From: a bacterium BMS3Abin14
GTDB lineage: Bacteria; BMS3Abin14
Direction of reading: 5' to 3'
NCBI GenBank assembly: GCA_002897695.1
Contig: BDTG01000008.1
Location: 62,001 to 126,000 of the forward strand
DNA: 64,000 nucleotides
Notes under the pieces: model-generated
Told to the model about the DNA's origin: nothing
Databases searched by the model: none
The model's input: only the letters and a program-made list of their open reading frames with translations
Program-made: the position numbers and the translations under genes
Part shown: piece by piece, positions 1 through 64,000 of the stretch
How the letters are laid out: every line of letters starts with the position of its first letter
How positions within the stretch are numbered: the stretch's first letter is position 1

Positions 1-140
1 TCTGCTCGAAGTGCCGTGAAATAAAAGATTTTTTACCCAACCCCGTAACAAAAGCCGTCCCCGTCGGGCCGGACAACGGGTTCATGGTTCAGAGCGTTCA
101 GGTCCACATGAAGGGCATTTGCGGCCATTGCAGGGATTAG
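1..140 (+). CDS. Fur/PerR-family metalloregulator, C-terminal end (partial)
   Basis: Only the last 45 codons are in the window, read in the frame of base 3 and ending at TAG 138-140. They contain two zinc-knuckle pairs, CSKC near the window start and CGHC close to the C-terminus, separated by the segment ending GFMVQSVQVHMKGIC. This CxxC / GxCxxC layout is the dimerisation domain of Fur-family repressors, where the four cysteines bind a structural zinc. Family members repress iron- or peroxide-response genes. The next gene encodes a rubredoxin-like protein, which makes a PerR-type role more likely than a Fur-type one, but the sensing residues lie outside the window, so the subtype is an inference. 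Confidence 0.85.
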   Translation, partial: CSKCREIKDFLPNPVTKAVPVGPDNGFMVQSVQVHMKGICGHCRD

Positions 141-232
141 TGTGGAGTGAACAGTCAGGAATCTGCCTGTGCATCGCGCACAGACAGGTGGACTTTTTGC
201 GAGCCTGTCAGTGTGAATAAGGAGGAAAGGAT

Positions 233-340
233 ATGGCCACATTCAAATGCACGGAATGCGGACAGACGAAGGACGGTCGCTGTAAACCCCGGAAATGTCC
301 GGCCTGCGGGGCCGCCGACAGTTTCAAAAAACAGGAATAA
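233..340 (+). CDS. RCKP-type rubredoxin-like protein (35 aa)
   Basis: Very short gene with a strong ribosome binding site (GGAGGAAAGG, 221-230) just before ATG 233. The product has two metal-binding knuckles, CTEC at residues 6-9 and CPAC at 22-25, as in rubredoxin, joined by a linker containing the RCKP signature at 16-19. Rubredoxin-like iron sites carry single electrons and often serve peroxide or superoxide reduction in anaerobes. It lies 92 bases after the Fur-family regulator in the same direction, so regulation by that protein is plausible. The four cysteines and the RCKP motif are visible; the electron-transfer role is inferred from the family. Confidence 0.8.
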   Translation: MATFKCTECGQTKDGRCKPRKCPACGAADSFKKQE

Positions 341-380
341 TACGACCAGTTCCCCAGTCGGCACAAGAAGGAGCCCTCAG

Positions 381-1127
381 CTGAAATTCAATGTTCTCCG
401 TCTGCCCATTCTGCTCCTTTTACCCATGCTCGTCGTGTCCTGTGCGTCAAACGTGAAGCGGGAAGCCAGCCCGGCTGAAAAACTCGTTGAGGCGCAATCC
501 CAGTTCAACAAGGGACGTTATACCGAAGCCCTCAACAGTCTGGACGGCATGGAGTCCCTGACAGCCGGAACCGCCCTTGGCGGAGAGGTAACGTTTCTGC
601 TGGGCGAGGTAAATTTTCGTCTTGGAAAATATGTTGCGGCGGATTCTTCCTATTCCTCCTATGGGTTGATCTACCCTGGCGGGCCACACGCATCTGAAGC
701 GCTTTTCCGGCGGGCCATGGCCAAGGTCAGAGAGATTGAAAAAACCGTCTTTTACTTTTTCGGCATCAAGAAGGTAATTCCGGCTGACCGGGATATTACG
801 CCCATCAGGGAAGCCCGGCTCCTGTTTACCCAATACCTGGACCGATTCCCGGAGGGGAAACATGCGGTGGAGGCATCAAAGCTGGTTAATACACTCCTCG
901 GAAAAGAAGGGACACATGAGATTGGCATCGCCTCTTTCTACCTGAGAAAAGGGGAATTGGCGGCGGCGTTATCCAGGGCTTCCGCTGTGTTGGACGGAAA
1001 TTTTCCGCCACAGATCAAGGAAAAGGCAGGCATGATTGTCCAGCAGGCAAAAGCATTGATGACTGCGCAAAAAGTCATCAATGCGCCCGGGGAGGGCGCC
1101 CAGATCGATAGCTTGCAGCACAAGTAA
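381..1127 (+). CDS. BamD/YfiO-like TPR lipoprotein
   Basis: The protein opens with a lipoprotein signal: a lysine at residue 2, a leucine-rich core, then the lipobox VVSC with Cys21 as the lipidated residue. TPR-like helices follow (for example FNKGRYTEAL and FLLGEVNFRLGKY), resembling BamD, the outer-membrane lipoprotein that helps BamA insert beta-barrels. At 248 aa it is about BamD size. No ATG, GTG or TTG start gives the signal peptide. The frame is open upstream to ATG 147, but that reads through the rubredoxin-like gene. The best start is CTG 381, seven bases after AAGGAG (368-373). The BamD assignment is tentative because other TPR lipoproteins look similar. Confidence 0.65.
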   Translation: MKFNVLRLPILLLLPMLVVSCASNVKREASPAEKLVEAQSQFNKGRYTEALNSLDGMESLTAGTALGGEVTFLLGEVNFRLGKYVAADSSYSSYGLIYPGGPHASEALFRRAMAKVREIEKTVFYFFGIKKVIPADRDITPIREARLLFTQYLDRFPEGKHAVEASKLVNTLLGKEGTHEIGIASFYLRKGELAAALSRASAVLDGNFPPQIKEKAGMIVQQAKALMTAQKVINAPGEGAQIDSLQHK

Positions 1128-1183
1128 TCGATTTGCAAGGAAAGTGAATAAGGACAGGGTTTTTAAAAGGGGGAGGATTTACG

Positions 1184-1915
1184 ATGCCTGAGGAAAACGA
1201 TCTTCGGCTGCAGGAGGTTGGAAGCGGCATGGCCGAGGTTGACGTTCTCATTTTGCGCGGGCAGCTTGACGATGCGGAGATGACCCTCCTGGCCATGCAT
1301 AAGCAGAATCCGGATTTTGCGGACATCTGCAACAAGATGGGTCAACTATACTTCCAGAAAGGTGACTATCTCCGCGCCAAGGAGTTCCTGGCGAAGGCGG
1401 TCAGACTTAACCCGGACTATACCGAGGCGTCTCTGAATCTGGCGGTCACCTATAACGAGATAGGAAAATATAAGGAGGCCAAAAAGGTTGTAGACCAGGC
1501 TCGTGAGAGGGTCAGGAGGAAAAACATACCTATTGACCCCTTTATCGCGGGGAAACTGGCCAACAAGCACAAGGAAGTTGGGGATATTTACCGGGAACTG
1601 GGACTAATGCAGGAGAGTGCAGATGAATATCGTAAGGCCCTGACACTCTCACCCGGTTTCGCCGATATCCAGGTCAAGTTAGGGGTTGCGCTCAGGGAAA
1701 TGGGGCATATTGATGAAGCTCTTGATATTTTCTCCACTACGGCCACAAAGCGGCCGGACTATCTGGATGCCAGAATCCAGCTGGGCATCACCTACTTTTC
1801 GCGAGGATTCGTTGACAGGGCGCAGGATGAGTGGGAAGAAGCGCTTCGGATAGATCCCCAGTATTCCAAAGCCCTGATGTATCTTAGTTTCATTCGGGAA
1901 CAGGAAGCGTTCTAG
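1184..1915 (+). CDS. Tetratricopeptide repeat protein (243 aa)
   Basis: ATG 1184 is preceded by GGGAGGA. No signal peptide is apparent, so the protein is probably cytoplasmic. At least five TPR units are recognisable: FADICNKMGQLYFQKGDY, PDYTEASLNLAVTYNEIGKY, KEVGDIYRELGLMQESAD, FADIQVKLGVALREMGHI and LDARIQLGITYFSRGFVD, covering nearly the whole chain. TPRs form superhelices that hold partner proteins; the partner cannot be read here. The gene follows the BamD-like gene by 56 bases in the same direction and precedes a LysM protein, suggesting an envelope-assembly neighbourhood. Confidence 0.8.
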   Translation: MPEENDLRLQEVGSGMAEVDVLILRGQLDDAEMTLLAMHKQNPDFADICNKMGQLYFQKGDYLRAKEFLAKAVRLNPDYTEASLNLAVTYNEIGKYKEAKKVVDQARERVRRKNIPIDPFIAGKLANKHKEVGDIYRELGLMQESADEYRKALTLSPGFADIQVKLGVALREMGHIDEALDIFSTTATKRPDYLDARIQLGITYFSRGFVDRAQDEWEEALRIDPQYSKALMYLSFIREQEAF

Positions 1916-1973
1916 AGAACAGACACTTTTTTGATCGTGTCGTAAAAAAAACCTTTGAGCCGCGTGAATGGTG

Positions 1974-1992
1974 ATCACGCCGACAGCGTGAT
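1974..1992. repeat. Inverted repeat ATCACGC-5-GCGTGAT
   Basis: A perfect 7-bp stem with a CGACA loop lies between the TPR gene and the LysM promoter, four bases upstream of its -35 box. There is no T-run, so it is a poor intrinsic terminator. Its position also fits an operator or activator site. Confidence 0.45.
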
Positions 1993-1996
1993 TCCC

Positions 1997-2025
1997 TTGA
2001 CAGTCCAGTGAATGAATCCTATCAT
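1997..2025 (+). promoter_or_regulatory. Sigma-70-type promoter for the LysM gene
   Basis: A consensus -35 box TTGACA (1997-2002) is followed after 17 bases by TATCAT (2020-2025), which matches TATAAT at five of six positions. It lies about 100 bases before the LysM gene start and after the TPR stop, so the LysM gene probably has its own transcript. Confidence 0.6.
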
Positions 2026-2124
2026 CCCATTAGCTTAACCACTTAAATAGTAACAGGAAAATGTATCCCCCCATGGCGCAGGAGGATGCCGTGAGAATGA
2101 CACAGAATGACACAGGAGGATTCC

Positions 2125-3216
2125 ATGAGAGCGTTCCGTCTGATTCTTTTTACGGTAGCCGGTGTTATGTTGGCAGGCGTGATCGTATTTATTGCCGTCC
2201 CTGCCCGCGCGGCCAACGATGGACAAGTGCATGTCGTCCAGAAAGGTGACACCCTCTGGGACATATCCTCTGAATATCTTTACGACCCTTTCCTCTGGCC
2301 GAGGGTCTGGGACGCCAACAGGGAAATTGAAAACCCGCACCTGATCTATCCTGGGCAGCTTATCGCTATTCCAGCGGAAATCGAGACTCCCGGGCCAACT
2401 CCCAGGATGGCAAAACCGGTGCTCCCTCCGCCTCCCCAGCCGGTTGTGCAGGAGACGCCGGCGCCCGCTCAAAAATCCGGCCCTGAGGTTAAGCCGGCCC
2501 CTAATGCCCTGCCGGTAGCCATTCAACACGAGGTCATTGAGGCTTTGAGCACCTACGGTTTTATTGTGGATAAAGATGAAATCGGCCTCGGCACCATCTC
2601 CTCCCAGGAGGAAACCCACATGCTCATCGTTCCGGGCCAGACGATATTTATTACCCCTGAAAAGGGGCAGTCCCTGGAAAAGGGCAAGGAATATTCTCTG
2701 GTGCGGGTCTTCGAACAGGTCTTCCACCCCGTTACAGGCAGGCCGGTGGGCTACCTGGCCAGGATCCTTGGGGACGTGTCTGTTGTGAATGTGGGCAAAA
2801 AAGTGGATACCGCCGTAGTCGGTGATATCTATATGGAGGCGCAGGTCGGCAACCACGTCATGAAGCACGTCCAGTACAGAACCTGGCACCGCAAGAACGA
2901 ACCACAGCCGGGAAAGGTGCTCAAGGGATTTATCCTGGTTAGTCCCCAGGGGAAAACCCTCATGGGGAAAGGGGATGTCCTTTTCCTTGATATCGGCGGG
3001 GATGATGGCCTCGGAACGGGGGATATCCTCACTGTTCTGGACCCGAGATCCAGAAACTCGGGGAGAAAAAAATCCGCCGCGCTATCCAACACCCAGGAAT
3101 CAAAGGGACAGGTCGAGGTAATAATTGCCAGAAAGCGAACATCGCTGGCCAGGATTATCCAGAGCGACAGGGAGATAATACCGGGGGATCCGGTCATATT
3201 CACCCCTAAGCAGTAG
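2125..3216 (+). CDS. Secreted LysM peptidoglycan-binding protein
   Basis: ATG 2125 follows AGGAGGA (2114-2120); an in-frame ATG at 2107 lies upstream of that site and is less likely. The 363-aa product starts with a signal peptide or N-terminal anchor ending near VPARA. A LysM domain spans about residues 38-88 (HVVQKGDTLWDISSEYLYDP through HLIYPGQLIAIP) and should bind peptidoglycan. A proline-rich linker and a roughly 220-residue C-terminal domain of unknown fold follow. Proteins of this layout are common next to cell-envelope genes in deltaproteobacteria. No catalytic domain is visible. The gene converges on secG with ten bases between stops. Confidence 0.8.
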   Translation: MRAFRLILFTVAGVMLAGVIVFIAVPARAANDGQVHVVQKGDTLWDISSEYLYDPFLWPRVWDANREIENPHLIYPGQLIAIPAEIETPGPTPRMAKPVLPPPPQPVVQETPAPAQKSGPEVKPAPNALPVAIQHEVIEALSTYGFIVDKDEIGLGTISSQEETHMLIVPGQTIFITPEKGQSLEKGKEYSLVRVFEQVFHPVTGRPVGYLARILGDVSVVNVGKKVDTAVVGDIYMEAQVGNHVMKHVQYRTWHRKNEPQPGKVLKGFILVSPQGKTLMGKGDVLFLDIGGDDGLGTGDILTVLDPRSRNSGRKKSAALSNTQESKGQVEVIIARKRTSLARIIQSDREIIPGDPVIFTPKQ

Positions 3217-3225
3217 TTTTTAAGG

Positions 3226-3639
3226 TTACTGCGCTGTTCCACCCTCTCCCGGGGCTTGGCTCCCGGAGGGGGTAACCGTGTTCTGTGAACCGGTGGACGG
3301 GTTTTGTTCGGCGGTGGGGGCGGCGGGGATGTCGCCGGTCTGGACGGGGGCCTTCTGGGTTGTCTGGGACGAGACCGGAATTATCGGCGCAATGGCCCCG
3401 CCTCTGGCATTGGCCGAAGAAAGGTAAGCCAGGCTCAGGGACGTAACCATAAAAAGGACCGCCGCAGTGGTTGTCAGCTTTGCCATGAACCCTGCGGGGC
3501 CACCGCTTCCAAATACCGTCTGGCTGGCGCCGCCAAAAGCCGCCCCCATCTCGGCGCCTTTACCTGTCTGAAGAAGCACCACCAGGATCAGGAACACCGC
3601 AACTATGATGTGAATAACCGTGAGAACCGTTGTCAGCAT
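3226..3639 (-). CDS. secG: Preprotein translocase subunit SecG
   Basis: SecG is a small inner-membrane component of the SecYEG channel that aids SecA-driven export. The 137-aa product has the family layout: an N-terminal transmembrane helix (LTVIHIIVAVFLILVVLLQ), the polar loop with GGASQTVFGSGG, and a second helix around TTAAVLFMVTSLSLAYL. The C-terminal 50 residues form a low-complexity Pro/Thr/Gln-rich tail, common in this group. It is the last gene of gap-pgk-tpiA-secG, a classical order, 48 bases after tpiA. Confidence 0.95.
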   Translation of the reverse strand: MLTTVLTVIHIIVAVFLILVVLLQTGKGAEMGAAFGGASQTVFGSGGPAGFMAKLTTTAAVLFMVTSLSLAYLSSANARGGAIAPIIPVSSQTTQKAPVQTGDIPAAPTAEQNPSTGSQNTVTPSGSQAPGEGGTAQ

Positions 3640-3687
3640 TGCTATTTTCTCCTTCCAGATATGGCCACCCTGCTTTATACGGCCATC

Positions 3688-4449
3688 CTACTTTGCGTTA
3701 AACCGGATAATACGTGAAAAACTGTCGGCTTTAAGGCCGGCTCCCCCCACGAGAGCACCGTTAATGTCCGGCATGCCCATCAACTCATCGACATTATCCG
3801 GCTTTACGGAACCGCCATAAAGTATCCTGATATCCCCGGCCGTCTTATCACCAAAGATGCTCGACAGAATCCCGCGGATAAAACCGTGGACCTCCTGGGC
3901 GGTTTCCGGAAACGAGGTCTTACCGGTGCCGATGGCCCAGACAGGTTCATAGGCGAGAACCAGTTCACTGCCGTCATCCAGGACAGTGTCATGCGTTCCA
4001 CCCCTTACCTGTCTCTCGATGACATCCAGCGTCTTCCCATATTCCCTTTCACCGAGAGTCTCTCCAACACACAGGATAGGAATCAGCCCTTCCCGGACTG
4101 CCGTATTGACCTTCCTTCCCACCTCACCATCACCGTCACCGAAAAACTGTCTCCTTTCGGAGTGACCAAGGATCACAAATCGACAGTCCAGATCCCGAAG
4201 CATGCCCGGACTGATTTCGCCCGTATAGGCCCCCTCCTCTTCCCAGAACATATTCTGGCCGGCCAGTGAAATACCTGTTCCCTCAAGGGCGAGGCCCACT
4301 GGGTACAGGGCGGTAAAAGGCGGAGCAACGACCACGTCCACGTCGTCCGGCGCGTGCCCGATCTCCTGAAGGAGTTCCTGAATCATGTCCAGCGCCTCAG
4401 GAACTGTTTTATGCATCTTCCAGTTCGCGGCAATAAGCGATTTGGGCAT
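3688..4449 (-). CDS. tpiA: Triosephosphate isomerase
   Basis: Interconverts dihydroxyacetone phosphate and glyceraldehyde 3-phosphate. Family motifs are present: AANWKMHK at the N-terminus, the catalytic His in ILGHSERR, the catalytic Glu in AYEPVWAIGTG, and the phosphate-binding ILYGGSV. Of three closely spaced candidate starts, the ATG at 4449 is chosen because GAGGAGG sits eight bases upstream and the protein then begins MPKSLIAANWKMH at the usual length (253 aa). It lies in the gap-pgk-tpiA-secG operon. Confidence 0.97.
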   Translation of the reverse strand: MPKSLIAANWKMHKTVPEALDMIQELLQEIGHAPDDVDVVVAPPFTALYPVGLALEGTGISLAGQNMFWEEEGAYTGEISPGMLRDLDCRFVILGHSERRQFFGDGDGEVGRKVNTAVREGLIPILCVGETLGEREYGKTLDVIERQVRGGTHDTVLDDGSELVLAYEPVWAIGTGKTSFPETAQEVHGFIRGILSSIFGDKTAGDIRILYGGSVKPDNVDELMGMPDINGALVGGAGLKADSFSRIIRFNAK

Positions 4450-4522
4450 GTCCATCACCTCCTCTAATGCAGCAAGCGGGCTTTACCACCGGCGCATCAA
4501 TATGTCAACCGGGAGAAAGGGA

Positions 4523-5713
4523 TCAGCGGCCGTCAAGAGCGTTGACGCCGGGCAATTCGCCTGTCTCCAGCAGTTTAAGGAACGCCCCGCCGCCGGTGGA
4601 GATGTAATCTATCCTGTCGGAGTTGCCGGTGGCATGAACGGCCACATCCGTATCCCCCCCTCCCAGTATAGTCAACGCCTGGGACCGGGCCAGGGTTTCA
4701 ACGATGGCGAAAGTGCCTTTGCTGAACGGGGAAAGCTCGAACACCCCCATGGGGCCATTCCAGACTATCGTCCGGGCATCGGAAAGGGCCTGCTGAAACA
4801 GGGTGACCGTGGCGGGCCCGATATCCAGCCCCAGGTAATCGTCCGGAATTTCCTGGCACGGAAAGATCCTCGCCTCAGCCCTCTCCTTCACTTCCCTGGC
4901 GGCAACGGTGTCGACAGGAAGGTAGAACGGGATGCCCCGTTCCCGGGCTCCTTCCGTGATTTCCCGGGCAAGATCAAGCATCTCCTCATCTATGATGGAC
5001 CGACCAACCCGCATTCCCAGGGATTTCAGAAAAGTAAAAGCCATCCCGCCGCCAATGAGAATCTTATCGGCCTTATCGAGGAGGTTTACAACAGCTTCGA
5101 TCTTGCCGGACACCTTAGCCCCGCCGATGATGGCGGCAAGAGGCCGAACCGGGTCCTCAAGCGCTTTTCGGAAGAAGGAGATCTCGCTTTTAACCAGGAA
5201 TCCGGCAACGGCCGGCTTGAGAATGGCCGGGACTCCCACAACGGAGGCATGACTCCGATGGGCTGTGGCAAACGCATCATCAACGTATATCTCGCCAAGG
5301 GACGCCAGCTCCTTTGAAAATTCAGGGTCATCGGCGCTTTCACCGGGATGGAACCGAAGGTTTTCAAGGAGGAGGATATCTCCGGGATGAAGGTCGCTCA
5401 CCAGCTTTTTTACCTCATCGCCAATGCAGTCCGGGGCCATCATTACATACTGGTGCAGGAGGCGGCCCAGACGCCTTGCCACCGGACTGAGACTCATCTC
5501 CGGCTCCATCTTTCCCTTGGGCCTGCCGAGATGGCTCATGAGAATGGCGCTGCCGCCCCTGTCAAGAATATGGTTGATAGTTGGAAGTGTGGCTCTTATT
5601 CTGGAATCGTCGGTAATGTTCCCGTCACTGTCCAGGGGAACATTGTAGTCCACACGGACCAACGCCCGCTTCCCGCGAAAGTCGACGTCCTCCACCGTCA
5701 GTTTGTCCCTCAT
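4523..5713 (-). CDS. pgk: Phosphoglycerate kinase
   Basis: Transfers phosphate between 1,3-bisphosphoglycerate and ADP. The 396-aa length is typical. Visible motifs are RVDYNVPLD at the N-terminus, HLGRPKG, the hinge region GGAKVSGKI, and the nucleotide-binding WNGPMGVFE with GGGDTDVAV near the C-terminus. The start lies four bases after the gap stop codon, so the two are translated from one message. tpiA follows after 73 bases. Confidence 0.97.
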   Translation of the reverse strand: MRDKLTVEDVDFRGKRALVRVDYNVPLDSDGNITDDSRIRATLPTINHILDRGGSAILMSHLGRPKGKMEPEMSLSPVARRLGRLLHQYVMMAPDCIGDEVKKLVSDLHPGDILLLENLRFHPGESADDPEFSKELASLGEIYVDDAFATAHRSHASVVGVPAILKPAVAGFLVKSEISFFRKALEDPVRPLAAIIGGAKVSGKIEAVVNLLDKADKILIGGGMAFTFLKSLGMRVGRSIIDEEMLDLAREITEGARERGIPFYLPVDTVAAREVKERAEARIFPCQEIPDDYLGLDIGPATVTLFQQALSDARTIVWNGPMGVFELSPFSKGTFAIVETLARSQALTILGGGDTDVAVHATGNSDRIDYISTGGGAFLKLLETGELPGVNALDGR

Positions 5714-5717
5714 AACC

Positions 5718-6722
5718 CTAAACCCCGTAAAGATATTTAATAAGGTCCCTCAGCCTGGAGGCATAGCCAAATTCGTTGTCATACCAGGAGAGCACCTTGG
5801 CCATCCGTCCTCCAATGACCTTGGTCATTGGCGCATCGAAGATGGACGAGGCATCGTTTCCATTGAAATCCACGGACACCAGGGGATCATCGGAATAGCG
5901 AAGGAAAGCGGCGAGCGGGCCTTCCACCGAGGCCTTTTTCATGGCATCGTTGATGAGCTTCGCGTCCACATCCTTCCCCAGGTCAACGGTAAGATCCACC
6001 AGTGAGACGTTGGGGGTCGGAACCCTGACGGCGATCCCGTCCAGTTTGCCCTTCAATCGGGGAAGTACCTCAGCCACAGCGGCAGCAGCGCCGGTTGTAG
6101 TGGGTATCATGGAGACCCCGGCGGCCCTTGCCCTCCTCAGGTCCTTATGCGGCAGGTCCAGTATACGCTGATCGCTGGTATAGGAATGGATGGTTGTCAT
6201 GATCCCGTGAACGATCCCGAAATTATCGTCCAGGACTTTCGCGATAGGAGCCAGGCAATTAGTAGTGCAGGAAGCATTGGATATGATCCTGTGTTTTTCC
6301 CTGTCGAGATCACTATTGTTGACACCCATGACCACAGTGATGTCCGGAGCTTTGGCCGGAGCTGAGATTACGACATGGGAAGCCCCGGCATCAAGATGTT
6401 TCCCGGCAGATTCCCTCGTCCTGAAAAGCCCTGTGCACTCCAATACGACGTCAACGCCCAGCTCTTGCCAGGGCAGGTTCCCGGGATCTTTCTCCGACAG
6501 GACCTTCACTTCACTTCCGCCGATTTTAATGGTGTCCTCTGTGGTTTTCACCTCTTCAAGAAGGCTGCCATGGACTGAATCGTGGCAGAGAAGAAAACCT
6601 AAGGTCTCGGCATCCGTAAGATCATTGATTGCGACAAACTCGATTGAACTGTCGTGAAGGGCGCTTCTCATAACAAGCCTTCCGATGCGGCCGAACCCGT
6701 TGATCGCGACTCTGACGGCCAT
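5718..6722 (-). CDS. gap: Glyceraldehyde-3-phosphate dehydrogenase, type I
   Basis: Oxidises glyceraldehyde 3-phosphate to 1,3-bisphosphoglycerate with NAD. The 334-aa protein starts with the Rossmann motif INGFGRIGR and carries the active-site ISNASCTTNCLAP and the C-terminal SWYDNEFGYASRL. The start is well supported by GGAAGGAGGAAT upstream. It is the first gene of gap-pgk-tpiA-secG. Residues after the first beta-strand suggest NAD rather than NADP use, but cofactor choice is not certain. Confidence 0.97.
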   Translation of the reverse strand: MAVRVAINGFGRIGRLVMRSALHDSSIEFVAINDLTDAETLGFLLCHDSVHGSLLEEVKTTEDTIKIGGSEVKVLSEKDPGNLPWQELGVDVVLECTGLFRTRESAGKHLDAGASHVVISAPAKAPDITVVMGVNNSDLDREKHRIISNASCTTNCLAPIAKVLDDNFGIVHGIMTTIHSYTSDQRILDLPHKDLRRARAAGVSMIPTTTGAAAAVAEVLPRLKGKLDGIAVRVPTPNVSLVDLTVDLGKDVDAKLINDAMKKASVEGPLAAFLRYSDDPLVSVDFNGNDASSIFDAPMTKVIGGRMAKVLSWYDNEFGYASRLRDLIKYLYGV

Positions 6723-6807
6723 AAAACAATTCCTCCTTCCAGGATCTGGGAGCAGCGGGCGCTCCTGTAAAAATTATCACATTGCATCAATTCGGTTGAC
6801 TTCCAGA

Positions 6808-6836
6808 CACTATCAACCACCTGTGCCCCTAGTCAA
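6808..6836 (-). promoter_or_regulatory. Candidate promoter of the gap operon
   Basis: On the minus strand, TTGACT (6836-6831) is followed at 16-17 bases by GATAGT/ATAGTG. The -10 match is weak. It lies about 90 bases upstream of the gap start. An extended -10-like TGTGATAAT nearer the gene is an alternative. Confidence 0.3.
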
Positions 6837-6876
6837 ACCATTTTTCTCAGCTACCGTTGAAGGTTGCTGCCGACGA

Positions 6877-7158
6877 TCAACGTCCAAGGTCCAACGCCCA
6901 ACGGTGTTATTGCGAGAAGTCGTGCCTGCAGCGTGACGCCGCGGCAATCTCGGGCGACTTGTCGCGGCGGAGTTCAGAAAACAGAGACGGAAGCTGCAAG
7001 GGCCGTCGCGGCTCCCTCCCGTCGCCTACGAGATCGCTTCACCTGGTGTTCGGTTCGCGATGACATTTTTCTGTTCCACGCATCTGTTTCTCCTTTTCAG
7101 GCACCGGACTCTGGACTTTCTTTACTACCTTGGATCTTGGACATTAGACGTTACACTC
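6877..7158. repeat. Composite noncoding repeat (REP-like core flanked by TTGGAC-type arms)
   Basis: The 562-base gap between gap and the kinase gene holds no credible gene. Its centre has two facing copies of a REP-like sequence, TTATTGCGAGAAG through GCAATCTCG (about 6908-6956) and GAGATCGCTTC through TCGCGATGACA (about 7028-7063). Outside these are oppositely oriented arms built from short TTGGAC/GGTCCAA-type units (6880-6905, and 7109-7158 with CTTGGATCTTGGACATTAG). The same two components recur at 49606-49815, sharing for example CTCTGGACTTTC. The sequence is either a mobile noncoding element or a decayed composite. Confidence 0.55.
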
Positions 7159-7284
7159 ATGCTTCGATGCTGATTTATTCAGGTAACGTATTAACCAGCT
7201 TGACAAAACCTCCTGAATTTCCTAGTATTTCTATAACTGACAAGTGCTACTTTGCGCTTCGCGCTATTGCCGGTCGGAGATAAT

Positions 7285-9000
7285 ATGAAGAAGGTTGCTT
7301 CCAGAAAAGGGCATATCCTGATTGTTGAGGATGATCCCATCTCAAGAAACATCCTTTCAAACATCTTTGAGAACGAAGGATACACCGTCTCAGTTGGATC
7401 AGACGGGGTGGAAGGCCTGGAAAAAATCCTCCAGGAAACCCCTGACCTGGTCATTCTGGACGTTGTCCTTCCGAGACTGTCGGGCTATGAGATCTGCAGA
7501 TCCGTGAGGAAACACCCGGTCTCATCCTCCATCCCTATCCTGATGATAACCTCGCTTGACCAGAAGGAAAACATTATCAAGGGCCTGAAATCGGGGGCTA
7601 ATGATTACATACCCAAACCGTTCAATCCCTCTGAAGTCCTGGCCAGGGCCAGGGTTCACCTGGAACAGAAGTTTTTTCTCGACAAACTCAAGGACAGGAC
7701 CAGCAAGTTCCGATTGGCCTATGAGGTTCTGGAAACAACCACATCCCTGCTGGATCTGAAAAGAATACTTTTCGTCCTTGTGGAGAAAACTGCGGCTGCC
7801 TTGAAAGCGGAACGGTGTTCCATCGTGGTTATTGATAACGGCTGGGACAGGGGAAACGGCCCTTTGAAAGGCAGGGTCCTTGTCTCCCACGAGGATTCCA
7901 ACCTCCACGAAATCTCCATCGACCTGTCGAAATACCCCGAGATTCTCCAGGCGTTTCGCACCGGTGAGGTTGTTCTGGTGGAGGATGTCGCCACCGATCC
8001 GCTGATGAAGGACGTTCGTGAAATGATAGCGCCCCTTGGATACCAATCAATCCTCGCTGCGCCCCTTTCCTTTCGCGGAGAGATGATGGGCGCACTGCTT
8101 CTCCGATCGGCAAGGTCAGGGCAAAGCTTCTCGGAGGAGGAGATAGCCATTGCGAGGGTCATTGCCGGAGCCAGCACCAACGCCATGAAAAATGCCGCCC
8201 TGTTCGAGGCGTTGGAGGACAGGACCCGGCGAGCCGAAAGACTTAACGAGGAACTGCTGGAATCCAACCGGGAGCTTGAACGTTTGAGCAAGGTCAAATC
8301 GGAGTTCGTCTCCACGGTTTCCCATGAACTAAGAACACCTTTAACATCCATTATCGGGTTCTCGGAACTTCTGGCCGAGGAACAGGCGGGGCCCCTCACC
8401 GCAGAGCAGAAGGACTACAGCCGGCAGATTCTCCGCAAGGGCAAGGATCTGCTGGGGCTGATCAATGACATCCTGGATACGGGCCGTTTAGAGGCAGGCC
8501 GCATTGTCTGCAGGTTCAGGATGGTTAACCTTCAGGATGTCATCAGCAATGTCCTGTCCTCAACCCGTCACGTCACCGGCAGCAAGCCCCTGGTCCAGTT
8601 GGACCTGCCCGACGGCCTGCCGGAGATAGAGGCCGACCCCGACAAGGTAGTCCAGGTCCTCACCAATCTCACCACTAACGCCCTGAAATTTTCTCCGGTC
8701 GGTTCGCCGGTGGTCATAAGCGCCAGGCTTCTGGCAGGGCGTCGGGAAAACGACAAAAGTGATCTGCTTCAGGTAAGCGTGACTGACCAGGGGATAGGAA
8801 TAACGGAAGAGAGCCTGGAAAAGGTATTCGAACGGTTTTTCCAGATCGACCAGGGGGCAAGCAGATGCCGAACAGGGGCGGGTCTTGGATTGTTCATTTC
8901 CAAATCCCTCGTAGAACTGCATGGAGGAAAAATCTGGGCCGAAAGCATCCACGGAAAGGGCAGCACATTCCACTTTACCCTTCCCCTGTCTCAGGTCTGA
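7285..9000 (+). CDS. Receiver-GAF hybrid sensor histidine kinase
   Basis: Cytoplasmic two-component protein of 571 aa with no membrane segment. Residues 10-125 are a receiver domain with acidic pocket E15/D16, phospho-acceptor Asp59, Thr89 and Lys111. Residues about 145-310 form a GAF sensory domain. A short coiled coil precedes a HisKA domain with His347 in VSHELRTP, then an ATPase domain with N-box Asn465, DQGIGI at 501-506 and GAGLGL at 531-536. All residues for phosphorylation are present. Receiver-first kinases usually take signals from another kinase; no partner is adjacent. ATG 7285 is chosen since the receiver begins directly after it; an in-frame ATG at 7252 lies in repeat-like DNA. 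Confidence 0.92.
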   Translation: MKKVASRKGHILIVEDDPISRNILSNIFENEGYTVSVGSDGVEGLEKILQETPDLVILDVVLPRLSGYEICRSVRKHPVSSSIPILMITSLDQKENIIKGLKSGANDYIPKPFNPSEVLARARVHLEQKFFLDKLKDRTSKFRLAYEVLETTTSLLDLKRILFVLVEKTAAALKAERCSIVVIDNGWDRGNGPLKGRVLVSHEDSNLHEISIDLSKYPEILQAFRTGEVVLVEDVATDPLMKDVREMIAPLGYQSILAAPLSFRGEMMGALLLRSARSGQSFSEEEIAIARVIAGASTNAMKNAALFEALEDRTRRAERLNEELLESNRELERLSKVKSEFVSTVSHELRTPLTSIIGFSELLAEEQAGPLTAEQKDYSRQILRKGKDLLGLINDILDTGRLEAGRIVCRFRMVNLQDVISNVLSSTRHVTGSKPLVQLDLPDGLPEIEADPDKVVQVLTNLTTNALKFSPVGSPVVISARLLAGRRENDKSDLLQVSVTDQGIGITEESLEKVFERFFQIDQGASRCRTGAGLGLFISKSLVELHGGKIWAESIHGKGSTFHFTLPLSQV

Positions 9001-9021
9001 TATCGAATGCCCCCGGAAGTT

Positions 9022-11613
9022 TTATTCCTTCTTGCTGAACGTTAGTTCTTCGCCGTCAGCGTCCACAAATACTGTTTCGCCATCCTTGAACTGACCGGAC
9101 AGAATGTCCGTGGCAAGGATGTCCTGTATCCTCTTTTGAATAACCCTTTTCAAGGGTCTGGCGCCATACGCCGGGTCGTAACCCTCCTCAGCGATTAACT
9201 GCAATGCGGCATCTGTCAGTTCCAGAGAGATTCCCCGGTCCGCCAGGAGGGATTCCAGCCTGCGGATCTGGATGCCGACAATAACCTTGATCTCCTCCCT
9301 GGTCAGGGAATGGAAAATTATGACATCGTCGACCCTGTTGAGAAACTCGGGCCGAAAGTGTGATTTCAAGACATCCATAATCCTTTGCTCTGCCTCCCTC
9401 TCTCCTCCGGGTTGGAATTCCGCCAGATGGTCGCTTCCGATATTTGATGTCATGATCACGACAGTATTGCGGAAATCCACGGTCCGCCCCTGCCCATCGG
9501 TCAGACGGCCGTCATCAAGTACCTGGAGCAGAACGTTGAACACCTCCCTGTGGGCTTTTTCTATCTCATCGAAGAGGATGACGCTGTAGGGACGTCGCCT
9601 CACAGCCTCGGTGAGATAACCTCCTTCCTCATAACCGACATACCCGGGAGGCGCCCCGATAAGCCTGGCCACGGCATGTTTTTCCATGAATTCGGACATA
9701 TCCACCCGAACCATGGCATTTTCGTCATCGAAAAGAAATTCAGCCAGGGCCTTGGCCAGTTCGGTCTTTCCGACGCCGGTGGGGCCCATGAATATGAACG
9801 AACCGATGGGACGATCGGGATCCTGGAGACCTGCCCGCGACCTCCTGACCGCGTTGGACACGGCAATTATCGCCTCTCTCTGCCCTATCACCCTTTGGCT
9901 GAGACGATCCTCCATCTTGATGAGTTTATCAACCTCCCCTTCCACCAGGCGGGTCACAGGGATTCCCGTCCAGCGAGACACAATGTCCGCAATATCCTCA
10001 GGGTCAACCTCCTCCTTGAGCATTTTCTGGACCGATTGAAGTTCCTGAAGCTTACCGTTCGCCTCCGCCAGCGCCTCCTTCACCCGGGGAAGCCGGCCAT
10101 ACTTGAGTTCCGCCGCCTCCTCAAGGCTGCCACCCTGTTCGGCCCTATGTGCTTCGTTCCGAACCCGCTCCAACTCCTCCTTGAGGGAACGGATAGTCTG
10201 GATCGTATCCTTTTCCTGCTGCCAGTGGGCTTTCATGGCCGACCCTTTTTCCGAAAGATCGGCAAGTTCTTTTTTGATTTTATCCAGCCTGTCTCTGGAC
10301 CCCGGATCCTTCTCTTTTTTCAGCGCTTCCTTTTCAATCTGGAGCTGAACGACCTTTCTTTCCACCTCATCTATCTCCTGCGGGAGGCTGTCTATCTCGA
10401 TGCGCAGGCGTGAAGCCGCCTCATCAATCAGGTCTATGGCTTTGTCCGGAAGAAAACGATCGGCAATATAACGGTTGGAAAGCGTCGCTGCCGCAACAAG
10501 CGCCGAGTCGGTAATGCGGACACCGTGGTGCACCTCGTATCGCTCCTTGAGGCCACGGAGGATGGCAATGGTATCCTCCACTGATGGCTCGGATACGTAG
10601 ACCTGCTGGAAGCGGCGCTCCAGGGCGGCATCTTTCTCAATATATTTACGATATTCGTCCAGGGTGGTCGCCCCAACACATTTTAGCTCTCCTCGTGCCA
10701 GCGCCGGTTTGAGCATGTTTGACGCATCCATGGACCCTTCAGCACGGCCCGCGCCGACAAGGTTGTGAAGCTCATCAATGAACAGGATGATCTCCCCGGA
10801 GGCCTCCTGTACCTCCTTTAAGACTGCCTTGAGGCGTTCCTCGAATTGGCCCCTGTATTTGGCGCCTGCGATGAGGGCCCCCATGTCCAGGGCCACGATC
10901 CGTTTGGTCTTCAGCCCCTCCGGCACATCGCCGGCGGCTATCCTCTGGGCGAGACCCTCTGCAATAGCAGTCTTGCCGACCCCGGGTTCCCCTATCAGAA
11001 CCGGGTTATTCTTCGTCCGCCTCGACAGAACCTGAATGATCCTCCTGACCTCGTCGTCCCGGCCGACTACAGGGTCCATCTTACCGCGCCGCGCCAGGTC
11101 CGTGAGGTCCCGCCCATATTTCATGAGCGCCTGATAGCTCTCCTCAGGATTCTGGTCCGTCACCCGATGGCTTCCCCGAACATCCTTCAGCGCACTCAGC
11201 ACCTGGTCCCTGTTGATCCCGGCGGCACGGAGGATATCCGCCACCGGCCCTTCCCTTTCCTGAAGCATGGCAAGAAACAGGTGTTCGGTGCTCACATATT
11301 CGTCCTTCAGCGCCTCGGCTTCAGTAAGAGCAAGATTAAAAATGTTGTTAAGACCCGGGCCGATATACGTCTGGGTCAGCCCCGAAACACGGGGCAAACG
11401 ACCGAGTGCGGCTTCCAGGGCCGTTCTGACAGCGTTTGGATCTGCGCCCACCTTCTCAACGAGGGGCCAGACCACCCCTCCTTCCTTGTCAAGGAGAGCG
11501 TAAAGAAGGTGCTCAATCTCTATCTGTTGCTGTCCACGCTCCTCGGCATCGCGCTGGGCCCCCTGGAATGCCTCCTGGGCCTTTATGGTTAATCTGTCAA
11601 AATTAAGCGCCAT
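9022..11613 (-). CDS. clpB: ATP-dependent disaggregase ClpB
   Basis: AAA+ chaperone that extracts polypeptides from aggregates with DnaK. The 863-aa product has the full family layout: the double Clp-N repeat (1-150), first ATPase domain with Walker A GEPGVGKT at 208-215, the long coiled-coil middle domain that separates ClpB from ClpA/ClpC, a second Walker A GPTGVGKT near 610, and a C-terminal oligomerisation domain. The start MALNFDRL has GGGAGGT upstream; a longer frame from 11634 adds seven atypical residues. No CIRCE element is visible upstream. The 156-base leader contains the GC palindrome CGGCGGACCCGCCG (11643-11656). Confidence 0.97.
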
Positions 11614-11769
11614 CCTGTCTACCTCCCACTTCAAGATTCCCCTCGGCGGACCCGCCGCGAGTAGATAAATACTGCATAGAAACTAACCATTTTCGAGATG
11701 GTGTCAAATCAGGCGGGTGATCATCAGAACAGGGGCGCAGATAACTTCCGTGGAATTTTTTAACAGGTT

Positions 11770-13260
11770 CTAACCCCAGATTGCTCGATACAGATCCTCT
11801 CCGTAGCTGGTTTCCAGCGGCTCGCCTTTGACTACCTTGAAAGTACGTTCTCCATCGGCTTGCCTTTCAGCCCGCAGAAAAAGGGCATTTTCCATCTTTT
11901 CATCATAAAGAACATGCGCAAATTCATATAGGTGGGTTACAAAAAAAACCTTGACGCGACTCTCAAGCAGGGCACAGGTTATCTGCTTCGCGATCTCCGA
12001 TCCTTCCCTTTCGTTTGTCGCGGAAAAGGATTCATTAAGCAGCAGAAGGGAATTTGGCCCCACATTATCTACGACCTGGCTCATTCGGCTGAGTTCTTCA
12101 TCAAGTTTTCCGCTCTCCATAAAAGCATCTTCTTCCCTCTTATAGTGGGTGAACAGCCCCTCGCATATATTGGAGCTGAATGACCCGGCCGTGATAAACA
12201 TGCCGCATTGCATCATCAGTTGAGCCAAACCGATGCTTCTTAAAAAGGTCGATTTTCCGCCCTGGTTGGCGCCGGTTATTATCACGCAGTCTTTATCGTC
12301 GGCGTTAACGTCGTTGCCGACGACTTTTTGTCCCATGGTCAAAGCCAGGCAGACATCGAATAATCCTTCAAAAGCATGCTTACGTTCGCCGGCAGCCACT
12401 GGCAGCGGGAAGGATACCGTTCCCCCAATATGGGCAAGTTGATCGTATAAGTTCAAACAACCCACGTAAAAGGCCAATTCGACCCCCAACATTTTAAAAA
12501 AGTTTTCAATATGGTCGGAGGACTGAGCAAGAACGTTGGCCACCAGGTTGATCCCTCTGTCTCTCAACTCCGACAAGGCCCTGGCGCCGCTGTCATCACG
12601 ATCGGCAATGCGGAAGGTATAAACGGGCGATTTCCTGGTAAAAATTCGCTGCACCCAGCTGCGACTACGATCATGTGGTCGGCGAAGGATATAATCGACG
12701 CCCACATTGCCTTCGTCCAGTTCAGCGCTGATCAGAACGCCGTCACGAAATTTCAGTGCCTTGAGATGATTTTGAATAACCGAGAAATATTCATCGTCAA
12801 GCTCATCTTTGATCATCGCGAAGAATGTTGAAAAACCCTCCGACTCAAAATTATCGGCATGTTCGACAGCAATCTTCCTGAGCTTTTTCAGCAAGCCAAC
12901 CAACATCTGCAGCATCTCAGCTGAACCATAGAGTATGCCCGCGGGATAACGGCTGAAAAGGCCATACCAGTTCTTTTTTTTCTCCTCGTGTGACTCGATC
13001 GAAATATCGTAGATTTCCCTGATGATGGAAGGATTTTTCATGCAATCCTTGAGAATGTCCTGGCGATAGAGCATGGTGTTCATATCGCTTGAACCGGATA
13101 AAACGGCGTCCTTCGCGATTTGAAATAAAAATTTATCGCCGAGGGCCATGGCGTTAAACAACGTGTTCAACTCAAGATCCTGTGTCAGCGCCTGTTCATT
13201 TGACGGCAGATTTCGCGGCAGGTCGAAATCATGATCCCTGAACATCAGGAAAACCCTCAT
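11770..13260 (-). CDS. MutS-like ATPase, second of a tandem pair
   Basis: A 496-aa protein with a C-terminal MutS-family ATPase: Walker A GANQGGKS at 330-337, a signature-like SGKLDEELSRMSQ near 383-395, and a Walker B LLLLNE at 405-410 in which Asn409 replaces the usual Asp, followed by SFSATNEREGSEIAKQI. The N-terminal 270 residues are helical and resemble the MutS core/lever; there is no mismatch-recognition domain and no Smr nuclease domain. It overlaps the upstream paralogue by four bases, so the pair is translationally coupled and may form a heterodimer. The DNA is visibly AT-richer than its neighbours. The function is unknown; it is not a standard MutS1 or MutS2. Confidence 0.75.
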   Translation of the reverse strand: MRVFLMFRDHDFDLPRNLPSNEQALTQDLELNTLFNAMALGDKFLFQIAKDAVLSGSSDMNTMLYRQDILKDCMKNPSIIREIYDISIESHEEKKKNWYGLFSRYPAGILYGSAEMLQMLVGLLKKLRKIAVEHADNFESEGFSTFFAMIKDELDDEYFSVIQNHLKALKFRDGVLISAELDEGNVGVDYILRRPHDRSRSWVQRIFTRKSPVYTFRIADRDDSGARALSELRDRGINLVANVLAQSSDHIENFFKMLGVELAFYVGCLNLYDQLAHIGGTVSFPLPVAAGERKHAFEGLFDVCLALTMGQKVVGNDVNADDKDCVIITGANQGGKSTFLRSIGLAQLMMQCGMFITAGSFSSNICEGLFTHYKREEDAFMESGKLDEELSRMSQVVDNVGPNSLLLLNESFSATNEREGSEIAKQITCALLESRVKVFFVTHLYEFAHVLYDEKMENALFLRAERQADGERTFKVVKGEPLETSYGEDLYRAIWG

Positions 13261-14792
13261 GACCCTATCCGCTTTTTTATGTAATCGGGCGTAAGTTGGT
13301 GCTTTTCAGCAATTGATAGCGCGTATGCAAGCCCGTCCGCACGCTTTCTTACAATCTTGTAGGTTCGCACTGCCGGGTTTTCAGGCGCGACTGCGCTGAC
13401 CAGACTTACGGTTTTCTCCCTGAAGGATGCCAATTCGTCTAAAAATGTTACAAAAACGCACAGCAGATCCAACTGTATTATTTGAGCCATTATTTTTTTT
13501 CCTAAAAAGACGGCGTCCTTCAATGTCGTGGACGTGAAAATTTCATTCATTATGATGACACTGTCTGAAGTTGCCTGGCTCAGAATATCGTGCACCCTGA
13601 TGAGGTCGTCATCCAATTTGCCACGAAGGCTCTTGATGTCTTCTTCCTTTTCAAAATGTGTAAACAGCCGGTCGCAAAGAAAGAGCCGCGCATCCCTGCC
13701 CGGAACTGGAAGGCCCAATCCGGCAAGATAGTGCAGTTGCCCGAACATGCGGGCGAAGGTTGTTTTACCGCCCTGGTTTGGACCGGAAACGACAAATATT
13801 CGTTCCTTTTCCTTCAGATAAAAGTCATTGCAGACAACGGATAATTTTCCAGGTATGAGCTTGTTGGCAAGGGCTAAATCAAATCCTTCATGATTGTAGA
13901 TTTTCCTGTCTTTATTGGATATTTGCGGATAGCAGAATTTCAGTCCAGCCCGTTTGAATTTCGCGATATGGTCCAGATAGGCGACATAAAACTGTATCTC
14001 CCTGTCAAAAACTTCTATCGTTTCATCCACAAAAATACCATTTTTAGCACAATAATTATCCAGATTCATGAAAATGTCTGGGTACAATCTGCCTATCAGA
14101 TTCAATATGTCAGCTTCGACATGGCTCATGCTCGACCGAATGGAAAATTTGGCCCTGTAATCCCTGGCCGTGCCCTTCTTGAATTTTTCAAACGTCTTTT
14201 CGACTTCTGCGCTGTAGTCATTTTCGGATTCATATTTGCGAACATCGACCCGGTTGCCTTTAATTCGGATACAATATTTTACCGTCGACAGATCGCTTTT
14301 AAGCTTCGTCGTTTCCGTCATAAGAGACGTAAAGCTCTCCGACCCTGCGTAAGTTGTCAAGAATTCGCGAAAATCCATGAACCCTTGTGATGTTAATTCG
14401 ATGCTGCCCAAATCATGAAGAAGGCATTGAACGGTTTCACAATATATACTCACGGCCTCCAGAAACCATCCTTCTTTATTGTATTTGTTGAAAAGTTTAT
14501 CCAGCATGCCGAGATATTGGCGCATTGTGCGCATTTTGAGGGCAAAGGACTTGATTATCTCCAATATCTCCCCGTGCTCAAGATCCTGCGCCACTTCCTG
14601 CCGGTACTTAATTGCTTCGATATCGTGCAGGGATGTGTAAAGAAAGGGCCTTAAATTGTATTCCTCGGCGCCGGATGTGATGGCGTCCATCACCTGATCA
14701 AGGTTCAAATCGACAAAAAAGGCCGGGGCATCGAGGATCTCTTTTTTGATTCCGTCTTCAGTTCTCTTGAACAGTATGCTGCGAAAAGCCAT
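13257..14792 (-). CDS. MutS-like ATPase, first of a tandem pair
   Basis: A 511-aa paralogue of the following gene, with Walker A GPNQGGKT at 337-344, signature-like LRGKLDDDLIRVHDIL near 389-404 and Walker B VIIMNE at 412-417 with Asn416 in place of Asp, then IFTSTTLKDAVFLGKKI. As in its partner, the DNA-reading N-terminal domains of MutS are missing and the N-terminal part is a helical core/lever-like region. The ATG has CAGGAGGT upstream. It is transcribed divergently from the DUF1178 gene. Short MutS-like proteins in tandem may clamp or bridge nucleic acid, but nothing here fixes the substrate. Confidence 0.75.
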   Translation of the reverse strand: MAFRSILFKRTEDGIKKEILDAPAFFVDLNLDQVMDAITSGAEEYNLRPFLYTSLHDIEAIKYRQEVAQDLEHGEILEIIKSFALKMRTMRQYLGMLDKLFNKYNKEGWFLEAVSIYCETVQCLLHDLGSIELTSQGFMDFREFLTTYAGSESFTSLMTETTKLKSDLSTVKYCIRIKGNRVDVRKYESENDYSAEVEKTFEKFKKGTARDYRAKFSIRSSMSHVEADILNLIGRLYPDIFMNLDNYCAKNGIFVDETIEVFDREIQFYVAYLDHIAKFKRAGLKFCYPQISNKDRKIYNHEGFDLALANKLIPGKLSVVCNDFYLKEKERIFVVSGPNQGGKTTFARMFGQLHYLAGLGLPVPGRDARLFLCDRLFTHFEKEEDIKSLRGKLDDDLIRVHDILSQATSDSVIIMNEIFTSTTLKDAVFLGKKIMAQIIQLDLLCVFVTFLDELASFREKTVSLVSAVAPENPAVRTYKIVRKRADGLAYALSIAEKHQLTPDYIKKRIGS

Positions 14793-14824
14793 TAGACAAA
14801 CACCTCCTGAGGCGTGGCCGGGAA

Positions 14825-14854
14825 TGGACTTTTTACGACCCTATCATATATAAT
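14825..14854 (+). promoter_or_regulatory. Candidate promoter for the DUF1178 gene
   Basis: A perfect TATAAT (14849-14854) lies 18 bases after TGGACT (14825-14830), a partial -35. Transcription would start only about ten bases before the ribosome binding site AAGGAGG. The AT-rich core could also serve the divergent MutS-like operon. Confidence 0.4.
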
Positions 14855-14873
14855 AGAGATAAGGAGGTTTACC

Positions 14874-15275
14874 ATGATCGTTTATGACCTGCAATGTTCA
14901 CAGGGCCACGTTTTCGAGGGCTGGTTCCGTGGACGGCAGGAGATGGAACAGGAAAAGGACGCCGGGCGCCTCACATGTCCCATGTGCGGCGCTCGTGAAA
15001 TACAGCTTCTTCCATCAGGGGGGCATTTCTCAAGAAAATCCCCGGATCCTCCCTCCACCAGATCCAGACCTTTATCCAGCGAAAGCCTGAGTGATTATCT
15101 TGAAAAAAACTTCGAGAACGTTGGCCCGGACTTTGCTGAAGTAGCGTTCAAAATACATTTCGGAGAGACCGACCCGAAAAACATTCGGGGGTCCGTTACC
15201 CCGGAAGAGGAAAAGGACCTGAAGGAGGAGGGGGTTGAGTATCTCAAGGTCCCCATCCCCAAATTCCAGAGCTGA
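14874..15275 (+). CDS. DUF1178 family protein
   Basis: A 133-aa protein starting MIVYDLQCSQGHVFEGWF, the family's characteristic opening, with a zinc-ribbon-like pair of knuckles: CSQGH at the start and CPMCG after about 30 residues. Family members are small and uncharacterised. The start has AAGGAGG seven bases upstream. The central linker is Ser/Pro-rich. The gene stands alone, divergent from the MutS-like pair and followed by a bidirectional terminator. Confidence 0.85.
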   Translation: MIVYDLQCSQGHVFEGWFRGRQEMEQEKDAGRLTCPMCGAREIQLLPSGGHFSRKSPDPPSTRSRPLSSESLSDYLEKNFENVGPDFAEVAFKIHFGETDPKNIRGSVTPEEEKDLKEEGVEYLKVPIPKFQS

Positions 15276-15288
15276 CCACAAACAAGAA

Positions 15289-15306
15289 AGCCGCCGGATG
15301 GCGGCT
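15289..15306. terminator. Bidirectional intrinsic terminator between DUF1178 gene and tRNA-Val
   Basis: Stem AGCCGCC / GGCGGCT with loop GGAT. It is followed by GTTCTTATTT on the plus strand and by TTTCTTGTTT on the minus strand, so it can end both the DUF1178 message and the convergent tRNA transcript. Confidence 0.7.
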
Positions 15307-15317
15307 GTTCTTATTTA

Positions 15318-15392
15318 TGGTGGGCGATACTGGGTTTGAACCAGTGACTTCTACCGTGTGAAGGTAGCACTCTCCCACTGAGTTAATCGCCC
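15318..15392 (-). tRNA. tRNA-Val (CAC)
   Basis: A 75-base cloverleaf on the minus strand with encoded CCA (15320-15318). The acceptor arms GGGCGAT/ATCGCCC pair perfectly. The anticodon stem CTACC/GGTAG encloses loop TTCACAC, giving anticodon CAC, which reads GUG valine codons. The T-loop GGTTCAAACC is standard. Confidence 0.95.
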
Positions 15393-15554
15393 GAATATTG
15401 CGGGATGGCCTCGCAAAAAGTCATCGGTGTTAAAATTATATCAGCACATCGAAAGGTGTCAACCCTGCCCTTGAAATATGTCACTAAGAGCCGGGTATCG
15501 AGGTAGCCCAGGACCCAAGACCCCGGCAGCGTGTCGGAAAACCCCGAAATGCCG

Positions 15555-15974
15555 CTAGAACGATGACCCGATAGTGGCGGCGGTGAGTTTGCCGTGGATG
15601 ACCCCCTTCGTGCCGATGAGATGATCGGCCATCTTCCTTATCTCCGAACTCTTGCCCCTCACCACGATGATCTCCAGACAATGGGTATGCGTGAGGTGAA
15701 CGTGAAGACTGGAGATAATCAAGGTTCCCATCTCATGCTGAATGTGAGTCAGGGCGTCTGCCAACTCCTTGACGTGGTGGTCGTAGACGATGGTCACCGT
15801 CCCGACCGTCTCCTCGTCGGCCTCCCACTCCCTTTCCACCAGATAATCCCTGACAAGGTCCCGCAAAGCCTCCGAACGGTTGGCGTAGCCCTTGTCGGAG
15901 ATCAACTCATCGAAATGTGTCAGGAGCCGGTTTGGCATCGAAACACCGAAGCGGGTCATTTTCTCCGTTTGCAT
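15555..15974 (-). CDS. nikR: Nickel-responsive regulator NikR
   Basis: A 139-aa ribbon-helix-helix repressor with a C-terminal ACT-like nickel domain. The N-terminal strand TRFGVSMPNRLL and helix pair match NikR. The four nickel ligands of the E. coli protein (His76, His87, His89, Cys95) appear with identical spacing as His80, His91, His93 and Cys99, in IQHE and LHVHLTHTHC. It should therefore sense nickel and control uptake genes, but no nickel transporter or hydrogenase is near. It starts 12 bases after the AT-hook gene and is probably cotranscribed with it. Confidence 0.93.
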   Translation of the reverse strand: MQTEKMTRFGVSMPNRLLTHFDELISDKGYANRSEALRDLVRDYLVEREWEADEETVGTVTIVYDHHVKELADALTHIQHEMGTLIISSLHVHLTHTHCLEIIVVRGKSSEIRKMADHLIGTKGVIHGKLTAATIGSSF

Positions 15975-15986
15975 TATTACCTCGGA

Positions 15987-16490
15987 CTATTTTTCATCGG
16001 GAGTTTTTACCTCCTGGCCTGCCTTGGGTGGCCGTCCCCGGCGCTTGGGGGCGGCAGCTTTGGAAGTCCCGGTGGAAGCTCCCTTTGCGGGGCGGCCCCG
16101 GCGCTTGGGAGCGGCAGCTTTGGAAGTCCCGGTGGAAGCTCCCTTTGCGGGGCGGCCCCGGCGCTTGGGGGTCTGTGCCTTTCCTCTGGCACCGGCCTTC
16201 AACTGCCGATTAAGTGCGGCGGATCTTTTATCGATCTCTTTGACGTGGGCGACTAATTCGGCGATATTCGCCTCATCTTTTTTCCCGGGCTTTTTGTAGC
16301 TTCCGTAAAATGCCTCGCCCAGTTCCTCGAAAAGATCCTTTTTCTGCCGTTTCAAAGACCCTATTTCGATCCTGATCTGTGCCGATTTAGTGACCCTGTC
16401 GGCTTCATCCTTCCCCTTCATGACAACGTCCACTAATTTTTTGCGGAAATCGTCCAGGGCGCTCTTTACTTTTTCCAGTTCTTTTTCCAT
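15987..16490 (-). CDS. AT-hook protein with coiled-coil N-terminus
   Basis: A 167-aa basic protein in two parts. Residues 1-100 are charged and helical, probably a coiled coil. The tail contains three AT-hook cores PKRRGRP at 108-114, 128-134 and 148-154, spaced exactly 20 residues apart and separated by the linker AKGASTGTSKAAA. AT-hooks insert into the minor groove of AT-rich DNA, and histone-H1-like tails of this kind occur in bacterial nucleoid proteins. A good ribosome binding site (AAAGGAG) precedes the ATG. nikR follows after 12 bases. A nucleoid-organising role is inferred from the tail. Confidence 0.75.
   Translation of the reverse strand: MEKELEKVKSALDDFRKKLVDVVMKGKDEADRVTKSAQIRIEIGSLKRQKKDLFEELGEAFYGSYKKPGKKDEANIAELVAHVKEIDKRSAALNRQLKAGARGKAQTPKRRGRPAKGASTGTSKAAAPKRRGRPAKGASTGTSKAAAPKRRGRPPKAGQEVKTPDEK
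16041..16170 (-). repeat. Tandem 60-bp repeat inside the AT-hook gene
   Basis: Two 60-base units (16041-16100 and 16101-16160) differ at a single base and are followed by the first ten bases of a third. Each encodes one AT-hook plus its linker. The near identity at DNA level indicates recent duplication or ongoing repeat-number change. Confidence 0.9.
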
Positions 16491-16555
16491 CCCGTTCTCC
16501 TTTCGTAAAATAAATAATCAAATTTATTTAAACAGTTTCTTGCTCTGTTAAATGT

Positions 16556-16583
16556 ATCATAATTAAAAGTCCATAAATATCAA
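16556..16583 (-). promoter_or_regulatory. Candidate promoter of the AT-hook/nikR operon
   Basis: On the minus strand TTGATA (16583-16578), 16 bases, then TATGAT (16561-16556), each one mismatch from consensus, about 65 bases upstream of the AT-hook start. The 120-base region is conspicuously AT-rich, so the AT-hook protein might bind its own promoter; that is conjecture. Confidence 0.5.
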
Positions 16584-16613
16584 AAAAGAAAGTTTGGGAG
16601 TTTGACATTTAAT

Positions 16614-17249
16614 TTACACCACCAGGCGGGCGCCATAGTAGACGAACCAGAAACCCAGCACCACCAGAACCCCTGAACACAGGTACATCAGAACCGAATA
16701 GAACTTCATGTCCGAGAGGCCCATCCCTCTTGAGACCGTTATGGAAACCAGGGTATACCACGCGAGGTCCCCCGAAATATGCCCTGCGAAAAAAACGGCC
16801 ACCCCCATGGGGCCTCGTTCAGCCGCCACCGTAAGATATGCCAGCCCTACCGTTGCCCACCACAGGGTCCAATATGGATTGGAAAGGCTGGAGGCAATGC
16901 CGAGAAACACCGCCCTGTGACCACTCCGGCCGGGACCGGATGATTTTTCCGTAAATTCTCCCGACCTGACGACAGCGAACATGCCCTTTCCCATCCATAC
17001 GAGGATGACCCCACCGCCAAGACCGATCCAGCCCTGAACCTGACCCGCCTGGAGCAGCGGGCCCGCCCCGAGGAATACGAGGGAAACCAGGCCCAGCTCA
17101 AGAATCCCGTGACCAAGGATGGCGAGCGGGCCGAATTTCCAGCCGTAATGCGGCGAGTTCCCCAGTGTAACCGCCAGAAGAGGCCCAGGCATCAGGGCGC
17201 CTGAAAGAGCCACGACAAACGATGAAAAGAAAAGGACCAGGAAGCTCAT
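16614..17249 (-). CDS. LysE-family amino acid exporter
   Basis: A 211-aa integral membrane protein with about six hydrophobic segments. The N-terminal GALMPGPLLAVTLGNSPHYG is the LysE/RhtB signature. Members export amino acids or related solutes; the substrate cannot be read from sequence. The start overlaps the stop of the endonuclease IV gene by four bases, so the two are coupled without an obvious functional link. Confidence 0.85.
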   Translation of the reverse strand: MSFLVLFFSSFVVALSGALMPGPLLAVTLGNSPHYGWKFGPLAILGHGILELGLVSLVFLGAGPLLQAGQVQGWIGLGGGVILVWMGKGMFAVVRSGEFTEKSSGPGRSGHRAVFLGIASSLSNPYWTLWWATVGLAYLTVAAERGPMGVAVFFAGHISGDLAWYTLVSITVSRGMGLSDMKFYSVLMYLCSGVLVVLGFWFVYYGARLVV

Positions 17250-18106
17250 TTCCTGCCGCTCTCCATTCGCAGGCCCTTGAGAATATCCACCTGGTCTTTA
17301 TACCGGCCCCGCGGAACGGGAAGGGGCTGCGTCTCCAGGATAGCGGGGCAACCCCTGAACTCCACCAGGCCAAGGAGGGTTTTAAATCCATCCATCCCCA
17401 TGAGGCCCTCTCCGATCCGTGCGTGCCTGTCTATTCCGGATCCAAGGGCTCTTGCCGAATCGTTGATGTGAAATGCCATGATGGGTCCCGTTCCCGCCTC
17501 GTCATCGATCCCGGCGAGGGCCTTTTTTACTCCCTCGCCGGTGCCCATGTCGTATCCCCCCGCAAAGGCGTGGGCGGTATCAAGACAAAACCCTATCCGG
17601 GCCGGAAATGGGATGAGCCCTCTGATTCGGCCGAGTTCCGTAAAGCTGCCTCCCAGGGTACTGCCTGCCCCGGCGGTGTTCTCCAGCAGAATAACGGGTC
17701 CGTCCCCGGCGCCTTCGAGTACCCGGGTAAAAAGATCCGCTGCTCTCCTGATGCCATCCTCAAGGCCGTCGCCCCTGTGGGATCCTGGATGGACAACCAG
17801 ATAATCGGCCGCGATCTGCCGGCACCTTGAATATTCCGCCTTCATGGCATCGAGGGATTTTTTCCACAGCTCTCGATCGGGTGATGCCGGATTGACCAGA
17901 TATGATCCGTGAACCAAGATGGATCGAACCTGGGATTCCGCCAAGCTTTCCCAGAATTTTCCTGCCGCATCAGAGGGAACAGGCAGCATGGACCATTTGC
18001 TGGGCGAACCCGAAAAAATCTGCATGGCTTCGCAGCCATCCTCCTCTGCCCTTTTCACAGATCGTTCCAGTCCGCCGGATATGGATTCGTGTGCACCGAT
18101 CAGCAT
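17246..18106 (-). CDS. nfo: Endonuclease IV (AP endonuclease)
   Basis: Cuts the backbone 5' of abasic sites using three zinc ions. The 286-aa length matches E. coli Nfo. Visible motifs are IGAHESISGGLE at the start, LVVHPGSHRGDG, LLENTAGAGSTLG, GFCLDTAHAFAGGYD and FHINDSARALGSGIDRHA, which supply the zinc-binding His, Asp and Glu residues. The start MLIGAHE is chosen on family alignment; the frame stays open 54 codons upstream, but that extension looks unlike the family. The ribosome binding site is weak. Confidence 0.95.
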   Translation of the reverse strand: MLIGAHESISGGLERSVKRAEEDGCEAMQIFSGSPSKWSMLPVPSDAAGKFWESLAESQVRSILVHGSYLVNPASPDRELWKKSLDAMKAEYSRCRQIAADYLVVHPGSHRGDGLEDGIRRAADLFTRVLEGAGDGPVILLENTAGAGSTLGGSFTELGRIRGLIPFPARIGFCLDTAHAFAGGYDMGTGEGVKKALAGIDDEAGTGPIMAFHINDSARALGSGIDRHARIGEGLMGMDGFKTLLGLVEFRGCPAILETQPLPVPRGRYKDQVDILKGLRMESGRK

Positions 18107-18257
18107 GGCCCTGCCTTTACGCCCGGAGGACGCGGTTAAGTTGTTTATCTTTTTCCAGGTTGCAAGCATAATAACGCAAGCATAATAACGGTAGACGGGC
18201 TTTTTAGCGCCCCAGGACAAACAGAAGCTGGGTGACAGTCCGGCAGAGGGCACGGGT

Positions 18258-18286
18258 ACAAAAAGCAAAGGACGCCGGGGGCGTCC
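18258..18286 (-). terminator. Intrinsic terminator after tRNA-Leu
   Basis: On the minus strand, stem GGACGCC / GGCGTCC with a CCC loop (18286-18270) is followed by TTTGCTTTTTG, directly downstream of the tRNA 3' end. Confidence 0.75.
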
Positions 18287-18294
18287 TCTGAACC

Positions 18295-18381
18295 TGGTGC
18301 GAAAGGGGGGATTCGAACCCCCACGGAGTTACCCCCACTGGACCCTGAACCCAGCGCGTCTACCAGTTCCGCCACTTTCGC
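18295..18381 (-). tRNA. tRNA-Leu (CAG)
   Basis: An 87-base class II tRNA with a long variable arm and encoded CCA (18297-18295). The acceptor GCGAAAG pairs with CTTTCGC. The anticodon stem CTGGG/TCCAG (one G-T pair) holds loop TTCAGGG, giving anticodon CAG, which reads CUG. The D-arm GGCGGAACTGGTAGACGC is typical of tRNA-Leu. Confidence 0.95.
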
Positions 18382-18475
18382 AAATAAATTCCTGTCACGA
18401 CAGGACCGTAAAAGGCCATTTTTGGTCCCGATCTTGCTAGAATAACAGGCGACAATTAAAACACGGAGGGATAAA

Positions 18476-20629
18476 TTGTCAAGAAGAACATCATCCGGAA
18501 AACCCGGCGTAAAAAAGAAGCGGCTGTCGAACCCCTACAGTGAGACTATCCTTCAGTTCCTGGGGGGGAAATCCACCAGGCCCCTCCTGCACAGGGATAT
18601 CTTCGTGGCGCTTAAGGTCCCGGCAGACGATAAGAGAACATTTACGAGGGCCTTGAATGCGCTGGTCCGGGCCGGTTCGGTGATCCGGATAAAGGGAGGG
18701 CGTTACGCTCTCCCATCCATGGTCCATCTGGTAACGGGGACCCTCCGTATCAACAGCGTAGGAAGGGGGCTCCTCATCCCGGAGGACGATACCGGGGAGG
18801 TTGCGGTCCCCCCGACCTATCTTAATTCCGCGATGCACGGCGACAGGGTAATCGTGAGAGTGGAACGGTCTGCCCGCCACGGCAAGCCCTTTGGGCGCGT
18901 TATCCGCATTGTGGATCGTGCCCACCAACAGATCGTCGCCTATTTCAATAAAGCTGGTGATGCATCGTTCGGCAAGCCTTACGACAGCCGTTTGGGGCGA
19001 GAGGTTATCATCCCGAAGGGTTCCGAAGGCGGAGCCCTCCCCGGGCAGATGGTGGTAGTGGAAATCACCCGATATCCTGAACGAGGGATTGCAGCCACCG
19101 GCGCTGTGGTAGAGGTCCTGGGATACCCCGATGATCCTGGGTCGGAAACCATGGCCGTTGTCCATGCATTCAAGATCCCCCACCGTTTTCCGGACGCAGC
19201 GATCAAAGCCTCCGCCGCACTCACCGGGCCTGTTCCGAGGGGTTCGTTGAAGGAAAGGCAGGATCTGAGGGACCTTGACTTTGTCACCATCGATGGCGTC
19301 GGCGCAAAGGATTTTGACGACGCACTTTACGCGGAGCGATCCACCAGCGGGGTGATCACCCTGTTCGTGGCCATCGCTGATGTCTCTCATTTTGTCAGAA
19401 CCGGGACTCCTGCGGACCGTGAGGCGTTCAGAAGGGGCAACTCAGTCTATTTTCCCGACATGGTCATCCCCATGCTTCCCGAGCGGCTCTCCAACGATCT
19501 TTGCAGCCTGAAACCCCATGTTGACCGTTTGACCTTTACCTGCAGGGTCGAGGTTGACCGGGCCGGCAATCTGTCGGGGCACCGCCTCTTTCCCGGGGTG
19601 ATCAGGAGCGCTGCCCGCCTGACCTACAGGGAAGTGGAGAACTACTTCAGCGGAGACGATGGCGACAATCAATTTCCGGCGAACCAGGGACCGGTTGTAC
19701 AGAACCTGGACTGTCTTCACGAACTTTTCGGACGGCTGGTGAAAAGGCGCCGGGACCGCAACAGCCTGGACTTCGACCTGCCCGAACCTGAAGTTGTCTT
19801 GGACAGCCTGGGACACGTGGAAAACATCTACCGGTCCAGCCGCTACACATCTCATAAGGTGGTGGAGGAGTGCATGCTGCTGGCCAACGAGGTGGTCGCC
19901 AGAACCTTGCGCGAGTCCGAATCACCTGGAATTTACCGTATCCACGAGCCGCCGGACAAGGAACGCGTGGAGGAACTCAACCATCTTCTGGCAGCCCTGG
20001 GATATAACGTTCCCCCAGCGCTTGCCCGTTCACCACAACCCTTCAAAAGGATACTCGCAGACTCCAGGGGAAGCATCCAGGAACGTTTTCTCAACACTGT
20101 TATCCTGAGGTCAATGATGAGGGCACAGTATTCCACCATCCCGAGCGGCCATTTCGGACTGGCATTGGGCGACTATACCCACTTTACGTCACCGATCCGG
20201 CGCTACGCTGATCTAATGATCCACAGGATTCTCAAGGGCATAATGGGGTTTGCTGCCCCTGTGCAAACCACCGATCTGGAAGCCATCTGCGCCCACGTGA
20301 CAGAAACCGAACACATCGCTGAATCGGCCGAAAGGGACATACTCTCACTGTTCAGAGCCCGGTTCATGGAGGATAAGGTGGGGCAGGAATTCTCCGGGGT
20401 GCTATCCGGCATTACATCCTTCGGGTTTTTCGTTGAACTGCAGGAATTTTTCGTCGAGGGACTGGTTCACCTGTCATCCCTGAACGACGACTACTACCGC
20501 TTCAATGAACGGGGGCTCACCCTTATCGGGGAGCACTCAGGGCGAATTTTCCGAATCGGTGATGCCGTTACCGTCAGGGTCCTCCATGTGGATGCTTCCC
20601 GCCGCCACATTGATTTCGAGATCGTCTGA
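18476..20629 (+). CDS. rnr: Ribonuclease R
   Basis: Processive 3'-5' exoribonuclease that degrades structured RNA. The 717-aa protein has an N-terminal winged-helix/cold-shock part, the RNB catalytic core beginning DFVTIDGVGAKDFDDALY with metal-binding aspartates, the family segments GNSVYFPDMVIPMLPERLS and HFTSPIRRYADLMIHR, and a C-terminal S1 domain (FSGVLSGITSFGFFVEL). The start is TTG 18476, five bases after GGAGGG, with no better in-frame alternative. The lysine-rich tail seen in E. coli is absent. First gene of the long co-directional run. Confidence 0.95.
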   Translation: MSRRTSSGKPGVKKKRLSNPYSETILQFLGGKSTRPLLHRDIFVALKVPADDKRTFTRALNALVRAGSVIRIKGGRYALPSMVHLVTGTLRINSVGRGLLIPEDDTGEVAVPPTYLNSAMHGDRVIVRVERSARHGKPFGRVIRIVDRAHQQIVAYFNKAGDASFGKPYDSRLGREVIIPKGSEGGALPGQMVVVEITRYPERGIAATGAVVEVLGYPDDPGSETMAVVHAFKIPHRFPDAAIKASAALTGPVPRGSLKERQDLRDLDFVTIDGVGAKDFDDALYAERSTSGVITLFVAIADVSHFVRTGTPADREAFRRGNSVYFPDMVIPMLPERLSNDLCSLKPHVDRLTFTCRVEVDRAGNLSGHRLFPGVIRSAARLTYREVENYFSGDDGDNQFPANQGPVVQNLDCLHELFGRLVKRRRDRNSLDFDLPEPEVVLDSLGHVENIYRSSRYTSHKVVEECMLLANEVVARTLRESESPGIYRIHEPPDKERVEELNHLLAALGYNVPPALARSPQPFKRILADSRGSIQERFLNTVILRSMMRAQYSTIPSGHFGLALGDYTHFTSPIRRYADLMIHRILKGIMGFAAPVQTTDLEAICAHVTETEHIAESAERDILSLFRARFMEDKVGQEFSGVLSGITSFGFFVELQEFFVEGLVHLSSLNDDYYRFNERGLTLIGEHSGRIFRIGDAVTVRVLHVDASRRHIDFEIV

Positions 20630-20635
20630 GATACA

Positions 20636-21505
20636 ATGGCCGGGACACACATCATAACACGGGAACCTGCCACGACGGTCGCACTGGGTGCGCCAGGATA
20701 TCCCGGGCCGCTGTACGAAATCTCCTCGCCGCCCGGCATCCTGTATGTCAGCGGCCGGTTGGTGAAGGACGATGACCTGGCGGTGGCAATTGTGGGATCG
20801 CGCAGGCCAACCCCTTACGGGATTTCAATGGCGCAAAAACTTTCCCGAAGTCTGGTCCGGTACGGGTTCACCGTTGTAAGCGGCATGGCCAGGGGCATCG
20901 ACACCGCCGCCCACCGCGCCGCGCTCGACGCAGGCGGAAGAACCATCGGCATCCTGGGGTGCGGACTCGATCAGGACTATCCTCGGGGAAGTATGCCTCT
21001 TAAGGCCAGAATCTCCAGGCATGGTGCGATTCTGACCGAATTTCCACCGGAGACAAAGCCCGTGAGCTGGAATTTCCCGCAACGCAACAGGATCATCAGC
21101 GGGCTGTCCCTTGCGGTGGTCGTGGTTGAAGCCGACCTGAAGAGCGGGTCGCTCATTACCGCCCGCTGGGCGCTCGATCAGGGAAGGGAGGTCATGGCCG
21201 TCCCGGGCCGCGCGGACAGCTCCATGTCCCGGGGCACGCTGGCACTGATCAGGGACGGCGCTGTGCCGGTAGCCTGCGCGGCTGATGTGGTCCACTCCCT
21301 GGGGATCGAGCGGACGCAGGCCAAAAAAGCGCCGGACCTGCCGCCCAACAGGATAATCAGGGAACTGGACACAAGACCCATGAGACCCGAGGAAATCGCC
21401 CGTGCGGTTAATTGGCCGATCCCGAAGGTCCTCACTGAACTGTCACATCTTGAGATCGCCGGGCTGATCGAAAAGAATCCCGGGGGGACGTATTCCATAC
21501 GGTAG
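20636..21505 (+). CDS. dprA: DNA-processing protein DprA
   Basis: Loads RecA onto incoming single-stranded DNA during natural transformation. The 289-aa protein carries the Rossmann-like core with AIVGSRRPTPYG, VVSGMARGIDTAAHRAAL, GCGLDQDYP and the GSLITARWALDQGREV motif, followed by a small C-terminal winged helix (RPMRPEEIARAVNWP). The N-terminal SAM/helix-hairpin-helix region of longer DprA proteins is missing or cut to about 25 residues. It starts seven bases after rnr and precedes topA, the usual neighbour. Confidence 0.93.
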   Translation: MAGTHIITREPATTVALGAPGYPGPLYEISSPPGILYVSGRLVKDDDLAVAIVGSRRPTPYGISMAQKLSRSLVRYGFTVVSGMARGIDTAAHRAALDAGGRTIGILGCGLDQDYPRGSMPLKARISRHGAILTEFPPETKPVSWNFPQRNRIISGLSLAVVVVEADLKSGSLITARWALDQGREVMAVPGRADSSMSRGTLALIRDGAVPVACAADVVHSLGIERTQAKKAPDLPPNRIIRELDTRPMRPEEIARAVNWPIPKVLTELSHLEIAGLIEKNPGGTYSIR

Positions 21506-21510
21506 GGTCC

Positions 21511-21609
21511 GTCCGGCTTCGCTTTCAGCTTCTCCGTGACAAGTCGGCGTGACAGGGAGTCCAGAGCTTGCCACGGCGTAGTCCGGAGGACGAAGACGGG
21601 TCCGGACAT
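21511..21609. repeat. Repeat-like spacer between dprA and topA
   Basis: The 207-base gap has no gene. Its first half contains AGCTTCTCCGTGACAAGTC (21527-21545), matching 49643-49661 at 17 of 19 bases, plus GTCCGGAGGACGAAGACGGG and facing GTCCG arms. It looks like a diverged copy of the REP-like component found at 49.6 kb. Confidence 0.4.
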
Positions 21610-21618
21610 AAAAAGATG

Positions 21619-21647
21619 TTGACAATTGGACCGGCATCCTGTTTAGA
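21619..21647 (+). promoter_or_regulatory. Candidate promoter for topA
   Basis: TTGACA (21619-21624) followed after 17 bases by TTTAGA (21642-21647). The -35 box is perfect and the -10 box poor. It lies about 65 bases before the topA start. Confidence 0.4.
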
Positions 21648-21712
21648 ACCTAACCAATTCAACCCTAATGAAACTGCGTTGGAAAAAACACAAACCACAA
21701 TCAGAGGAATTC

Positions 21713-23968
21713 ATGACAAAATCTCTTATAATCGTGGAGTCTCCCACAAAAGCGAAAACCATCAGCCGGATACTTCCAAAGGAATACGAGGTCCTTTCCT
21801 CCAACGGCCACGTCATCGATCTTCCCGCCAAGGAACTGGCCGTCGATACGGAAAAGGGTTTCACCCTGAAAAACATGGTGATACCCGGCAAGAGGAAAAT
21901 CCTCAGCCAGATCTCCAAGGCGGCAAAGGATGCTGACCGGATCCTGCTCGCCTCGGACCCGGACCGGGAAGGCGAAGCCATCGCGGTTATGATAGTCAGG
22001 CATCTCAAGATCCCCGAAGAAAAGGTATTCCGGGTCCTTTTCCACGAGATTACAAAAAAAGGCATTCTGAAAGCCATTGAGAACCCCGGGAGGCCCGATG
22101 AGCTGAAGTTCGAAGCCCAACAGGCGCGGCGCGCCATCGACCGGCTTGTGGGTTATAAGGTGAGCCCGGTCCTGTGGAAAAAAATCAAACGGGGCATCTC
22201 CGCCGGCAGGGTCCAGTCCGTCGCCCTCAGGTTTGTATGCGAGAGGGAGAAGGAGATATGCGCCTTTTCCTCCGAGGACTACTGGCTCATCTTCTCGCAT
22301 CTGGAGGCCGGCCGGCCTCCGGTGATAAAGGCCCGCCTGGTATCAGTCGGTAGCAAGCGGGTCGGGGGGACGAAAAATCGCCTGTCGGATGAATCCCGCG
22401 CCCTGGAGATCCAGGCCCAGCTCCGGAAAGAGTCGCATTCGATTACCGATGTCCAGGTTAAGAAGGCACGCCGCAGCCCCGCACCTCCCTTCATTACAAG
22501 CACTCTTCAGCAGGATGCCGCGAGAAAGCTTCGATTCACAGCCAAAAGGACCATGATGATCGCTCAGCAGCTCTACGAGGGCGTGGCCCTCGGAAAAGCC
22601 GGTACAACCGGGCTGATTACCTATATGCGCACCGACTCCCTTCGCGTGTCCGACGACGCGATTGAAGGCGCCCGCAGGGAAATAGCCCGCGTCTTCGGTC
22701 CGGACTATCTTCCGAAAGTTCCCAGGGCCTACCGCAACAGGAAAGGCGCACAGGATGCCCATGAGGCCATTCGCCCCACCAATCCTGAACTGAGCCCGAA
22801 GACCGCGGCGCAATACCTGGATAAGGACCAGGCACGGCTTTACGAACTTATCTTCAAGAGATTTCTGGCCTCCCAGATGGTGGACACAATCCTGGAAAAA
22901 ACCAGAGTGTCGATCCAGGCCGGACCTTTCGGCCTTCAGGTAGCCGGCCAGGTTACCGTCTTTAAGGGGTTTACGGCCCTGTACGAGGAAGGCAAGGACG
23001 ATGAAACCAACGGTGGCCCTTCCCTTCCACCGATGAAAAAAGGGCAGGAGCTCACCCTCGTCGATGTTGAAGTCGAGAAGAAGACAACGCAACCGCCTCC
23101 AAGATTTATGGAAGCCACACTGATAAAGATCCTCGAGGAAAAGGGTATCGGGCGGCCCAGCACCTACGCCGCCACCCTCGACACCATCCAGAAACGCAAT
23201 TATGTCATCAAGGAACAGCGGCGATTTTTCCCGACAGCTCTGGGAATGGGGGTCAACGACTATCTCGTCTCGAAATTTCCACGCCTCGTCAACGTAAGTT
23301 TCACCGCCGAAATGGAGGATCAGCTCGACAGCATAGCGGGAGGGGACAAAACCTATATCGAAACGCTCACCGAATTTTACGATCCCCTGGAGGAAGAGAT
23401 TGACATAGCGCTGGAGGATTCAGAAACTTTTATCTGGGGTCTGACCGACAAGCAGTGTCCGAAGTGCCAGAAACCCCTTCAGATAAAGATGAGCGGAAAG
23501 ACCGGAGAGTTTCTGGCATGCTCCGGATACCCTGAGTGCAAGTTTACCTCCAATTTCGAACGGGCGCCCGATTGCAGCATTGAGTTGGTCCGGGAAAAGG
23601 AAGTTGAGGAGCGTTGCCCCCAATGCGACAGCCCCATGGTTCTCAGACAGGGCCGTGGCGGCCCATTTATCGGATGTGTTCGCTATCCCGAATGTCGCGG
23701 CACCTTGCCGCTTTCCACCGGGGTACACTGTCCGGAGGAAGGCTGTGGCGGTGAACTGGTTGTTAAAAGAAGCCGTAAGGGCCGAACATTTTACGGCTGC
23801 TCGAGTTACCCCGAATGCAAATACGCCCTCTGGGACGAGCCTGTGTCCACCCCATGCCCGGAATGCGGGCATGGGGTCATGACCCGGAAGGTGACCCGCG
23901 ATGGGGAATTTCTGGTATGCCCGAGAAAAGAATGCAAGCACCGGATGCAGGTGGATGCCTCCGATTAA
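21713..23968 (+). CDS. topA: DNA topoisomerase I
   Basis: Type IA enzyme that relaxes negative supercoils. The 751-aa protein has an N-terminal Toprim domain (SLIIVESPTKAKT, ASDPDREGEAIA), the active-site region GLITYMRTDSLRVSD with the catalytic Tyr, and GRPSTYAATLDTI. The C-terminus holds four zinc-ribbon modules, starting near CPKCQKPL, CPQCDSPM, CPEEGCGG and CPECGHGV, most ending in YPEC. ATG 21713 has AGAGGA upstream. Its 3' end overlaps trmFO by 14 bases. Confidence 0.97.
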   Translation: MTKSLIIVESPTKAKTISRILPKEYEVLSSNGHVIDLPAKELAVDTEKGFTLKNMVIPGKRKILSQISKAAKDADRILLASDPDREGEAIAVMIVRHLKIPEEKVFRVLFHEITKKGILKAIENPGRPDELKFEAQQARRAIDRLVGYKVSPVLWKKIKRGISAGRVQSVALRFVCEREKEICAFSSEDYWLIFSHLEAGRPPVIKARLVSVGSKRVGGTKNRLSDESRALEIQAQLRKESHSITDVQVKKARRSPAPPFITSTLQQDAARKLRFTAKRTMMIAQQLYEGVALGKAGTTGLITYMRTDSLRVSDDAIEGARREIARVFGPDYLPKVPRAYRNRKGAQDAHEAIRPTNPELSPKTAAQYLDKDQARLYELIFKRFLASQMVDTILEKTRVSIQAGPFGLQVAGQVTVFKGFTALYEEGKDDETNGGPSLPPMKKGQELTLVDVEVEKKTTQPPPRFMEATLIKILEEKGIGRPSTYAATLDTIQKRNYVIKEQRRFFPTALGMGVNDYLVSKFPRLVNVSFTAEMEDQLDSIAGGDKTYIETLTEFYDPLEEEIDIALEDSETFIWGLTDKQCPKCQKPLQIKMSGKTGEFLACSGYPECKFTSNFERAPDCSIELVREKEVEERCPQCDSPMVLRQGRGGPFIGCVRYPECRGTLPLSTGVHCPEEGCGGELVVKRSRKGRTFYGCSSYPECKYALWDEPVSTPCPECGHGVMTRKVTRDGEFLVCPRKECKHRMQVDASD

Positions 23969-25277
23969 AGTGATCGGAGGGGGGCTTGCCGGGTGTGAGG
24001 CCGCCTGGCAGATTGCGAGCAGAGGAATTCCGGTTCACCTGTACGAAATGCGGCCCCTTCACCGATCCCCCGCTCACAGGACCGGCGACCTCGCGGAACT
24101 GGTCTGCAGCAACTCCCTCAAGTCCAACCGTGTCGACAGGGCCGGCGGCCTTCTGAAGGCCGAGCTCAAACTTGCCGGTTCCCTGCTCATCCGGTTGGCT
24201 GAAGAAGCTTCCATCCCCGGTGGCTCCTCCCTGTGTGTCGATCGTCTGGAATACGCACGCCTTGTCACAAAATCCATTGAGGACAACGGCAACATCACCG
24301 TCTTTCGCGATGAGATAACATCCCTTCCCTCCGACCCCTCCGAAGGCCCTGCCATCATCGCAACGGGACCTTTAACATCCGACGCCCTTGCCGCCGATAT
24401 CGAGAGGCTCCTGGGTGAGGGCGCTCTGGCATTTTATGACGCCATTTCCCCCACCATAGAAGCGGGTTCCATCGACTGGAAAAAGGTGTTCATCCAGGAC
24501 CGATACGGGGATCAGGAAACGGGTTCCTATGTCAACTGTCCCCTCCAGAAGGAAGAATACCTGACACTTGTTGAATCCCTCCGCACAGGGGGAACCGTTT
24601 CGCCTCACCATTTTGAGGAGGAGAATCTATTTGAGGCGTGCCTTCCCGTGGAGGTTCTCGCGTCACGAGGCGACAGGACTCTGGCGTTCGGCCCCATGAG
24701 GCCCGTTGGGCTGTCCGACCCGGGGACAGGCCGCAGGCCCTATGCGGTCGTTCAGCTACGTCCCGAAAACCGGGGCAGAACACTCTTCGGAATGGTTGGG
24801 TTCCAGACCAAGCTCAGGCAGCCGGAACAAGAAAGGATATTCAGGATGATCCCGGGTCTGGAAAGGGCCGTTTTTGAACGTTTGGGAAGTATCCATCGCA
24901 ACACTTTCATCAACGCGCCGGCCCTGCTGGACCAATTTCAGAGGGCCTGTTCGGCGCCATGGCTGTCGTTCGCCGGACAGATTACCGGTGTCGAGGGGTA
25001 TGTGGAATCCATCGCCGGCGGGGCAATGTCCGGTATATATACCGCGTGGGAAATCCTTGGGAACACCCCGTGCCCGCCGCCGGAATTCACCATGATCGGC
25101 GCCCTGCTGGGCCGGCTTTCATCTACTCCCCGGGGCGGTTTTCAGCCGGTAAATGCCCAGTTCGGTCTGCTCCCGCCCCTGGAAGGTCAGCGGCTCGGCA
25201 AGGCAGCCAGAAAAGAAGCCATGGCTGAGAGGGCGCTGAAACACATGAGGGCATACCTGGCCGATATCCCTTCATGA
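23955..25277 (+). CDS. trmFO: Folate/FAD-dependent tRNA U54 methyltransferase TrmFO
   Basis: Makes ribothymidine at position 54 of tRNA using methylene-tetrahydrofolate and FADH2. The 440-aa length is right. Motifs: KVIGGGLAGCEAAWQIA (FAD binding), the family block LYEMRP, LAELVCSNSLKSN, and CPLQKEEY. The ATG at 23955 lies inside the topA 3' end, indicating coupling. TrmFO is found in Firmicutes and several Gram-negative groups including deltaproteobacteria that lack TrmA. Confidence 0.96.
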   Translation: MPPIKVIGGGLAGCEAAWQIASRGIPVHLYEMRPLHRSPAHRTGDLAELVCSNSLKSNRVDRAGGLLKAELKLAGSLLIRLAEEASIPGGSSLCVDRLEYARLVTKSIEDNGNITVFRDEITSLPSDPSEGPAIIATGPLTSDALAADIERLLGEGALAFYDAISPTIEAGSIDWKKVFIQDRYGDQETGSYVNCPLQKEEYLTLVESLRTGGTVSPHHFEEENLFEACLPVEVLASRGDRTLAFGPMRPVGLSDPGTGRRPYAVVQLRPENRGRTLFGMVGFQTKLRQPEQERIFRMIPGLERAVFERLGSIHRNTFINAPALLDQFQRACSAPWLSFAGQITGVEGYVESIAGGAMSGIYTAWEILGNTPCPPPEFTMIGALLGRLSSTPRGGFQPVNAQFGLLPPLEGQRLGKAARKEAMAERALKHMRAYLADIPS

Positions 25278-25458
25278 CAGGATCCTGAAAAGGGTACATG
25301 GCTGCGTGGCGGGTTCATGGCTTTTTACTCCACGGAAAGCGAAAAGTGTCATTTTCTGGACATTGAAAATCAACTGAAATATACTACTGGTTTGCTAAAG
25401 ACTTCTGGATCGGTTTTGCCTTTTGAATGCCGTTTTCAGCCAACCGGGGGGAAGTCCC

Positions 25459-26361
25459 GTGCAGGATTGGACATTCGTGGAAAAATACCTTCGGTATCTG
25501 TCCGACGTGCAGGGCGCATCACCCAACACGGTGTCCGCCTACCGAAGGGACCTTACGGAATACCGGCAATATCTTTCCGGGAGAGAAATGGCTCCGGATT
25601 CCCCTGCATCGGTCCGTTCCTATATGGGTTTTCTTTTCAGAAGGGGCCTTACCCGTTCCAGTATGGCAAGAAAGATCTCGGCTGTACGTTCCTGCAGTCG
25701 GTACATGGTCCGGGAGGGCCTCATCAGCTTTAACCCGTGCGATGGCATCCCGGTTCCGCGCGCCGGCCGAAAGACACCCCGGTTCCTTAACCTTGACGAG
25801 GTCAATGCGCTGCTCGAAACACCGGCCGGCCGGCGGCCCATTGATCTCCGGGACCTCACCCTCTGGGAAATTCTTTACACCTCCGGCATCCGGGTCAGTG
25901 AACTGGCAGGCCTTAGCCTGTCGGATTGGAACCATGAGGGAAGGACGGTGAGGGTAATGGGAAAGGGGAGCAGGGAACGTGTCGTTCCCCTCGGGAGACA
26001 GGCTGTGGAGAGGATGGAAACCTATCTGAGAGCCACTGATCGTTGGCCGCCTGCGAGGGATCGCTCCCCCGTTTTTCTGAGCACAAGGGGCACACGCCTT
26101 ACGGTTCGCAGCATCCAGAAACGCCTGGAAAAAAGGCTCCGGGCCTGCGGCCTGAACAACCGGATCAGCCCACACGTGCTGAGACACACATTCGCCACCC
26201 ACCTTCTTGACAGCGGAGCTGATATAAGGTCCATTCAGGAAATGTTGGGTCACGTAAGCCTGGAAACGACACAGAGATACACTCACGTGACACTGGAACG
26301 CCTGCTGGATGTCTATGACAAGAGCCATCCAAGGGCATCGGCAAAAGGAGGGAAGGCATGA
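25459..26361 (+). CDS. xerC: Tyrosine recombinase XerC
   Basis: Resolves chromosome dimers at dif together with XerD. The 300-aa protein has the SAM-like N-terminal DNA-binding domain and a complete catalytic set: Arg145 (SGIRVSEL), Lys169, His239 and Arg242 (HVLRHTF), His265 (LGHVS) and Tyr274 (TQRYTHV). The GTG start at 25459 has GGGGGGAAG upstream. XerC is preferred to XerD from position, topA-trmFO-xerC-hslV. It overlaps hslV by four bases. The preceding 181 bases hold no recognisable feature. Confidence 0.88.
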
Positions 26362-26885
26362 AGGGCACAACTGTGCTTGCAATCATGAGGGATGGAAAGG
26401 TGGCCATGGGCGGTGACGGTCAGGTCACCATGGGAGATACAACCATCAAGCATACCGCCCGCAAGGTCCGCACATTACACCAGGGAAAGGTTCTGGTAGG
26501 GTTTGCGGGCGCCACCGCAGACGCTTTTACCCTCTTCGAACGGTTTGAAAAGAAGCTGGATCAATATTCCGGCAATCTGTCCAGGGCTGCCGTCGAGCTG
26601 GCCAAAGACTGGCGCACCGACAAGGTGCTCAGACGATTGGAAGCCCTCATGGCCGTCTGTAACCTGGAGGACCTTTTCCTCATTTCCGGCACCGGGGATG
26701 TCCTGGAACCGGAGGGTGGAATTCTTGCTATTGGATCCGGGGGGGGTTACGCCAGGGCGGCCGCCGAAGCCCTGATGAAGCATACGGATATGCCGGCGGC
26801 GAGAATTGTCAATGAGGCCCTTCTCATCGCCTCCGGGATCTGTATTTACACAAACGACCAGATCCACGTTGAAGAGCTAGGCTGA
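26358..26885 (+). CDS. hslV: HslV, ATP-dependent protease proteolytic subunit
   Basis: Threonine protease of the HslUV (ClpYQ) complex. The 175-aa precursor begins [20 protein letters not shown]; the TTV and GGDGQVT segments are those of HslV, with the nucleophilic Thr exposed after removal of a short leader. The C-terminus ends in the family [12 protein letters not shown]. The start overlaps the xerC stop (ATGA), and hslU follows after 14 bases. Confidence 0.97.
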
Positions 26886-26899
26886 GGATTACTGTAGAT

Positions 26900-28243
26900 A
26901 TGACACACAAAAATTTTACCCCGAGAGAGATCGTCGACAGCCTGGACCGGTTCATAATCGGGCAGGAACGGGCGAAAAGATCCGTGGCCATCGCCCTGAG
27001 GAACCGATGGAGAAGACGTCAGGTCCCGGAAGAACTCAGGGATGAGATCGCCCCGAAAAACATTATAATGATGGGCCCCACCGGAGTCGGCAAGACCGAG
27101 ATTGCCAGGCGCCTCGCAAATCTGGCTGATTCGCCGTTTCTCAAGGTGGAGGCCACGAAATTCACCGAGGTGGGCTATGTGGGCAGGGATGTTGAGTCCA
27201 TGGTCCGCGATCTGATGGAGCTGACCATCAAGATGGTTCGTGAGGAACACACCACATCCGTCAGAGAGAGAGCCGACATCCTTGCTGAGGAGCGCACCCT
27301 CGAACTTCTCCTGCCCGGCGCCCCTGTCAGGCACACCGATCCGGGGGAGGAGAAGGCCCCAAACGTGGATACGAAGGAGAAACTCCGGGCGATGCTTCGC
27401 AAGGGAAAACTGGACGATCGGGAGGTAGAGATCCAGGTTGAGGAGAGGTCCAAACCTCTTGTTGAGATATTCAGTGGCCCGGGTATGGAGGGTATGGACT
27501 TTAACATCAAGGATATGATGGGCAGCATGTTCCCTGGAAGGAAAAAAACCCGTAAGGTCAGGATCCCGGAGGCGGCCGAAATCCTTGCCGAGGAGGAGGC
27601 CCAGAAGCTCATCGACATGGACAAGGTTGTCTCCGAGGCCGTCATACGGGTTGAACAGAACGGCATTATCTTCCTGGATGAGATCGACAAAATTTCCGGT
27701 GGATCCGGCGGGCAGGGGCCTGACGTTTCCAGGGAGGGTGTCCAAAGGGACCTGCTTCCCATAATTGAGGGAACAACCGTCACCACCAAACATGGGATGA
27801 TCAAGACCGACCACATCCTGTTCATCGCCGCCGGGGCATTTCATGGGACAAAGCCATCGGATCTGCTGCCTGAGCTTCAGGGGCGTTTTCCCATAAGAGT
27901 TGAGCTTGACCCGTTGACACGGGAGGATTTTGTGCGCATTCTCACCGAGCCTGAGAACGCATTGATCCTCCAATACACCGAGCTTCTCCATACCGAGGGG
28001 CTGGAGCTCTCTTTCTCTTCGGATGCCATCGAGACAATCGCGAGGATGGCCGAGGAGGTAAATACCCGCACCGAGAATATCGGCGCCAGGAGGCTTCACA
28101 CAATCATGGAAAAGCTTCTGGAGGAGGTGTCTTTCACCGCCCCGGATCTCACGGACAAGAAGATCAGCATCGATTCAAAATACGTTCAGGAAAGGCTGTC
28201 CGATGTGGTCGGAGATGAGGACCTCAGCCGATACATCCTTTGA
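26900..28243 (+). CDS. hslU: HslU, ATPase subunit of HslUV
   Basis: AAA+ unfoldase feeding HslV. The 447-aa protein shows [18 protein letters not shown] at the N-terminus, Walker [10 protein letters not shown], the intermediate domain (about 110-245), Walker [12 protein letters not shown], sensor region [11 protein letters not shown] and the C-terminal DEDLSRYIL that docks into HslV. Complete and of normal length. In Bacillus the next gene would be codY; here a GAF protein occupies that place. Confidence 0.97.
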
Positions 28244-28267
28244 CCCATAATTGAGATGGAAGGAAAA

Positions 28268-29797
28268 ATGAAACGTGTGCTGCTGGTAGAGAGCAAAAAT
28301 ATCCACAGACAGGCTCTGAAGGACCTTCTGTCCCATGAGGGTTTCACCATCCAGGAGGCATTGGACGGTCAACAGGGGATAAACGCCGTGAGGACTTCGG
28401 ACCGCTTCGATCTCGTTTTTCTCGCCGACAGGATGCCGGGACTATCCGGAACAGACACCCTCATCGCCATACGAAAATACAGCCCCCATCAGCCTGTCAT
28501 CATGCTGATGGGAAGGGAGGACAGGAAGGCCGCAAGCCTGGCTCTGGCCCGGGGAGCGGCTGATATCATCCAGAAGCCGTTCAAGTCCGAGGAGATTCAC
28601 CTCACTGTCAGAAACGTTATGGAAAAAAGCCGTCTTAAGCTGAGCGAGGAAAAGCAGTTCGAACGGCTGCGGCGCCTGGAAAAACACACCAGGCAATTGA
28701 CCTCATTCAGCATGAATGAGGTCCTCAAAGAGGATATCCTCCGCGAGGACAAGTTCCTGAAGAAAACCCTCGAACTGATTGCAGATATTATGGAAACCAG
28801 GAAGGTATCCATAATGCTGCTGGACAAGAACGGCAAGGAACTCGTGATGGCCCAGTCAACCTGGCTGAGCCCGGAGATCATGAAGTCCATCCATCAACCG
28901 GTTTCGAAGGGGGTTTCGGGGTGGGTCGTCCGAAACGCCAAGCCGGTCCTTATCAAGGATGTCAACAAGGACAAAAGGATAAAGCTGGCCCGGTTTTCGA
29001 AACAGTATAATTCGCCTTCCTTTGTCTGCACACCATTGTTTTTCAACCAGAAGGTCGTCGGCGCCATCAGCGCCAACGACAAAATTGACGGGAGCGACTT
29101 TAGCGAAAGCGATCTGGCCGTTCTCAACACCTTCACCCACCTTGTTTCCATGGAGATCGCCAATCTTTCCGTAAACCGGAAAGCCGAGAGGGAATACCTG
29201 AAGCTGACGTTTATCAACAACGTTGTTTTCGCCCTGGCCGCGAGTGAAAGCCCGGAAGAAATCTACCAGAATCTGGTGGACAAGATGAGGACGAACCTCA
29301 GGGCAAACCATTGCGTTCTGCTGACGGTGGAGGAACAGGGCAAGCTGCTGGCCGTCAGGGCCGTAAGCTCAGAATCGGACATCTCCATCCCGCCGGAACC
29401 TTTCGCCCCTGGAAGGGGAATATTTGCAAAGGTGCTGCAAACCGGAAAATCCGTGGAGACAGGCAACGCCGCGGGGAACGATGCGGTTGATGGCAAAGCC
29501 GACCTCCCCGGCTCAATCCGTGCCGACAGAATTGTTGCCACACCCTTAAAACTCAAGGGAAACATCGTTGCAATTATGGCATTTTACGACAGGGAAGACG
29601 GCGGGCCATTCGATGCCTGGGATATCGAGATTCTTTCTTCACTGGCTCCCCACGCAGCCATAGGGCTTAAGAACGCCTGGCTCTATCAAAACCTTACCCA
29701 AAGCATCGACGAGGTCGCGGCCACGGAAAAGAAACTTGACGAAGCCGTACGTGCGGTAGCGGAGAAGGACATGAAACTGGCCAGGCTTGAACAATGA
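28268..29797 (+). CDS. Response-regulator-like protein with degenerate receiver and GAF domains
   Basis: A 509-aa cytoplasmic protein. Residues 1-118 fold like a receiver, but the phospho-acceptor position is Ala53 (LVFLADRMPG), the acidic pair is Glu8/Ser9, and the switch Thr is Met81; only Lys103 remains. A linker helix leads to one clear GAF domain (about 160-310), then a second, more diverged GAF-like region (about 330-480) and a C-terminal coiled coil. There is no output enzyme or DNA-binding domain. ATG 28268 follows GGAAGGA; an ATG at 28256 is also in frame. It overlaps argB by four bases. It probably works through protein contacts; ligand unknown. Confidence 0.8.
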   Translation: MKRVLLVESKNIHRQALKDLLSHEGFTIQEALDGQQGINAVRTSDRFDLVFLADRMPGLSGTDTLIAIRKYSPHQPVIMLMGREDRKAASLALARGAADIIQKPFKSEEIHLTVRNVMEKSRLKLSEEKQFERLRRLEKHTRQLTSFSMNEVLKEDILREDKFLKKTLELIADIMETRKVSIMLLDKNGKELVMAQSTWLSPEIMKSIHQPVSKGVSGWVVRNAKPVLIKDVNKDKRIKLARFSKQYNSPSFVCTPLFFNQKVVGAISANDKIDGSDFSESDLAVLNTFTHLVSMEIANLSVNRKAEREYLKLTFINNVVFALAASESPEEIYQNLVDKMRTNLRANHCVLLTVEEQGKLLAVRAVSSESDISIPPEPFAPGRGIFAKVLQTGKSVETGNAAGNDAVDGKADLPGSIRADRIVATPLKLKGNIVAIMAFYDREDGGPFDAWDIEILSSLAPHAAIGLKNAWLYQNLTQSIDEVAATEKKLDEAVRAVAEKDMKLARLEQ

Positions 29798-30675
29798 AAA
29801 AACTCATAGAGAAGGCAAATATTCTCCTGGAGGCGCTTCCCTACATCAAGGCATTTCGGGGTAAAACCGTCATCGTCAAGTATGGCGGCCATGCCATGGT
29901 CGACGACGCTCTTCGATCCAAATTTGCCGAGGACATTATCCTGCTTCGGTATATCGGCATAAAACCGGTGATAGTCCACGGAGGGGGGCCGCAGATCGGG
30001 CGGACCCTCGCCAGGATGGGGAAAGAAAGCACTTTCGTCCACGGGCACCGCATCACGGACGAGGAGACGATGGATATCGTGGAAATGGTCCTCGGAGGGA
30101 AAGTAAACAAGGACATCGTGGCCCTCATTCAGAGGCATGGGGGGCGTGCCGTTGGCCTGACCGGCAAGGACGGTGGGCTGTTTACCGTGGAAAAGATCAT
30201 GTTCGAGGAAAATTCGCATAAGGATGGCCCCCCGGAAATCATCGATCCGGGCAGGGTCGGCATGGTCAGGAAGGTCGACCCTGAGATCATCATCAAGATG
30301 GAAGACAGCGATTTCATCCCGGTTATCGCTCCTGTGGGGGTGGACGGGAAGGGCAACACCTACAACGTGAACGCGGATTCAGTTGCAGGGTCTCTGGCCG
30401 CGGCGCTCAGTGCGGAAAAACTTGTCCTGATGACCGACGTACCTGGAATTCAGGATGAGGCAGGCGAACTCATCTCGTCGATTTCCATCAAAAAACTCGG
30501 AAGCCTCATAGATAGCGGCACAATCCACGGAGGAATGGTTCCCAAGGTTGAAGCCGCAATGGAAGCCCTGAAAGCAGGGGTCCCGAAAGTTCACATCCTT
30601 GACGGACGTATCGAACATGCTGTCATTCTTGAGATTTTCACCCAGACGGGAATCGGGACGGAGATCGTCCAGTAG
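29794..30675 (+). CDS. argB: Acetylglutamate kinase
   Basis: Phosphorylates N-acetylglutamate, the second step of arginine synthesis. The 293-aa protein has VKYGGHAM (phosphate-binding Lys), VHGGGPQIG, TGKDGGLF, and the C-terminal IHGGMVPKVEAAMEAL. The N-terminal helix (KLIEKANILLEALPYIKAF) is the extension found in arginine-inhibited hexameric enzymes, so feedback inhibition is likely. The start overlaps the GAF protein stop. First of argBDFGH. Confidence 0.97.
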   Translation: MKKLIEKANILLEALPYIKAFRGKTVIVKYGGHAMVDDALRSKFAEDIILLRYIGIKPVIVHGGGPQIGRTLARMGKESTFVHGHRITDEETMDIVEMVLGGKVNKDIVALIQRHGGRAVGLTGKDGGLFTVEKIMFEENSHKDGPPEIIDPGRVGMVRKVDPEIIIKMEDSDFIPVIAPVGVDGKGNTYNVNADSVAGSLAAALSAEKLVLMTDVPGIQDEAGELISSISIKKLGSLIDSGTIHGGMVPKVEAAMEALKAGVPKVHILDGRIEHAVILEIFTQTGIGTEIVQ

Positions 30676-30700
30676 CGTATTTAAGGAGCGTGCCAATCCC

Positions 30701-31903
30701 ATGGACATCGACAGCGCCATTAAGACGGCAGAAAAAACCCTGTTTCCCAATTACCGGCAGTATCCTATCGTCATTGAAAGGGGGAAGGACTGCAGGGTCT
30801 GGGACACGAACGGTAACGAGTATGTCGACTTCGTTGCCGGGATCGCCACCTGCAATCTGGGGCACTGTCATCCTGCTGTAACGGCGGCGATCAGGGAACA
30901 GGCGAAAAAGGTTATCCACGTATCCAACTGGTACTTCAACTCCCCCCAGATCGATCTGTCCCGACGGCTGACGGACCTGACCTCCATGGATCGTGTTTTC
31001 TTCTGCAACAGCGGCGCCGAGGCGGCCGAGACAGCCATCAAGACAGCACGTAAATGGGCATACGACGAGTACGGCCCTGGACGCCACACGGTGATCAGCC
31101 TGCTCGGCGCCTTTCATGGCCGAACGATGAAGGCTCTCACGGCCACCGACCCGAAACATCACCACGCAGCTTTTTCCCCATACCCTGAGGGGTTTGTCCA
31201 CATCCGCCCTGGAGATCTGGCGGCTCTGGTGAAACACATTCCAAATTCCTGCGCTTTCCTGATGGAAATCATTCAGGGTGAAGGCGGGGTTTACCCCATC
31301 GACCCGGACTTTATAAGGGAGGCGGAGAGGGCATGCCGCGAGGGTGGAGTCCTCATGATCATTGATGAGGTGCAGACCGGCATGGGAAGATGCGGTTCGC
31401 TCCTCGCTTCAGAGTTGACGGGGATAACACCCGACATAGTCACGCTTGCCAAGGGGCTGGGGAACGGCTTCCCCATTGGAGCCGTGCTTGCGCGGGAAGA
31501 GGTGGCATCCCACATTGGACCCGGGTCACACGGCAGCACATTCGGTGGCAATCCCCTGGCCTGTTCGGCGGCCCTGGCCACACTCAACGCCCTCGTTTCC
31601 GAGAATCTGTTTGACCGTGCCCGCATTATGGGAAAAATCCTTCGGCAGGGCCTCGAGGACCTGCTCGGCCGGACGCCCGTTGCCCTGGAAGTTCGTGGGG
31701 CGGGGCTTCTGTTGGGCCTGGAACTGAGCATCAAGGCAGGGTCTATTGTTGAGTCTATGATGAACAGAGGTTATCTCGTGACCGCCGTCCAGGAGAAAAC
31801 CCTCCGGTTCACCCCTCCCCTGACTGTGGGAGAGGACGATATCCGCGGTCTTCTTGCCAACCTTAAAGATGTTTTCATGACGATGAAAGGTTTTCCGGGA
31901 TGA
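30701..31903 (+). CDS. argD: Acetylornithine aminotransferase
   Basis: PLP enzyme converting N-acetylglutamate semialdehyde to N-acetylornithine; in many bacteria it also acts in lysine synthesis. The 400-aa product shows FCNSGAEAAETAIKTARKW, GAFHGRTMKALTAT, the PLP-contact MIIDEVQTGMGR and the Schiff-base Lys in TLAKGLGNGFPIGAV, followed by GSHGSTFGGNPLAC. ATG 30701 has AAGGAG 12 bases upstream, a slightly long spacing. It overlaps argF by four bases. Confidence 0.96.
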   Translation: MDIDSAIKTAEKTLFPNYRQYPIVIERGKDCRVWDTNGNEYVDFVAGIATCNLGHCHPAVTAAIREQAKKVIHVSNWYFNSPQIDLSRRLTDLTSMDRVFFCNSGAEAAETAIKTARKWAYDEYGPGRHTVISLLGAFHGRTMKALTATDPKHHHAAFSPYPEGFVHIRPGDLAALVKHIPNSCAFLMEIIQGEGGVYPIDPDFIREAERACREGGVLMIIDEVQTGMGRCGSLLASELTGITPDIVTLAKGLGNGFPIGAVLAREEVASHIGPGSHGSTFGGNPLACSAALATLNALVSENLFDRARIMGKILRQGLEDLLGRTPVALEVRGAGLLLGLELSIKAGSIVESMMNRGYLVTAVQEKTLRFTPPLTVGEDDIRGLLANLKDVFMTMKGFPG

Positions 31904-32832
31904 AACGCGACTTCCTCACATTACGTGACCTGACCTCCGGTGAACTGGCTGGGCTTGTCCAGCGGGCCCGGGAGATGAAGCATCAGCCGAGAGGAAAGGA
32001 CACCTCTCGCCCTCTCATGGGCAAGAGCGTTGCGCTTCTGTTTGAAAAGCCGTCAACCAGGACCCGGGTGTCCTTTGAAGTTGGAATCCACCAGCTTGGC
32101 GGACAGTCCATCTTTCTGAGCCCGAGAGACGTGCAGCTATCCCGGGGTGAACCCCTTAACGACACCGCGAGGGTTCTTTCCAGGTACCTGTCCGCCCTGG
32201 TCGTCAGGACCTACTCACAGGAGACATTGGAGATGCTGGCGAAGGAAGCCGATATTCCCATCATCAACGCGTTGACGGACCTGGCCCACCCGTGCCAGAT
32301 AATCGGTGACCTCCTGACGGTCAAGGAGAATACCGACGAGATTGCGGGCACACGCGTTACCTATGTCGGCGACGGCAACAATGTGGCCAACAGCCTCATC
32401 ATCGGCTGCGCGGCCATGGGGCTCAACCTCGATCTCGCATGCCCCGCCGGGTATGATCCCGATCCTGGCTTCCTCGCTGAGGGCCAGAGGCGGGCGGCGG
32501 AAAATGGCGGGACGGTCCGTGTTCTCAGGGATCCGGTGGAAGCCGCGGCGGGGTCGCAGTTCCTGTACACCGATGTATGGACGAGCATGGGCCAGGAGGA
32601 GGAATCAGAGAAACGAAGGCACGACCTGGCCGATTACCAGCTCAACGGAAGGCTTCTTGATGCGGCGGCCCAGGGCGCCGGAATTATGCACTGTCTGCCT
32701 GCTCACAGGGGCGAGGAGATCACAGATGAGATGATGGAACATCCAGCATCCATCGTTTTCGATCAGGCGGAAAACCGGCTGCACGCACAGAAAGCCATTT
32801 TAGAGTGGCTGCTGACAACAAGGGAGAAATAA
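31900..32832 (+). CDS. argF: Ornithine carbamoyltransferase
   Basis: Joins carbamoyl phosphate and ornithine to citrulline. The 310-aa protein has the carbamoyl-phosphate motif [19 protein letters not shown], the ornithine-binding [11 protein letters not shown], and [11 protein letters not shown]. Overlaps argD (ATGA) and touches argG by one base, so argD-F-G are tightly coupled. Confidence 0.97.
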
Positions 32833-34046
32833 TGGCAAAACCTGTGGTAAAAAAGGTCGTCCTCGCATACTCGGGTGGATTGGACACCTCCGTCATCCTC
32901 ACATGGTTGAGAGAGGAATACGGTTGTGAGGTCGTAGCCTTCGCTGCCGACCTGGGACAGGGCGATGAAATGGACGGCATCAGGGAAAAAGCCTTGAATA
33001 CCGGGGCGAGCGAGGTCTTTATTGAGGATCTCAAAGAGGAATTCGTCAGGGATTTCGTCTTCCCGGCTCTGAAGGGCAATGCCATTTATGAGGGATTCTA
33101 CCTGCTTGGCACATCCATCGCGAGGCCTCTTATAGCCAAAGCGCAGATCGATATTGCCAGGCGGCTGGGCGCCGACGCGGTGGCCCATGGCGCCACAGGA
33201 AAGGGAAATGACCAGGTCAGGTTCGAATTGGGATATCACGCACTGATGCCCGGCATTACCGTCATCGCCCCCTGGAGGGAATGGGACCTTGGCAGCAGAA
33301 CATCCCTCATGGAGTATGCCCGAAAGCACGATATCCCCATCCCTGTCACCAGAGACAAACCTTACAGCAGCGATCGGAACCTCCTTCACATCAGCTATGA
33401 GGGGGGCATCCTGGAGGATCCATGGCAAGAGCCGGACGAGTCCATGTTTACCCTTAGTGTAGCGCCTGAAAACGCCCCTGAAACCCCTGAATACATAACG
33501 GTGGATTTTGAGGGCGGAACGCCTGTGGCGGTGGACGGGAAAGCGTTGTCCCCGGCCAACCTCCTCTTGCACCTCAACGAGGCGGGCGGCAGGCACGGGG
33601 TGGGCAGGCTTGACTTGGTGGAAAACCGCTATGTCGGTATGAAGTCCAGGGGCGTTTACGAAACCCCCGGAGGAACAATCCTCTATTACGCTCACCGTGC
33701 GGTGGAATCCCTGACCATGGACCGGGAGGTAATGCATCAAAGGGACTCCCTGACCCCCCGCTTTTCAGAGCTGATCTACAACGGATATTGGTTCTCCCCC
33801 GAGATGGAGTGGATGTTGAAGTGTATTGAGGAGACCCAGCGGGACGTAACCGGGACCGCCAGGATAAAACTCTACAAGGGTTCCTGCCGCGTTGTGGGGA
33901 GAAAAGCGCCCCATTCCCTCTACATGCACGATTTCGCCACCTTCGAGGAAGAATCGGTATTCGACCAGGCCGACTCCACCGGTTTTATCAGGGTCAACGC
34001 CCTGCGTCTGCAGATCAGCGCCATGGCAAAGGCTCGGGACAAGTAA
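32832..34046 (+). CDS. argG: Argininosuccinate synthase
   Basis: Condenses citrulline and aspartate with ATP. The 404-aa protein begins with the PP-loop motif [13 protein letters not shown] and contains [15 protein letters not shown] and the segment [16 protein letters not shown] 32832 shares its first base with the argF stop codon. It is followed by an 83-base gap holding an inverted repeat before argH. Confidence 0.97.
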
Positions 34047-34056
34047 CCTTTTCACG

Positions 34057-34091
34057 GCATCGTTCTGAATAGAACACAGGAGAACCGATGC
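34057..34091 (+). repeat. Inverted repeat with alternative pairings between argG and argH
   Basis: The left arm GCATCGTTCT (34057-34066) pairs with AGAACCGATGC (34081-34091) with one bulged base. The inner GTTCT can instead pair with a nearer AGAAC (34071-34075). There is no T-run. It could stabilise the processed message or modulate argH translation. Confidence 0.4.
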
Positions 34092-34129
34092 GGGACGGAA
34101 CCGGATCTCGACATTGAAGGGATGACAGC

Positions 34130-35524
34130 ATGAGCAAAAAACCATGGAAGGGTCGTTTCCAGGAGGAAACCACCGATCTTATGGAACGGTTTTCCGAATC
34201 GGTCTCATTCGATCAGCGGCTTTACCGCCACGATATCGATGGGAGCATTGCCCACGCCCGGATGTTGGGAGAGAGGGGCATTATCCCGGAGGAAAACTCG
34301 CGAGAAATAGTTGAAGGCCTGAAGAGCATCCTGGCACAGATCGACGGCGGAACACTGAAATGGGACCAAGCCCTCGAGGATGTTCACATGAACATCGAAT
34401 CCTCTCTCGTCGACCTTGTCGGGGACGCCGGTCTGAAGCTTCACACGGCCAGAAGCCGCAACGACCAGGTGGCGCTGGACTTCAGGATGTTCATCCGTGA
34501 GGAGTCCGGACGGCTGGGCGATCTCCTGGGCGCTCTCCTCGAGTCCCTCCTCCGGACGGCTGAGGGACACTTTGGCACGGTGATGCCCGGTTATACCCAC
34601 ATGCAGCGCGCTCAGCCTGTCCTGCTTTCTCATCATCTCATGGCCTTTTTCGAGATGTTCAGACGTGACCACGGACGATTTGCCCAAGTGGTGGACAACC
34701 TTGACGTTTCCCCTCTCGGCGCCGGCGCTCTGGCCGGGACCACATTTCCCATTGATCGGGAAAAAACAGCGCTGGACCTTGGTTTTTCCAGGATATCGCG
34801 AAACAGCATGGACGCTGTTTCCGACAGGGATTTTGCGGCGGAATTCCTTTTCGCCGCAGCTCTGTGTCAGGTCCATCTCAGCCGGTTGGCTGAGGAGATC
34901 GTCCTGTGGTCCACGCAGGAGTTCTCTTTCGTCATCCTGCCGGACTCCTACTGCACCGGAAGCAGCATGATGCCCCAGAAGAAAAATCCTGATCCGGCCG
35001 AACTCGTGAGGGGAAAGGCCGGAAGGGCCATCGGCAACCTGACGTCCCTCCTGGTTATACTCAAGGGCCTGCCCTTGACGTACAACCGCGACCTGCAGGA
35101 GGACAAGGAGCCTGTATTTGATTCGGCCGACACCCTTTCAGCTTCCATTGAGATCATGACGGGGTTGATCTCCAAAACCAGATTCGACCGGAAGCGGCTT
35201 CAGCAGGCCACTGTGGACGGTTTCACTACTGCCACCGACCTGGCGGATTACCTGGTCACCAGGGATGTCCCTTTCCGGAGGGCTCACGAAATTGTGGGGG
35301 AAATGGTGCGCGACTGTCTGGAGAGGGAATGTGCCCTCACTGATCTTACCCTCGACGAGATGCGGCGTTACTGTGAACAAATTGATCAGGATGTATATGA
35401 CGCATTGTCCGTTCAGTCTTCGGTGAAACGGAGGGATGTTGCCGGTGGAACTGCACCCGGACGTGTCAAAAAAGCCATGGAAGAGGCCCGTGTTTTCCTG
35501 GATCAGAATACCGGCGCTGATTAG
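34130..35524 (+). CDS. argH: Argininosuccinate lyase
   Basis: Splits argininosuccinate into arginine and fumarate, the final step. The 464-aa protein contains the superfamily signature GSSMMPQKKNPDPAEL with the catalytic Ser loop, HTARSRNDQVALDFRM, and PGYTHMQRAQPV. The start follows AAGGG. Its 3' end overlaps the small lipoprotein gene by 35 bases if that gene starts at GTG 35490. Confidence 0.97.
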   Translation: MSKKPWKGRFQEETTDLMERFSESVSFDQRLYRHDIDGSIAHARMLGERGIIPEENSREIVEGLKSILAQIDGGTLKWDQALEDVHMNIESSLVDLVGDAGLKLHTARSRNDQVALDFRMFIREESGRLGDLLGALLESLLRTAEGHFGTVMPGYTHMQRAQPVLLSHHLMAFFEMFRRDHGRFAQVVDNLDVSPLGAGALAGTTFPIDREKTALDLGFSRISRNSMDAVSDRDFAAEFLFAAALCQVHLSRLAEEIVLWSTQEFSFVILPDSYCTGSSMMPQKKNPDPAELVRGKAGRAIGNLTSLLVILKGLPLTYNRDLQEDKEPVFDSADTLSASIEIMTGLISKTRFDRKRLQQATVDGFTTATDLADYLVTRDVPFRRAHEIVGEMVRDCLERECALTDLTLDEMRRYCEQIDQDVYDALSVQSSVKRRDVAGGTAPGRVKKAMEEARVFLDQNTGAD

Positions 35525-35696
35525 CGCTCTGGCCCTGGCCGTTATGTCCGGCTCCTGCGGGGTCATGGGGCCGCCGGTTAATCCAACAGGGATCTGGGGC
35601 CCGGAAAAAACGCCTTCGGCAATAAACGTCAGCTCTCCCGCTGGTTCGGACGACATCCTGCCCCCGGGCAATGCCCCGGCAATTGACAGCCCCTGA
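35490..35696 (+). CDS. Small LptM-like lipoprotein
   Basis: A 68-aa product if GTG 35490 is the start (AAGAGG lies just upstream). It opens with a hydrophobic signal followed by GSCGVMGPPVNPTG. The CGxxGPP run directly after the putative lipidated Cys23 is the hallmark of LptM (YifL), a lipoprotein that helps mature the LptD LPS translocon. LptM genes commonly sit next to lysA or dapF, as here. The lipobox (MSGSC) is weaker than usual. Too short and diverged for full confidence. Confidence 0.6.
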   Translation: MFSWIRIPALISALALAVMSGSCGVMGPPVNPTGIWGPEKTPSAINVSSPAGSDDILPPGNAPAIDSP

Positions 35697-35763
35697 TTCT
35701 CTCTGTTAGGCTGAGTGTCCTTTTTAGCTGGTTATTTCGCTGAGGCTCGTCGGAGTGCGTCAA

Positions 35764-37014
35764 GTGAACTACTTTACCTACAGGGGAAACGAGCTTTACT
35801 GCGAGGAGGTGCCGGTAGAGGCCATCGCCGGTGAGGTTGGCACACCTTTCTACCTGTACAGTGCCACTACCATCGAACGTCATTACAGGGTGTTTGAGGA
35901 AGCCTTCGCCGACGTCAGGCATCTTGTCTGTTTCTCGGTGAAATCCAACTCCAACCTTGCCGTCCTGAACCTGATGGGATCCATGGGCGCCGGCGCCGAC
36001 ATCGTCTCGTCCGGAGAACTCTTCAGGGCGATGAAAAGCGGTATCGACCCCGGGAAGATCGTCTATTCCGGCGTGGGAAAGAGGGATGACGAAATCCGGC
36101 ATGCCCTTTCCTCTGGAATACTGATGTTCAATGTCGAGTCTGAAGAGGAGTTGAAGGCGATTGGACGCATCGCCGAAGACATGTCAATGGTGGCTCCGGT
36201 CTCCCTGCGCGTGAACCCTGATGTCGACCCCGGGACACACCCTTATATTTCCACGGGGATGAAGAAAAACAAGTTCGGCATCCCGATAGTCGAAGCACGC
36301 TCCCTTTATCGGACGGCCGCCGGGATGGACCATCTGGATGTGGTGGGAATCGACTGCCATATCGGCTCGCAACTGACTACTGCCACCCCCTTCGGTGACG
36401 CAATATCCAAAATGATGGAACTGGTCTACCATCTGGAAAACGACGGGATAAGGATAGATTATATTGACGTCGGCGGAGGGCTTGGTATTGTCTATGACAA
36501 GGAGTCTCCTCCGCTGCCCGCAAGCTATGCCGAAACGATCCTCCGCGCGGTTGGAAACTCCGACCGAACCCTCATCTTCGAACCCGGTCGTGTTCTGGTG
36601 GGGAACGCCGGGGCGCTCATAACCAGGGTCCTTTTCAACAAGCGGGGCTCGACAAAAAATTTCGTTATCGTGGACGCCGGCATGAACGACCTTCTCCGTC
36701 CAAGCCTGTATGATGCCTACCACGAGATCAAGACTGTGGTCAGGGCCGATCGCAAGGAGATTGTCACGGACGTTGTCGGACCGATATGTGAATCCACCGA
36801 TTTCCTGGCCAGGGACCAGCTGCTCGCCCAGGTTGCTTCCGGTGAGCTGCTGGCAGCGATGAGCGCGGGGGCCTACGGGTTTTCCATGGCATCCCAGTAC
36901 AACTCCCGGCCGCGATGCGCGGAGGTTATGGTAAGAGGGGGGCGCTTCGAGGTTGTGCGGGACCGGGAGTCCCTTGAGGACCTCGTCAAAGGGGAACGGT
37001 TTTTCAAGGAGTAA
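35764..37014 (+). CDS. lysA: Diaminopimelate decarboxylase
   Basis: PLP enzyme making lysine from meso-diaminopimelate. The protein starts [17 protein letters not shown], normal for the family. It shows the PLP-Lys region [37 protein letters not shown] and [12 protein letters not shown] with the catalytic Cys. GTG 35764 (eight bases after GGAG) is preferred; an in-frame GTG at 35755 would add three residues. Begins the lysA-dapF-dapA-dapB-dapL group. Confidence 0.95.
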
Positions 37015-37015
37015 T

Positions 37016-37867
37016 ATGAACTTTCCCGTTAACTTTACAAAAATGAGCGGCACGGGGAACGATTTCATCATCATCGACAATCGATCCGGCGTTGTCCCGG
37101 AAGATGAAATGGCGTCCCTGGCCGTACAGGTGTGCAGAAGGCGCCATTCGGTGGGCGCTGATGGCCTTATACTTATCCATGACGATCCCGAGCTGGATTT
37201 TTCCTGGCGTTTTTTCAACTCCGACGGGAGTGAGCCGGAAATGTGCGGTAATGGAGCGCGATGCGCCGCCCGATTTGCCTTTACCGAAAAAATTGCCGGA
37301 CCTTCCATGATCTTCAGGACTATCTCAGGGCCCATCGAAGCCGAGATGCGGGGAAGCAGGGTCCGCGTGCAGCTCACCCCCCCGCAGGGGATGGAGCGGT
37401 TGTTTTCCCTTCGCATTGGAGGGGGAAATGAGATTGAGGCCGGCTTCATCGACACCGGTGTTCCTCACACAGTGATTCTCGTGGCCGACGCGGATCTTGA
37501 CAACACCCCCGTGTCTGAGTTGGGCAGGGAGATCCGCTACCATCCCAGATTCGCCCCGGCCGGCACCAATGTGAATTTCGTGGCGGTTTCCGACACCGGA
37601 ACTATCCGTATAAGGACCTTCGAAAGGGGCGTTGAGGGCGAAACGCTGGCCTGCGGAACCGGTGCAGTTGCTTCTGCGATCATCTGCGCCGCCCGCGGGT
37701 TGGTTACGCCGCCGGTGGAGGTCAGGACTCACGGCGGAGAATCTCTTGCCATTCACACCGATCCGGTCGATCCCGCCCACGGCCGGGCAAAGCTTGAGGG
37801 CGCTGCCCACATTGTCTACCGCGGGCAACTGACTGAGGAGACTGTCTCGGGAGGTAAAAATGTTTAA
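37016..37867 (+). CDS. dapF: Diaminopimelate epimerase
   Basis: Converts LL- to meso-diaminopimelate with two active-site cysteines. The 283-aa protein has FTKMSGTGNDF at the start, the first catalytic Cys in EMCGNGARCAARF and the second in LACGTGAVASA. ATG 37016 follows AAGGAG closely after the lysA stop. Overlaps dapA by eight bases. Together with dapL it supplies both lysine and peptidoglycan precursors. Confidence 0.96.
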   Translation: MNFPVNFTKMSGTGNDFIIIDNRSGVVPEDEMASLAVQVCRRRHSVGADGLILIHDDPELDFSWRFFNSDGSEPEMCGNGARCAARFAFTEKIAGPSMIFRTISGPIEAEMRGSRVRVQLTPPQGMERLFSLRIGGGNEIEAGFIDTGVPHTVILVADADLDNTPVSELGREIRYHPRFAPAGTNVNFVAVSDTGTIRIRTFERGVEGETLACGTGAVASAIICAARGLVTPPVEVRTHGGESLAIHTDPVDPAHGRAKLEGAAHIVYRGQLTEETVSGGKNV

Positions 37868-38738
37868 AGGAAGCATGACGGCTCTTGTGACCCCATTTTC
37901 CGGAGGTAGAATCGATGCCGAGGCACTTCGCCGGCACATCGACTTCCAGATCGACAATGGAATCGACGGCCTGGTACCCTGCGGCACCACGGGCGAGGCT
38001 TCGACCCTGACCCACGAGGAGCACATCGAGGTGGTGCGCATCACTGTTGAGCATGTGAACGGCCGTGTGCCCGTTATTGCAGGGTCTGGCTCCAACTCCA
38101 CGGAGGAAGCGGCCAGGCTCACCTTGCGGGTCAAGGAAGTTGGCGCCGACGCCAGTCTGATGATCACCCCCTACTACAACAAACCCACCCAGGAGGGGCT
38201 CTACCAGCATTTTTCCTACGTTGCCGGAAAGGTGGATATACCCATCATCCTGTACAATGTGCCCGGAAGAACCGGGGTTAACATGCTTCCCGAAACGGTG
38301 GGCAGGCTGGCCGGGATACCTAACATTGTTGGGCTCAAAGACGCCACCAGCGATCTGAAGCAGGCCAGCTACACCTTCCAGATGGTCCCTGACGACTTTG
38401 TTATCCTCTCCGGTGAGGACGCCATGGTGTATCCTCTCATGAGTATTGGGGGCAGAGGGGTTATCTCTGTCGTGTCCAATATCGCTCCCCGTCAGATGGC
38501 GGACCTGACCGGTTCCTTTCTCGGGGGTGATGTCGGGAAGGCCCGTGAACTTCATCACCGGCTGTTGCCACTTTGCGACGCCATGTTTATCGAGACCAAC
38601 CCAATCCCGGTCAAGGGGGCGCTCTTTATGATGGGCCGCATAAAGGATGAATTCAGGCTGCCCATGGTTCCCCTGTCTGAAGGCTCCAGAGTAAAGCTCC
38701 GTAAGACCCTCGGAGAGTTCGGTATAAAACTCTCCTGA
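37860..38738 (+). CDS. dapA: 4-Hydroxy-tetrahydrodipicolinate synthase
   Basis: Condenses pyruvate with aspartate semialdehyde, the first committed lysine step. The 292-aa protein has GTTGEASTLTHEEH, the catalytic Tyr in YYNKPTQEGLYQHF, LYNVPGRTG and the Schiff-base Lys in VGLKDATSD. Ribosome binding site GGGAGG lies within the dapF 3' end. Confidence 0.97.
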   Translation: MFKGSMTALVTPFSGGRIDAEALRRHIDFQIDNGIDGLVPCGTTGEASTLTHEEHIEVVRITVEHVNGRVPVIAGSGSNSTEEAARLTLRVKEVGADASLMITPYYNKPTQEGLYQHFSYVAGKVDIPIILYNVPGRTGVNMLPETVGRLAGIPNIVGLKDATSDLKQASYTFQMVPDDFVILSGEDAMVYPLMSIGGRGVISVVSNIAPRQMADLTGSFLGGDVGKARELHHRLLPLCDAMFIETNPIPVKGALFMMGRIKDEFRLPMVPLSEGSRVKLRKTLGEFGIKLS

Positions 38739-38758
38739 TGGGGGTCGGAGGTCCTTTC

Positions 38759-39562
38759 ATGATCAAGATAATCGTTTCAGGCGCTGCGGGCCGAATGGGC
38801 CGCGCCATCATCGGAGCAGTGCAGGCCGCTGACGACATTCGTTTGACCGGCGCCATCGAAAGAAAAGGGCATCCGGCCCTGGGACAGGACGCCGGATTAC
38901 TGGCCGGCAAAGGTGATCTTGGAATCCCGCTGGTCAGTGAAATTGACCCGCTCCTCAAGGCGTCCGATGTTCTCATAGATTTTTCCGCCCCCGACGCGGC
39001 TCTTCTTTACGTTGAAGCATGTGTGAAAACCGGGATCCCCGCGGTTGTGGGAACCACCGGTCTTGCCTCCGATCAGGTCACATCGATGACCCTCTTTTCA
39101 CGGACTCTCCCCATCGTCTTTGCTCCAAACATGAGTGTAGGGGTGAACCTTCTGTTCAAGCTGGCCGAGGCGGCGGCCGGGGCCCTTGGGGACGGTTATG
39201 ACGTGGAGATCATCGAGGCCCATCACCGGCTCAAAAAGGACGCCCCGAGCGGCACCGCCATGCGCCTTGCCAAGGTGGTAGCCGATGCGCTCGGGAGGGA
39301 CCTGGACCAGACCGCGTGCTATTCACGGCGTGGGCTTATCGGGGAACGGAAAAAAGACGAGATCGGCATTCAGACCATCCGGGCGGGGGACATCGTCGGG
39401 GAACACACCCTCATCCTGGCAGGGCCGGGGGAACGCCTTGAGCTGACCCACCGCGCCCACAATCGGGACAATTTCGCCCTGGGCGCCATTCGGGCCGCAG
39501 GGTGGGTCGTCAACCAGCCGGCCGGCCTGTACACCATGGCTGACGTTCTCGGACTGGATTAG
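38759..39562 (+). CDS. dapB: 4-Hydroxy-tetrahydrodipicolinate reductase
   Basis: NAD(P)H-dependent reduction to tetrahydrodipicolinate. The 267-aa protein has the Rossmann VSGAAGRMGRAI, the catalytic EAHHRLKKDAPSGTAM and the C-terminal AAGWVVNQPAGLYTMADVL. ATG 38759 is preceded by CGGAGGT; an ATG at 38738 overlapping the dapA stop would add seven residues and is less likely. Confidence 0.97.
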   Translation: MIKIIVSGAAGRMGRAIIGAVQAADDIRLTGAIERKGHPALGQDAGLLAGKGDLGIPLVSEIDPLLKASDVLIDFSAPDAALLYVEACVKTGIPAVVGTTGLASDQVTSMTLFSRTLPIVFAPNMSVGVNLLFKLAEAAAGALGDGYDVEIIEAHHRLKKDAPSGTAMRLAKVVADALGRDLDQTACYSRRGLIGERKKDEIGIQTIRAGDIVGEHTLILAGPGERLELTHRAHNRDNFALGAIRAAGWVVNQPAGLYTMADVLGLD

Positions 39563-39578
39563 TATCGGAAGGACAACC

Positions 39579-40745
39579 ATGAAAATTCAACAGGCCGACA
39601 GGTTAAAGATGCTCCCCCCATATCTCTTTGCCGAGATAGACCGCAGGAAAACCGCATTGTCGGCCAAGGGGGTTGACATCATCAGCCTGGGCATCGGCGA
39701 TCCGGATCTTCCCACACCGCCACACATAATTGACCGCCTGAAGAATGCCGCGGAAAATCCGGTTAATCACCAGTATCCAGGCTATGATGGGCTGTTGAGC
39801 TTCCGCCGGGCAATTGCCCAATGGTATGCCTCACGTTTCGGTGTGGACCTTGATCCCGAAAAAGAGATCGTCTCCCTCATCGGATCCAAGGAAGGCATCG
39901 CTCACATTCCTCTCGCCTTCGTCAATCCGGGCGACGTGGTGCTCTGCCCCGATCCGGCCTACCCAGTGTACAATATCGGCGCCCTTTTTGCCGGAGGGGT
40001 TCCCTATTTCATGCCCCTGAAGGAGGAAAACGGGTATCTACCCGACCTTCAAGCCGTGCCGAAGGACGTGCTTCAGCGCGCCAGGCTGCTTTTTCTAAAC
40101 TATCCCAACAATCCGACATCAGCATGCGCCAATGGGGATTTCTTTCGCCAGGCTGTTGACTTTGCCGCTGAGAACGAGATTCTGGTGTGCCATGATGCCG
40201 CCTATACTGAGGTTTTCTTCGACGATGCGCCTCCCGTAAGCTTCCTGCAAACTCCAGGGGCCAGGGATGTGTGCATCGAGTTTCACTCCCTGTCGAAAAC
40301 CTACAATATGACAGGATGGAGAATCGGGTTCGCGTCGGGCAATGCCGAAGCGGTGGCCGGGCTCGGGAGGATCAAGACCAACATCGATTCCGGAATTTTC
40401 CAGGCCGTCCAGGAGGCGGGAATCACCGCGCTTCAATCCGACCAGGCGCCGGTGGCCGAACTGCGGGGTATTTATCAGCGAAGAAGGGATCTGGCATGCC
40501 GCTTTTTAAGCGGCATGGGGTTTTCCTTCACCGTGCCCAAGGCCACCTTCTACCTCTGGGTGTCCACCCCGCCGGGCCTGTCCTCGGCAGATTTCGTCTC
40601 CCGGGTCCTTCAGGAGACGGGTGTCGTCCTCACCCCGGGGAACGGGTTCGGAAAACACGGCGAGGGGTACTTCCGCATCTCCCTTACCGTAAGCGAGCAG
40701 CGCCTTGAGGAGGCCCTCACGCGCATGGGCCGATTGCAGTGGTAG
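39579..40745 (+). CDS. dapL: LL-diaminopimelate aminotransferase
   Basis: Converts tetrahydrodipicolinate to LL-diaminopimelate in one step, bypassing DapD/DapC/DapE. The 388-aa fold-type I aminotransferase shows SLGIGDPDLPTPPHI, the motif NYPNNPTSACA and the PLP-Lys region SLSKTYNMTGWRIGFA. Its place right after dapB, and the lack of dapD or dapE in the cluster, support DapL over a general aspartate aminotransferase. Confidence 0.93.
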   Translation: MKIQQADRLKMLPPYLFAEIDRRKTALSAKGVDIISLGIGDPDLPTPPHIIDRLKNAAENPVNHQYPGYDGLLSFRRAIAQWYASRFGVDLDPEKEIVSLIGSKEGIAHIPLAFVNPGDVVLCPDPAYPVYNIGALFAGGVPYFMPLKEENGYLPDLQAVPKDVLQRARLLFLNYPNNPTSACANGDFFRQAVDFAAENEILVCHDAAYTEVFFDDAPPVSFLQTPGARDVCIEFHSLSKTYNMTGWRIGFASGNAEAVAGLGRIKTNIDSGIFQAVQEAGITALQSDQAPVAELRGIYQRRRDLACRFLSGMGFSFTVPKATFYLWVSTPPGLSSADFVSRVLQETGVVLTPGNGFGKHGEGYFRISLTVSEQRLEEALTRMGRLQW

Positions 40746-40800
40746 CGCCCTTCCGGCAGCATGGTTGCATCGTAATCAAAAAATGATGACTTTCGGGGAT

Positions 40801-41307
40801 ATGGTCTTTATCGGCATGGGAAGCAACCTGGGTGACAGGGCGCTCAACCTGAGAAACGCCGTCGTGATGTTAGACAGCCACCCTGCCATCACGATCAAAG
40901 CGCTGTCCGGAACATACGAAACGGATCCGATCGGCGAAGTCCAGGGAGGAGCATTTCTCAACGCTGCCGCCTCCGTTTCCACGGCGCTAAAACCAGCCGA
41001 CCTCCTGAAATATCTCCATCAGATCGAAAAAACCATGGGAAGGATCAGGCCTCCCGGGGTGGTTGCGCCGAGACCCATCGATCTGGATATCCTTCTTTTT
41101 GGCGATTTATCGATGGATTCCCCTGAGCTGACAATCCCGCACCCGCGGCTCCGAGCGAGACGATTTGTCCTGGAACCGCTGAGTGAACTGGCTCCCCTCC
41201 TGAAAATACCGGGGACTGACAGGACTGTCGGGGAGACCGCTCGGGAGGCCGAAAAAAAATACCCTGGACAGGGAATCGGGCCCATGGGGAGACTGGGCGA
41301 TGATTGA
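40801..41307 (+). CDS. folK: 2-Amino-4-hydroxy-6-hydroxymethyldihydropteridine pyrophosphokinase
   Basis: Pyrophosphorylates the pterin precursor in folate synthesis. The 168-aa protein begins MVFIGMGSNLGDRALNL and has GPI-like elements ending in the signature PRPIDLDILLFG with metal-binding Asp residues and IPHPRLRARRFVLEPL. ATG 40801 (after GGGGAT) is chosen; ATGs at 40783 and 40786 would add six or five residues but have no ribosome binding site. Overlaps the kinase gene by eight bases. Confidence 0.93.
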   Translation: MVFIGMGSNLGDRALNLRNAVVMLDSHPAITIKALSGTYETDPIGEVQGGAFLNAAASVSTALKPADLLKYLHQIEKTMGRIRPPGVVAPRPIDLDILLFGDLSMDSPELTIPHPRLRARRFVLEPLSELAPLLKIPGTDRTVGETAREAEKKYPGQGIGPMGRLGDD

Positions 41308-41941
41308 CAAAAGATATATCGTGGTCGAAGGACCCATAGGTGTCGGAAAAACGAGCCTCGTGGAGATGATCGGCGGGGAGTTCGGGGCAAGGGTTATCCT
41401 CGAAAGGGTTGAGGACAACCCTTTCCTGCCCGGATTCTACCGCGACCCGGCCAGACATGCCTTTCAGACCCAGATGTTCTTTCTCCTGAGCCGTTTTCAG
41501 CAGCAAAAAGAGCTTGCACAACAGGATCTTTTCAGCCAGAGTATCATCTGCGATTATCTGTTCGCCAAGGATCGTATCTTCGCGTCGGTAAATCTCAGCG
41601 AAGATGAACTGGCATTGTACCGGCAGATCTACAACCTGTTGGACCAGAGGATACCGCGGCCGGATCTCGTGATTTACCTTCAGTCCCCCTCTGATGTGCT
41701 TTTGCAGCGTATCAGGAGGAGGGGCAGGGGCTTTGAAAGGGAGATCAGCCGCGATTATATCGAGGCTGTCAACGAGGCCTACAACGGGTTCTTTTTTAGC
41801 TACGATCACACCCCTCTCCTGATCATCAACACCGCTGATGTTGATTTCGTCAGGAGACCGGAGGACTTCCAGGACCTGGTCCGGGAGATCCGAAGGATGA
41901 GAAAAGGGGTACAGTTCTACGTGCCGCTCGGATCCGCCTGA
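41300..41941 (+). CDS. Deoxynucleoside kinase (dCK/dGK family)
   Basis: A 213-aa P-loop kinase: VVEGPIGVGKTSLVE (Walker A), ERVEDNPFLPGFY, CDYLFAKDRIF with the DR(Y/I)F-type substrate motif, and the LID arginines in LLQRIRRRGRGFE. The family phosphorylates deoxyadenosine, deoxyguanosine or deoxycytidine for nucleotide salvage; the exact substrate cannot be told. The folK-kinase-panB order recurs in deltaproteobacteria. Confidence 0.9.
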   Translation: MIDKRYIVVEGPIGVGKTSLVEMIGGEFGARVILERVEDNPFLPGFYRDPARHAFQTQMFFLLSRFQQQKELAQQDLFSQSIICDYLFAKDRIFASVNLSEDELALYRQIYNLLDQRIPRPDLVIYLQSPSDVLLQRIRRRGRGFEREISRDYIEAVNEAYNGFFFSYDHTPLLIINTADVDFVRRPEDFQDLVREIRRMRKGVQFYVPLGSA

Positions 41942-41950
41942 GTCGGACCG

Positions 41951-42017
41951 GGACGGGGACCAGTACCGAAGTTGTGTTCTATCGGCAGCCCCCGTTCGCA
42001 TACGGGGTTTTTTTTTT
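41951..42017 (+). promoter_or_regulatory. Putative transcription attenuator ahead of panB
   Basis: CCCCGT (41990-41995), loop TCGCAT and ACGGGG (42002-42007) form a 6-bp stem followed by ten T's (42008-42017), a standard intrinsic terminator. Upstream GGACGGGG (41951-41958) can instead pair with CCCCGTTC (41990-41997) over eight positions including one G-T, which would dissolve the terminator. The panB ribosome binding site begins right after the T-run and its ATG is nine bases on, so panB cannot have a promoter between. Sequence supports the alternative pairings; attenuation is inferred. Confidence 0.6.
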
Positions 42018-42026
42018 GAGGTGAAT

Positions 42027-42827
42027 ATGAAAAAAAAGATCACAAACCAGACCATCATGGGGATGAAGGGAAAGGAAAAAATAGCCATGTTGACGGCTTT
42101 CGATTACCCCTCCGCCCTTTTTGGGGAGCGGGCCGGGGCCGAGATTATCCTCGTCGGCGATTCACTGGGACAGGCCGTGCTTGGACACGACAACACACTG
42201 CCTGTCACCATGGAGGCCATGCTCCACCACACGAGGGCCGCCGGAAGGGGCTGTAAAAACGCCTATCTGGTTGCGGACATGCCGTTCGGTTCCTATCAGA
42301 CCGGCCCCGAACAGGCTTTCGGAAACGCCGCCCGATTCCTCAAGGAGGCCGGCGCTGAAAGCATCAAGATCGAGGGTGGAGTGCGCATGGCCGCGACCAT
42401 CGAATTTCTGTCTGCCAGGGGAATTCCCGTGATGGGCCATGTCGGTCTCACGCCGCAGTCGGTCCACCAGATGGGTGGCTACAGGGTCCAGGGGCGCGGA
42501 GAGGAAGCTCTCAAGGCCCTCCTTGAGGACGCGAAAGCCGTCCAGGAATCCGGCGCCTACTCCATTGTCCTGGAGGGAATACCGCTTGAGGCCGCAAGGA
42601 AAATCACGGGTGATCTTGCGATCCCCACCATAGGTATCGGCGCCGGTCCTTTCTGCGACGGGCAGGTTCTGGTCTTTAACGACGTACTGGGCATCTACGA
42701 CCGGTTTGTGCCCAAGTTCGTCAAACGCTATGCACAAATTGGGGCCGAGATGGAAAGAGCGCTCGGGGAGTTCGTCAGGGACGTAAAGGAAGAGAAGTTC
42801 CCCGATGAGGAACACAGCTACGAGTAG
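42027..42827 (+). CDS. panB: 3-Methyl-2-oxobutanoate hydroxymethyltransferase
   Basis: Makes ketopantoate from ketoisovalerate and methylene-tetrahydrofolate. The 266-aa protein has MLTAFDYPSALFGE, the metal site VGDSLGQAVLGHDNTLPVT, ADMPFGSYQ, KIEGG and GHVGLTPQS. ATG 42027 follows TGAGGTGA; a GTG two codons upstream overlaps that site. It directly follows the terminator-like hairpin. First of panB-C-D. Confidence 0.97.
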   Translation: MKKKITNQTIMGMKGKEKIAMLTAFDYPSALFGERAGAEIILVGDSLGQAVLGHDNTLPVTMEAMLHHTRAAGRGCKNAYLVADMPFGSYQTGPEQAFGNAARFLKEAGAESIKIEGGVRMAATIEFLSARGIPVMGHVGLTPQSVHQMGGYRVQGRGEEALKALLEDAKAVQESGAYSIVLEGIPLEAARKITGDLAIPTIGIGAGPFCDGQVLVFNDVLGIYDRFVPKFVKRYAQIGAEMERALGEFVRDVKEEKFPDEEHSYE

Positions 42828-42843
42828 GGATGAAAACTGAAGG

Positions 42844-43716
42844 ATGAAAGTCATCTCGACCATTGAACAGATGCACGAGTACGCGGTTCGCCGGAGGCAC
42901 GACGGTGATCGGATCGGGTTTGTCCCAACCATGGGATTCCTCCACGAGGGGCATCTGAGCCTGATGAGGAAGGCCAGGGAGGAAAACCACACCCTCGTAG
43001 CGAGTATATTCGTCAATCCAGCCCAGTTCGGCCCCAACGAGGATATGGAGAGCTACCCGAGAGACATGGAAAGGGATGCCGTTTTATGCCGCGATTCCGG
43101 TGTGGATACCATTTTCTCCCCCACGGCTGAGCAGATATATCCGGACGGGTTTTGTACCACGGTCCATGTGGCCGGACTGGCTGATGTGCTGTGCGGCCGG
43201 TCCAGACCGGGCCATTTCGACGGCGTCACCACGGTCGTGGCCAAACTTTTCTCCATCGTCCGCCCCCACAGGGCATACTTCGGCCTGAAGGATTACCAGC
43301 AGTACCTGGTAATAAGGAGGATGGCCCGGGATCTCGATCTCGACCTGGAAGTGATCGGACTTCCCATCGTACGGGAGGACGACGGCCTTGCAATGAGCAG
43401 CAGGAACACCTACCTTTCCACGGAGGAACGTGCAAGCGCCCTTTCCCTCAGTCGATCACTGGAGGAGGCGAAAAGGATAGTGGCCTCCGGGGTTCGGGAC
43501 ACGAAAACTGTTGAAGCCCGTGTTCGATCCATAATCGAGGGAGAGCCGCACACCAGGGTGGATTATATCCGGGTGGTGAACACCGGGGACCTTACCCCTG
43601 TTGAGCGCATTGTGGATGGCGCGCTGCTCGTTCTTGCCGTTTTCGTGGGCCGCGCCAGACTTATCGACAACACCATTTTAAAAACAGGAAGACTGGAATC
43701 AAAATTGGAGGCATAG
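42844..43716 (+). CDS. panC: Pantothenate synthetase
   Basis: Joins pantoate and beta-alanine with ATP. The 290-aa protein shows the nucleotide motifs FVPTMGFLHEGHLSLMR (HxGH), SIFVNPAQFGPNED, FGLKDYQQYLVI and MSSRNTYLS (KMSKS-like). Begins 17 bases after panB. Of normal length. Confidence 0.97.
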   Translation: MKVISTIEQMHEYAVRRRHDGDRIGFVPTMGFLHEGHLSLMRKAREENHTLVASIFVNPAQFGPNEDMESYPRDMERDAVLCRDSGVDTIFSPTAEQIYPDGFCTTVHVAGLADVLCGRSRPGHFDGVTTVVAKLFSIVRPHRAYFGLKDYQQYLVIRRMARDLDLDLEVIGLPIVREDDGLAMSSRNTYLSTEERASALSLSRSLEEAKRIVASGVRDTKTVEARVRSIIEGEPHTRVDYIRVVNTGDLTPVERIVDGALLVLAVFVGRARLIDNTILKTGRLESKLEA

Positions 43717-43721
43717 ATAAG

Positions 43722-44084
43722 ATGAGATACACATTGCTTGCGGGCAAGATCCACCGTGCGACTGTAACGGGCACCGACCTGGAGTACGAAGGGTCCATCA
43801 CCATTGACAAGGGCCTCCTGGAAGCGGCCCGGATCCCCCTCTACTCCCAGGTTCAGATCTACAACGTCACCAACGGGGAGCGGTTTGAGACCTACGCCAT
43901 CCTCGGCGAACGGGGGTCCGGCGCCATTGCCCTTAACGGAGCCGCCGCGCACAAGGCAAGCAAGGGGGATATTATAATCATCGCGTGCTATTGCCATGTT
44001 GCGGCCAAGGATGTTCTCTCCCACAAACCGTCACTGGTCTACGTGGATCAAAACAACGCCATCAAGGAAACCAAACAGGGATAG
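43722..44084 (+). CDS. panD: Aspartate 1-decarboxylase
   Basis: Pyruvoyl enzyme giving beta-alanine from aspartate. The 120-aa proenzyme contains the self-cleavage site Gly24-Ser25 (EYEGSITID), Lys9 in AGKIHRATVT and the Tyr/Asn segment YNVTNGERFETY. Follows panC by five bases, completing panBCD so pantothenate can be made from ketoisovalerate and aspartate apart from ketopantoate reductase (panE/ilvC), which is not in the window. Confidence 0.97.
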   Translation: MRYTLLAGKIHRATVTGTDLEYEGSITIDKGLLEAARIPLYSQVQIYNVTNGERFETYAILGERGSGAIALNGAAAHKASKGDIIIIACYCHVAAKDVLSHKPSLVYVDQNNAIKETKQG

Positions 44085-44142
44085 CTTCCTTCCTTGCGTC
44101 CCAAAAATCCCCGGGACCTTTATTAAAACCATGTTTGGGGAT

Positions 44143-44206
44143 TTTCCTTCGCGGCCCTTTGCGGCAGCGCCTGCAACAGGCGCTCTTCGTGGCCCTCTGC
44201 GATAAG
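44143..44206 (+). repeat. Hairpin-bearing repeat, copy 1 (panD-rtcB spacer)
   Basis: TTTCCTTCGCGGCCCTTTGC, then the hairpin AGCGCCTG-CAA-CAGGCGCT (44166-44184), then CTTCGTGGCCCTCTGCG. It aligns along its length with copies at 46132-46194 (direct) and 45822-45886 (inverted). The 185-base spacer holds no other feature apart from the rtcB start region. Confidence 0.65.
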
Positions 44207-44269
44207 GCTTTCAACTATCTGGAACCTGGCGTGTCGATATTTTCCGACACGCTGCCGGGGGACAGTATA

Positions 44270-45727
44270 TTGGCTGAAATAAACCCCGAAAAAATCGCGC
44301 CGTTCAAGTGGGAAATCCCCGTTGGAACCGTTCCCGGAATGAGGGTACACGGGATCATCTATGCGGATGAAGCCCTCATGGAGGACATCCGGCAGGACAA
44401 GAGCCTCCTCCAGGTTGCCAACGGGGCCACACTGCCCGGTATCGTCGGCGCCTCCATGGGCATGCCGGACATTCACTTCGGGTACGGCCTCCCCATCGGC
44501 GGGGTCGTGGCAACCGACGTTCAGAACGACGGAATCATATCCCCCGGCGGCACCGGGTACGACATAAACTGCGGGGTGAGGCTGGCGGGCACAGGGCTCG
44601 ACCGGAGGGCCCTGAAAACCAGGGACGCCCTCAGACGGTTTACCGACTCCCTGTTCGCGGGGATCCCCTCGGGGGTGGGTTCCAAGGGGGCGGTCAAACT
44701 GGGTGGAACCGAGATGGAAAAGGTCCTCGTCAAAGGTTCACGCTGGGCGGTGGAGAAAGGCATCGGAGACCCCGACGACCTGGCCCACACCGAGGAGGGC
44801 GGCTGCCTTGAAGGCGCTGATCCGGCGCAGGTCAGCGACCGTTCCCTGAAAAGAGGGGCGCCCCAGCAGGGGACCTTGGGCAGCGGAAACCACTTCGTGG
44901 AGGTCCAGTACGTGGACCGGATATTCGACCCCGAGGCGGCCGCCGCCTTCGGGATACACCAGGATCAGATAACCGTCATGATCCATTCCGGGTCCCGGGG
45001 GTTCGGCCACCAGGTCTGCACGGACCACCTGGAGAGGATGAAAAGCGCTGCCGGAAAGTACGGCATCGAACTTCCCGACCGGCAGCTGGTCTGCGCGCCC
45101 TTCCGTTCTCCGGAGGGCCGGAGCTATTGGGGGGCCATGAAGTGTGCTGCCAACTACGCGTGGGCAAACCGTCAGTGCCTCATGGACCGCGTCCGGGGGA
45201 TAATGATGGATTTCTTCTCCATGGGTCCCCATGACCTGGGGTTCCGGCTGGTTTACGACGTGGCCCACAACATCGTAAAGCTGGAGTCTCACCTGGTTGG
45301 AGAAAAAGAGCATCTCCTGGCCGTCCACCGGAAGGGCGCCACCCGCGCTTTCCCGCCGGGGCACCGTGACCTGCCGGTCGATTACAGACCGTTCGGACAA
45401 CCCGTCATCATCCCGGGCGACATGGGCACGGCCTCCTACCTTCTAAGGGGAATGGAAACGGGCATGGCAGAGACCTTCGGGAGCGCCTGCCACGGCGCCG
45501 GGAGGGTTCTGTCCCGAAAGGCCGCTATCAGGCAAGCCAGGGGCAGGTCAATTACCCGGGAACTGGAGGACCGGGGGATCTTCGTCCGGGCCTCGGGGAA
45601 AACATCGCTGATGGAGGAGATGCCCGAGGCATACAAGGAGGTTTCCCGTGTGGTGGAGGTGGTTCACCGGGCGGGCATCGCCTCAAAGGTGGCCAGGATG
45701 AGGCCACTGTGCGTAATCAAGGGTTAG
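44270..45727 (+). CDS. rtcB: RNA-splicing ligase RtcB
   Basis: GTP- and Mn-dependent ligase that seals 2',3'-cyclic phosphate or 3'-phosphate ends to 5'-OH ends, used in tRNA splicing and RNA repair. The 485-aa product has MPDIHFGYGLPIGG, SPGGTGYDINCGVRL with metal Cys101, GTLGSGNHFVEV, VMIHSGSRGFGHQV, and ACHGAGRVLSR with the guanylylated His. The frame is open far upstream into panD, but family alignment puts the start at TTG 44270, seven bases after GGGGGA (44257-44262); GTG 44231 is an alternative. No archease gene is adjacent. Confidence 0.93.
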   Translation: MAEINPEKIAPFKWEIPVGTVPGMRVHGIIYADEALMEDIRQDKSLLQVANGATLPGIVGASMGMPDIHFGYGLPIGGVVATDVQNDGIISPGGTGYDINCGVRLAGTGLDRRALKTRDALRRFTDSLFAGIPSGVGSKGAVKLGGTEMEKVLVKGSRWAVEKGIGDPDDLAHTEEGGCLEGADPAQVSDRSLKRGAPQQGTLGSGNHFVEVQYVDRIFDPEAAAAFGIHQDQITVMIHSGSRGFGHQVCTDHLERMKSAAGKYGIELPDRQLVCAPFRSPEGRSYWGAMKCAANYAWANRQCLMDRVRGIMMDFFSMGPHDLGFRLVYDVAHNIVKLESHLVGEKEHLLAVHRKGATRAFPPGHRDLPVDYRPFGQPVIIPGDMGTASYLLRGMETGMAETFGSACHGAGRVLSRKAAIRQARGRSITRELEDRGIFVRASGKTSLMEEMPEAYKEVSRVVEVVHRAGIASKVARMRPLCVIKG

Positions 45728-45746
45728 AAAAAGAAGAAAAGATAAT

Positions 45747-45821
45747 TTAACACAGTGCAGCCTCTGGCAGGCTGCTCCACAGGGTTTTAAAAGAGGGTTT
45801 CACGGAGAAGATCAAAAGCCT
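45747..45821 (-). repeat. Hairpin-bearing repeat, copy 2
   Basis: TTTAACACAGT is followed by hairpin GCAGCCT-CTGGC-AGGCTGC (45757-45775) and then CCACAGGGTTTTA and GGGTTTCACGGAG. Read on the minus strand, the flanks resemble the CTCTGTG/CCTGTG/CTCCGTG units at 46237-46285. The hairpin sits inside the repetitive flank as in the other copies. Confidence 0.55.
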
Positions 45822-45890
45822 TAACGCAGAGGCTCGCAGAGGCGGCCAGTCCCGGCCGCATCGCAGGGAGCCGCTGAGAAGGGCAACCCA
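45822..45890 (-). repeat. Hairpin-bearing repeat, copy 3 (inverted)
   Basis: The reverse complement reads CTTCTCAGCGGC, CCCTGCGAT, hairpin GCGGCC-6-GGCCGC (45842-45859), then CTCTGCGAGCCTCTGCGTTA. Flanks match copy 5 closely, while the stem sequence is different yet fully paired. Confidence 0.6.
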
Positions 45891-45909
45891 TTAGGATCCT
45901 GGTTTTAAA

Positions 45910-46009
45910 CTTTGCGAAACTTCGTTAACTTTGCGGTAAGTCGGCTCCTGCCCAGTGCGTAAGCAGACAAAAAGCTGGTTCACCGCAAAGTACGCTAAGT
46001 TACGCAAAG
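45910..46009. repeat. Inverted repeat pair of TTTGCG-type units
   Basis: 45910-45938 and the reverse complement of 45981-46009 agree at about 24 of 29 bases (CTTTGCG, AACTT, ACTTTGCGGT), separated by 42 bases. The unit belongs to a tract with no coding potential. Confidence 0.6.
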
Positions 46010-46035
46010 TAAGACGCGTCCCCACTTCATTAAAC

Positions 46036-46083
46036 CATGTGTAACCCTGTGGGGTGACCTGCAAGTGGTCACGCTGTGGTAAA
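46036..46083 (+). repeat. Hairpin-bearing repeat, copy 4
   Basis: TGTGTAACCCTGTGG, then hairpin GTGACC-TGCAAGT-GGTCAC (46054-46072), then GCTGTGGTAAA. Same plan as its neighbours, with a third unrelated stem sequence. Confidence 0.5.
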
Positions 46084-46130
46084 ATACATGCCTTATCGCG
46101 GTGAGCCGCTCCCTAACCCAAAGATTCAAG

Positions 46131-46287
46131 GTTTTCTCTGCGGCCCTTCGCGACAGCACCTGGAAGAGGTGCTCTCCGTGGCCCTCTGCGTTACAGTTTT
46201 TCCCAAAGCTCAGTCTGTAAAAACAATTAGTTTGGTTTGCCTCAACTCTGTGTCACCCTGTGTACTCCGTGTTGAAATAGCTTTTCT
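46131..46287 (+). repeat. Hairpin-bearing repeat, copy 5, and trailing CTGTG-type tract
   Basis: TTTCTCTGCGGCCCTTCGCG, hairpin AGCACCT-GGAAG-AGGTGCT (46155-46173), then CTCCGTGGCCCTCTGCGTTA. Compared with copy 1 the stem changes a G-C pair to A-T on both sides. The tract 46237-46285 (CTCTGTGTCACCCTGTG, TACTCCGTGTTGAAATAGC) recurs nearly unchanged at about 49570-49602. Confidence 0.6.
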
Positions 46288-46303
46288 TACCATCTTTTAC
46301 GCA

Positions 46304-48589
46304 TTAACCGGATGAACCGAATTTCCAGGTCAGGAAAACCATGGACATGAGTAAAAGGGTGAGCAGCAGGGCGGCCCAGACGGGTCCGACTTTCAGGGAC
46401 ACCCAAGCGAAGCCGATGAGGGGAAACAGGAGGACGCGGATAGCCGGTTTAAGCCAAGAGTGGCCGTTAAGCCATCGGGCAGCCGGGGGCGAATACCGGT
46501 AGTACATGGCGACAAACCACCTTCCCGGGCCGTTGGTCAAAAGATCGTCGTCCCTGAAATCCCTGAGCACCTTCACGGCGGGGGCCTCGTAGGACTCGAA
46601 AGCCGCCGTGGCGATGAAGCATCCTCCGCCGCCTCCGGATGGCAGCGGGGGCATAACCATGATAACTCCGCTGGTATCGGCGGGTATCCCGCCGATACTC
46701 AGGCTGACCCGCGTCCGCCCTTCCGCCAGCGCCGTGAATACCCCGGTAACAGGATCAATGGATCCGACCGAGGTATCCATTACCGACCATGTGGGGGTCC
46801 CGGCGATGGCAAGCAGGCTTGTAAAGGCGACGGTGTTCCCCACGGCGGGGTTGGCCGTGAAGGGCGCGATCCCCGTCACCCTCCACGGGCCGGTCTCCCA
46901 GGAACCCACGGGGTCCAAGACATTCGTGAAGGACAGGGTGAAGCTGGCGATGCCCGGCGACACGGGGGACACGGCCCACCCTGCGGCGGCATCCCCCTTA
47001 AGGACGGCGATTGATCTACTGCTGCTGACCGCGCTGATAAAGGTTGCGTACTGCGCGCCGATGGAATCGGAGTACATGGTGATGGACTGTGTCACATCCA
47101 GGGGAGCCAACCCCGAGTAGGGATAAAACGGGGCCAGGGCGCCGGCCAGGTTGACGCGCTTGCCCGATTTCACTACTCCGGCTAACCGGGCGTCGAAATC
47201 CCCTCCATCGATAAGCCGGCCTATGGCCTGCGCGGGCGTAAGACCGGGGTCGGCCGCCATGATCAGGCCCAGCGCCGCGGCCGCGATGGGGGCGGCGAAG
47301 GAGGTCCCTCTGACGTAGGCATAGCCGTTGAAACCTCCGGACGTTGCGTAGATAAACGTGCCGGGGGCGGCTATCTGGACGGAGGCGGGCCCGAAATGGG
47401 AGAAGTCAGCGAGGGCCCCGGTGCTGTCGGCGGCGGCCACCGACAGGACGTTGGTGAGGGAGGTGGAGTAGGAGGCCGGGTAGACGGGAACAATGTCGTT
47501 ATTAAGTTCGGGGAGGTCCGAATTGTCGTTCCCGGCGGCGGCGACGAATATGAGACCCGACGCGCCGGCATCCGTAATGGCGGCCCTAAGGGGCGGGTAG
47601 TCCTGCCCCGGAGGAATGATTGCCCAACTCCCGTTGAGGACCCGCACGTTCTCCCCCGTGTCCGCCAGGGCGGCGGCGTAGCCTATGGCAGCTATGTAGT
47701 CACTGGCGAACGGACCGCCACGGAGGGGAAGGACCCGAAGGGCTTCCATCCCTATCCCGGCGATCCCCGTGCCGTTGCCCCAGGCCGCCGCAATGATCCC
47801 CGATATTCTTGTACCATGATAGGGTGCGTCGGGATCTACGGGCGTGTCGGCCGGGGCGTTGTCATTGGGGAAATCGGCCCAGTCCCAGCCGTTGACGTCG
47901 TCGACATAGCCGTTTGCGTCATTGTCTAAACCGGTTCCCAATGCCTCTCCGGTGTTGACGAAGAGCAGGGAATTGAGCAGGTCCTCGTGGTTGGGGATAT
48001 ACCCCGTCGAATCGCTGAAAATGCCGGCCGAGCCGTCCCCCGAATCGATGACGCCGACCCCGGCCGTCATGGTCGAGTCGAAGGTCGACCCCATCACCCC
48101 CCACGCCTCCGGGGCATCGATGTCAACATCTACGGAGAATGACTTGGAGCCCACGGAACCGCTGATGAGGGGCGTTTTGTTCAGGTACCACTGGCTTCCG
48201 TTTAGGAATGCGGGATCATCGGGCAGCTGGATGGGTATGCCCAGGTAAACAACCCTCCTGTTGGGCTCGGCATACTCCACCCGGGGGTCGTTCTCCAGCG
48301 TCCTGACGGCATCCTCCACGCTCATGCCGGGGGGGAGCTCCACCTTTTCCACGCCGATGCGGCCGAGCCGCCTGTGCTCACCCGCCCTGATGCCCCTCCT
48401 GGCCTGGTCCCGGTCCCATTCATCCGTGCCCGGCCGGAACTTTACCAGCACCTCCCCGGGGACGTAGTTCTTACGGTTCCATTTTCCTGAAACCTCTCCT
48501 CCACGATTAACGGGCCGCCCCAGGGCGAGGGCCCCCAGCGAGAGGAGAAAAAAAGCTGTAATCATGCCTGCTGCAAACCTGGCCTTCAT
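46304..48589 (-). CDS. Secreted subtilisin-like serine protease with CFI-box C-terminus
   Basis: A 761-aa S8 peptidase. A signal peptide (about 1-24) precedes a prodomain (43-115: [13 protein letters not shown] through [10 protein letters not shown]). The catalytic triad is Asp182 (GVIDSGDG), His258 (YHGTRISG) and Ser430 (GTSFAAP), with oxyanion Asn354. After the protease come beta-rich modules, an Ig-like segment (about 585-645), the motif [14 protein letters not shown] at 651-664, and a C-terminal hydrophobic helix (about 733-755) with a short positive end. The CFI box plus helix resembles C-terminal sorting/anchor regions. It starts inside the stop of the solo-prodomain gene and lies downstream of the secretion operon, of which it may be a substrate (inference). 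Confidence 0.9.
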
Positions 48590-48939
48590 CTGTCCTCCTG
48601 GAACCGGACTTTCCTGTCGGGCTCCGCGTACCGGACCTCGGGAAATGCCGCGAACCTGGCCACCGCGTCCATAACATCAGCCCCATCCGGCAGGATGACG
48701 AGGTAGACCCCGATGCGCCCGAGCTTCCTGTCGATGCGGGCGTTCTGCCCGGCCACGATCTCCTCGATCCTTTCCATGGGAACCCCGTCTTGAAACTTGA
48801 CCAGAACATGCCCCGGGACATAGGCCGGCTCCGGGGGGCGCCTCGACATGCAAAAGGCTGATCGGGGCAGAACGACCGCTGTCAAAAGCGCGGCCATAAT
48901 CAGCCATCCGGCAATATTTTTTCGACCCGTTCTACCCAT
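48586..48939 (-). CDS. Standalone subtilase prodomain-like secreted protein
   Basis: A 117-aa protein with an N-terminal signal (about 1-30). Residues 40-112 match the prodomain of the next gene: [13 protein letters not shown] versus [19 protein letters not shown] in both, and [11 protein letters not shown] versus [11 protein letters not shown]. It has no protease domain. Such solo propeptides can inhibit or help fold the cognate enzyme. The stop overlaps the protease start by four bases (ATGA), giving coupled synthesis. ATG 48939 is chosen because a good promoter lies between it and an in-frame ATG at 48993. Confidence 0.75.
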
Positions 48940-48972
48940 GACAACTCGATACAGTTTTGTAACTCGCGTCGG

Positions 48973-49001
48973 ATAATAACCCGCCGGCGGCATTATGCCA
49001 A
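48973..49001 (-). promoter_or_regulatory. Promoter of the prodomain/protease operon
   Basis: On the minus strand TTGGCA (49001-48996), 17 bases, TATTAT (48978-48973), each one mismatch from consensus, about 35 bases upstream of the chosen start. Confidence 0.6.
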
Positions 49002-49030
49002 CCGGAAAAAACTCGTTGTTCAGAGTCCAC

Positions 49031-49160
49031 TTTCCCCCTCACCTTGGTCCTCTCCCCCCAGGGGAGAGGAAGAGTAATGACTTCGTTTTATTCCCCACGC
49101 TTGTCGGGTTCCACTTTTACCCCCCTCCCTTGAGGGGAGGGGCCGGGGGAGGGTGCGTGG
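49031..49160. repeat. CT-rich hairpin repeats
   Basis: Two GC-rich palindromes in a noncoding stretch: CTCTCCCC-CCA-GGGGAGAG (49050-49068) and CCCCTCCC-TTGAG-GGGAGGGG (49122-49142), each next to a CCCTCACC or GGGGGAGGGTG unit. A related, weaker CCCCTCATCTGATTTCTCCC unit occurs at 49433-49452. No gene is visible in 49002-49816. Confidence 0.55.
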
Positions 49161-49274
49161 ATGACTTTTTGCGAAGTTCTCATCAATTATAAATCTGAAA
49201 AATGATTCAATTTTTTTCTTCTCTCTTCATAATCGGGCATCAACCTGGACAACATCCGCCAGAAGCGCGGGCTC

Positions 49275-49335
49275 TGAAAAAGAAACACCCCCCGGAATTA
49301 CGCGTGTCCGGCAGGCCGGACAGAAGCGCGGGGGG
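49275..49335 (-). terminator. Probable terminator of the type II secretion operon
   Basis: On the minus strand, CCCCCC (49335-49330) and GGGGGG (49293-49288) enclose an inner GTCCGG-4-CCGGAC stem, followed by TGTTTCTTTTTC. It lies about 480 bases past the gspN stop, the first good terminator downstream. Confidence 0.5.
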
Positions 49336-49569
49336 TTCGCTGACCTGAGAATACCCATCCCCAGGGGCTAAATCAAGAAATTTATACACCCGTATTTTCA
49401 AACGGCACTCCAGCGCCCGTTCATGTTCCCCTCATCTGATTTCTCCCACAGGGAGAAGGATTTCTCTGAAATCAGCTTTGGTGAGGGGATGCGCCCTACT
49501 TTGCGGCTTGGCGTGAGACCAGAATGTGATCTTCTCTGCCTGCCACGCCATAGCTCAAAGAGCGAAGGC

Positions 49570-49815
49570 TGGTGAAACCCTGTGTACTCCGTGTTAAATT
49601 AGCTTTTGATCTCCGGGATTGCCGCGTCGTCTTCGCTTGCTGAGCTTCGCCGTGATAAGTCACGCGGGTATCGGCTTCCGCCTTCGCGTAAAGCTACGGC
49701 GGACAGGCGCAATGACATCGTCTGATTAGCCACTGCTGTGCATCGGTTTTGCCACGTTGGACATTGGACGTTGGACGTTGCACACTGGCCTCTGGACTTT
49801 CAACTCTGGACTGTT
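49570..49815. repeat. Second composite repeat (CTGTG unit, REP-like unit, TTGGAC unit)
   Basis: In order: CCCTGTGTACTCCGTGTTAA (as at 46255), a REP-like unit beginning CCGGGATTGCCGCG with AGCTTCGCCGTGATAAGTC (49643-49661) and ending GGCGCAATGACATCG, then TTGGACATTGGACG and its echoes up to the gspN stop codon. The components match those at 6.9-7.15 kb and 21.5 kb. Confidence 0.55.
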
Positions 49816-49816
49816 T

Positions 49817-50671
49817 TTACAGGCTGAGCTTCGGCCGTCGGAACGTTCCCCTCACCTTTACGGTGATGGACCCGTCGGCCTTTGCGCCGGCCCCGGCGAG
49901 GAGGAACAGGGGGGCCAGCCGTTTGCGCGACGCCGCCGAGGGGCGCAGTGTGAACGTCATGTTAATCCGGGAATTTTCAAGGTTCGAGGGGTAAAGGAGG
50001 GCGGTCCCCCTGGCGTTGCCGATGACGTCGCCCTGGATGGCGACCTCGCCGAGCGTGAGAAGGTTATCCTCGATGGTCCAGAAAACAACACCGCTGGTGA
50101 CTTTCAGAGCCCCGGCGCCCAGGATGTCCAAGGCACCGCCGGAGATGGAAGCGGCCTCAACCCGTGCGTTCCCCTTGCCGGATATCTTCCCCGGCCCTTC
50201 GCTGTTTACTTCAAGATCAACATCCAGGGAAAGCCGGCCCGAGAGCTTCACTGGGAGGTCCTGCCCGCCGGGGATGCGGGATAGTTCGATCCCCTCTCCC
50301 CTGCCCCTCACGTTCCATGTACGCCCTGTCATTTCAAGGGTTACGGGCAGTTCGCCCCATGGCCCATTCAGGACAATCCCGGCCCTCCTGTCCTTTCCCA
50401 CTAAGCTCCTCGGGCCCATGGATACCGTGGCATTCCCGAGGCCGACATCGGCCCCGCCCAACCTGGCGGAGAGCCCCGTCACCCTCATGGACATGGGGAA
50501 GACATATTCCGCCGAATCAACGGACAGCGCTCCATCGGTGACGTCCTTCATCCGCCCGTTCAGCATCTCGGCCATCCGGTCCCCGGGAAAGGTCGAAATC
50601 AGGAAGATCACCGTCATCGACAGGAATAGCAGCGCGTAGGCCGCGTATCTGACCGCGCCGAACCGTCTCAT
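49817..50671 (-). CDS. gspN: Type II secretion system protein GspN
   Basis: A 284-aa inner-membrane-anchored protein: one N-terminal transmembrane helix (YAAYALLFLSMTVIFLI) and a periplasmic beta-rich domain with alternating strands such as VSMGPRSL and KISGKGNARVEAASISGG. This is the layout of the GspN family found at the end of many deltaproteobacterial gsp operons. The accessory role is poorly defined. Overlaps gspM by four bases. Last gene of the operon. Confidence 0.8.
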   Translation of the reverse strand: MRRFGAVRYAAYALLFLSMTVIFLISTFPGDRMAEMLNGRMKDVTDGALSVDSAEYVFPMSMRVTGLSARLGGADVGLGNATVSMGPRSLVGKDRRAGIVLNGPWGELPVTLEMTGRTWNVRGRGEGIELSRIPGGQDLPVKLSGRLSLDVDLEVNSEGPGKISGKGNARVEAASISGGALDILGAGALKVTSGVVFWTIEDNLLTLGEVAIQGDVIGNARGTALLYPSNLENSRINMTFTLRPSAASRKRLAPLFLLAGAGAKADGSITVKVRGTFRRPKLSL

Positions 50672-51204
50672 TTCCCCCCCAGGGTGCTGACCAGCAACGT
50701 GGCGTCAAGCAGACTGGGATCGTCGAAACGGGCCTTGATCCGGATCCGCCTTATCCTGATCAGACGGCCCTTATCCTCCACGTTTTTCAAAAACCCGGTG
50801 AGAGAGCCAAGGTCCAGCTTTTCCAGCCTGATCTCCACTGATGATTCCTCGATTCCCGATTCCATCTTGGTTTTCAGCGGTTTCATTGATGCGATCTTGT
50901 CCTGAATGCCTGCTTCCCTGGCTCCCGATTCGAGCCGGGCAAGAAGTGAATCTCCACCTCTGGAGGAACCGATACGTTTCTCAAAGCCGGACAGTGATCG
51001 GGTCAGTTCCACGTATCTGGTTTTCAACTCCTCGAACCTGGCAAGCTCCTGTTTTTTTCGAACCGCCATACTCAACCACCGGCTTCGCTTTTCCAGGGCA
51101 GGGGAGAGAACGAGGCCGTACAGAATGGCGCCCAGGACGAAGACAGCCCCCAGAGTGATGGCGACCCTTTCTCTTTGTGAAAGGCGAAGAAGAAAGCTGC
51201 GCAA
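50668..51204 (-). CDS. gspM: Type II secretion system protein GspM
   Basis: A 178-aa bitopic inner-membrane protein: short cytoplasmic SQRERVAIT segment (a common GspM opening), one transmembrane helix (about 15-33), a periplasmic coiled coil and a ferredoxin-like domain at the C-terminus. GspM binds GspL and forms the assembly platform with GspC, E and F. Starts directly after gspL. Confidence 0.88.
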   Translation of the reverse strand: MRSFLLRLSQRERVAITLGAVFVLGAILYGLVLSPALEKRSRWLSMAVRKKQELARFEELKTRYVELTRSLSGFEKRIGSSRGGDSLLARLESGAREAGIQDKIASMKPLKTKMESGIEESSVEIRLEKLDLGSLTGFLKNVEDKGRLIRIRRIRIKARFDDPSLLDATLLVSTLGGK

Positions 51205-51205
51205 G

Positions 51206-52609
51206 TTAAGGAACCTCCATCTGGAGACGGAAAGAAACCTTGGAAGGGTCGGCGCCTACCCGTGCATTCTGGACCTTGACCTCTCTGAACTTTCCGGATT
51301 TATCGAGTGCGCCTTTGATCCTGTCAATGGCATCGAAGGATGAAGCTGTGCCTTCCAGGCGGAGCCGGCCTGAATCCAGGGACAGTTCGTTGATCCTCAG
51401 GTCCAGATCACCGGGGATAGCCCGGCTGAGATCCCCAAGTACCGAGAGAGCGGTCCTGCCGGAAAAACCAGCGTAATCGGCGGCCTTTTTCTGAAGGGTG
51501 GAAATTTTCTCCTCTATCTGGGCCACAGGATTGACGACCCTCGAATCCGGAAACATGCTCTTGAAGGAGGAACTGAGCGTCCCGGCGTAGGCTTGATATC
51601 CGTCCCTCGCGGCGGTGTACTCACCCCCGAGGTACCCGGCGCCCAGAAGGAGCAGCAGGCCGGCCAGAATCGCGGTCCGAAATGCAGACCCTTTCAGTGC
51701 GGTAAGTGCGCTTCCGGGTTTAAAGGATCCCTGACGAAGGTCAAAGGACGAGGATTCCCGGCGGCCCAGCGCCCTGAGGGCCAACCCCAGTGCGGGAAGG
51801 TATTGACCGGATTCACCAGAAACGGTCAGATCGCTTTCACTGAAGATGGCCCAGTCCCTCGCGGTTGTTACCCTGGACACACCGGCCTCATTGAACGCAG
51901 CCAGGAAGGGTTCGAGGAGAGAACCGCAGGCCAGGAGGAGTTCGCCCCCCTCGGCCATGAGACCGGTGGTCATATCCACCATGTTGTTCAATTGTCCGGC
52001 GGGGTCACCGGCAAGCCGCATTCTCCTCAGTGCGGACGTTCTTCCGGAGACAAATCCAATACCGATAGCCTCTCCCTCGCCGCAGTAAAGGATGCCTCCA
52101 TCCACGATTCCGCCGAAAGCGGACGCAGCGGCCAATCCGATGGCGTCGGTCTGAATCGCCGCCGGGGAAACACCTGCCGGCAAAATTCTTAAAACCTCCC
52201 GGACCAGTTCCCGATCGCAGGCGATGGCCACACCCTCGCATCCATGCTTTTTTATGGTAAAAGGAATAAAATCAGAAACCGATTCATCGGACGAGATGGG
52301 GATTTCACCCTCCAGCTCCGAAGGGAGGACCTGGCTGACCCGTCGGCGCCCGGCGAACGGGAAGGAAAGGGTCCGGTGAAATGTGAGAACATCAGGGACC
52401 CCGAGGACGATCCTCTCCGTAGAAAATCCGTTTTCCACGACAAGCCTCAGGGCTGAGGCCCAGCGGTCGTAGAGCGTCTCCCCTTCCCCCGGAAAAGCAG
52501 CGGCACGGCTCAGTGAAACTCCTCTCAGATTAGCGGAAAGTTCAACTGCCGTAACGTCTCCGCCTTCATTAAGGGCTATGCCTGTGCCGGTTTGAGTAAA
52601 CATTTCCAT
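51206..52609 (-). CDS. gspL: Type II secretion system protein GspL
   Basis: A 467-aa protein with an actin-like N-terminal cytoplasmic domain (LGVPDVLTFHRTLSFPF is PilM/GspL-like), a transmembrane helix around 315-335 (AILAGLLLLLGAGYLGG) and a periplasmic ferredoxin-like domain. It recruits the GspE ATPase to the membrane. The ribosome binding site is weak; ATG 52609 or the ATG two codons on could be used. Confidence 0.85.
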   Translation of the reverse strand: MEMFTQTGTGIALNEGGDVTAVELSANLRGVSLSRAAAFPGEGETLYDRWASALRLVVENGFSTERIVLGVPDVLTFHRTLSFPFAGRRRVSQVLPSELEGEIPISSDESVSDFIPFTIKKHGCEGVAIACDRELVREVLRILPAGVSPAAIQTDAIGLAAASAFGGIVDGGILYCGEGEAIGIGFVSGRTSALRRMRLAGDPAGQLNNMVDMTTGLMAEGGELLLACGSLLEPFLAAFNEAGVSRVTTARDWAIFSESDLTVSGESGQYLPALGLALRALGRRESSSFDLRQGSFKPGSALTALKGSAFRTAILAGLLLLLGAGYLGGEYTAARDGYQAYAGTLSSSFKSMFPDSRVVNPVAQIEEKISTLQKKAADYAGFSGRTALSVLGDLSRAIPGDLDLRINELSLDSGRLRLEGTASSFDAIDRIKGALDKSGKFREVKVQNARVGADPSKVSFRLQMEVP

Positions 52610-52623
52610 GAGCGGTAAAGTTA

Positions 52624-53646
52624 TCAGAACCCCCTGTAGTACACAAGGCTGACATGTTTCCCCTGCCTGGCGAAGATGCCGACCGCTGTGCTGGAAGACC
52701 TCTCTGTCTCTCCGGTTATAACGGCGGAAAAATGGCTGCTGTTTACGTCAATCAGCGTTAAAACCTGATTGTAGAGGTCCTCGTGAAAATCCGCCACCCT
52801 CTCTTTCAGTTCGTTGGTTGTCGTAAACGGGGCATCGGATCGGACCGAAACGATCTCATCGGCAAGTTCCCGGTCAATTATGTAGTCAACTCCCTCAACC
52901 CCCTTCGGGGTCAGGGCCATGAGGACCTCCGCCGGTGCGGTATTGATATTTATCTTCCCGTTCTGCCCCCCGTATATGGTGACAAATCTTCTCAAAGGGG
53001 GAATCTTCCCCTCACCGCGGTTAAGGAGTGCGTCGCCGACCCCCCTGACAAGGGCCAGCTCACCCACTGTCCGAAGCCTTTCATTGGGGCAGGCATAGGG
53101 TACGGACAGGTCTGAATAGTACTGGTCCTCGGCCCCATTTTCCAGGACGATGTTGTCCTCGTCCATCCAGTCGGTAAGGCCGGCGACGATTTCGTCCGCA
53201 CGGCTCTCTGAAATACCGAGAGATGTCAGCAGGGACCAGAGGCGGCCGGCCGCTTTTGCCGTCGCCCCATCGGTCTCGCCGTCATTGTTGACCAGCGTGT
53301 TAAGGTTCAGTTTCCCCTCCTCGTCTTCGACCCTGCCGCTTACCCAACCGAGATCAGCGACGGGTATTGTGCCGGCCGAATTGGCGGCCGCCCAATCGTC
53401 ACTGAATGAATCGACACCGGTGTCGTCCTTCTCCAGAGCGGCCTGTACCAGGGCAAGGCCCGAACGGGCGATATATTCGGTCTGAAGCTCATAGGCGGCA
53501 TTATAGGCTATATCCTCAAACAGATTCACCCCCGCCCTCGTATCCAGCACCACCACGGAGAGGAGGAGCACCGCCACAATGGCCATAAGAAGGGCAACGC
53601 CCCGCTCTCCCCCCGAAGCCCGTTTCGATGCCATGGCGCTGCTCAT
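52624..53646 (-). CDS. gspK: Minor pseudopilin GspK
   Basis: A 340-aa minor pseudopilin that caps the pseudopilus tip with GspI and GspJ. The leader ends GGERG before the hydrophobic helix VALLMAIVAVLLLSVVVL, followed by the large alpha domain (DWMDEDNIVLENGAEDQYY) with acidic residues for calcium. As is usual in GspK, Glu5 of the mature helix is absent. ATG 53634 is an alternative start. Confidence 0.9.
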   Translation of the reverse strand: MSSAMASKRASGGERGVALLMAIVAVLLLSVVVLDTRAGVNLFEDIAYNAAYELQTEYIARSGLALVQAALEKDDTGVDSFSDDWAAANSAGTIPVADLGWVSGRVEDEEGKLNLNTLVNNDGETDGATAKAAGRLWSLLTSLGISESRADEIVAGLTDWMDEDNIVLENGAEDQYYSDLSVPYACPNERLRTVGELALVRGVGDALLNRGEGKIPPLRRFVTIYGGQNGKININTAPAEVLMALTPKGVEGVDYIIDRELADEIVSVRSDAPFTTTNELKERVADFHEDLYNQVLTLIDVNSSHFSAVITGETERSSSTAVGIFARQGKHVSLVYYRGF

Positions 53647-53652
53647 GGCATC

Positions 53653-54063
53653 TTATTCCGGCAGGTAGACAACCACATGGTAGGACTCTTCCCTGGTGCC
53701 TTCCATCCACTTTATCGTAAGGCTGATCTCCCTGGCCCCGGAAAATTCCGCATCGGAGACGGTATCGGACCAGGTGTATATTCCGTTCTCATCCTTGCCC
53801 TCATCCCGGGTAGAGTCAGGGACACCGCTGGAAATTATCCCCTCCATCTTCTCCCGTGCCAGAAAAGAAGCCCCCATGAGGCGGGTGGCGTGAAGGGTTC
53901 GGGTGTTGTTAAGCCCATCCGTCTGAAGCAGGATCAACAGGCCCGCCGCCAGGACGGCAAGAGCCGCGAGAATCTCCAGGAGGGTAAAACCGTCACCCGC
54001 CTCATGGAAGCTGCAGTGGGGGCTTCGGCGGTGGCTACTGCGCTGAGAGTTCCACATACCCAT
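53653..54063 (-). CDS. gspI: Minor pseudopilin GspI
   Basis: A 136-aa prepilin-like protein with cleavage site GDG/FTLLEILAALAVLAAGLL, the invariant Glu at mature position 5 and a short globular domain with AREKMEG and the DGxYTW-like ENGIYTWSDTV, typical of GspI. The leader is basic and about 24 residues long. Overlaps gspH by 29 bases. The next gene is gspK; the expected gspJ is missing. Confidence 0.85.
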   Translation of the reverse strand: MGMWNSQRSSHRRSPHCSFHEAGDGFTLLEILAALAVLAAGLLILLQTDGLNNTRTLHATRLMGASFLAREKMEGIISSGVPDSTRDEGKDENGIYTWSDTVSDAEFSGAREISLTIKWMEGTREESYHVVVYLPE

Positions 54064-54616
54064 CCTCCAGCCGAACTACCCCGCTCAACATCTCCGGTCG
54101 AATACTCAGGATTCTCCCTTTCCTGTCCCCAACATGGATAATCGAAGGTTCGACAATCCCCCGGGGCGACAGATGGATCTTTCCGATGCCCTCGTTTTTC
54201 TTCCCCTCCCCGGCTGTTACCACGTCCACTATTTTCATCTGTTCGGGAAGCCGGAGGGTCCTGACATCCTCATCCGGAATATATTTGTCCTCAGGGCCGA
54301 AGTATGACGCCGTGACGACCGATTGGTCCAGGTCGAAATCCAGCCTGTAGTAACGCCTCAGGGTTATGGCCCGATCCCTGGTGAGTTTGATCAGCAGTTC
54401 CAGTTTTCGGACTCCACGGTCCGTCTCCAACCCCGAGATATCGGGCAGTCTCGGCAGGATAATCCCGACGGCGATGCCGATGATCACCATAACTATGACC
54501 AGCTCCAGGAGGGTAAACCCCCCATCTGAAACGGCTGCCGCATCCCTGTAATTTCCATAGACAGGACATTTGCCCCACGGTCCTTTACTCAAGGGTCCAT
54601 GATTCAACGTCCGCAT
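54035..54616 (-). CDS. gspH: Minor pseudopilin GspH
   Basis: Prepilin-like protein with cleavage site DGG/FTLLELVIVMVIIGIAVG and mature Glu5, then RGVRKLELLIKLTRDRAI, as in GspH, and a beta-rich C-terminal domain. The start is uncertain: ATG 54616 lies inside the end of gspG and gives a 33-residue leader, whereas TTG 54592 overlaps the gspG stop and gives 25. Confidence 0.85.
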   Translation of the reverse strand: MRTLNHGPLSKGPWGKCPVYGNYRDAAAVSDGGFTLLELVIVMVIIGIAVGIILPRLPDISGLETDRGVRKLELLIKLTRDRAITLRRYYRLDFDLDQSVVTASYFGPEDKYIPDEDVRTLRLPEQMKIVDVVTAGEGKKNEGIGKIHLSPRGIVEPSIIHVGDRKGRILSIRPEMLSGVVRLEDGYVELSAQ

Positions 54617-55031
54617 CCTTCCCCTCGCCTCCTTCAACCCCATCGGTCCCATAGGAAACGATATCGAACTCTCCATGCAGACCGGGAGAGAGATAGATGT
54701 AATCCCTGCCCCAGGGGTCTAGAGGCACCTTCCCCTTTTCAAGATAACCCCCGTCGCGGTATTTTCCGGGAACCGGATCGGTTGCAGGTTCTTTGACCAG
54801 TGCATCGAGACCCTGATCTGTGGTCGGATAAAACCCGTTATCCAGATAATAGGTCTTGAGGGCTGTCTCGAGGTTGGAAATGGTCACCTGGGCCTTCAGA
54901 TGTCTGGCTTTCTCGGGTTCGCCCAGAAACCGTGGAGCAACGATGGTGATGAGTGTTGCCAGAATAACCATGACCACCATGAGCTCGATGAGCGTGAACC
55001 CGCTCTCCCGTTCACCTGCTGGATTTTTCAT
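54585..55031 (-). CDS. gspG: Major pseudopilin GspG
   Basis: A 148-aa main subunit of the pseudopilus. Cleavage site ESG/FTLIELMVVMVILATLI, then the GspG-specific KAQVTISNLETALKTYYLDN, YPTTDQGLDALV and the C-terminal DPWGRDYIYLSPG with GEFDIVSYGTDG, the calcium-binding loop. ATG 55031 follows AGGAGA; the longer frame to 55082 lacks a site. Confidence 0.95.
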   Translation of the reverse strand: MKNPAGERESGFTLIELMVVMVILATLITIVAPRFLGEPEKARHLKAQVTISNLETALKTYYLDNGFYPTTDQGLDALVKEPATDPVPGKYRDGGYLEKGKVPLDPWGRDYIYLSPGLHGEFDIVSYGTDGVEGGEGKDADVESWTLE

Positions 55032-55082
55032 AATTCTTCTCCTGTAAAAAAACCGATTGTGACAACCTCGAAAAAAGTACAT

Positions 55083-56306
55083 CTATCCCGATCTTACGAG
55101 CTGGTTCAGATCAAAGATGGGAAGAAGCACCGCAAGGACGACAAACAGCACTACCCCTGCCATCAGAAGAATGAGGATGGGCTCCATAACCGAGGTCAGC
55201 GCCTGGATGGAGGTGGTTACCTCTTCCTCGTAGGACTCCGCTACACTAGTCAACATCCCGGCCAGGTCCCCGCTCTCTTCCCCCACCGCGATAACCCTCG
55301 ATACGAGAGGTGGAAATACGGCGCCGGCCCGCAGTGCGTCTGCCAGGGACCCACCGCGGGAGACGGACATGGCGGCCTTCCCAACGGCCGAGTTGAGCAC
55401 CCGGTTTCCGATTACCTGTCCCGCAACTTCGAGGGACCGCAAAAGAGGAACACCGCTCTGGAGTAAAGATCCGAGGATGAAGCACATCCTGACGGTGGCA
55501 ATCTTCAGGGCGAGTCGGCCAAACACGGGCACTTTCAGCTTCAGGCCGTCCACAACCGGCCCGAACCTGGCGCTGGCTGCCAGTTTTCTATACAGCAAAA
55601 AACCCAGCACGCCGGCGGCAACAAGGGCAGGCCAGAAACGCGAGGCCAGGTCACTGACAAAGAGAAGAATCCGTGTGGGCAGCGGGAGCACCCTGCCGAA
55701 ATCCGAAAAGATTCCCACTACCTGGGGAACAACATAGGCGAAAAGAAAGAGAAGAAAGGTGAAACCGAGGAGCGTCATGATAATCGGGTATGTAAGCGCC
55801 GCCAGGACTTTGCTCCTGAGCCGGGTCTCCTTCTCCAGAGTGACCGCCAGACGCGCCATAATGGCATCCAGAAACCCCCCCGATTCCCCTGCCCTCACCA
55901 TCTGGATATAGATGGGCGGAAACACAGATGGATGCTCCGCCAGGGCCTCATGAAAGGATTTTCCCTCGTTTATTCCGTTGCGAACGCTGCTTAACACCTT
56001 GCGAACGGCCGGCTTTTCAACCTGTTCCATGAGAGCTTCCAATGCCTGCACGAGCGTGAGACCGGCTTTAAGCAATGTTGCGATCTGACGAGCGGTTGTG
56101 GCAAGGTCCTTCCGGCTCATACGCCCGAAAAGGGAAAGTTCCCTGGAGGAGGGATCATCCTTTCCGGCAGCCGCATCTTCCAGTGAGACCACAAAAAAGC
56201 CATCGGCCTTCAACCGTTCGCGGGCCGCAGACAGGGTTCCGGCATCAACGAAGCCGGCCCGTTTTCTGCCCCTGGCATCCAGGGCGCTGTACTCAAACAG
56301 GGGCAT
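55083..56306 (-). CDS. gspF: Type II secretion inner-membrane protein GspF
   Basis: A 407-aa polytopic platform protein with two repeated cytoplasmic GspF domains. Motifs: MPLFEYSALDARGRKRAG, FGRMSRKDLATTARQIATLL, and VGEESGDLAGML with a glycine-rich motif repeated as VRAGESGGFLDAIM. Three membrane helices are visible, the last ILILLMAGVVLFVVLAVLLP. Overlaps gspE by 14 bases. Confidence 0.96.
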   Translation of the reverse strand: MPLFEYSALDARGRKRAGFVDAGTLSAARERLKADGFFVVSLEDAAAGKDDPSSRELSLFGRMSRKDLATTARQIATLLKAGLTLVQALEALMEQVEKPAVRKVLSSVRNGINEGKSFHEALAEHPSVFPPIYIQMVRAGESGGFLDAIMARLAVTLEKETRLRSKVLAALTYPIIMTLLGFTFLLFLFAYVVPQVVGIFSDFGRVLPLPTRILLFVSDLASRFWPALVAAGVLGFLLYRKLAASARFGPVVDGLKLKVPVFGRLALKIATVRMCFILGSLLQSGVPLLRSLEVAGQVIGNRVLNSAVGKAAMSVSRGGSLADALRAGAVFPPLVSRVIAVGEESGDLAGMLTSVAESYEEEVTTSIQALTSVMEPILILLMAGVVLFVVLAVLLPIFDLNQLVRSG

Positions 56307-58020
56307 GGCCGGATTCCTCCTGGGTAACCCTGAGAATCTCCTCCACAGTGGTCACCCCATCCAGGACTTTCCTGGCTCCATCCTGCCGTATCGTTCTCAT
56401 GCCCTCTTCTATGGCGATCCGGTAGACGGTGCCGCTGTCAGGATTTTTCAGAACCGCTGTCTTGATCCTGTCCGTGACCAAAAGGAGTTCATAGATACCC
56501 GTCCTGCCTACGTAGCCGGTTCCCAGACATTGATCACACCCTGCGCCCTGGTGCAGACGGCCCTCGGGTATATCATCCTGGCTCCAGCCCAGTTCTGCCA
56601 GTTCCTCATCGAGTGGGGCGTATTGTTCTACGCAGTGGGGACAAATCTTTCGGACGAGCCTCTGTGCCAGAATCGCGGTAACGGAGGACGCGACAAGAAA
56701 CGGCTCAACCCCCATGTCGATGAGCCTGGTAACGGCTCCGGCCGCGTCATTGGTGTGAAGGGTCGATAAAACGAGATGGCCGGTCAGGGAGGCCTGAATC
56801 GCAATTTCAGCCGTTTCCAGATCGCGTATCTCACCCACCATGATTACATTGGGATCCTGCCTGAGAATGGATCGAAGCCCGTTGGCAAAGGTAAGATCAA
56901 TTTTCGGATTCACCTGAATCTGGCTTATCCCCCGGAGCTGGTATTCCACCGGGTCCTCCACGGTTATTATGTTCCTGTCGGCAGAGTTGATCCTGGTAAG
57001 CGCCCCGTACAGGGTGGTTGTTTTTCCGCTTCCCGTCGGTCCGGTCACGAGGGTAATGCCGTGGCTTGAATGGACGATCCTCTCCATTGAGCTGAGATGT
57101 TCCGGACCCATTCCGATCTCCTCTAACCCCAACAGCACCTGGGATCGATCCAGGAGCCTCAAAACGCCCCGCTCCCCAAAACGGGTCGGCACAATCGAGA
57201 CCCGGATATCAATGTCCTTGCCGGCGATCTTGATCCTGATCCTCCCATCCTGGGGCAGGCGTTTTTCGGCGATATCGAGGTCCGCCATGACTTTTACTCG
57301 CGAGATTATGGAAGAATGAAGCCTCTGGGGCAGGGAGTGGACATTGTGCAAGACCCCATCCACCCGGTATCGAACGGAGAGGTCTCCCTCAAAGGGCTCA
57401 ATGTGGATGTCGCTGGCACGCCGGCGAACAGCTTCATAGAGGAGGGAGTTCACAAAGCTTATGATGGGAGCCTCGTCGGAGGAGTCGAGGAGATCCTGCG
57501 GTTCATCGAACTCACCTGCGTGAATGGCAAGGTCACCGTTATCGAGATTTTCAATGACCATGTCGGCCGAATCGGATGATCTCTCGTAGGTCAGATTGAT
57601 GGCCTCGGATATGGCCCTTCGTGTTGAGAGTACGGGTTTGACCACCGCCCCGAGAAAGACACTGACATTTTCGAGTACCTCATGGTCCAGTTGATTTACG
57701 GCGACCCTGGCCTCCCCGGTCTCAGCGTCCACGAAGGGATAAAGAAAATGTTTACGCGCATATTGAATGGGGATCCGGCGCTCAACATCCTCGTCACGAA
57801 CCCGGGAGGAAAGGTCATCAGCGAAGGGTACGCCGGATACATCCCCGAGGATCGCAAGTATTTCAGCTTCCCCCAGTGTGTTCAGCCGAAGAAGCGCCTC
57901 CTCCAGAGTCGTTCCCATCCTCTCCATCTGGAGATTCGCCTCCTCGGCCTGGGCAATGGTCAGAAGGCCCCGTTCCACGAGGGCTTCACTGAGCCTCTCG
58001 GAAAAAGTGCGGCCTTTCAT
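56293..58020 (-). CDS. gspE: Type II secretion ATPase GspE
   Basis: Hexameric ATPase that drives pseudopilus growth. The 575-aa protein has the N1E and N2E domains, Walker A GPTGSGKT at 327-334, an Asp box, Walker B VGEIRDLETAEIA, the His box LSTLHTNDA and a four-cysteine zinc domain (CPHC and CDQC, about 470-520). All catalytic elements are intact. Overlaps gspD by four bases. Confidence 0.96.
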   Translation of the reverse strand: MKGRTFSERLSEALVERGLLTIAQAEEANLQMERMGTTLEEALLRLNTLGEAEILAILGDVSGVPFADDLSSRVRDEDVERRIPIQYARKHFLYPFVDAETGEARVAVNQLDHEVLENVSVFLGAVVKPVLSTRRAISEAINLTYERSSDSADMVIENLDNGDLAIHAGEFDEPQDLLDSSDEAPIISFVNSLLYEAVRRRASDIHIEPFEGDLSVRYRVDGVLHNVHSLPQRLHSSIISRVKVMADLDIAEKRLPQDGRIRIKIAGKDIDIRVSIVPTRFGERGVLRLLDRSQVLLGLEEIGMGPEHLSSMERIVHSSHGITLVTGPTGSGKTTTLYGALTRINSADRNIITVEDPVEYQLRGISQIQVNPKIDLTFANGLRSILRQDPNVIMVGEIRDLETAEIAIQASLTGHLVLSTLHTNDAAGAVTRLIDMGVEPFLVASSVTAILAQRLVRKICPHCVEQYAPLDEELAELGWSQDDIPEGRLHQGAGCDQCLGTGYVGRTGIYELLLVTDRIKTAVLKNPDSGTVYRIAIEEGMRTIRQDGARKVLDGVTTVEEILRVTQEESGHAPV

Positions 58021-60041
58021 TTCCCCTCTTCCCCGGGTTGACCCGGAGCATTCTCTCCATCATCAGCGGGATGCTTAACCAACCCTGTGCTTTCCATTAT
58101 CTTTGAGGGGAGTAGATTTTGCTGCTGGACCCTCGATCGGGAGACCTCCTGCATCTCCTTGGGATTGGAGATAATATGGGGAGTCAGGAAGATCAGGAGG
58201 TTCGTCTTGCTCGCAACGGTTGAAGTCTTGCGGAAAAGGGCCCCGAGTATGGGCAGGCTTCCAAGCACGGGAACCCGGCTGACGACCCGCGTCTGGTTGT
58301 CCCTGATCAACCCCCCGATAACCACCGTCTGGCCGTCGGAGACAAACACGCTCGTCTCGGCCTTGCGCTTGAGTGTCGTGGGTGCAACTACCTGAGAAAG
58401 GCCGGTGCTGATGGTGTTGGAAACCAGGGCCTCGAGCTGGGTAAAAATATCCAGCTTGACAAACCGTTGGGAGTTGATCTGCGGGGTGATCCTCAGGGTC
58501 AGGCCCACATCCCGGTAATCGAAGGTGATGATGGGCTGATTGTTGGAATCGAACTTCGTGCTCGTCTGAAACGGGACGTTCTGGGCCACGACGATCTCGG
58601 CCTCATGGTTATCAGTCGTCACGATAGTCGGGGTGGAGAGGATGTTAATGTCCGAATCGGTGCGAAGCAGACTTATGAGGGCCCCGAGGTTGGGAACATC
58701 AATCACCTGCCCGCCCAGATTAAAGGAGATCGTCTCGCCGAGGGCTCCGACGACAAGTCCGTGGGGAGTGCTGGGGAAGGAGACAACCAGTGAATCAAGC
58801 GCGCCGAAGGTTGATCCCGCAAAACCGAGGGTCCCGTCTCTGAACCTGTTGGCCGCCCGCCATTCGACGCCCATGGAGAGTGTCTTGTCCATGGACACCT
58901 CCGCGATGAGGACCTCCACGAGGACCTGGTCCCGTGGCACATCAAGTTTCCTGATCACGGATTCCAGGACGGCATAATCCTCGGGGTTTGCTGTGATCAC
59001 CAGTGCATTCGTGGCAGGATCCGAGATTATCGAGACACCCGTTTTATTTGTACCGGATCTTGGCGCAGCAGCCCGTGTCGCCTTGCCCGGGGCCGCCGTT
59101 GTCTGGCTGGATACCTGTTCCACGGGGATCCCCATGAGGACTTTTGAAAGATCATCCGAATCCGCGTTCTGCAGGTAGTAGACGTGGATTTTCCCGGTCC
59201 CCGCCGGCATTGCAACGTCCAGTTGCCCTATAAGGTCCTCCACCCGGTCGAGGGTCTGGACATCTCCAATGGCAATGATGGAGTTGGTCCTTTCATCCGG
59301 GATAATTTTTGTCGCCGCCGGTCCAGTCACCGGCGCCGGCTGGATGCCCCTGGCCGATCGGCGGGGCGCGACCGCCGGACCCGATTGCTTCTGAATGATC
59401 TGGGTAATCTTCCCGGCGAGATCATCCACGGGGGCGTATTTCACCTTGATGATACGGCTCTCTTCCCGTGCCCCGGCCACGTCCACCACGGATATGATCT
59501 GAACCAGGCGGGCCAGGAGAGACTCGGTGGTAGTGATTATGAGCAGGTTTGTCGGACCGTAGGCGCTGATGCTGTCGCTCTTGGGGATAAGGGGAGCGAG
59601 GAGGTTTCTAAGGTCCCCCGCGCTGGTATACCGGATGTGTATGACCTGGGTAACGTACTGGTCTCCCTTCCTTCCCTTGACCGTAGTGCCTACCTCCGTG
59701 TCCATATTGTAGGTGGCGACGTTGGCCGCCGGCACGATCTTGTTGATCTTGCCCGCGGGGACCATGGCATACCCCTTGACCCTCAGGACTGACAGAAATA
59801 CCTGGTAGATCTCGTCTGCGGTCAGGGATTTGGGGCCAACCACCGTAACCCTCCCCTGGACACGATCATCGATGAGGAAGTTCTTGCCGGTGATCTCGCT
59901 CACCGTCTCGATAACCTTACGGATATCCACATCGTTAAAATCAATTTTATAGGCCGGCGCGGCCAGGGCTTTCATGGGCAGGGCCATGAGGATAACGGTG
60001 AGGATGACCGCTGGTATTTTTCTGGAGATTCGCTCTTTCAT
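58017..60041 (-). CDS. gspD: Type II secretion secretin GspD
   Basis: Outer-membrane channel. The 674-aa protein has a signal peptide ending near KALAAPAYK, the N0 domain (IDFNDVDIRKVIETV), N1-N3 domains with long Pro/Thr-rich loops, and the secretin core with VPVLGSLPILGALFR and LLIFLTPHI. No lipobox is present. The C-terminal 45 residues are a Glu/Pro-rich tail that might bind a pilotin; no pilotin gene is seen nearby. Confidence 0.96.
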   Translation of the reverse strand: MKERISRKIPAVILTVILMALPMKALAAPAYKIDFNDVDIRKVIETVSEITGKNFLIDDRVQGRVTVVGPKSLTADEIYQVFLSVLRVKGYAMVPAGKINKIVPAANVATYNMDTEVGTTVKGRKGDQYVTQVIHIRYTSAGDLRNLLAPLIPKSDSISAYGPTNLLIITTTESLLARLVQIISVVDVAGAREESRIIKVKYAPVDDLAGKITQIIQKQSGPAVAPRRSARGIQPAPVTGPAATKIIPDERTNSIIAIGDVQTLDRVEDLIGQLDVAMPAGTGKIHVYYLQNADSDDLSKVLMGIPVEQVSSQTTAAPGKATRAAAPRSGTNKTGVSIISDPATNALVITANPEDYAVLESVIRKLDVPRDQVLVEVLIAEVSMDKTLSMGVEWRAANRFRDGTLGFAGSTFGALDSLVVSFPSTPHGLVVGALGETISFNLGGQVIDVPNLGALISLLRTDSDINILSTPTIVTTDNHEAEIVVAQNVPFQTSTKFDSNNQPIITFDYRDVGLTLRITPQINSQRFVKLDIFTQLEALVSNTISTGLSQVVAPTTLKRKAETSVFVSDGQTVVIGGLIRDNQTRVVSRVPVLGSLPILGALFRKTSTVASKTNLLIFLTPHIISNPKEMQEVSRSRVQQQNLLPSKIMESTGLVKHPADDGENAPGQPGEEGK

Positions 60042-60048
60042 GGTATTA

Positions 60049-60981
60049 TCACCTTATTTCATACTGAAGGGTGAGATTCTTCCGGAACCGCTCGATCACC
60101 AGTGTGATGCGGTTTTCGTCCCTTAACTGCTGGAACATCTGCAGGGCCTGTTCGGGGCCGGAGATCTCCAGCCCGTTTACCCGCTTAAGGATGTCGCCGT
60201 TGACCATGCCAAGCTTCATGAAGAGGCTGTTGGGGCGGATATTAAAGACCTTGAACCCGTCCGCTTTACCGTTGGAGAAGTGTGGGACCAGGCGGATCTG
60301 GGTCAGAAGCTTGCTGAAGTCCTTGAGAACACCGTCGACCTCCCTGCGATCCATGACATAGCTGTTTGCCGCAACCTTCCTCACAGTTATGCCAGTGGCT
60401 CTTTTTGCAATTCCGGGCCTGATCACCCGAGCGCCGGGTCTCCTCGCCGGTGGGGCGGCAACCCTGTCCGTGGCCTTCTCCAGGACCTCCCGATGCCCAT
60501 TCCTCATCAATATGGCCCTGTTCCTGTCAACCGAGACCAAGGTCACCCCTTCGACAACCGGGTCTCCCGCAAAGTACAACTGCTGCTCCTTCGTGCTGGT
60601 ATTTTGAATAATGGCGAATGAGCGTCCACCCCTGACACTGACCACCGTCCCCAGAAGCTGGAGGGGAAGGGCGCTTTCAGGAAGGCCTCCCTGGAGAACC
60701 ACCGTCTCGTTCCCGCCGGAAGGGACTTGACTGATACGGCTGCCAAACAGGTTTCTATCAAGCACTGCGGCCGCGTCGACATCTCCCCCATGGCTTTTCC
60801 GGGAGGGGCCCTCAATCAAAGCAACGGCGCCGGAGCGCACAACAGATTCGGTCCCGGGGTGAATCAGGGCGGTGAGGATGATCTGCGACGCAAAAAAAGA
60901 CGCAGCCACAATGAGGAGCAGGTCAGCCGCCGTAAAAATATATTTACCCGACTTTGACAGGGTCGAAAAAAGTTCATCCAT
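60049..60981 (-). CDS. gspC: Type II secretion protein GspC with PDZ domain
   Basis: A 310-aa bitopic protein linking the platform to the secretin. It has one transmembrane helix (LLLIVAASFFASQIILTAL), an HR domain (LQLLGTVVSVRGGRSFAII, about 100-155) that contacts GspD, and a C-terminal PDZ domain (VFNIRPNSLFMKLGMVNGD, LERVNG-like KRVNGLEI). PDZ-type GspC helps select substrates. Starts 23 bases after the lipoprotein gene stop. Confidence 0.92.
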   Translation of the reverse strand: MDELFSTLSKSGKYIFTAADLLLIVAASFFASQIILTALIHPGTESVVRSGAVALIEGPSRKSHGGDVDAAAVLDRNLFGSRISQVPSGGNETVVLQGGLPESALPLQLLGTVVSVRGGRSFAIIQNTSTKEQQLYFAGDPVVEGVTLVSVDRNRAILMRNGHREVLEKATDRVAAPPARRPGARVIRPGIAKRATGITVRKVAANSYVMDRREVDGVLKDFSKLLTQIRLVPHFSNGKADGFKVFNIRPNSLFMKLGMVNGDILKRVNGLEISGPEQALQMFQQLRDENRITLVIERFRKNLTLQYEIR

Positions 60982-61004
60982 GGCTTGTTACTCCACAGGT
61001 TCCA

Positions 61005-63446
61005 TCAGGGCGCAAGTTCCGGGTCACTGTAATCCGGATCAGTCAGAGCGCCGGAGAAAACCAACGGATAGATGGCATTCGGAAAATCCACGACGTTGTC
61101 GGCAGTGTGATCGTACCATTCCAGAAACTCCTTATTTTGCAGGTACGGTGGGATTAATGGGGAGCCGGTGGTGCGGTTCATGGCGGAAATTTTCAGGATG
61201 CCCAGAAAATCGCCGCCGACAGTTTTCGAGAACACCGCCTCTCCGTCCTGGTTGGTCTGATATCTGATTATCATCTGATTGACCTTGTCGGGATCTGTTC
61301 CGGTCTCAAGGAGGCCGGCGAAATCCGCGTCCGGCCTTTGTTGATAACTGCTGGTTGCACCGGCGGAGCTGTCCAAGGGTGATCCCATGATGTCACTGGG
61401 CAGACTGAGCGGGGGGATGCCGCCCTCCATGAAGGAAAAGACCCTCCTGTGATCCACGTTGGATGAAGGACTCGTCATCTTGAGGGCGCTGGACTCGGTG
61501 GAGAAATAATAGTAGGCGTTGTAGGTGTAAAAGGCGCTCAGCTTACCGTCCACCCGGGCGGCCGTGTTTCCGTTGTCCTGTATCACACGCCAGACATACT
61601 CTCCATCGGGCGGAGCCGCCTTTGGATTCTGCCCCAGGGGAAAACCGTTGTATTGATAGGTCCAGCCCAGTGGATAGACGGTGGAGCCCGGGGTTGAGCC
61701 TGATGCCCAGCGTACGCTGGATAATATGGAGGGCAACTGGGTATCCCATGCCGGGCCGCCCGAACCGGGCAGGGTCACGGTGGTAGTCAGTGGCGTCGAC
61801 CCGTTCCCGGCGCTGTCCATGGCGATTACGGCAAACCCGTAGGGGATATCGTTCACCAGGTCCCCGACTGTGGCGGAGGTGCCGGTGGTGTCCATGAAGG
61901 CGTAGATCCCGGAGGCGTAGGCGCCGGCATCGGATGAGGCGACGGAGCCGAGCGCGTGGTACAGCCGGTAGGTAATGGTTGAAGAGGCAGCCGCAGTTCC
62001 CCAGGAGGCCAGGACCTGTCCCGGCGTGGCCGTCGGGGAAACGGTGAAGTTCGTACCGCTCCAGGACGGTCCGGGGGTGGAACCCACCGGAACCGCCGGA
62101 GCGGCGGAGATCGGAGATCCAGCGATCCCCACGTCCCCGTTGGCCGCGAAGGGCTCGACACCGATCCAGTAGTTCGTCCCGTTGACGAGACCGGTGAGGG
62201 TTCCCAGGACCGACGAACCCGACGACCAGTTGAAGGTCTTCCTTATATACCGGGCATCCCCGACGGCAGCCGATGAAGGTCCGGCATAGACCCGGTAACT
62301 GGATGCTGACGCGGGGTTGGTGAAGGTTAAGACAACCTGCCCTCCGGAAGGCGTGCCGGTGAAGGCGAGACCGTTTACGCTTCCCAGCGGCGTCCCCCCT
62401 GAAACCGGGGTTACGTTCCGGGTGGCGGTGGCCGCCAGGGTGTCCAGGTTGGCCGATGCGTCCCTGGCACGAAGGCCGAAGGTGTACCCGGTCCCGTTTT
62501 TCAGAAGCAGCGTGTCGTTGGGAAAAGGAGCGCCGGGACCCACGGTGAAGAAGAACGCCCCTCCCGAGGCGGCCCACTGGGCATCCCTTACCACCAGGTT
62601 TTTCTCCCAGTTACCGTCGGTCCAGGAGGAGGTTGGCGCGTAGTAAAGGTCGTATGCGTCTGACGGGTAACCGTCTGTCCGAGAGGACCAGAGGATCACC
62701 TGGCCTGTGCCCGCCGCCCACGCTCCCTGGAGACCTGACAGCGGGACCTCCCAGTCCGGCTGAATTCCGGACAGGGTGTTGTCGTATCCCGACGTATTCC
62801 GGATACCCAGGGGGAACCGGGTGTCGCCGTCAGTGTCGCGCCACAGCTGAAAAGTGAAATTCACCGTACCGGCGAGGGACGGCTCCTGCCGCCATCGGAA
62901 GGTGGGCATGATCGGCGATGCGAACTCATCGGTATCGGCCGACCGATAGGGCGAAGATGTGTCCCGCCCATCCGTCAGCCACTGGTTGTCGGCGGGGGAA
63001 ACCTCCAGTTCGTCGAGGTAGACGGTGACGACAGTGATAAAACCGTCGGCCACGGGCACGGACATTACCGTATCTCCCAATGCGAAACCACGTTTCGCGT
63101 AGGCCAGGTACGTCCCGTCCGGGCTCTCCCCCGAAATGTGGCTCCCCCGGAGGACCCATTCCCTGCCGCCCTGCGGATCCACAAGGCTTGCCGGATCCAC
63201 CTGGACCGCATGATTCCCGCCCACGGAAAGGCTTTTAAACACCTGGCCCGTACTACGGGCCCCGGTAACGAGGGTGGCCCCGTCCACGATCACATGGACG
63301 CCGTCCACGGGAATCCCGTTGGGATCCGCCCCCTTCATGACCTGAACGACGATGGCAGTCTCCTTTGGAAGCGGGATCCAGCAGGCCGTAAGGGTCAGGG
63401 TCAGGCCGAGAATAATCAGGAGGGGCGCTGCCCCCCGTTTTTTCAT
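61005..63446 (-). CDS. Large lipoprotein with fibronectin-III-like repeats
   Basis: An 813-aa protein. The N-terminus is a lipoprotein signal with lipobox LTAC (Cys22). A carboxypeptidase-regulatory-like segment follows (VVQVMKGADPNGIPVDGVHV). The middle holds at least two FN3-like modules with similar phrasing, VVLTFTNPASASSYRVYAG and ITYRLYHAL with LVNDIPYGFAVIAMD. Ser/Thr/Gly/Pro content is high. The C-terminal 150 residues are unlike anything I recognise. It overlaps alaS by four bases and precedes gspC by 23, so it is placed inside the secretion transcript; a surface or secretion-accessory role is inferred from that alone. Confidence 0.7.
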   Translation of the reverse strand: MKKRGAAPLLIILGLTLTLTACWIPLPKETAIVVQVMKGADPNGIPVDGVHVIVDGATLVTGARSTGQVFKSLSVGGNHAVQVDPASLVDPQGGREWVLRGSHISGESPDGTYLAYAKRGFALGDTVMSVPVADGFITVVTVYLDELEVSPADNQWLTDGRDTSSPYRSADTDEFASPIMPTFRWRQEPSLAGTVNFTFQLWRDTDGDTRFPLGIRNTSGYDNTLSGIQPDWEVPLSGLQGAWAAGTGQVILWSSRTDGYPSDAYDLYYAPTSSWTDGNWEKNLVVRDAQWAASGGAFFFTVGPGAPFPNDTLLLKNGTGYTFGLRARDASANLDTLAATATRNVTPVSGGTPLGSVNGLAFTGTPSGGQVVLTFTNPASASSYRVYAGPSSAAVGDARYIRKTFNWSSGSSVLGTLTGLVNGTNYWIGVEPFAANGDVGIAGSPISAAPAVPVGSTPGPSWSGTNFTVSPTATPGQVLASWGTAAASSTITYRLYHALGSVASSDAGAYASGIYAFMDTTGTSATVGDLVNDIPYGFAVIAMDSAGNGSTPLTTTVTLPGSGGPAWDTQLPSILSSVRWASGSTPGSTVYPLGWTYQYNGFPLGQNPKAAPPDGEYVWRVIQDNGNTAARVDGKLSAFYTYNAYYYFSTESSALKMTSPSSNVDHRRVFSFMEGGIPPLSLPSDIMGSPLDSSAGATSSYQQRPDADFAGLLETGTDPDKVNQMIIRYQTNQDGEAVFSKTVGGDFLGILKISAMNRTTGSPLIPPYLQNKEFLEWYDHTADNVVDFPNAIYPLVFSGALTDPDYSDPELAP

Positions 63447-64000
63447 CTGGACATCTCCTGGAGAGTCGCCCCCACACGACCGATTATCTCGTCCAGCCCC
63501 CCCGGCCGTTTCCCCCCCGCCTGGGCCATGTCAGGCCGCCCGCCGCCGCCTCCGTCCACGAGGGGGGCCAGCCGGTTTATCAATTCAAAAGCCGGGTAGG
63601 TTTCCACGAGGTCGCGGCTCACGACGCAGACCAGGAAGGCCTTGTTCTCATCCCTCGTTCCGAGGAGGACCACCCCGCTCCCGATTTTATCCCTCATCCG
63701 ATCGGCGGTATCCCTCAGGGATGTGGGATCCTGGCCGGGAACCTCGGCTGCCAGATACCTGATACCGCCGACATCCTTTACCATATCGGCCAGATCCGCC
63801 CCTCCTCCGGCCAGATCACTCTGAAGCTCCCGGATTTTCCTCTCCTGTTCCAGAACCGTCGAAAGGAGTTTGCGGATTCGCGCGGGAAGCTCCGGAGCCG
63901 AGACCTTTACAGTATCGGCCATCTCCTTGAGGGATTCCTCTTCCTCCCTGATCTTGCCCAGAACGCCCGTTCCTGTCACGGCCTCGATCCTTCGCACACC
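63443..64000 (-). CDS. alaS: Alanyl-tRNA synthetase, C-terminal part (partial)
   Basis: The last 185 codons; the 5' end lies beyond the window edge. The segment begins GVRRIEAVTGTGVL, the end of the editing domain, continues with a coiled coil (about 25 residues around LSTVLEQERKIRELQSDL) and ends in the DHHA1/C-Ala domain containing VDGGGGGRPDMAQAGG, the signature glycine motif of AlaRS. The catalytic and most of the editing region are not in view. Its stop overlaps the lipoprotein start. Confidence 0.93.
   Translation of the reverse strand, partial: GVRRIEAVTGTGVLGKIREEEESLKEMADTVKVSAPELPARIRKLLSTVLEQERKIRELQSDLAGGGADLADMVKDVGGIRYLAAEVPGQDPTSLRDTADRMRDKIGSGVVLLGTRDENKAFLVCVVSRDLVETYPAFELINRLAPLVDGGGGGRPDMAQAGGKRPGGLDEIIGRVGATLQEMSR

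Follow-up and report, generated by a model that had tools for sequence, protein, structure and literature searches.

The question raised by this locus was what five paired hairpins with differing stems signify on either side of rtcB. The window, a stretch of 64,000 nucleotides, belongs to a draft genome of 2.28 Mb (G000). All five stems claimed near rtcB in the initial annotation were present at their positions: AGCGCCTG/CAGGCGCT (unit 1, 44166-44173/44177-44184), GCAGCCT/AGGCTGC (unit 2, 45757-45763/45769-45775), GCGGCC/GGCCGC (unit 3, 45842-45847/45854-45859), GTGACC/GGTCAC (unit 4, 46054-46059/46067-46072) and AGCACCT/AGGTGCT (unit 5, 46155-46161/46167-46173). Unit 1 lies in a segment between rtcB (44270-45727, forward strand; protein 89% identical to that of the sister species G001; TTG start codon predicted) and an ORF at 43722-44084 (forward strand, from the ORF list), which we take to be panD from its sequence and from its position after panB- and panC-like ORFs. 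Both genes are outside the repeat elements.

Units 1, 3 and 5 had been said to align along their flanks, and did: the alignment of units 1 and 5 covers 69 nt, is ungapped and reaches 80%, and unit 3 aligns with them on the minus strand. The three follow a common 62-nt plan in which CTCTGCGGYYCTCTGCGRY is followed by a stem of 6 bp that closes a loop of ~7 nt and then by CTCTGCGGYCCTCTGCGTTAARGC. Units 2 and 4, on opposite strands, are a shorter version of this plan that lacks one sub-repeat of ~11 nt. When the 64 kb were scanned with covariance model R2, the five best matches were exactly the five units, including units 2 and 4, which had been excluded from the training set, and a single model groups all five as one family. 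Scores with R2 and with a second model, R1, were 72 and 88 bits for unit 1 (44147-44208, forward strand, a hairpin-bearing arm of the alpha type), 65.9 and 46.6 bits for unit 3 (45818-45878, minus strand, beta type) and 74 and 78 bits for unit 5 (46136-46197, forward strand, alpha type); R2 gave 14.5 bits (E = 0.1) for unit 2 (45744-45784, minus strand, stem core GCAGCC/GGCTGC) and 19.3 bits (E = 0.008) for unit 4 (46035-46085, forward strand, a hairpin arm that, like unit 2, is of the short type).

The units had been read as isolated copies and are instead arms of larger units. A full unit is composed of two inverted arms of pyrimidine-rich sub-repeats of ~10 nt, with outer ends TTAACGCAGAG.../...CTCTGCGTTAA; a small hairpin is possible in each arm, and the two hairpins of one unit differ in sequence. 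Downstream of rtcB such units are nested within each other. The outer element B (45743-46284, delimited by alignment and reverse-strand BLAST matches with the G001 locus L231 and by the fold of 45736-46295) has unit 2 as the hairpin of its left arm, TTTAACACAGTG..hairpin..CACAGGG, and CACCCTGTGTACTCCGTGTTGAAAT as its right arm. Units 3 and 5 are the left and right arms of a nested element C, inside which an inverted repeat that is also seen in the fold forms a pair of hairpin-less CTTTGCG arms (45908-46012; 45908-45945 versus 45973-46012, 76% complementary over 38 nt).

To follow the family beyond the window, R1 was built from six copies and used to scan 12 genomes of the phylum. Copies were found in 12 of 12, at 1-54 per genome (12 in G000, 38 in G002, 54 in G004, 14 in G007 and 40 in G010), and the family is thus dispersed genome-wide. 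About 100 loci were retrieved and 150 copies aligned (alignment A4). Copies are intergenic, 120 of 130 lying outside ORFs of at least 150 aa compared with 31% of random positions, and show little orientation bias relative to neighboring genes (same 37, opposite 22, divergent 21, convergent 17). In the copies listed, the foot of the hairpin is TGCGRY, and the right end of copies reads GCGTTAARGC. Searches of Rfam gave no match at the gathering score for the units, the region having three sub-threshold matches at chance level, and R2 found nothing among the 13 candidates scored per genome in 379 genomes of other families. An exact pattern gave five matches in GTDB contigs, two of them in Bacteroidetes genomes with inverted CTCTGCG arms and no clear hairpin, the rest being plain tandem repeats. 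No paper describing the flank strings was found in open-access PubMed Central, the sole literature source, which is not proof of novelty. Other common repeats accompany the family: a widespread repeat of the CCCTTCGACAAGCTCAGGGC type is inserted in or beside hairpin arms at L078, L079, L080, L081 and on contig 3 of G001 (L039), and the units at the G002 loci L090-L109 lie between AATCCAAAATCCAAAATCC and GAGATTGCTTCGCTCGCGATG.

The proposal that the stems vary while remaining paired held strongly when covariation was tested genome-wide. Among the 150 copies in A4 (148 distinct), 95.3% of stem cells were paired, compared with 68.3 ± 1.0 after shuffling; 213 cells were altered on both sides, compared with 63 in shuffles (148 distinct copies); double changes were present at all six stem pairs; and with the partner offset by 1-3 columns, pairing did not exceed 54%. 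Because A4 had been fitted to the model, which biases it toward structure, cores were also anchored by their flanks only. Of the distinct flank-anchored cores, 35% contained a perfect stem of at least 6 bp, compared with 6% when 5′ and 3′ halves were joined across copies and 0.7% in shuffled cores, and no fewer than 28 different perfect stems reached 5 bp.

A connection to RtcB, also suggested initially, did not survive comparison. In five relatives no repeat was present near rtcB, RtcB was encoded at none of ~100 other repeat loci, and the insertion between panD and rtcB is absent in G001. All 12 genomes contain repeats, but only 6 of them yielded an rtcB match, some of the genomes being incomplete. 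In the absence of co-occurrence and of repeats near other rtcB genes, the units were rejected as an RtcB substrate, and rtcB is a chance neighbor of the repeats.

Comparison with G001 (locus L231) bears on mobility. The gap between panD and rtcB is ~136 bases here, with unit 1 (segment 44086-44221, forward strand, from the pairwise alignment), and a few bases in G001. Insertion here is likelier than loss of the segment in G001, though not proven; no target-site duplication was visible at this single clean empty site. Element B is 3′ of rtcB in both species, in opposite orientation, and its inner insertions are absent in G001. At a locus common to both species (L087/L080), the G000 stem AGCGTC/GACGCT is intact and the G001 stem is broken, with another repeat inserted nearby. 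Mobility of the repeats is well supported. The panC-panD interval of G001 (L231 reverse strand, 957-1051) also holds a separate insertion, GATGACTTCGTAAAAAGTCATCAACGCGCC, with GC-rich hairpins, which is absent from the source genome.

The inverted-arm arrangement was then quantified across the family. An inverted partner arm was found on the 5′ side of 48 of 125 copies and on the 3′ side of 11 of 125 (background ~7%); for 77 of 125, a partner arm was not detectable. Near-neighbor copies were in -+ order in 24 of 34 cases. In two-hairpin units the hairpins are usually of different types, with an identity of 0.46 within units compared with 0.66 between units of one genome, a difference that could reflect descent from a single asymmetric ancestor, or a junction that has to stay immobile. 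Folded on a single strand, a unit forms a four-way junction, a fold obtained for 12 of 16 compact units (median z over the 16, -5.3). Arms of one unit match at 0.74, compared with 0.78 for arms of other units of the same genome, and therefore no covariation was found in the long stems, where one arm of a unit pairs with the other.

Like inverted arms are observed around GxxExxY genes (PF13366, PDDEXK_3; TIGR04256; PD-(D/E)XK nuclease superfamily) in many bacteria. These genes were found in 88 of 386 sampled genomes; within the phylum, 5 of the 12 genomes have them, some of the genes lying beside or inside hairpin arms (L177, L184) and others between arms without the standard hairpin (L175, L176). 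At L184, in G004, a degenerate GxxExxY remnant lies between hairpin arms (1223-1284, minus strand, and 1712-1778, plus strand); no GxxExxY ORF is between arms in the window. Outside the phylum, purine-left and pyrimidine-right arms were present on both sides of 16 of 26 GxxExxY genes and reversed at 0, the arm motif having been chosen after some of these loci had been seen; controls were 0 of 11 neighboring ORFs, 0 of 12 Y1 genes, 1 of 26 PF05635 genes and 1 of 64 other ORFs. The arms share CTCTGYG-type sub-repeats with those of our units and sometimes carry hairpins, as at two loci outside the phylum: L264, where the stems of the two arms differ (GAGTAAATCA/TGATTTACTC and GGACAAATCA/TGATTTGTCC), and L285, where one arm contains GATTTTGC/GCAAAATC. 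The purine-left, pyrimidine-right order is shared by 48 of 125 copies; unlike in the GxxExxY elements, there is no gene between the arms in most units here.

GxxExxY genes were found at two loci in IMG/VR, with arms at one (L279), and at none in GenBank phages. No relative with a solved structure was found, the AlphaFold model (pLDDT 41) was too poor for a structure search, and the papers naming GxxExxY in open-access PubMed Central are unrelated to repeats. Several loci deserve separate mention. On contig 9 of G004 (L179, 92319-93428), two GxxExxY genes lie in direct tandem as a duplication of ~759 bp, with 99.9% identity between the copies over an alignment of 836 nt. On a Sphingomonas parapaucimobilis plasmid (L281), a GxxExxY gene with a left arm interrupts the operon-like pair of fabD and fabG, and on a Gemmatirosa kalamazoonensis plasmid (L282), a GxxExxY gene is followed immediately by two inverted arms, AACCGCAGAGGACGCAGAG...CTCTGCGTCCTCTGCGGTT, that form a gene-less unit. 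In relatives, genes of PF05635 (four-helix bundle) at L203, L212, L214, L216, L222 and L228 have inverted arms of ~7-nt tandem repeats (e.g., GGTTCCA, GTGATTA, AGATCTC), a type other than that of the GxxExxY arms.

The family is of the broad REP/MITE/IVS kind, yet fully matches none of their defining feature sets. MITEs are short, non-coding elements with inverted ends and nested insertions that probably arose by reduction of coding elements. The units are likewise short, non-coding, inverted at their ends (both arms seen for 38% of copies), nested and probably reduced in this way, but they have hairpins within the ends, showed no target-site duplication at the one clean empty site, and have a parent that is only suspected, with no demonstrated transposase. 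Integron attC sites (PMC3053210) also keep their shape while the sequence varies, and their recombinase recognizes folded single-stranded DNA; however, the units lack the RYYYAAC/GTTRRRY ends, their GCGTTAARGC right end having a purine as the seventh letter, and no cassette arrays were seen around copies. The 23S rRNA intervening sequences with S23p (PF05635), such as that of Coxiella (PMC4990558), are similarly selfish, with a small, decay-prone ORF between long-stem inverted repeats, whereas the units are outside 23S rRNA, connect to another protein family (PF13366) and have hairpins within their arms. Identity with the PF05635/IVS system was rejected, as 30 PF05635 loci of the same genomes contained no unit in 92.6 kb. 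REP/REPIN elements with TnpAREP (PMC3116915, PMC2817692, PMC8266576) are dispersed intergenic palindromes, often in inverted pairs and thought to move in trans, and the units resemble them in being short, intergenic and palindromic, in forming inverted pairs and in numbering many per genome. A REP-type identity, with a REP-associated tyrosine transposase (TnpAREP/RAYT) as the mover, is nevertheless very improbable. The foot of REP/REPtron palindromes is a conserved tetranucleotide, mostly GTAG (PMC8266576), in place of which the units have TGCGRY; their stem sequence is free within the family and their conserved ~10-nt sub-repeats are outside the hairpin. No Y1 gene is near the units, the 14 Y1-transposase loci of these genomes contained no unit in 43.7 kb, and G007 (80% complete) has 14 copies and no Y1 match; RAYT/REP identity was rejected on the Y1 loci.

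Among ~675 cells of the inner five pairs, 10 were G.T and 7 A.C; because the two are about equally rare, the hairpin carries no mark of RNA. A role in transcripts, as hairpins for processing, stability or regulation and possibly as substrates of RtcB or RNase III, would be compatible with the intergenic position and with a structure that also folds as RNA (z -6.6). We consider this explanation improbable: G.U is not clearly favored over A.C, orientation relative to neighboring genes is nearly unbiased, Rfam has no match, no terminator is at the hairpins, and the presence of rtcB does not track that of the repeats. Terminators were rejected, terminator-like sites being fewer than in shuffles (1 versus 2.7). 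A more serious competitor, to which we give perhaps a minor share of the probability, is that the hairpins are neutral, the repeats having spread by any route while template switching during replication (quasipalindrome correction) rewrote one stem arm from the other with no selection. Hairpin stems are documented to arise and to be maintained through template switching (PMC8794818), and the changes here are mostly from whole pair to whole pair, with the same few mismatched cells. However, the place of the hairpin in the arm is fixed and stem length and loop are kept across seven genera, and the stems are just 6-8 bp. Of the initial proposal of selection for structure, the pairing kept through compensatory changes stands, while selection itself is likely rather than proven, since template-switch repair of hairpins yields the same pattern.

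We favor, with some confidence, the explanation that each of the five is one arm of a mobile intergenic repeat that is short and non-coding, probably derived from a GxxExxY element by reduction, and has hairpins kept by shape; most of the repeats are best read as non-autonomous. The repeats would be gene-less derivatives of GxxExxY elements, and the hairpin would be recognized by its shape while the unit is single-stranded or extruded. A PD-(D/E)XK protein, now presumably lost from most of these genomes, may have cut or resolved the folded unit and thereby moved copies in trans, making GxxExxY the putative mover of the repeats. Copies are abundant in G000, G002 and G010, where no GxxExxY gene was found, and the link may therefore be historical or wrong. 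A bolder version, which we regard as speculative, is that the family represents an undescribed, widespread class of mobile elements in which GxxExxY recognizes and cuts the four-way junction made by the inverted arms of the element itself; differing hairpins would block migration of the junction and so leave the stem sequence free.

The interest of the family rests mainly on the likely GxxExxY connection. Hairpins whose letters change while pairing is kept provide a natural test of selection for structure versus template-switch repair in DNA repeats. Intergenic repeats of the CTCTGTG/CTTTGCG type occur across unrelated bacteria, and GxxExxY genes have no known role; tying the two together offers a working hypothesis for both, in which a small gene of a nuclease family resides in a mobile element with inverted arms and gene-less copies of that element spread between genes.
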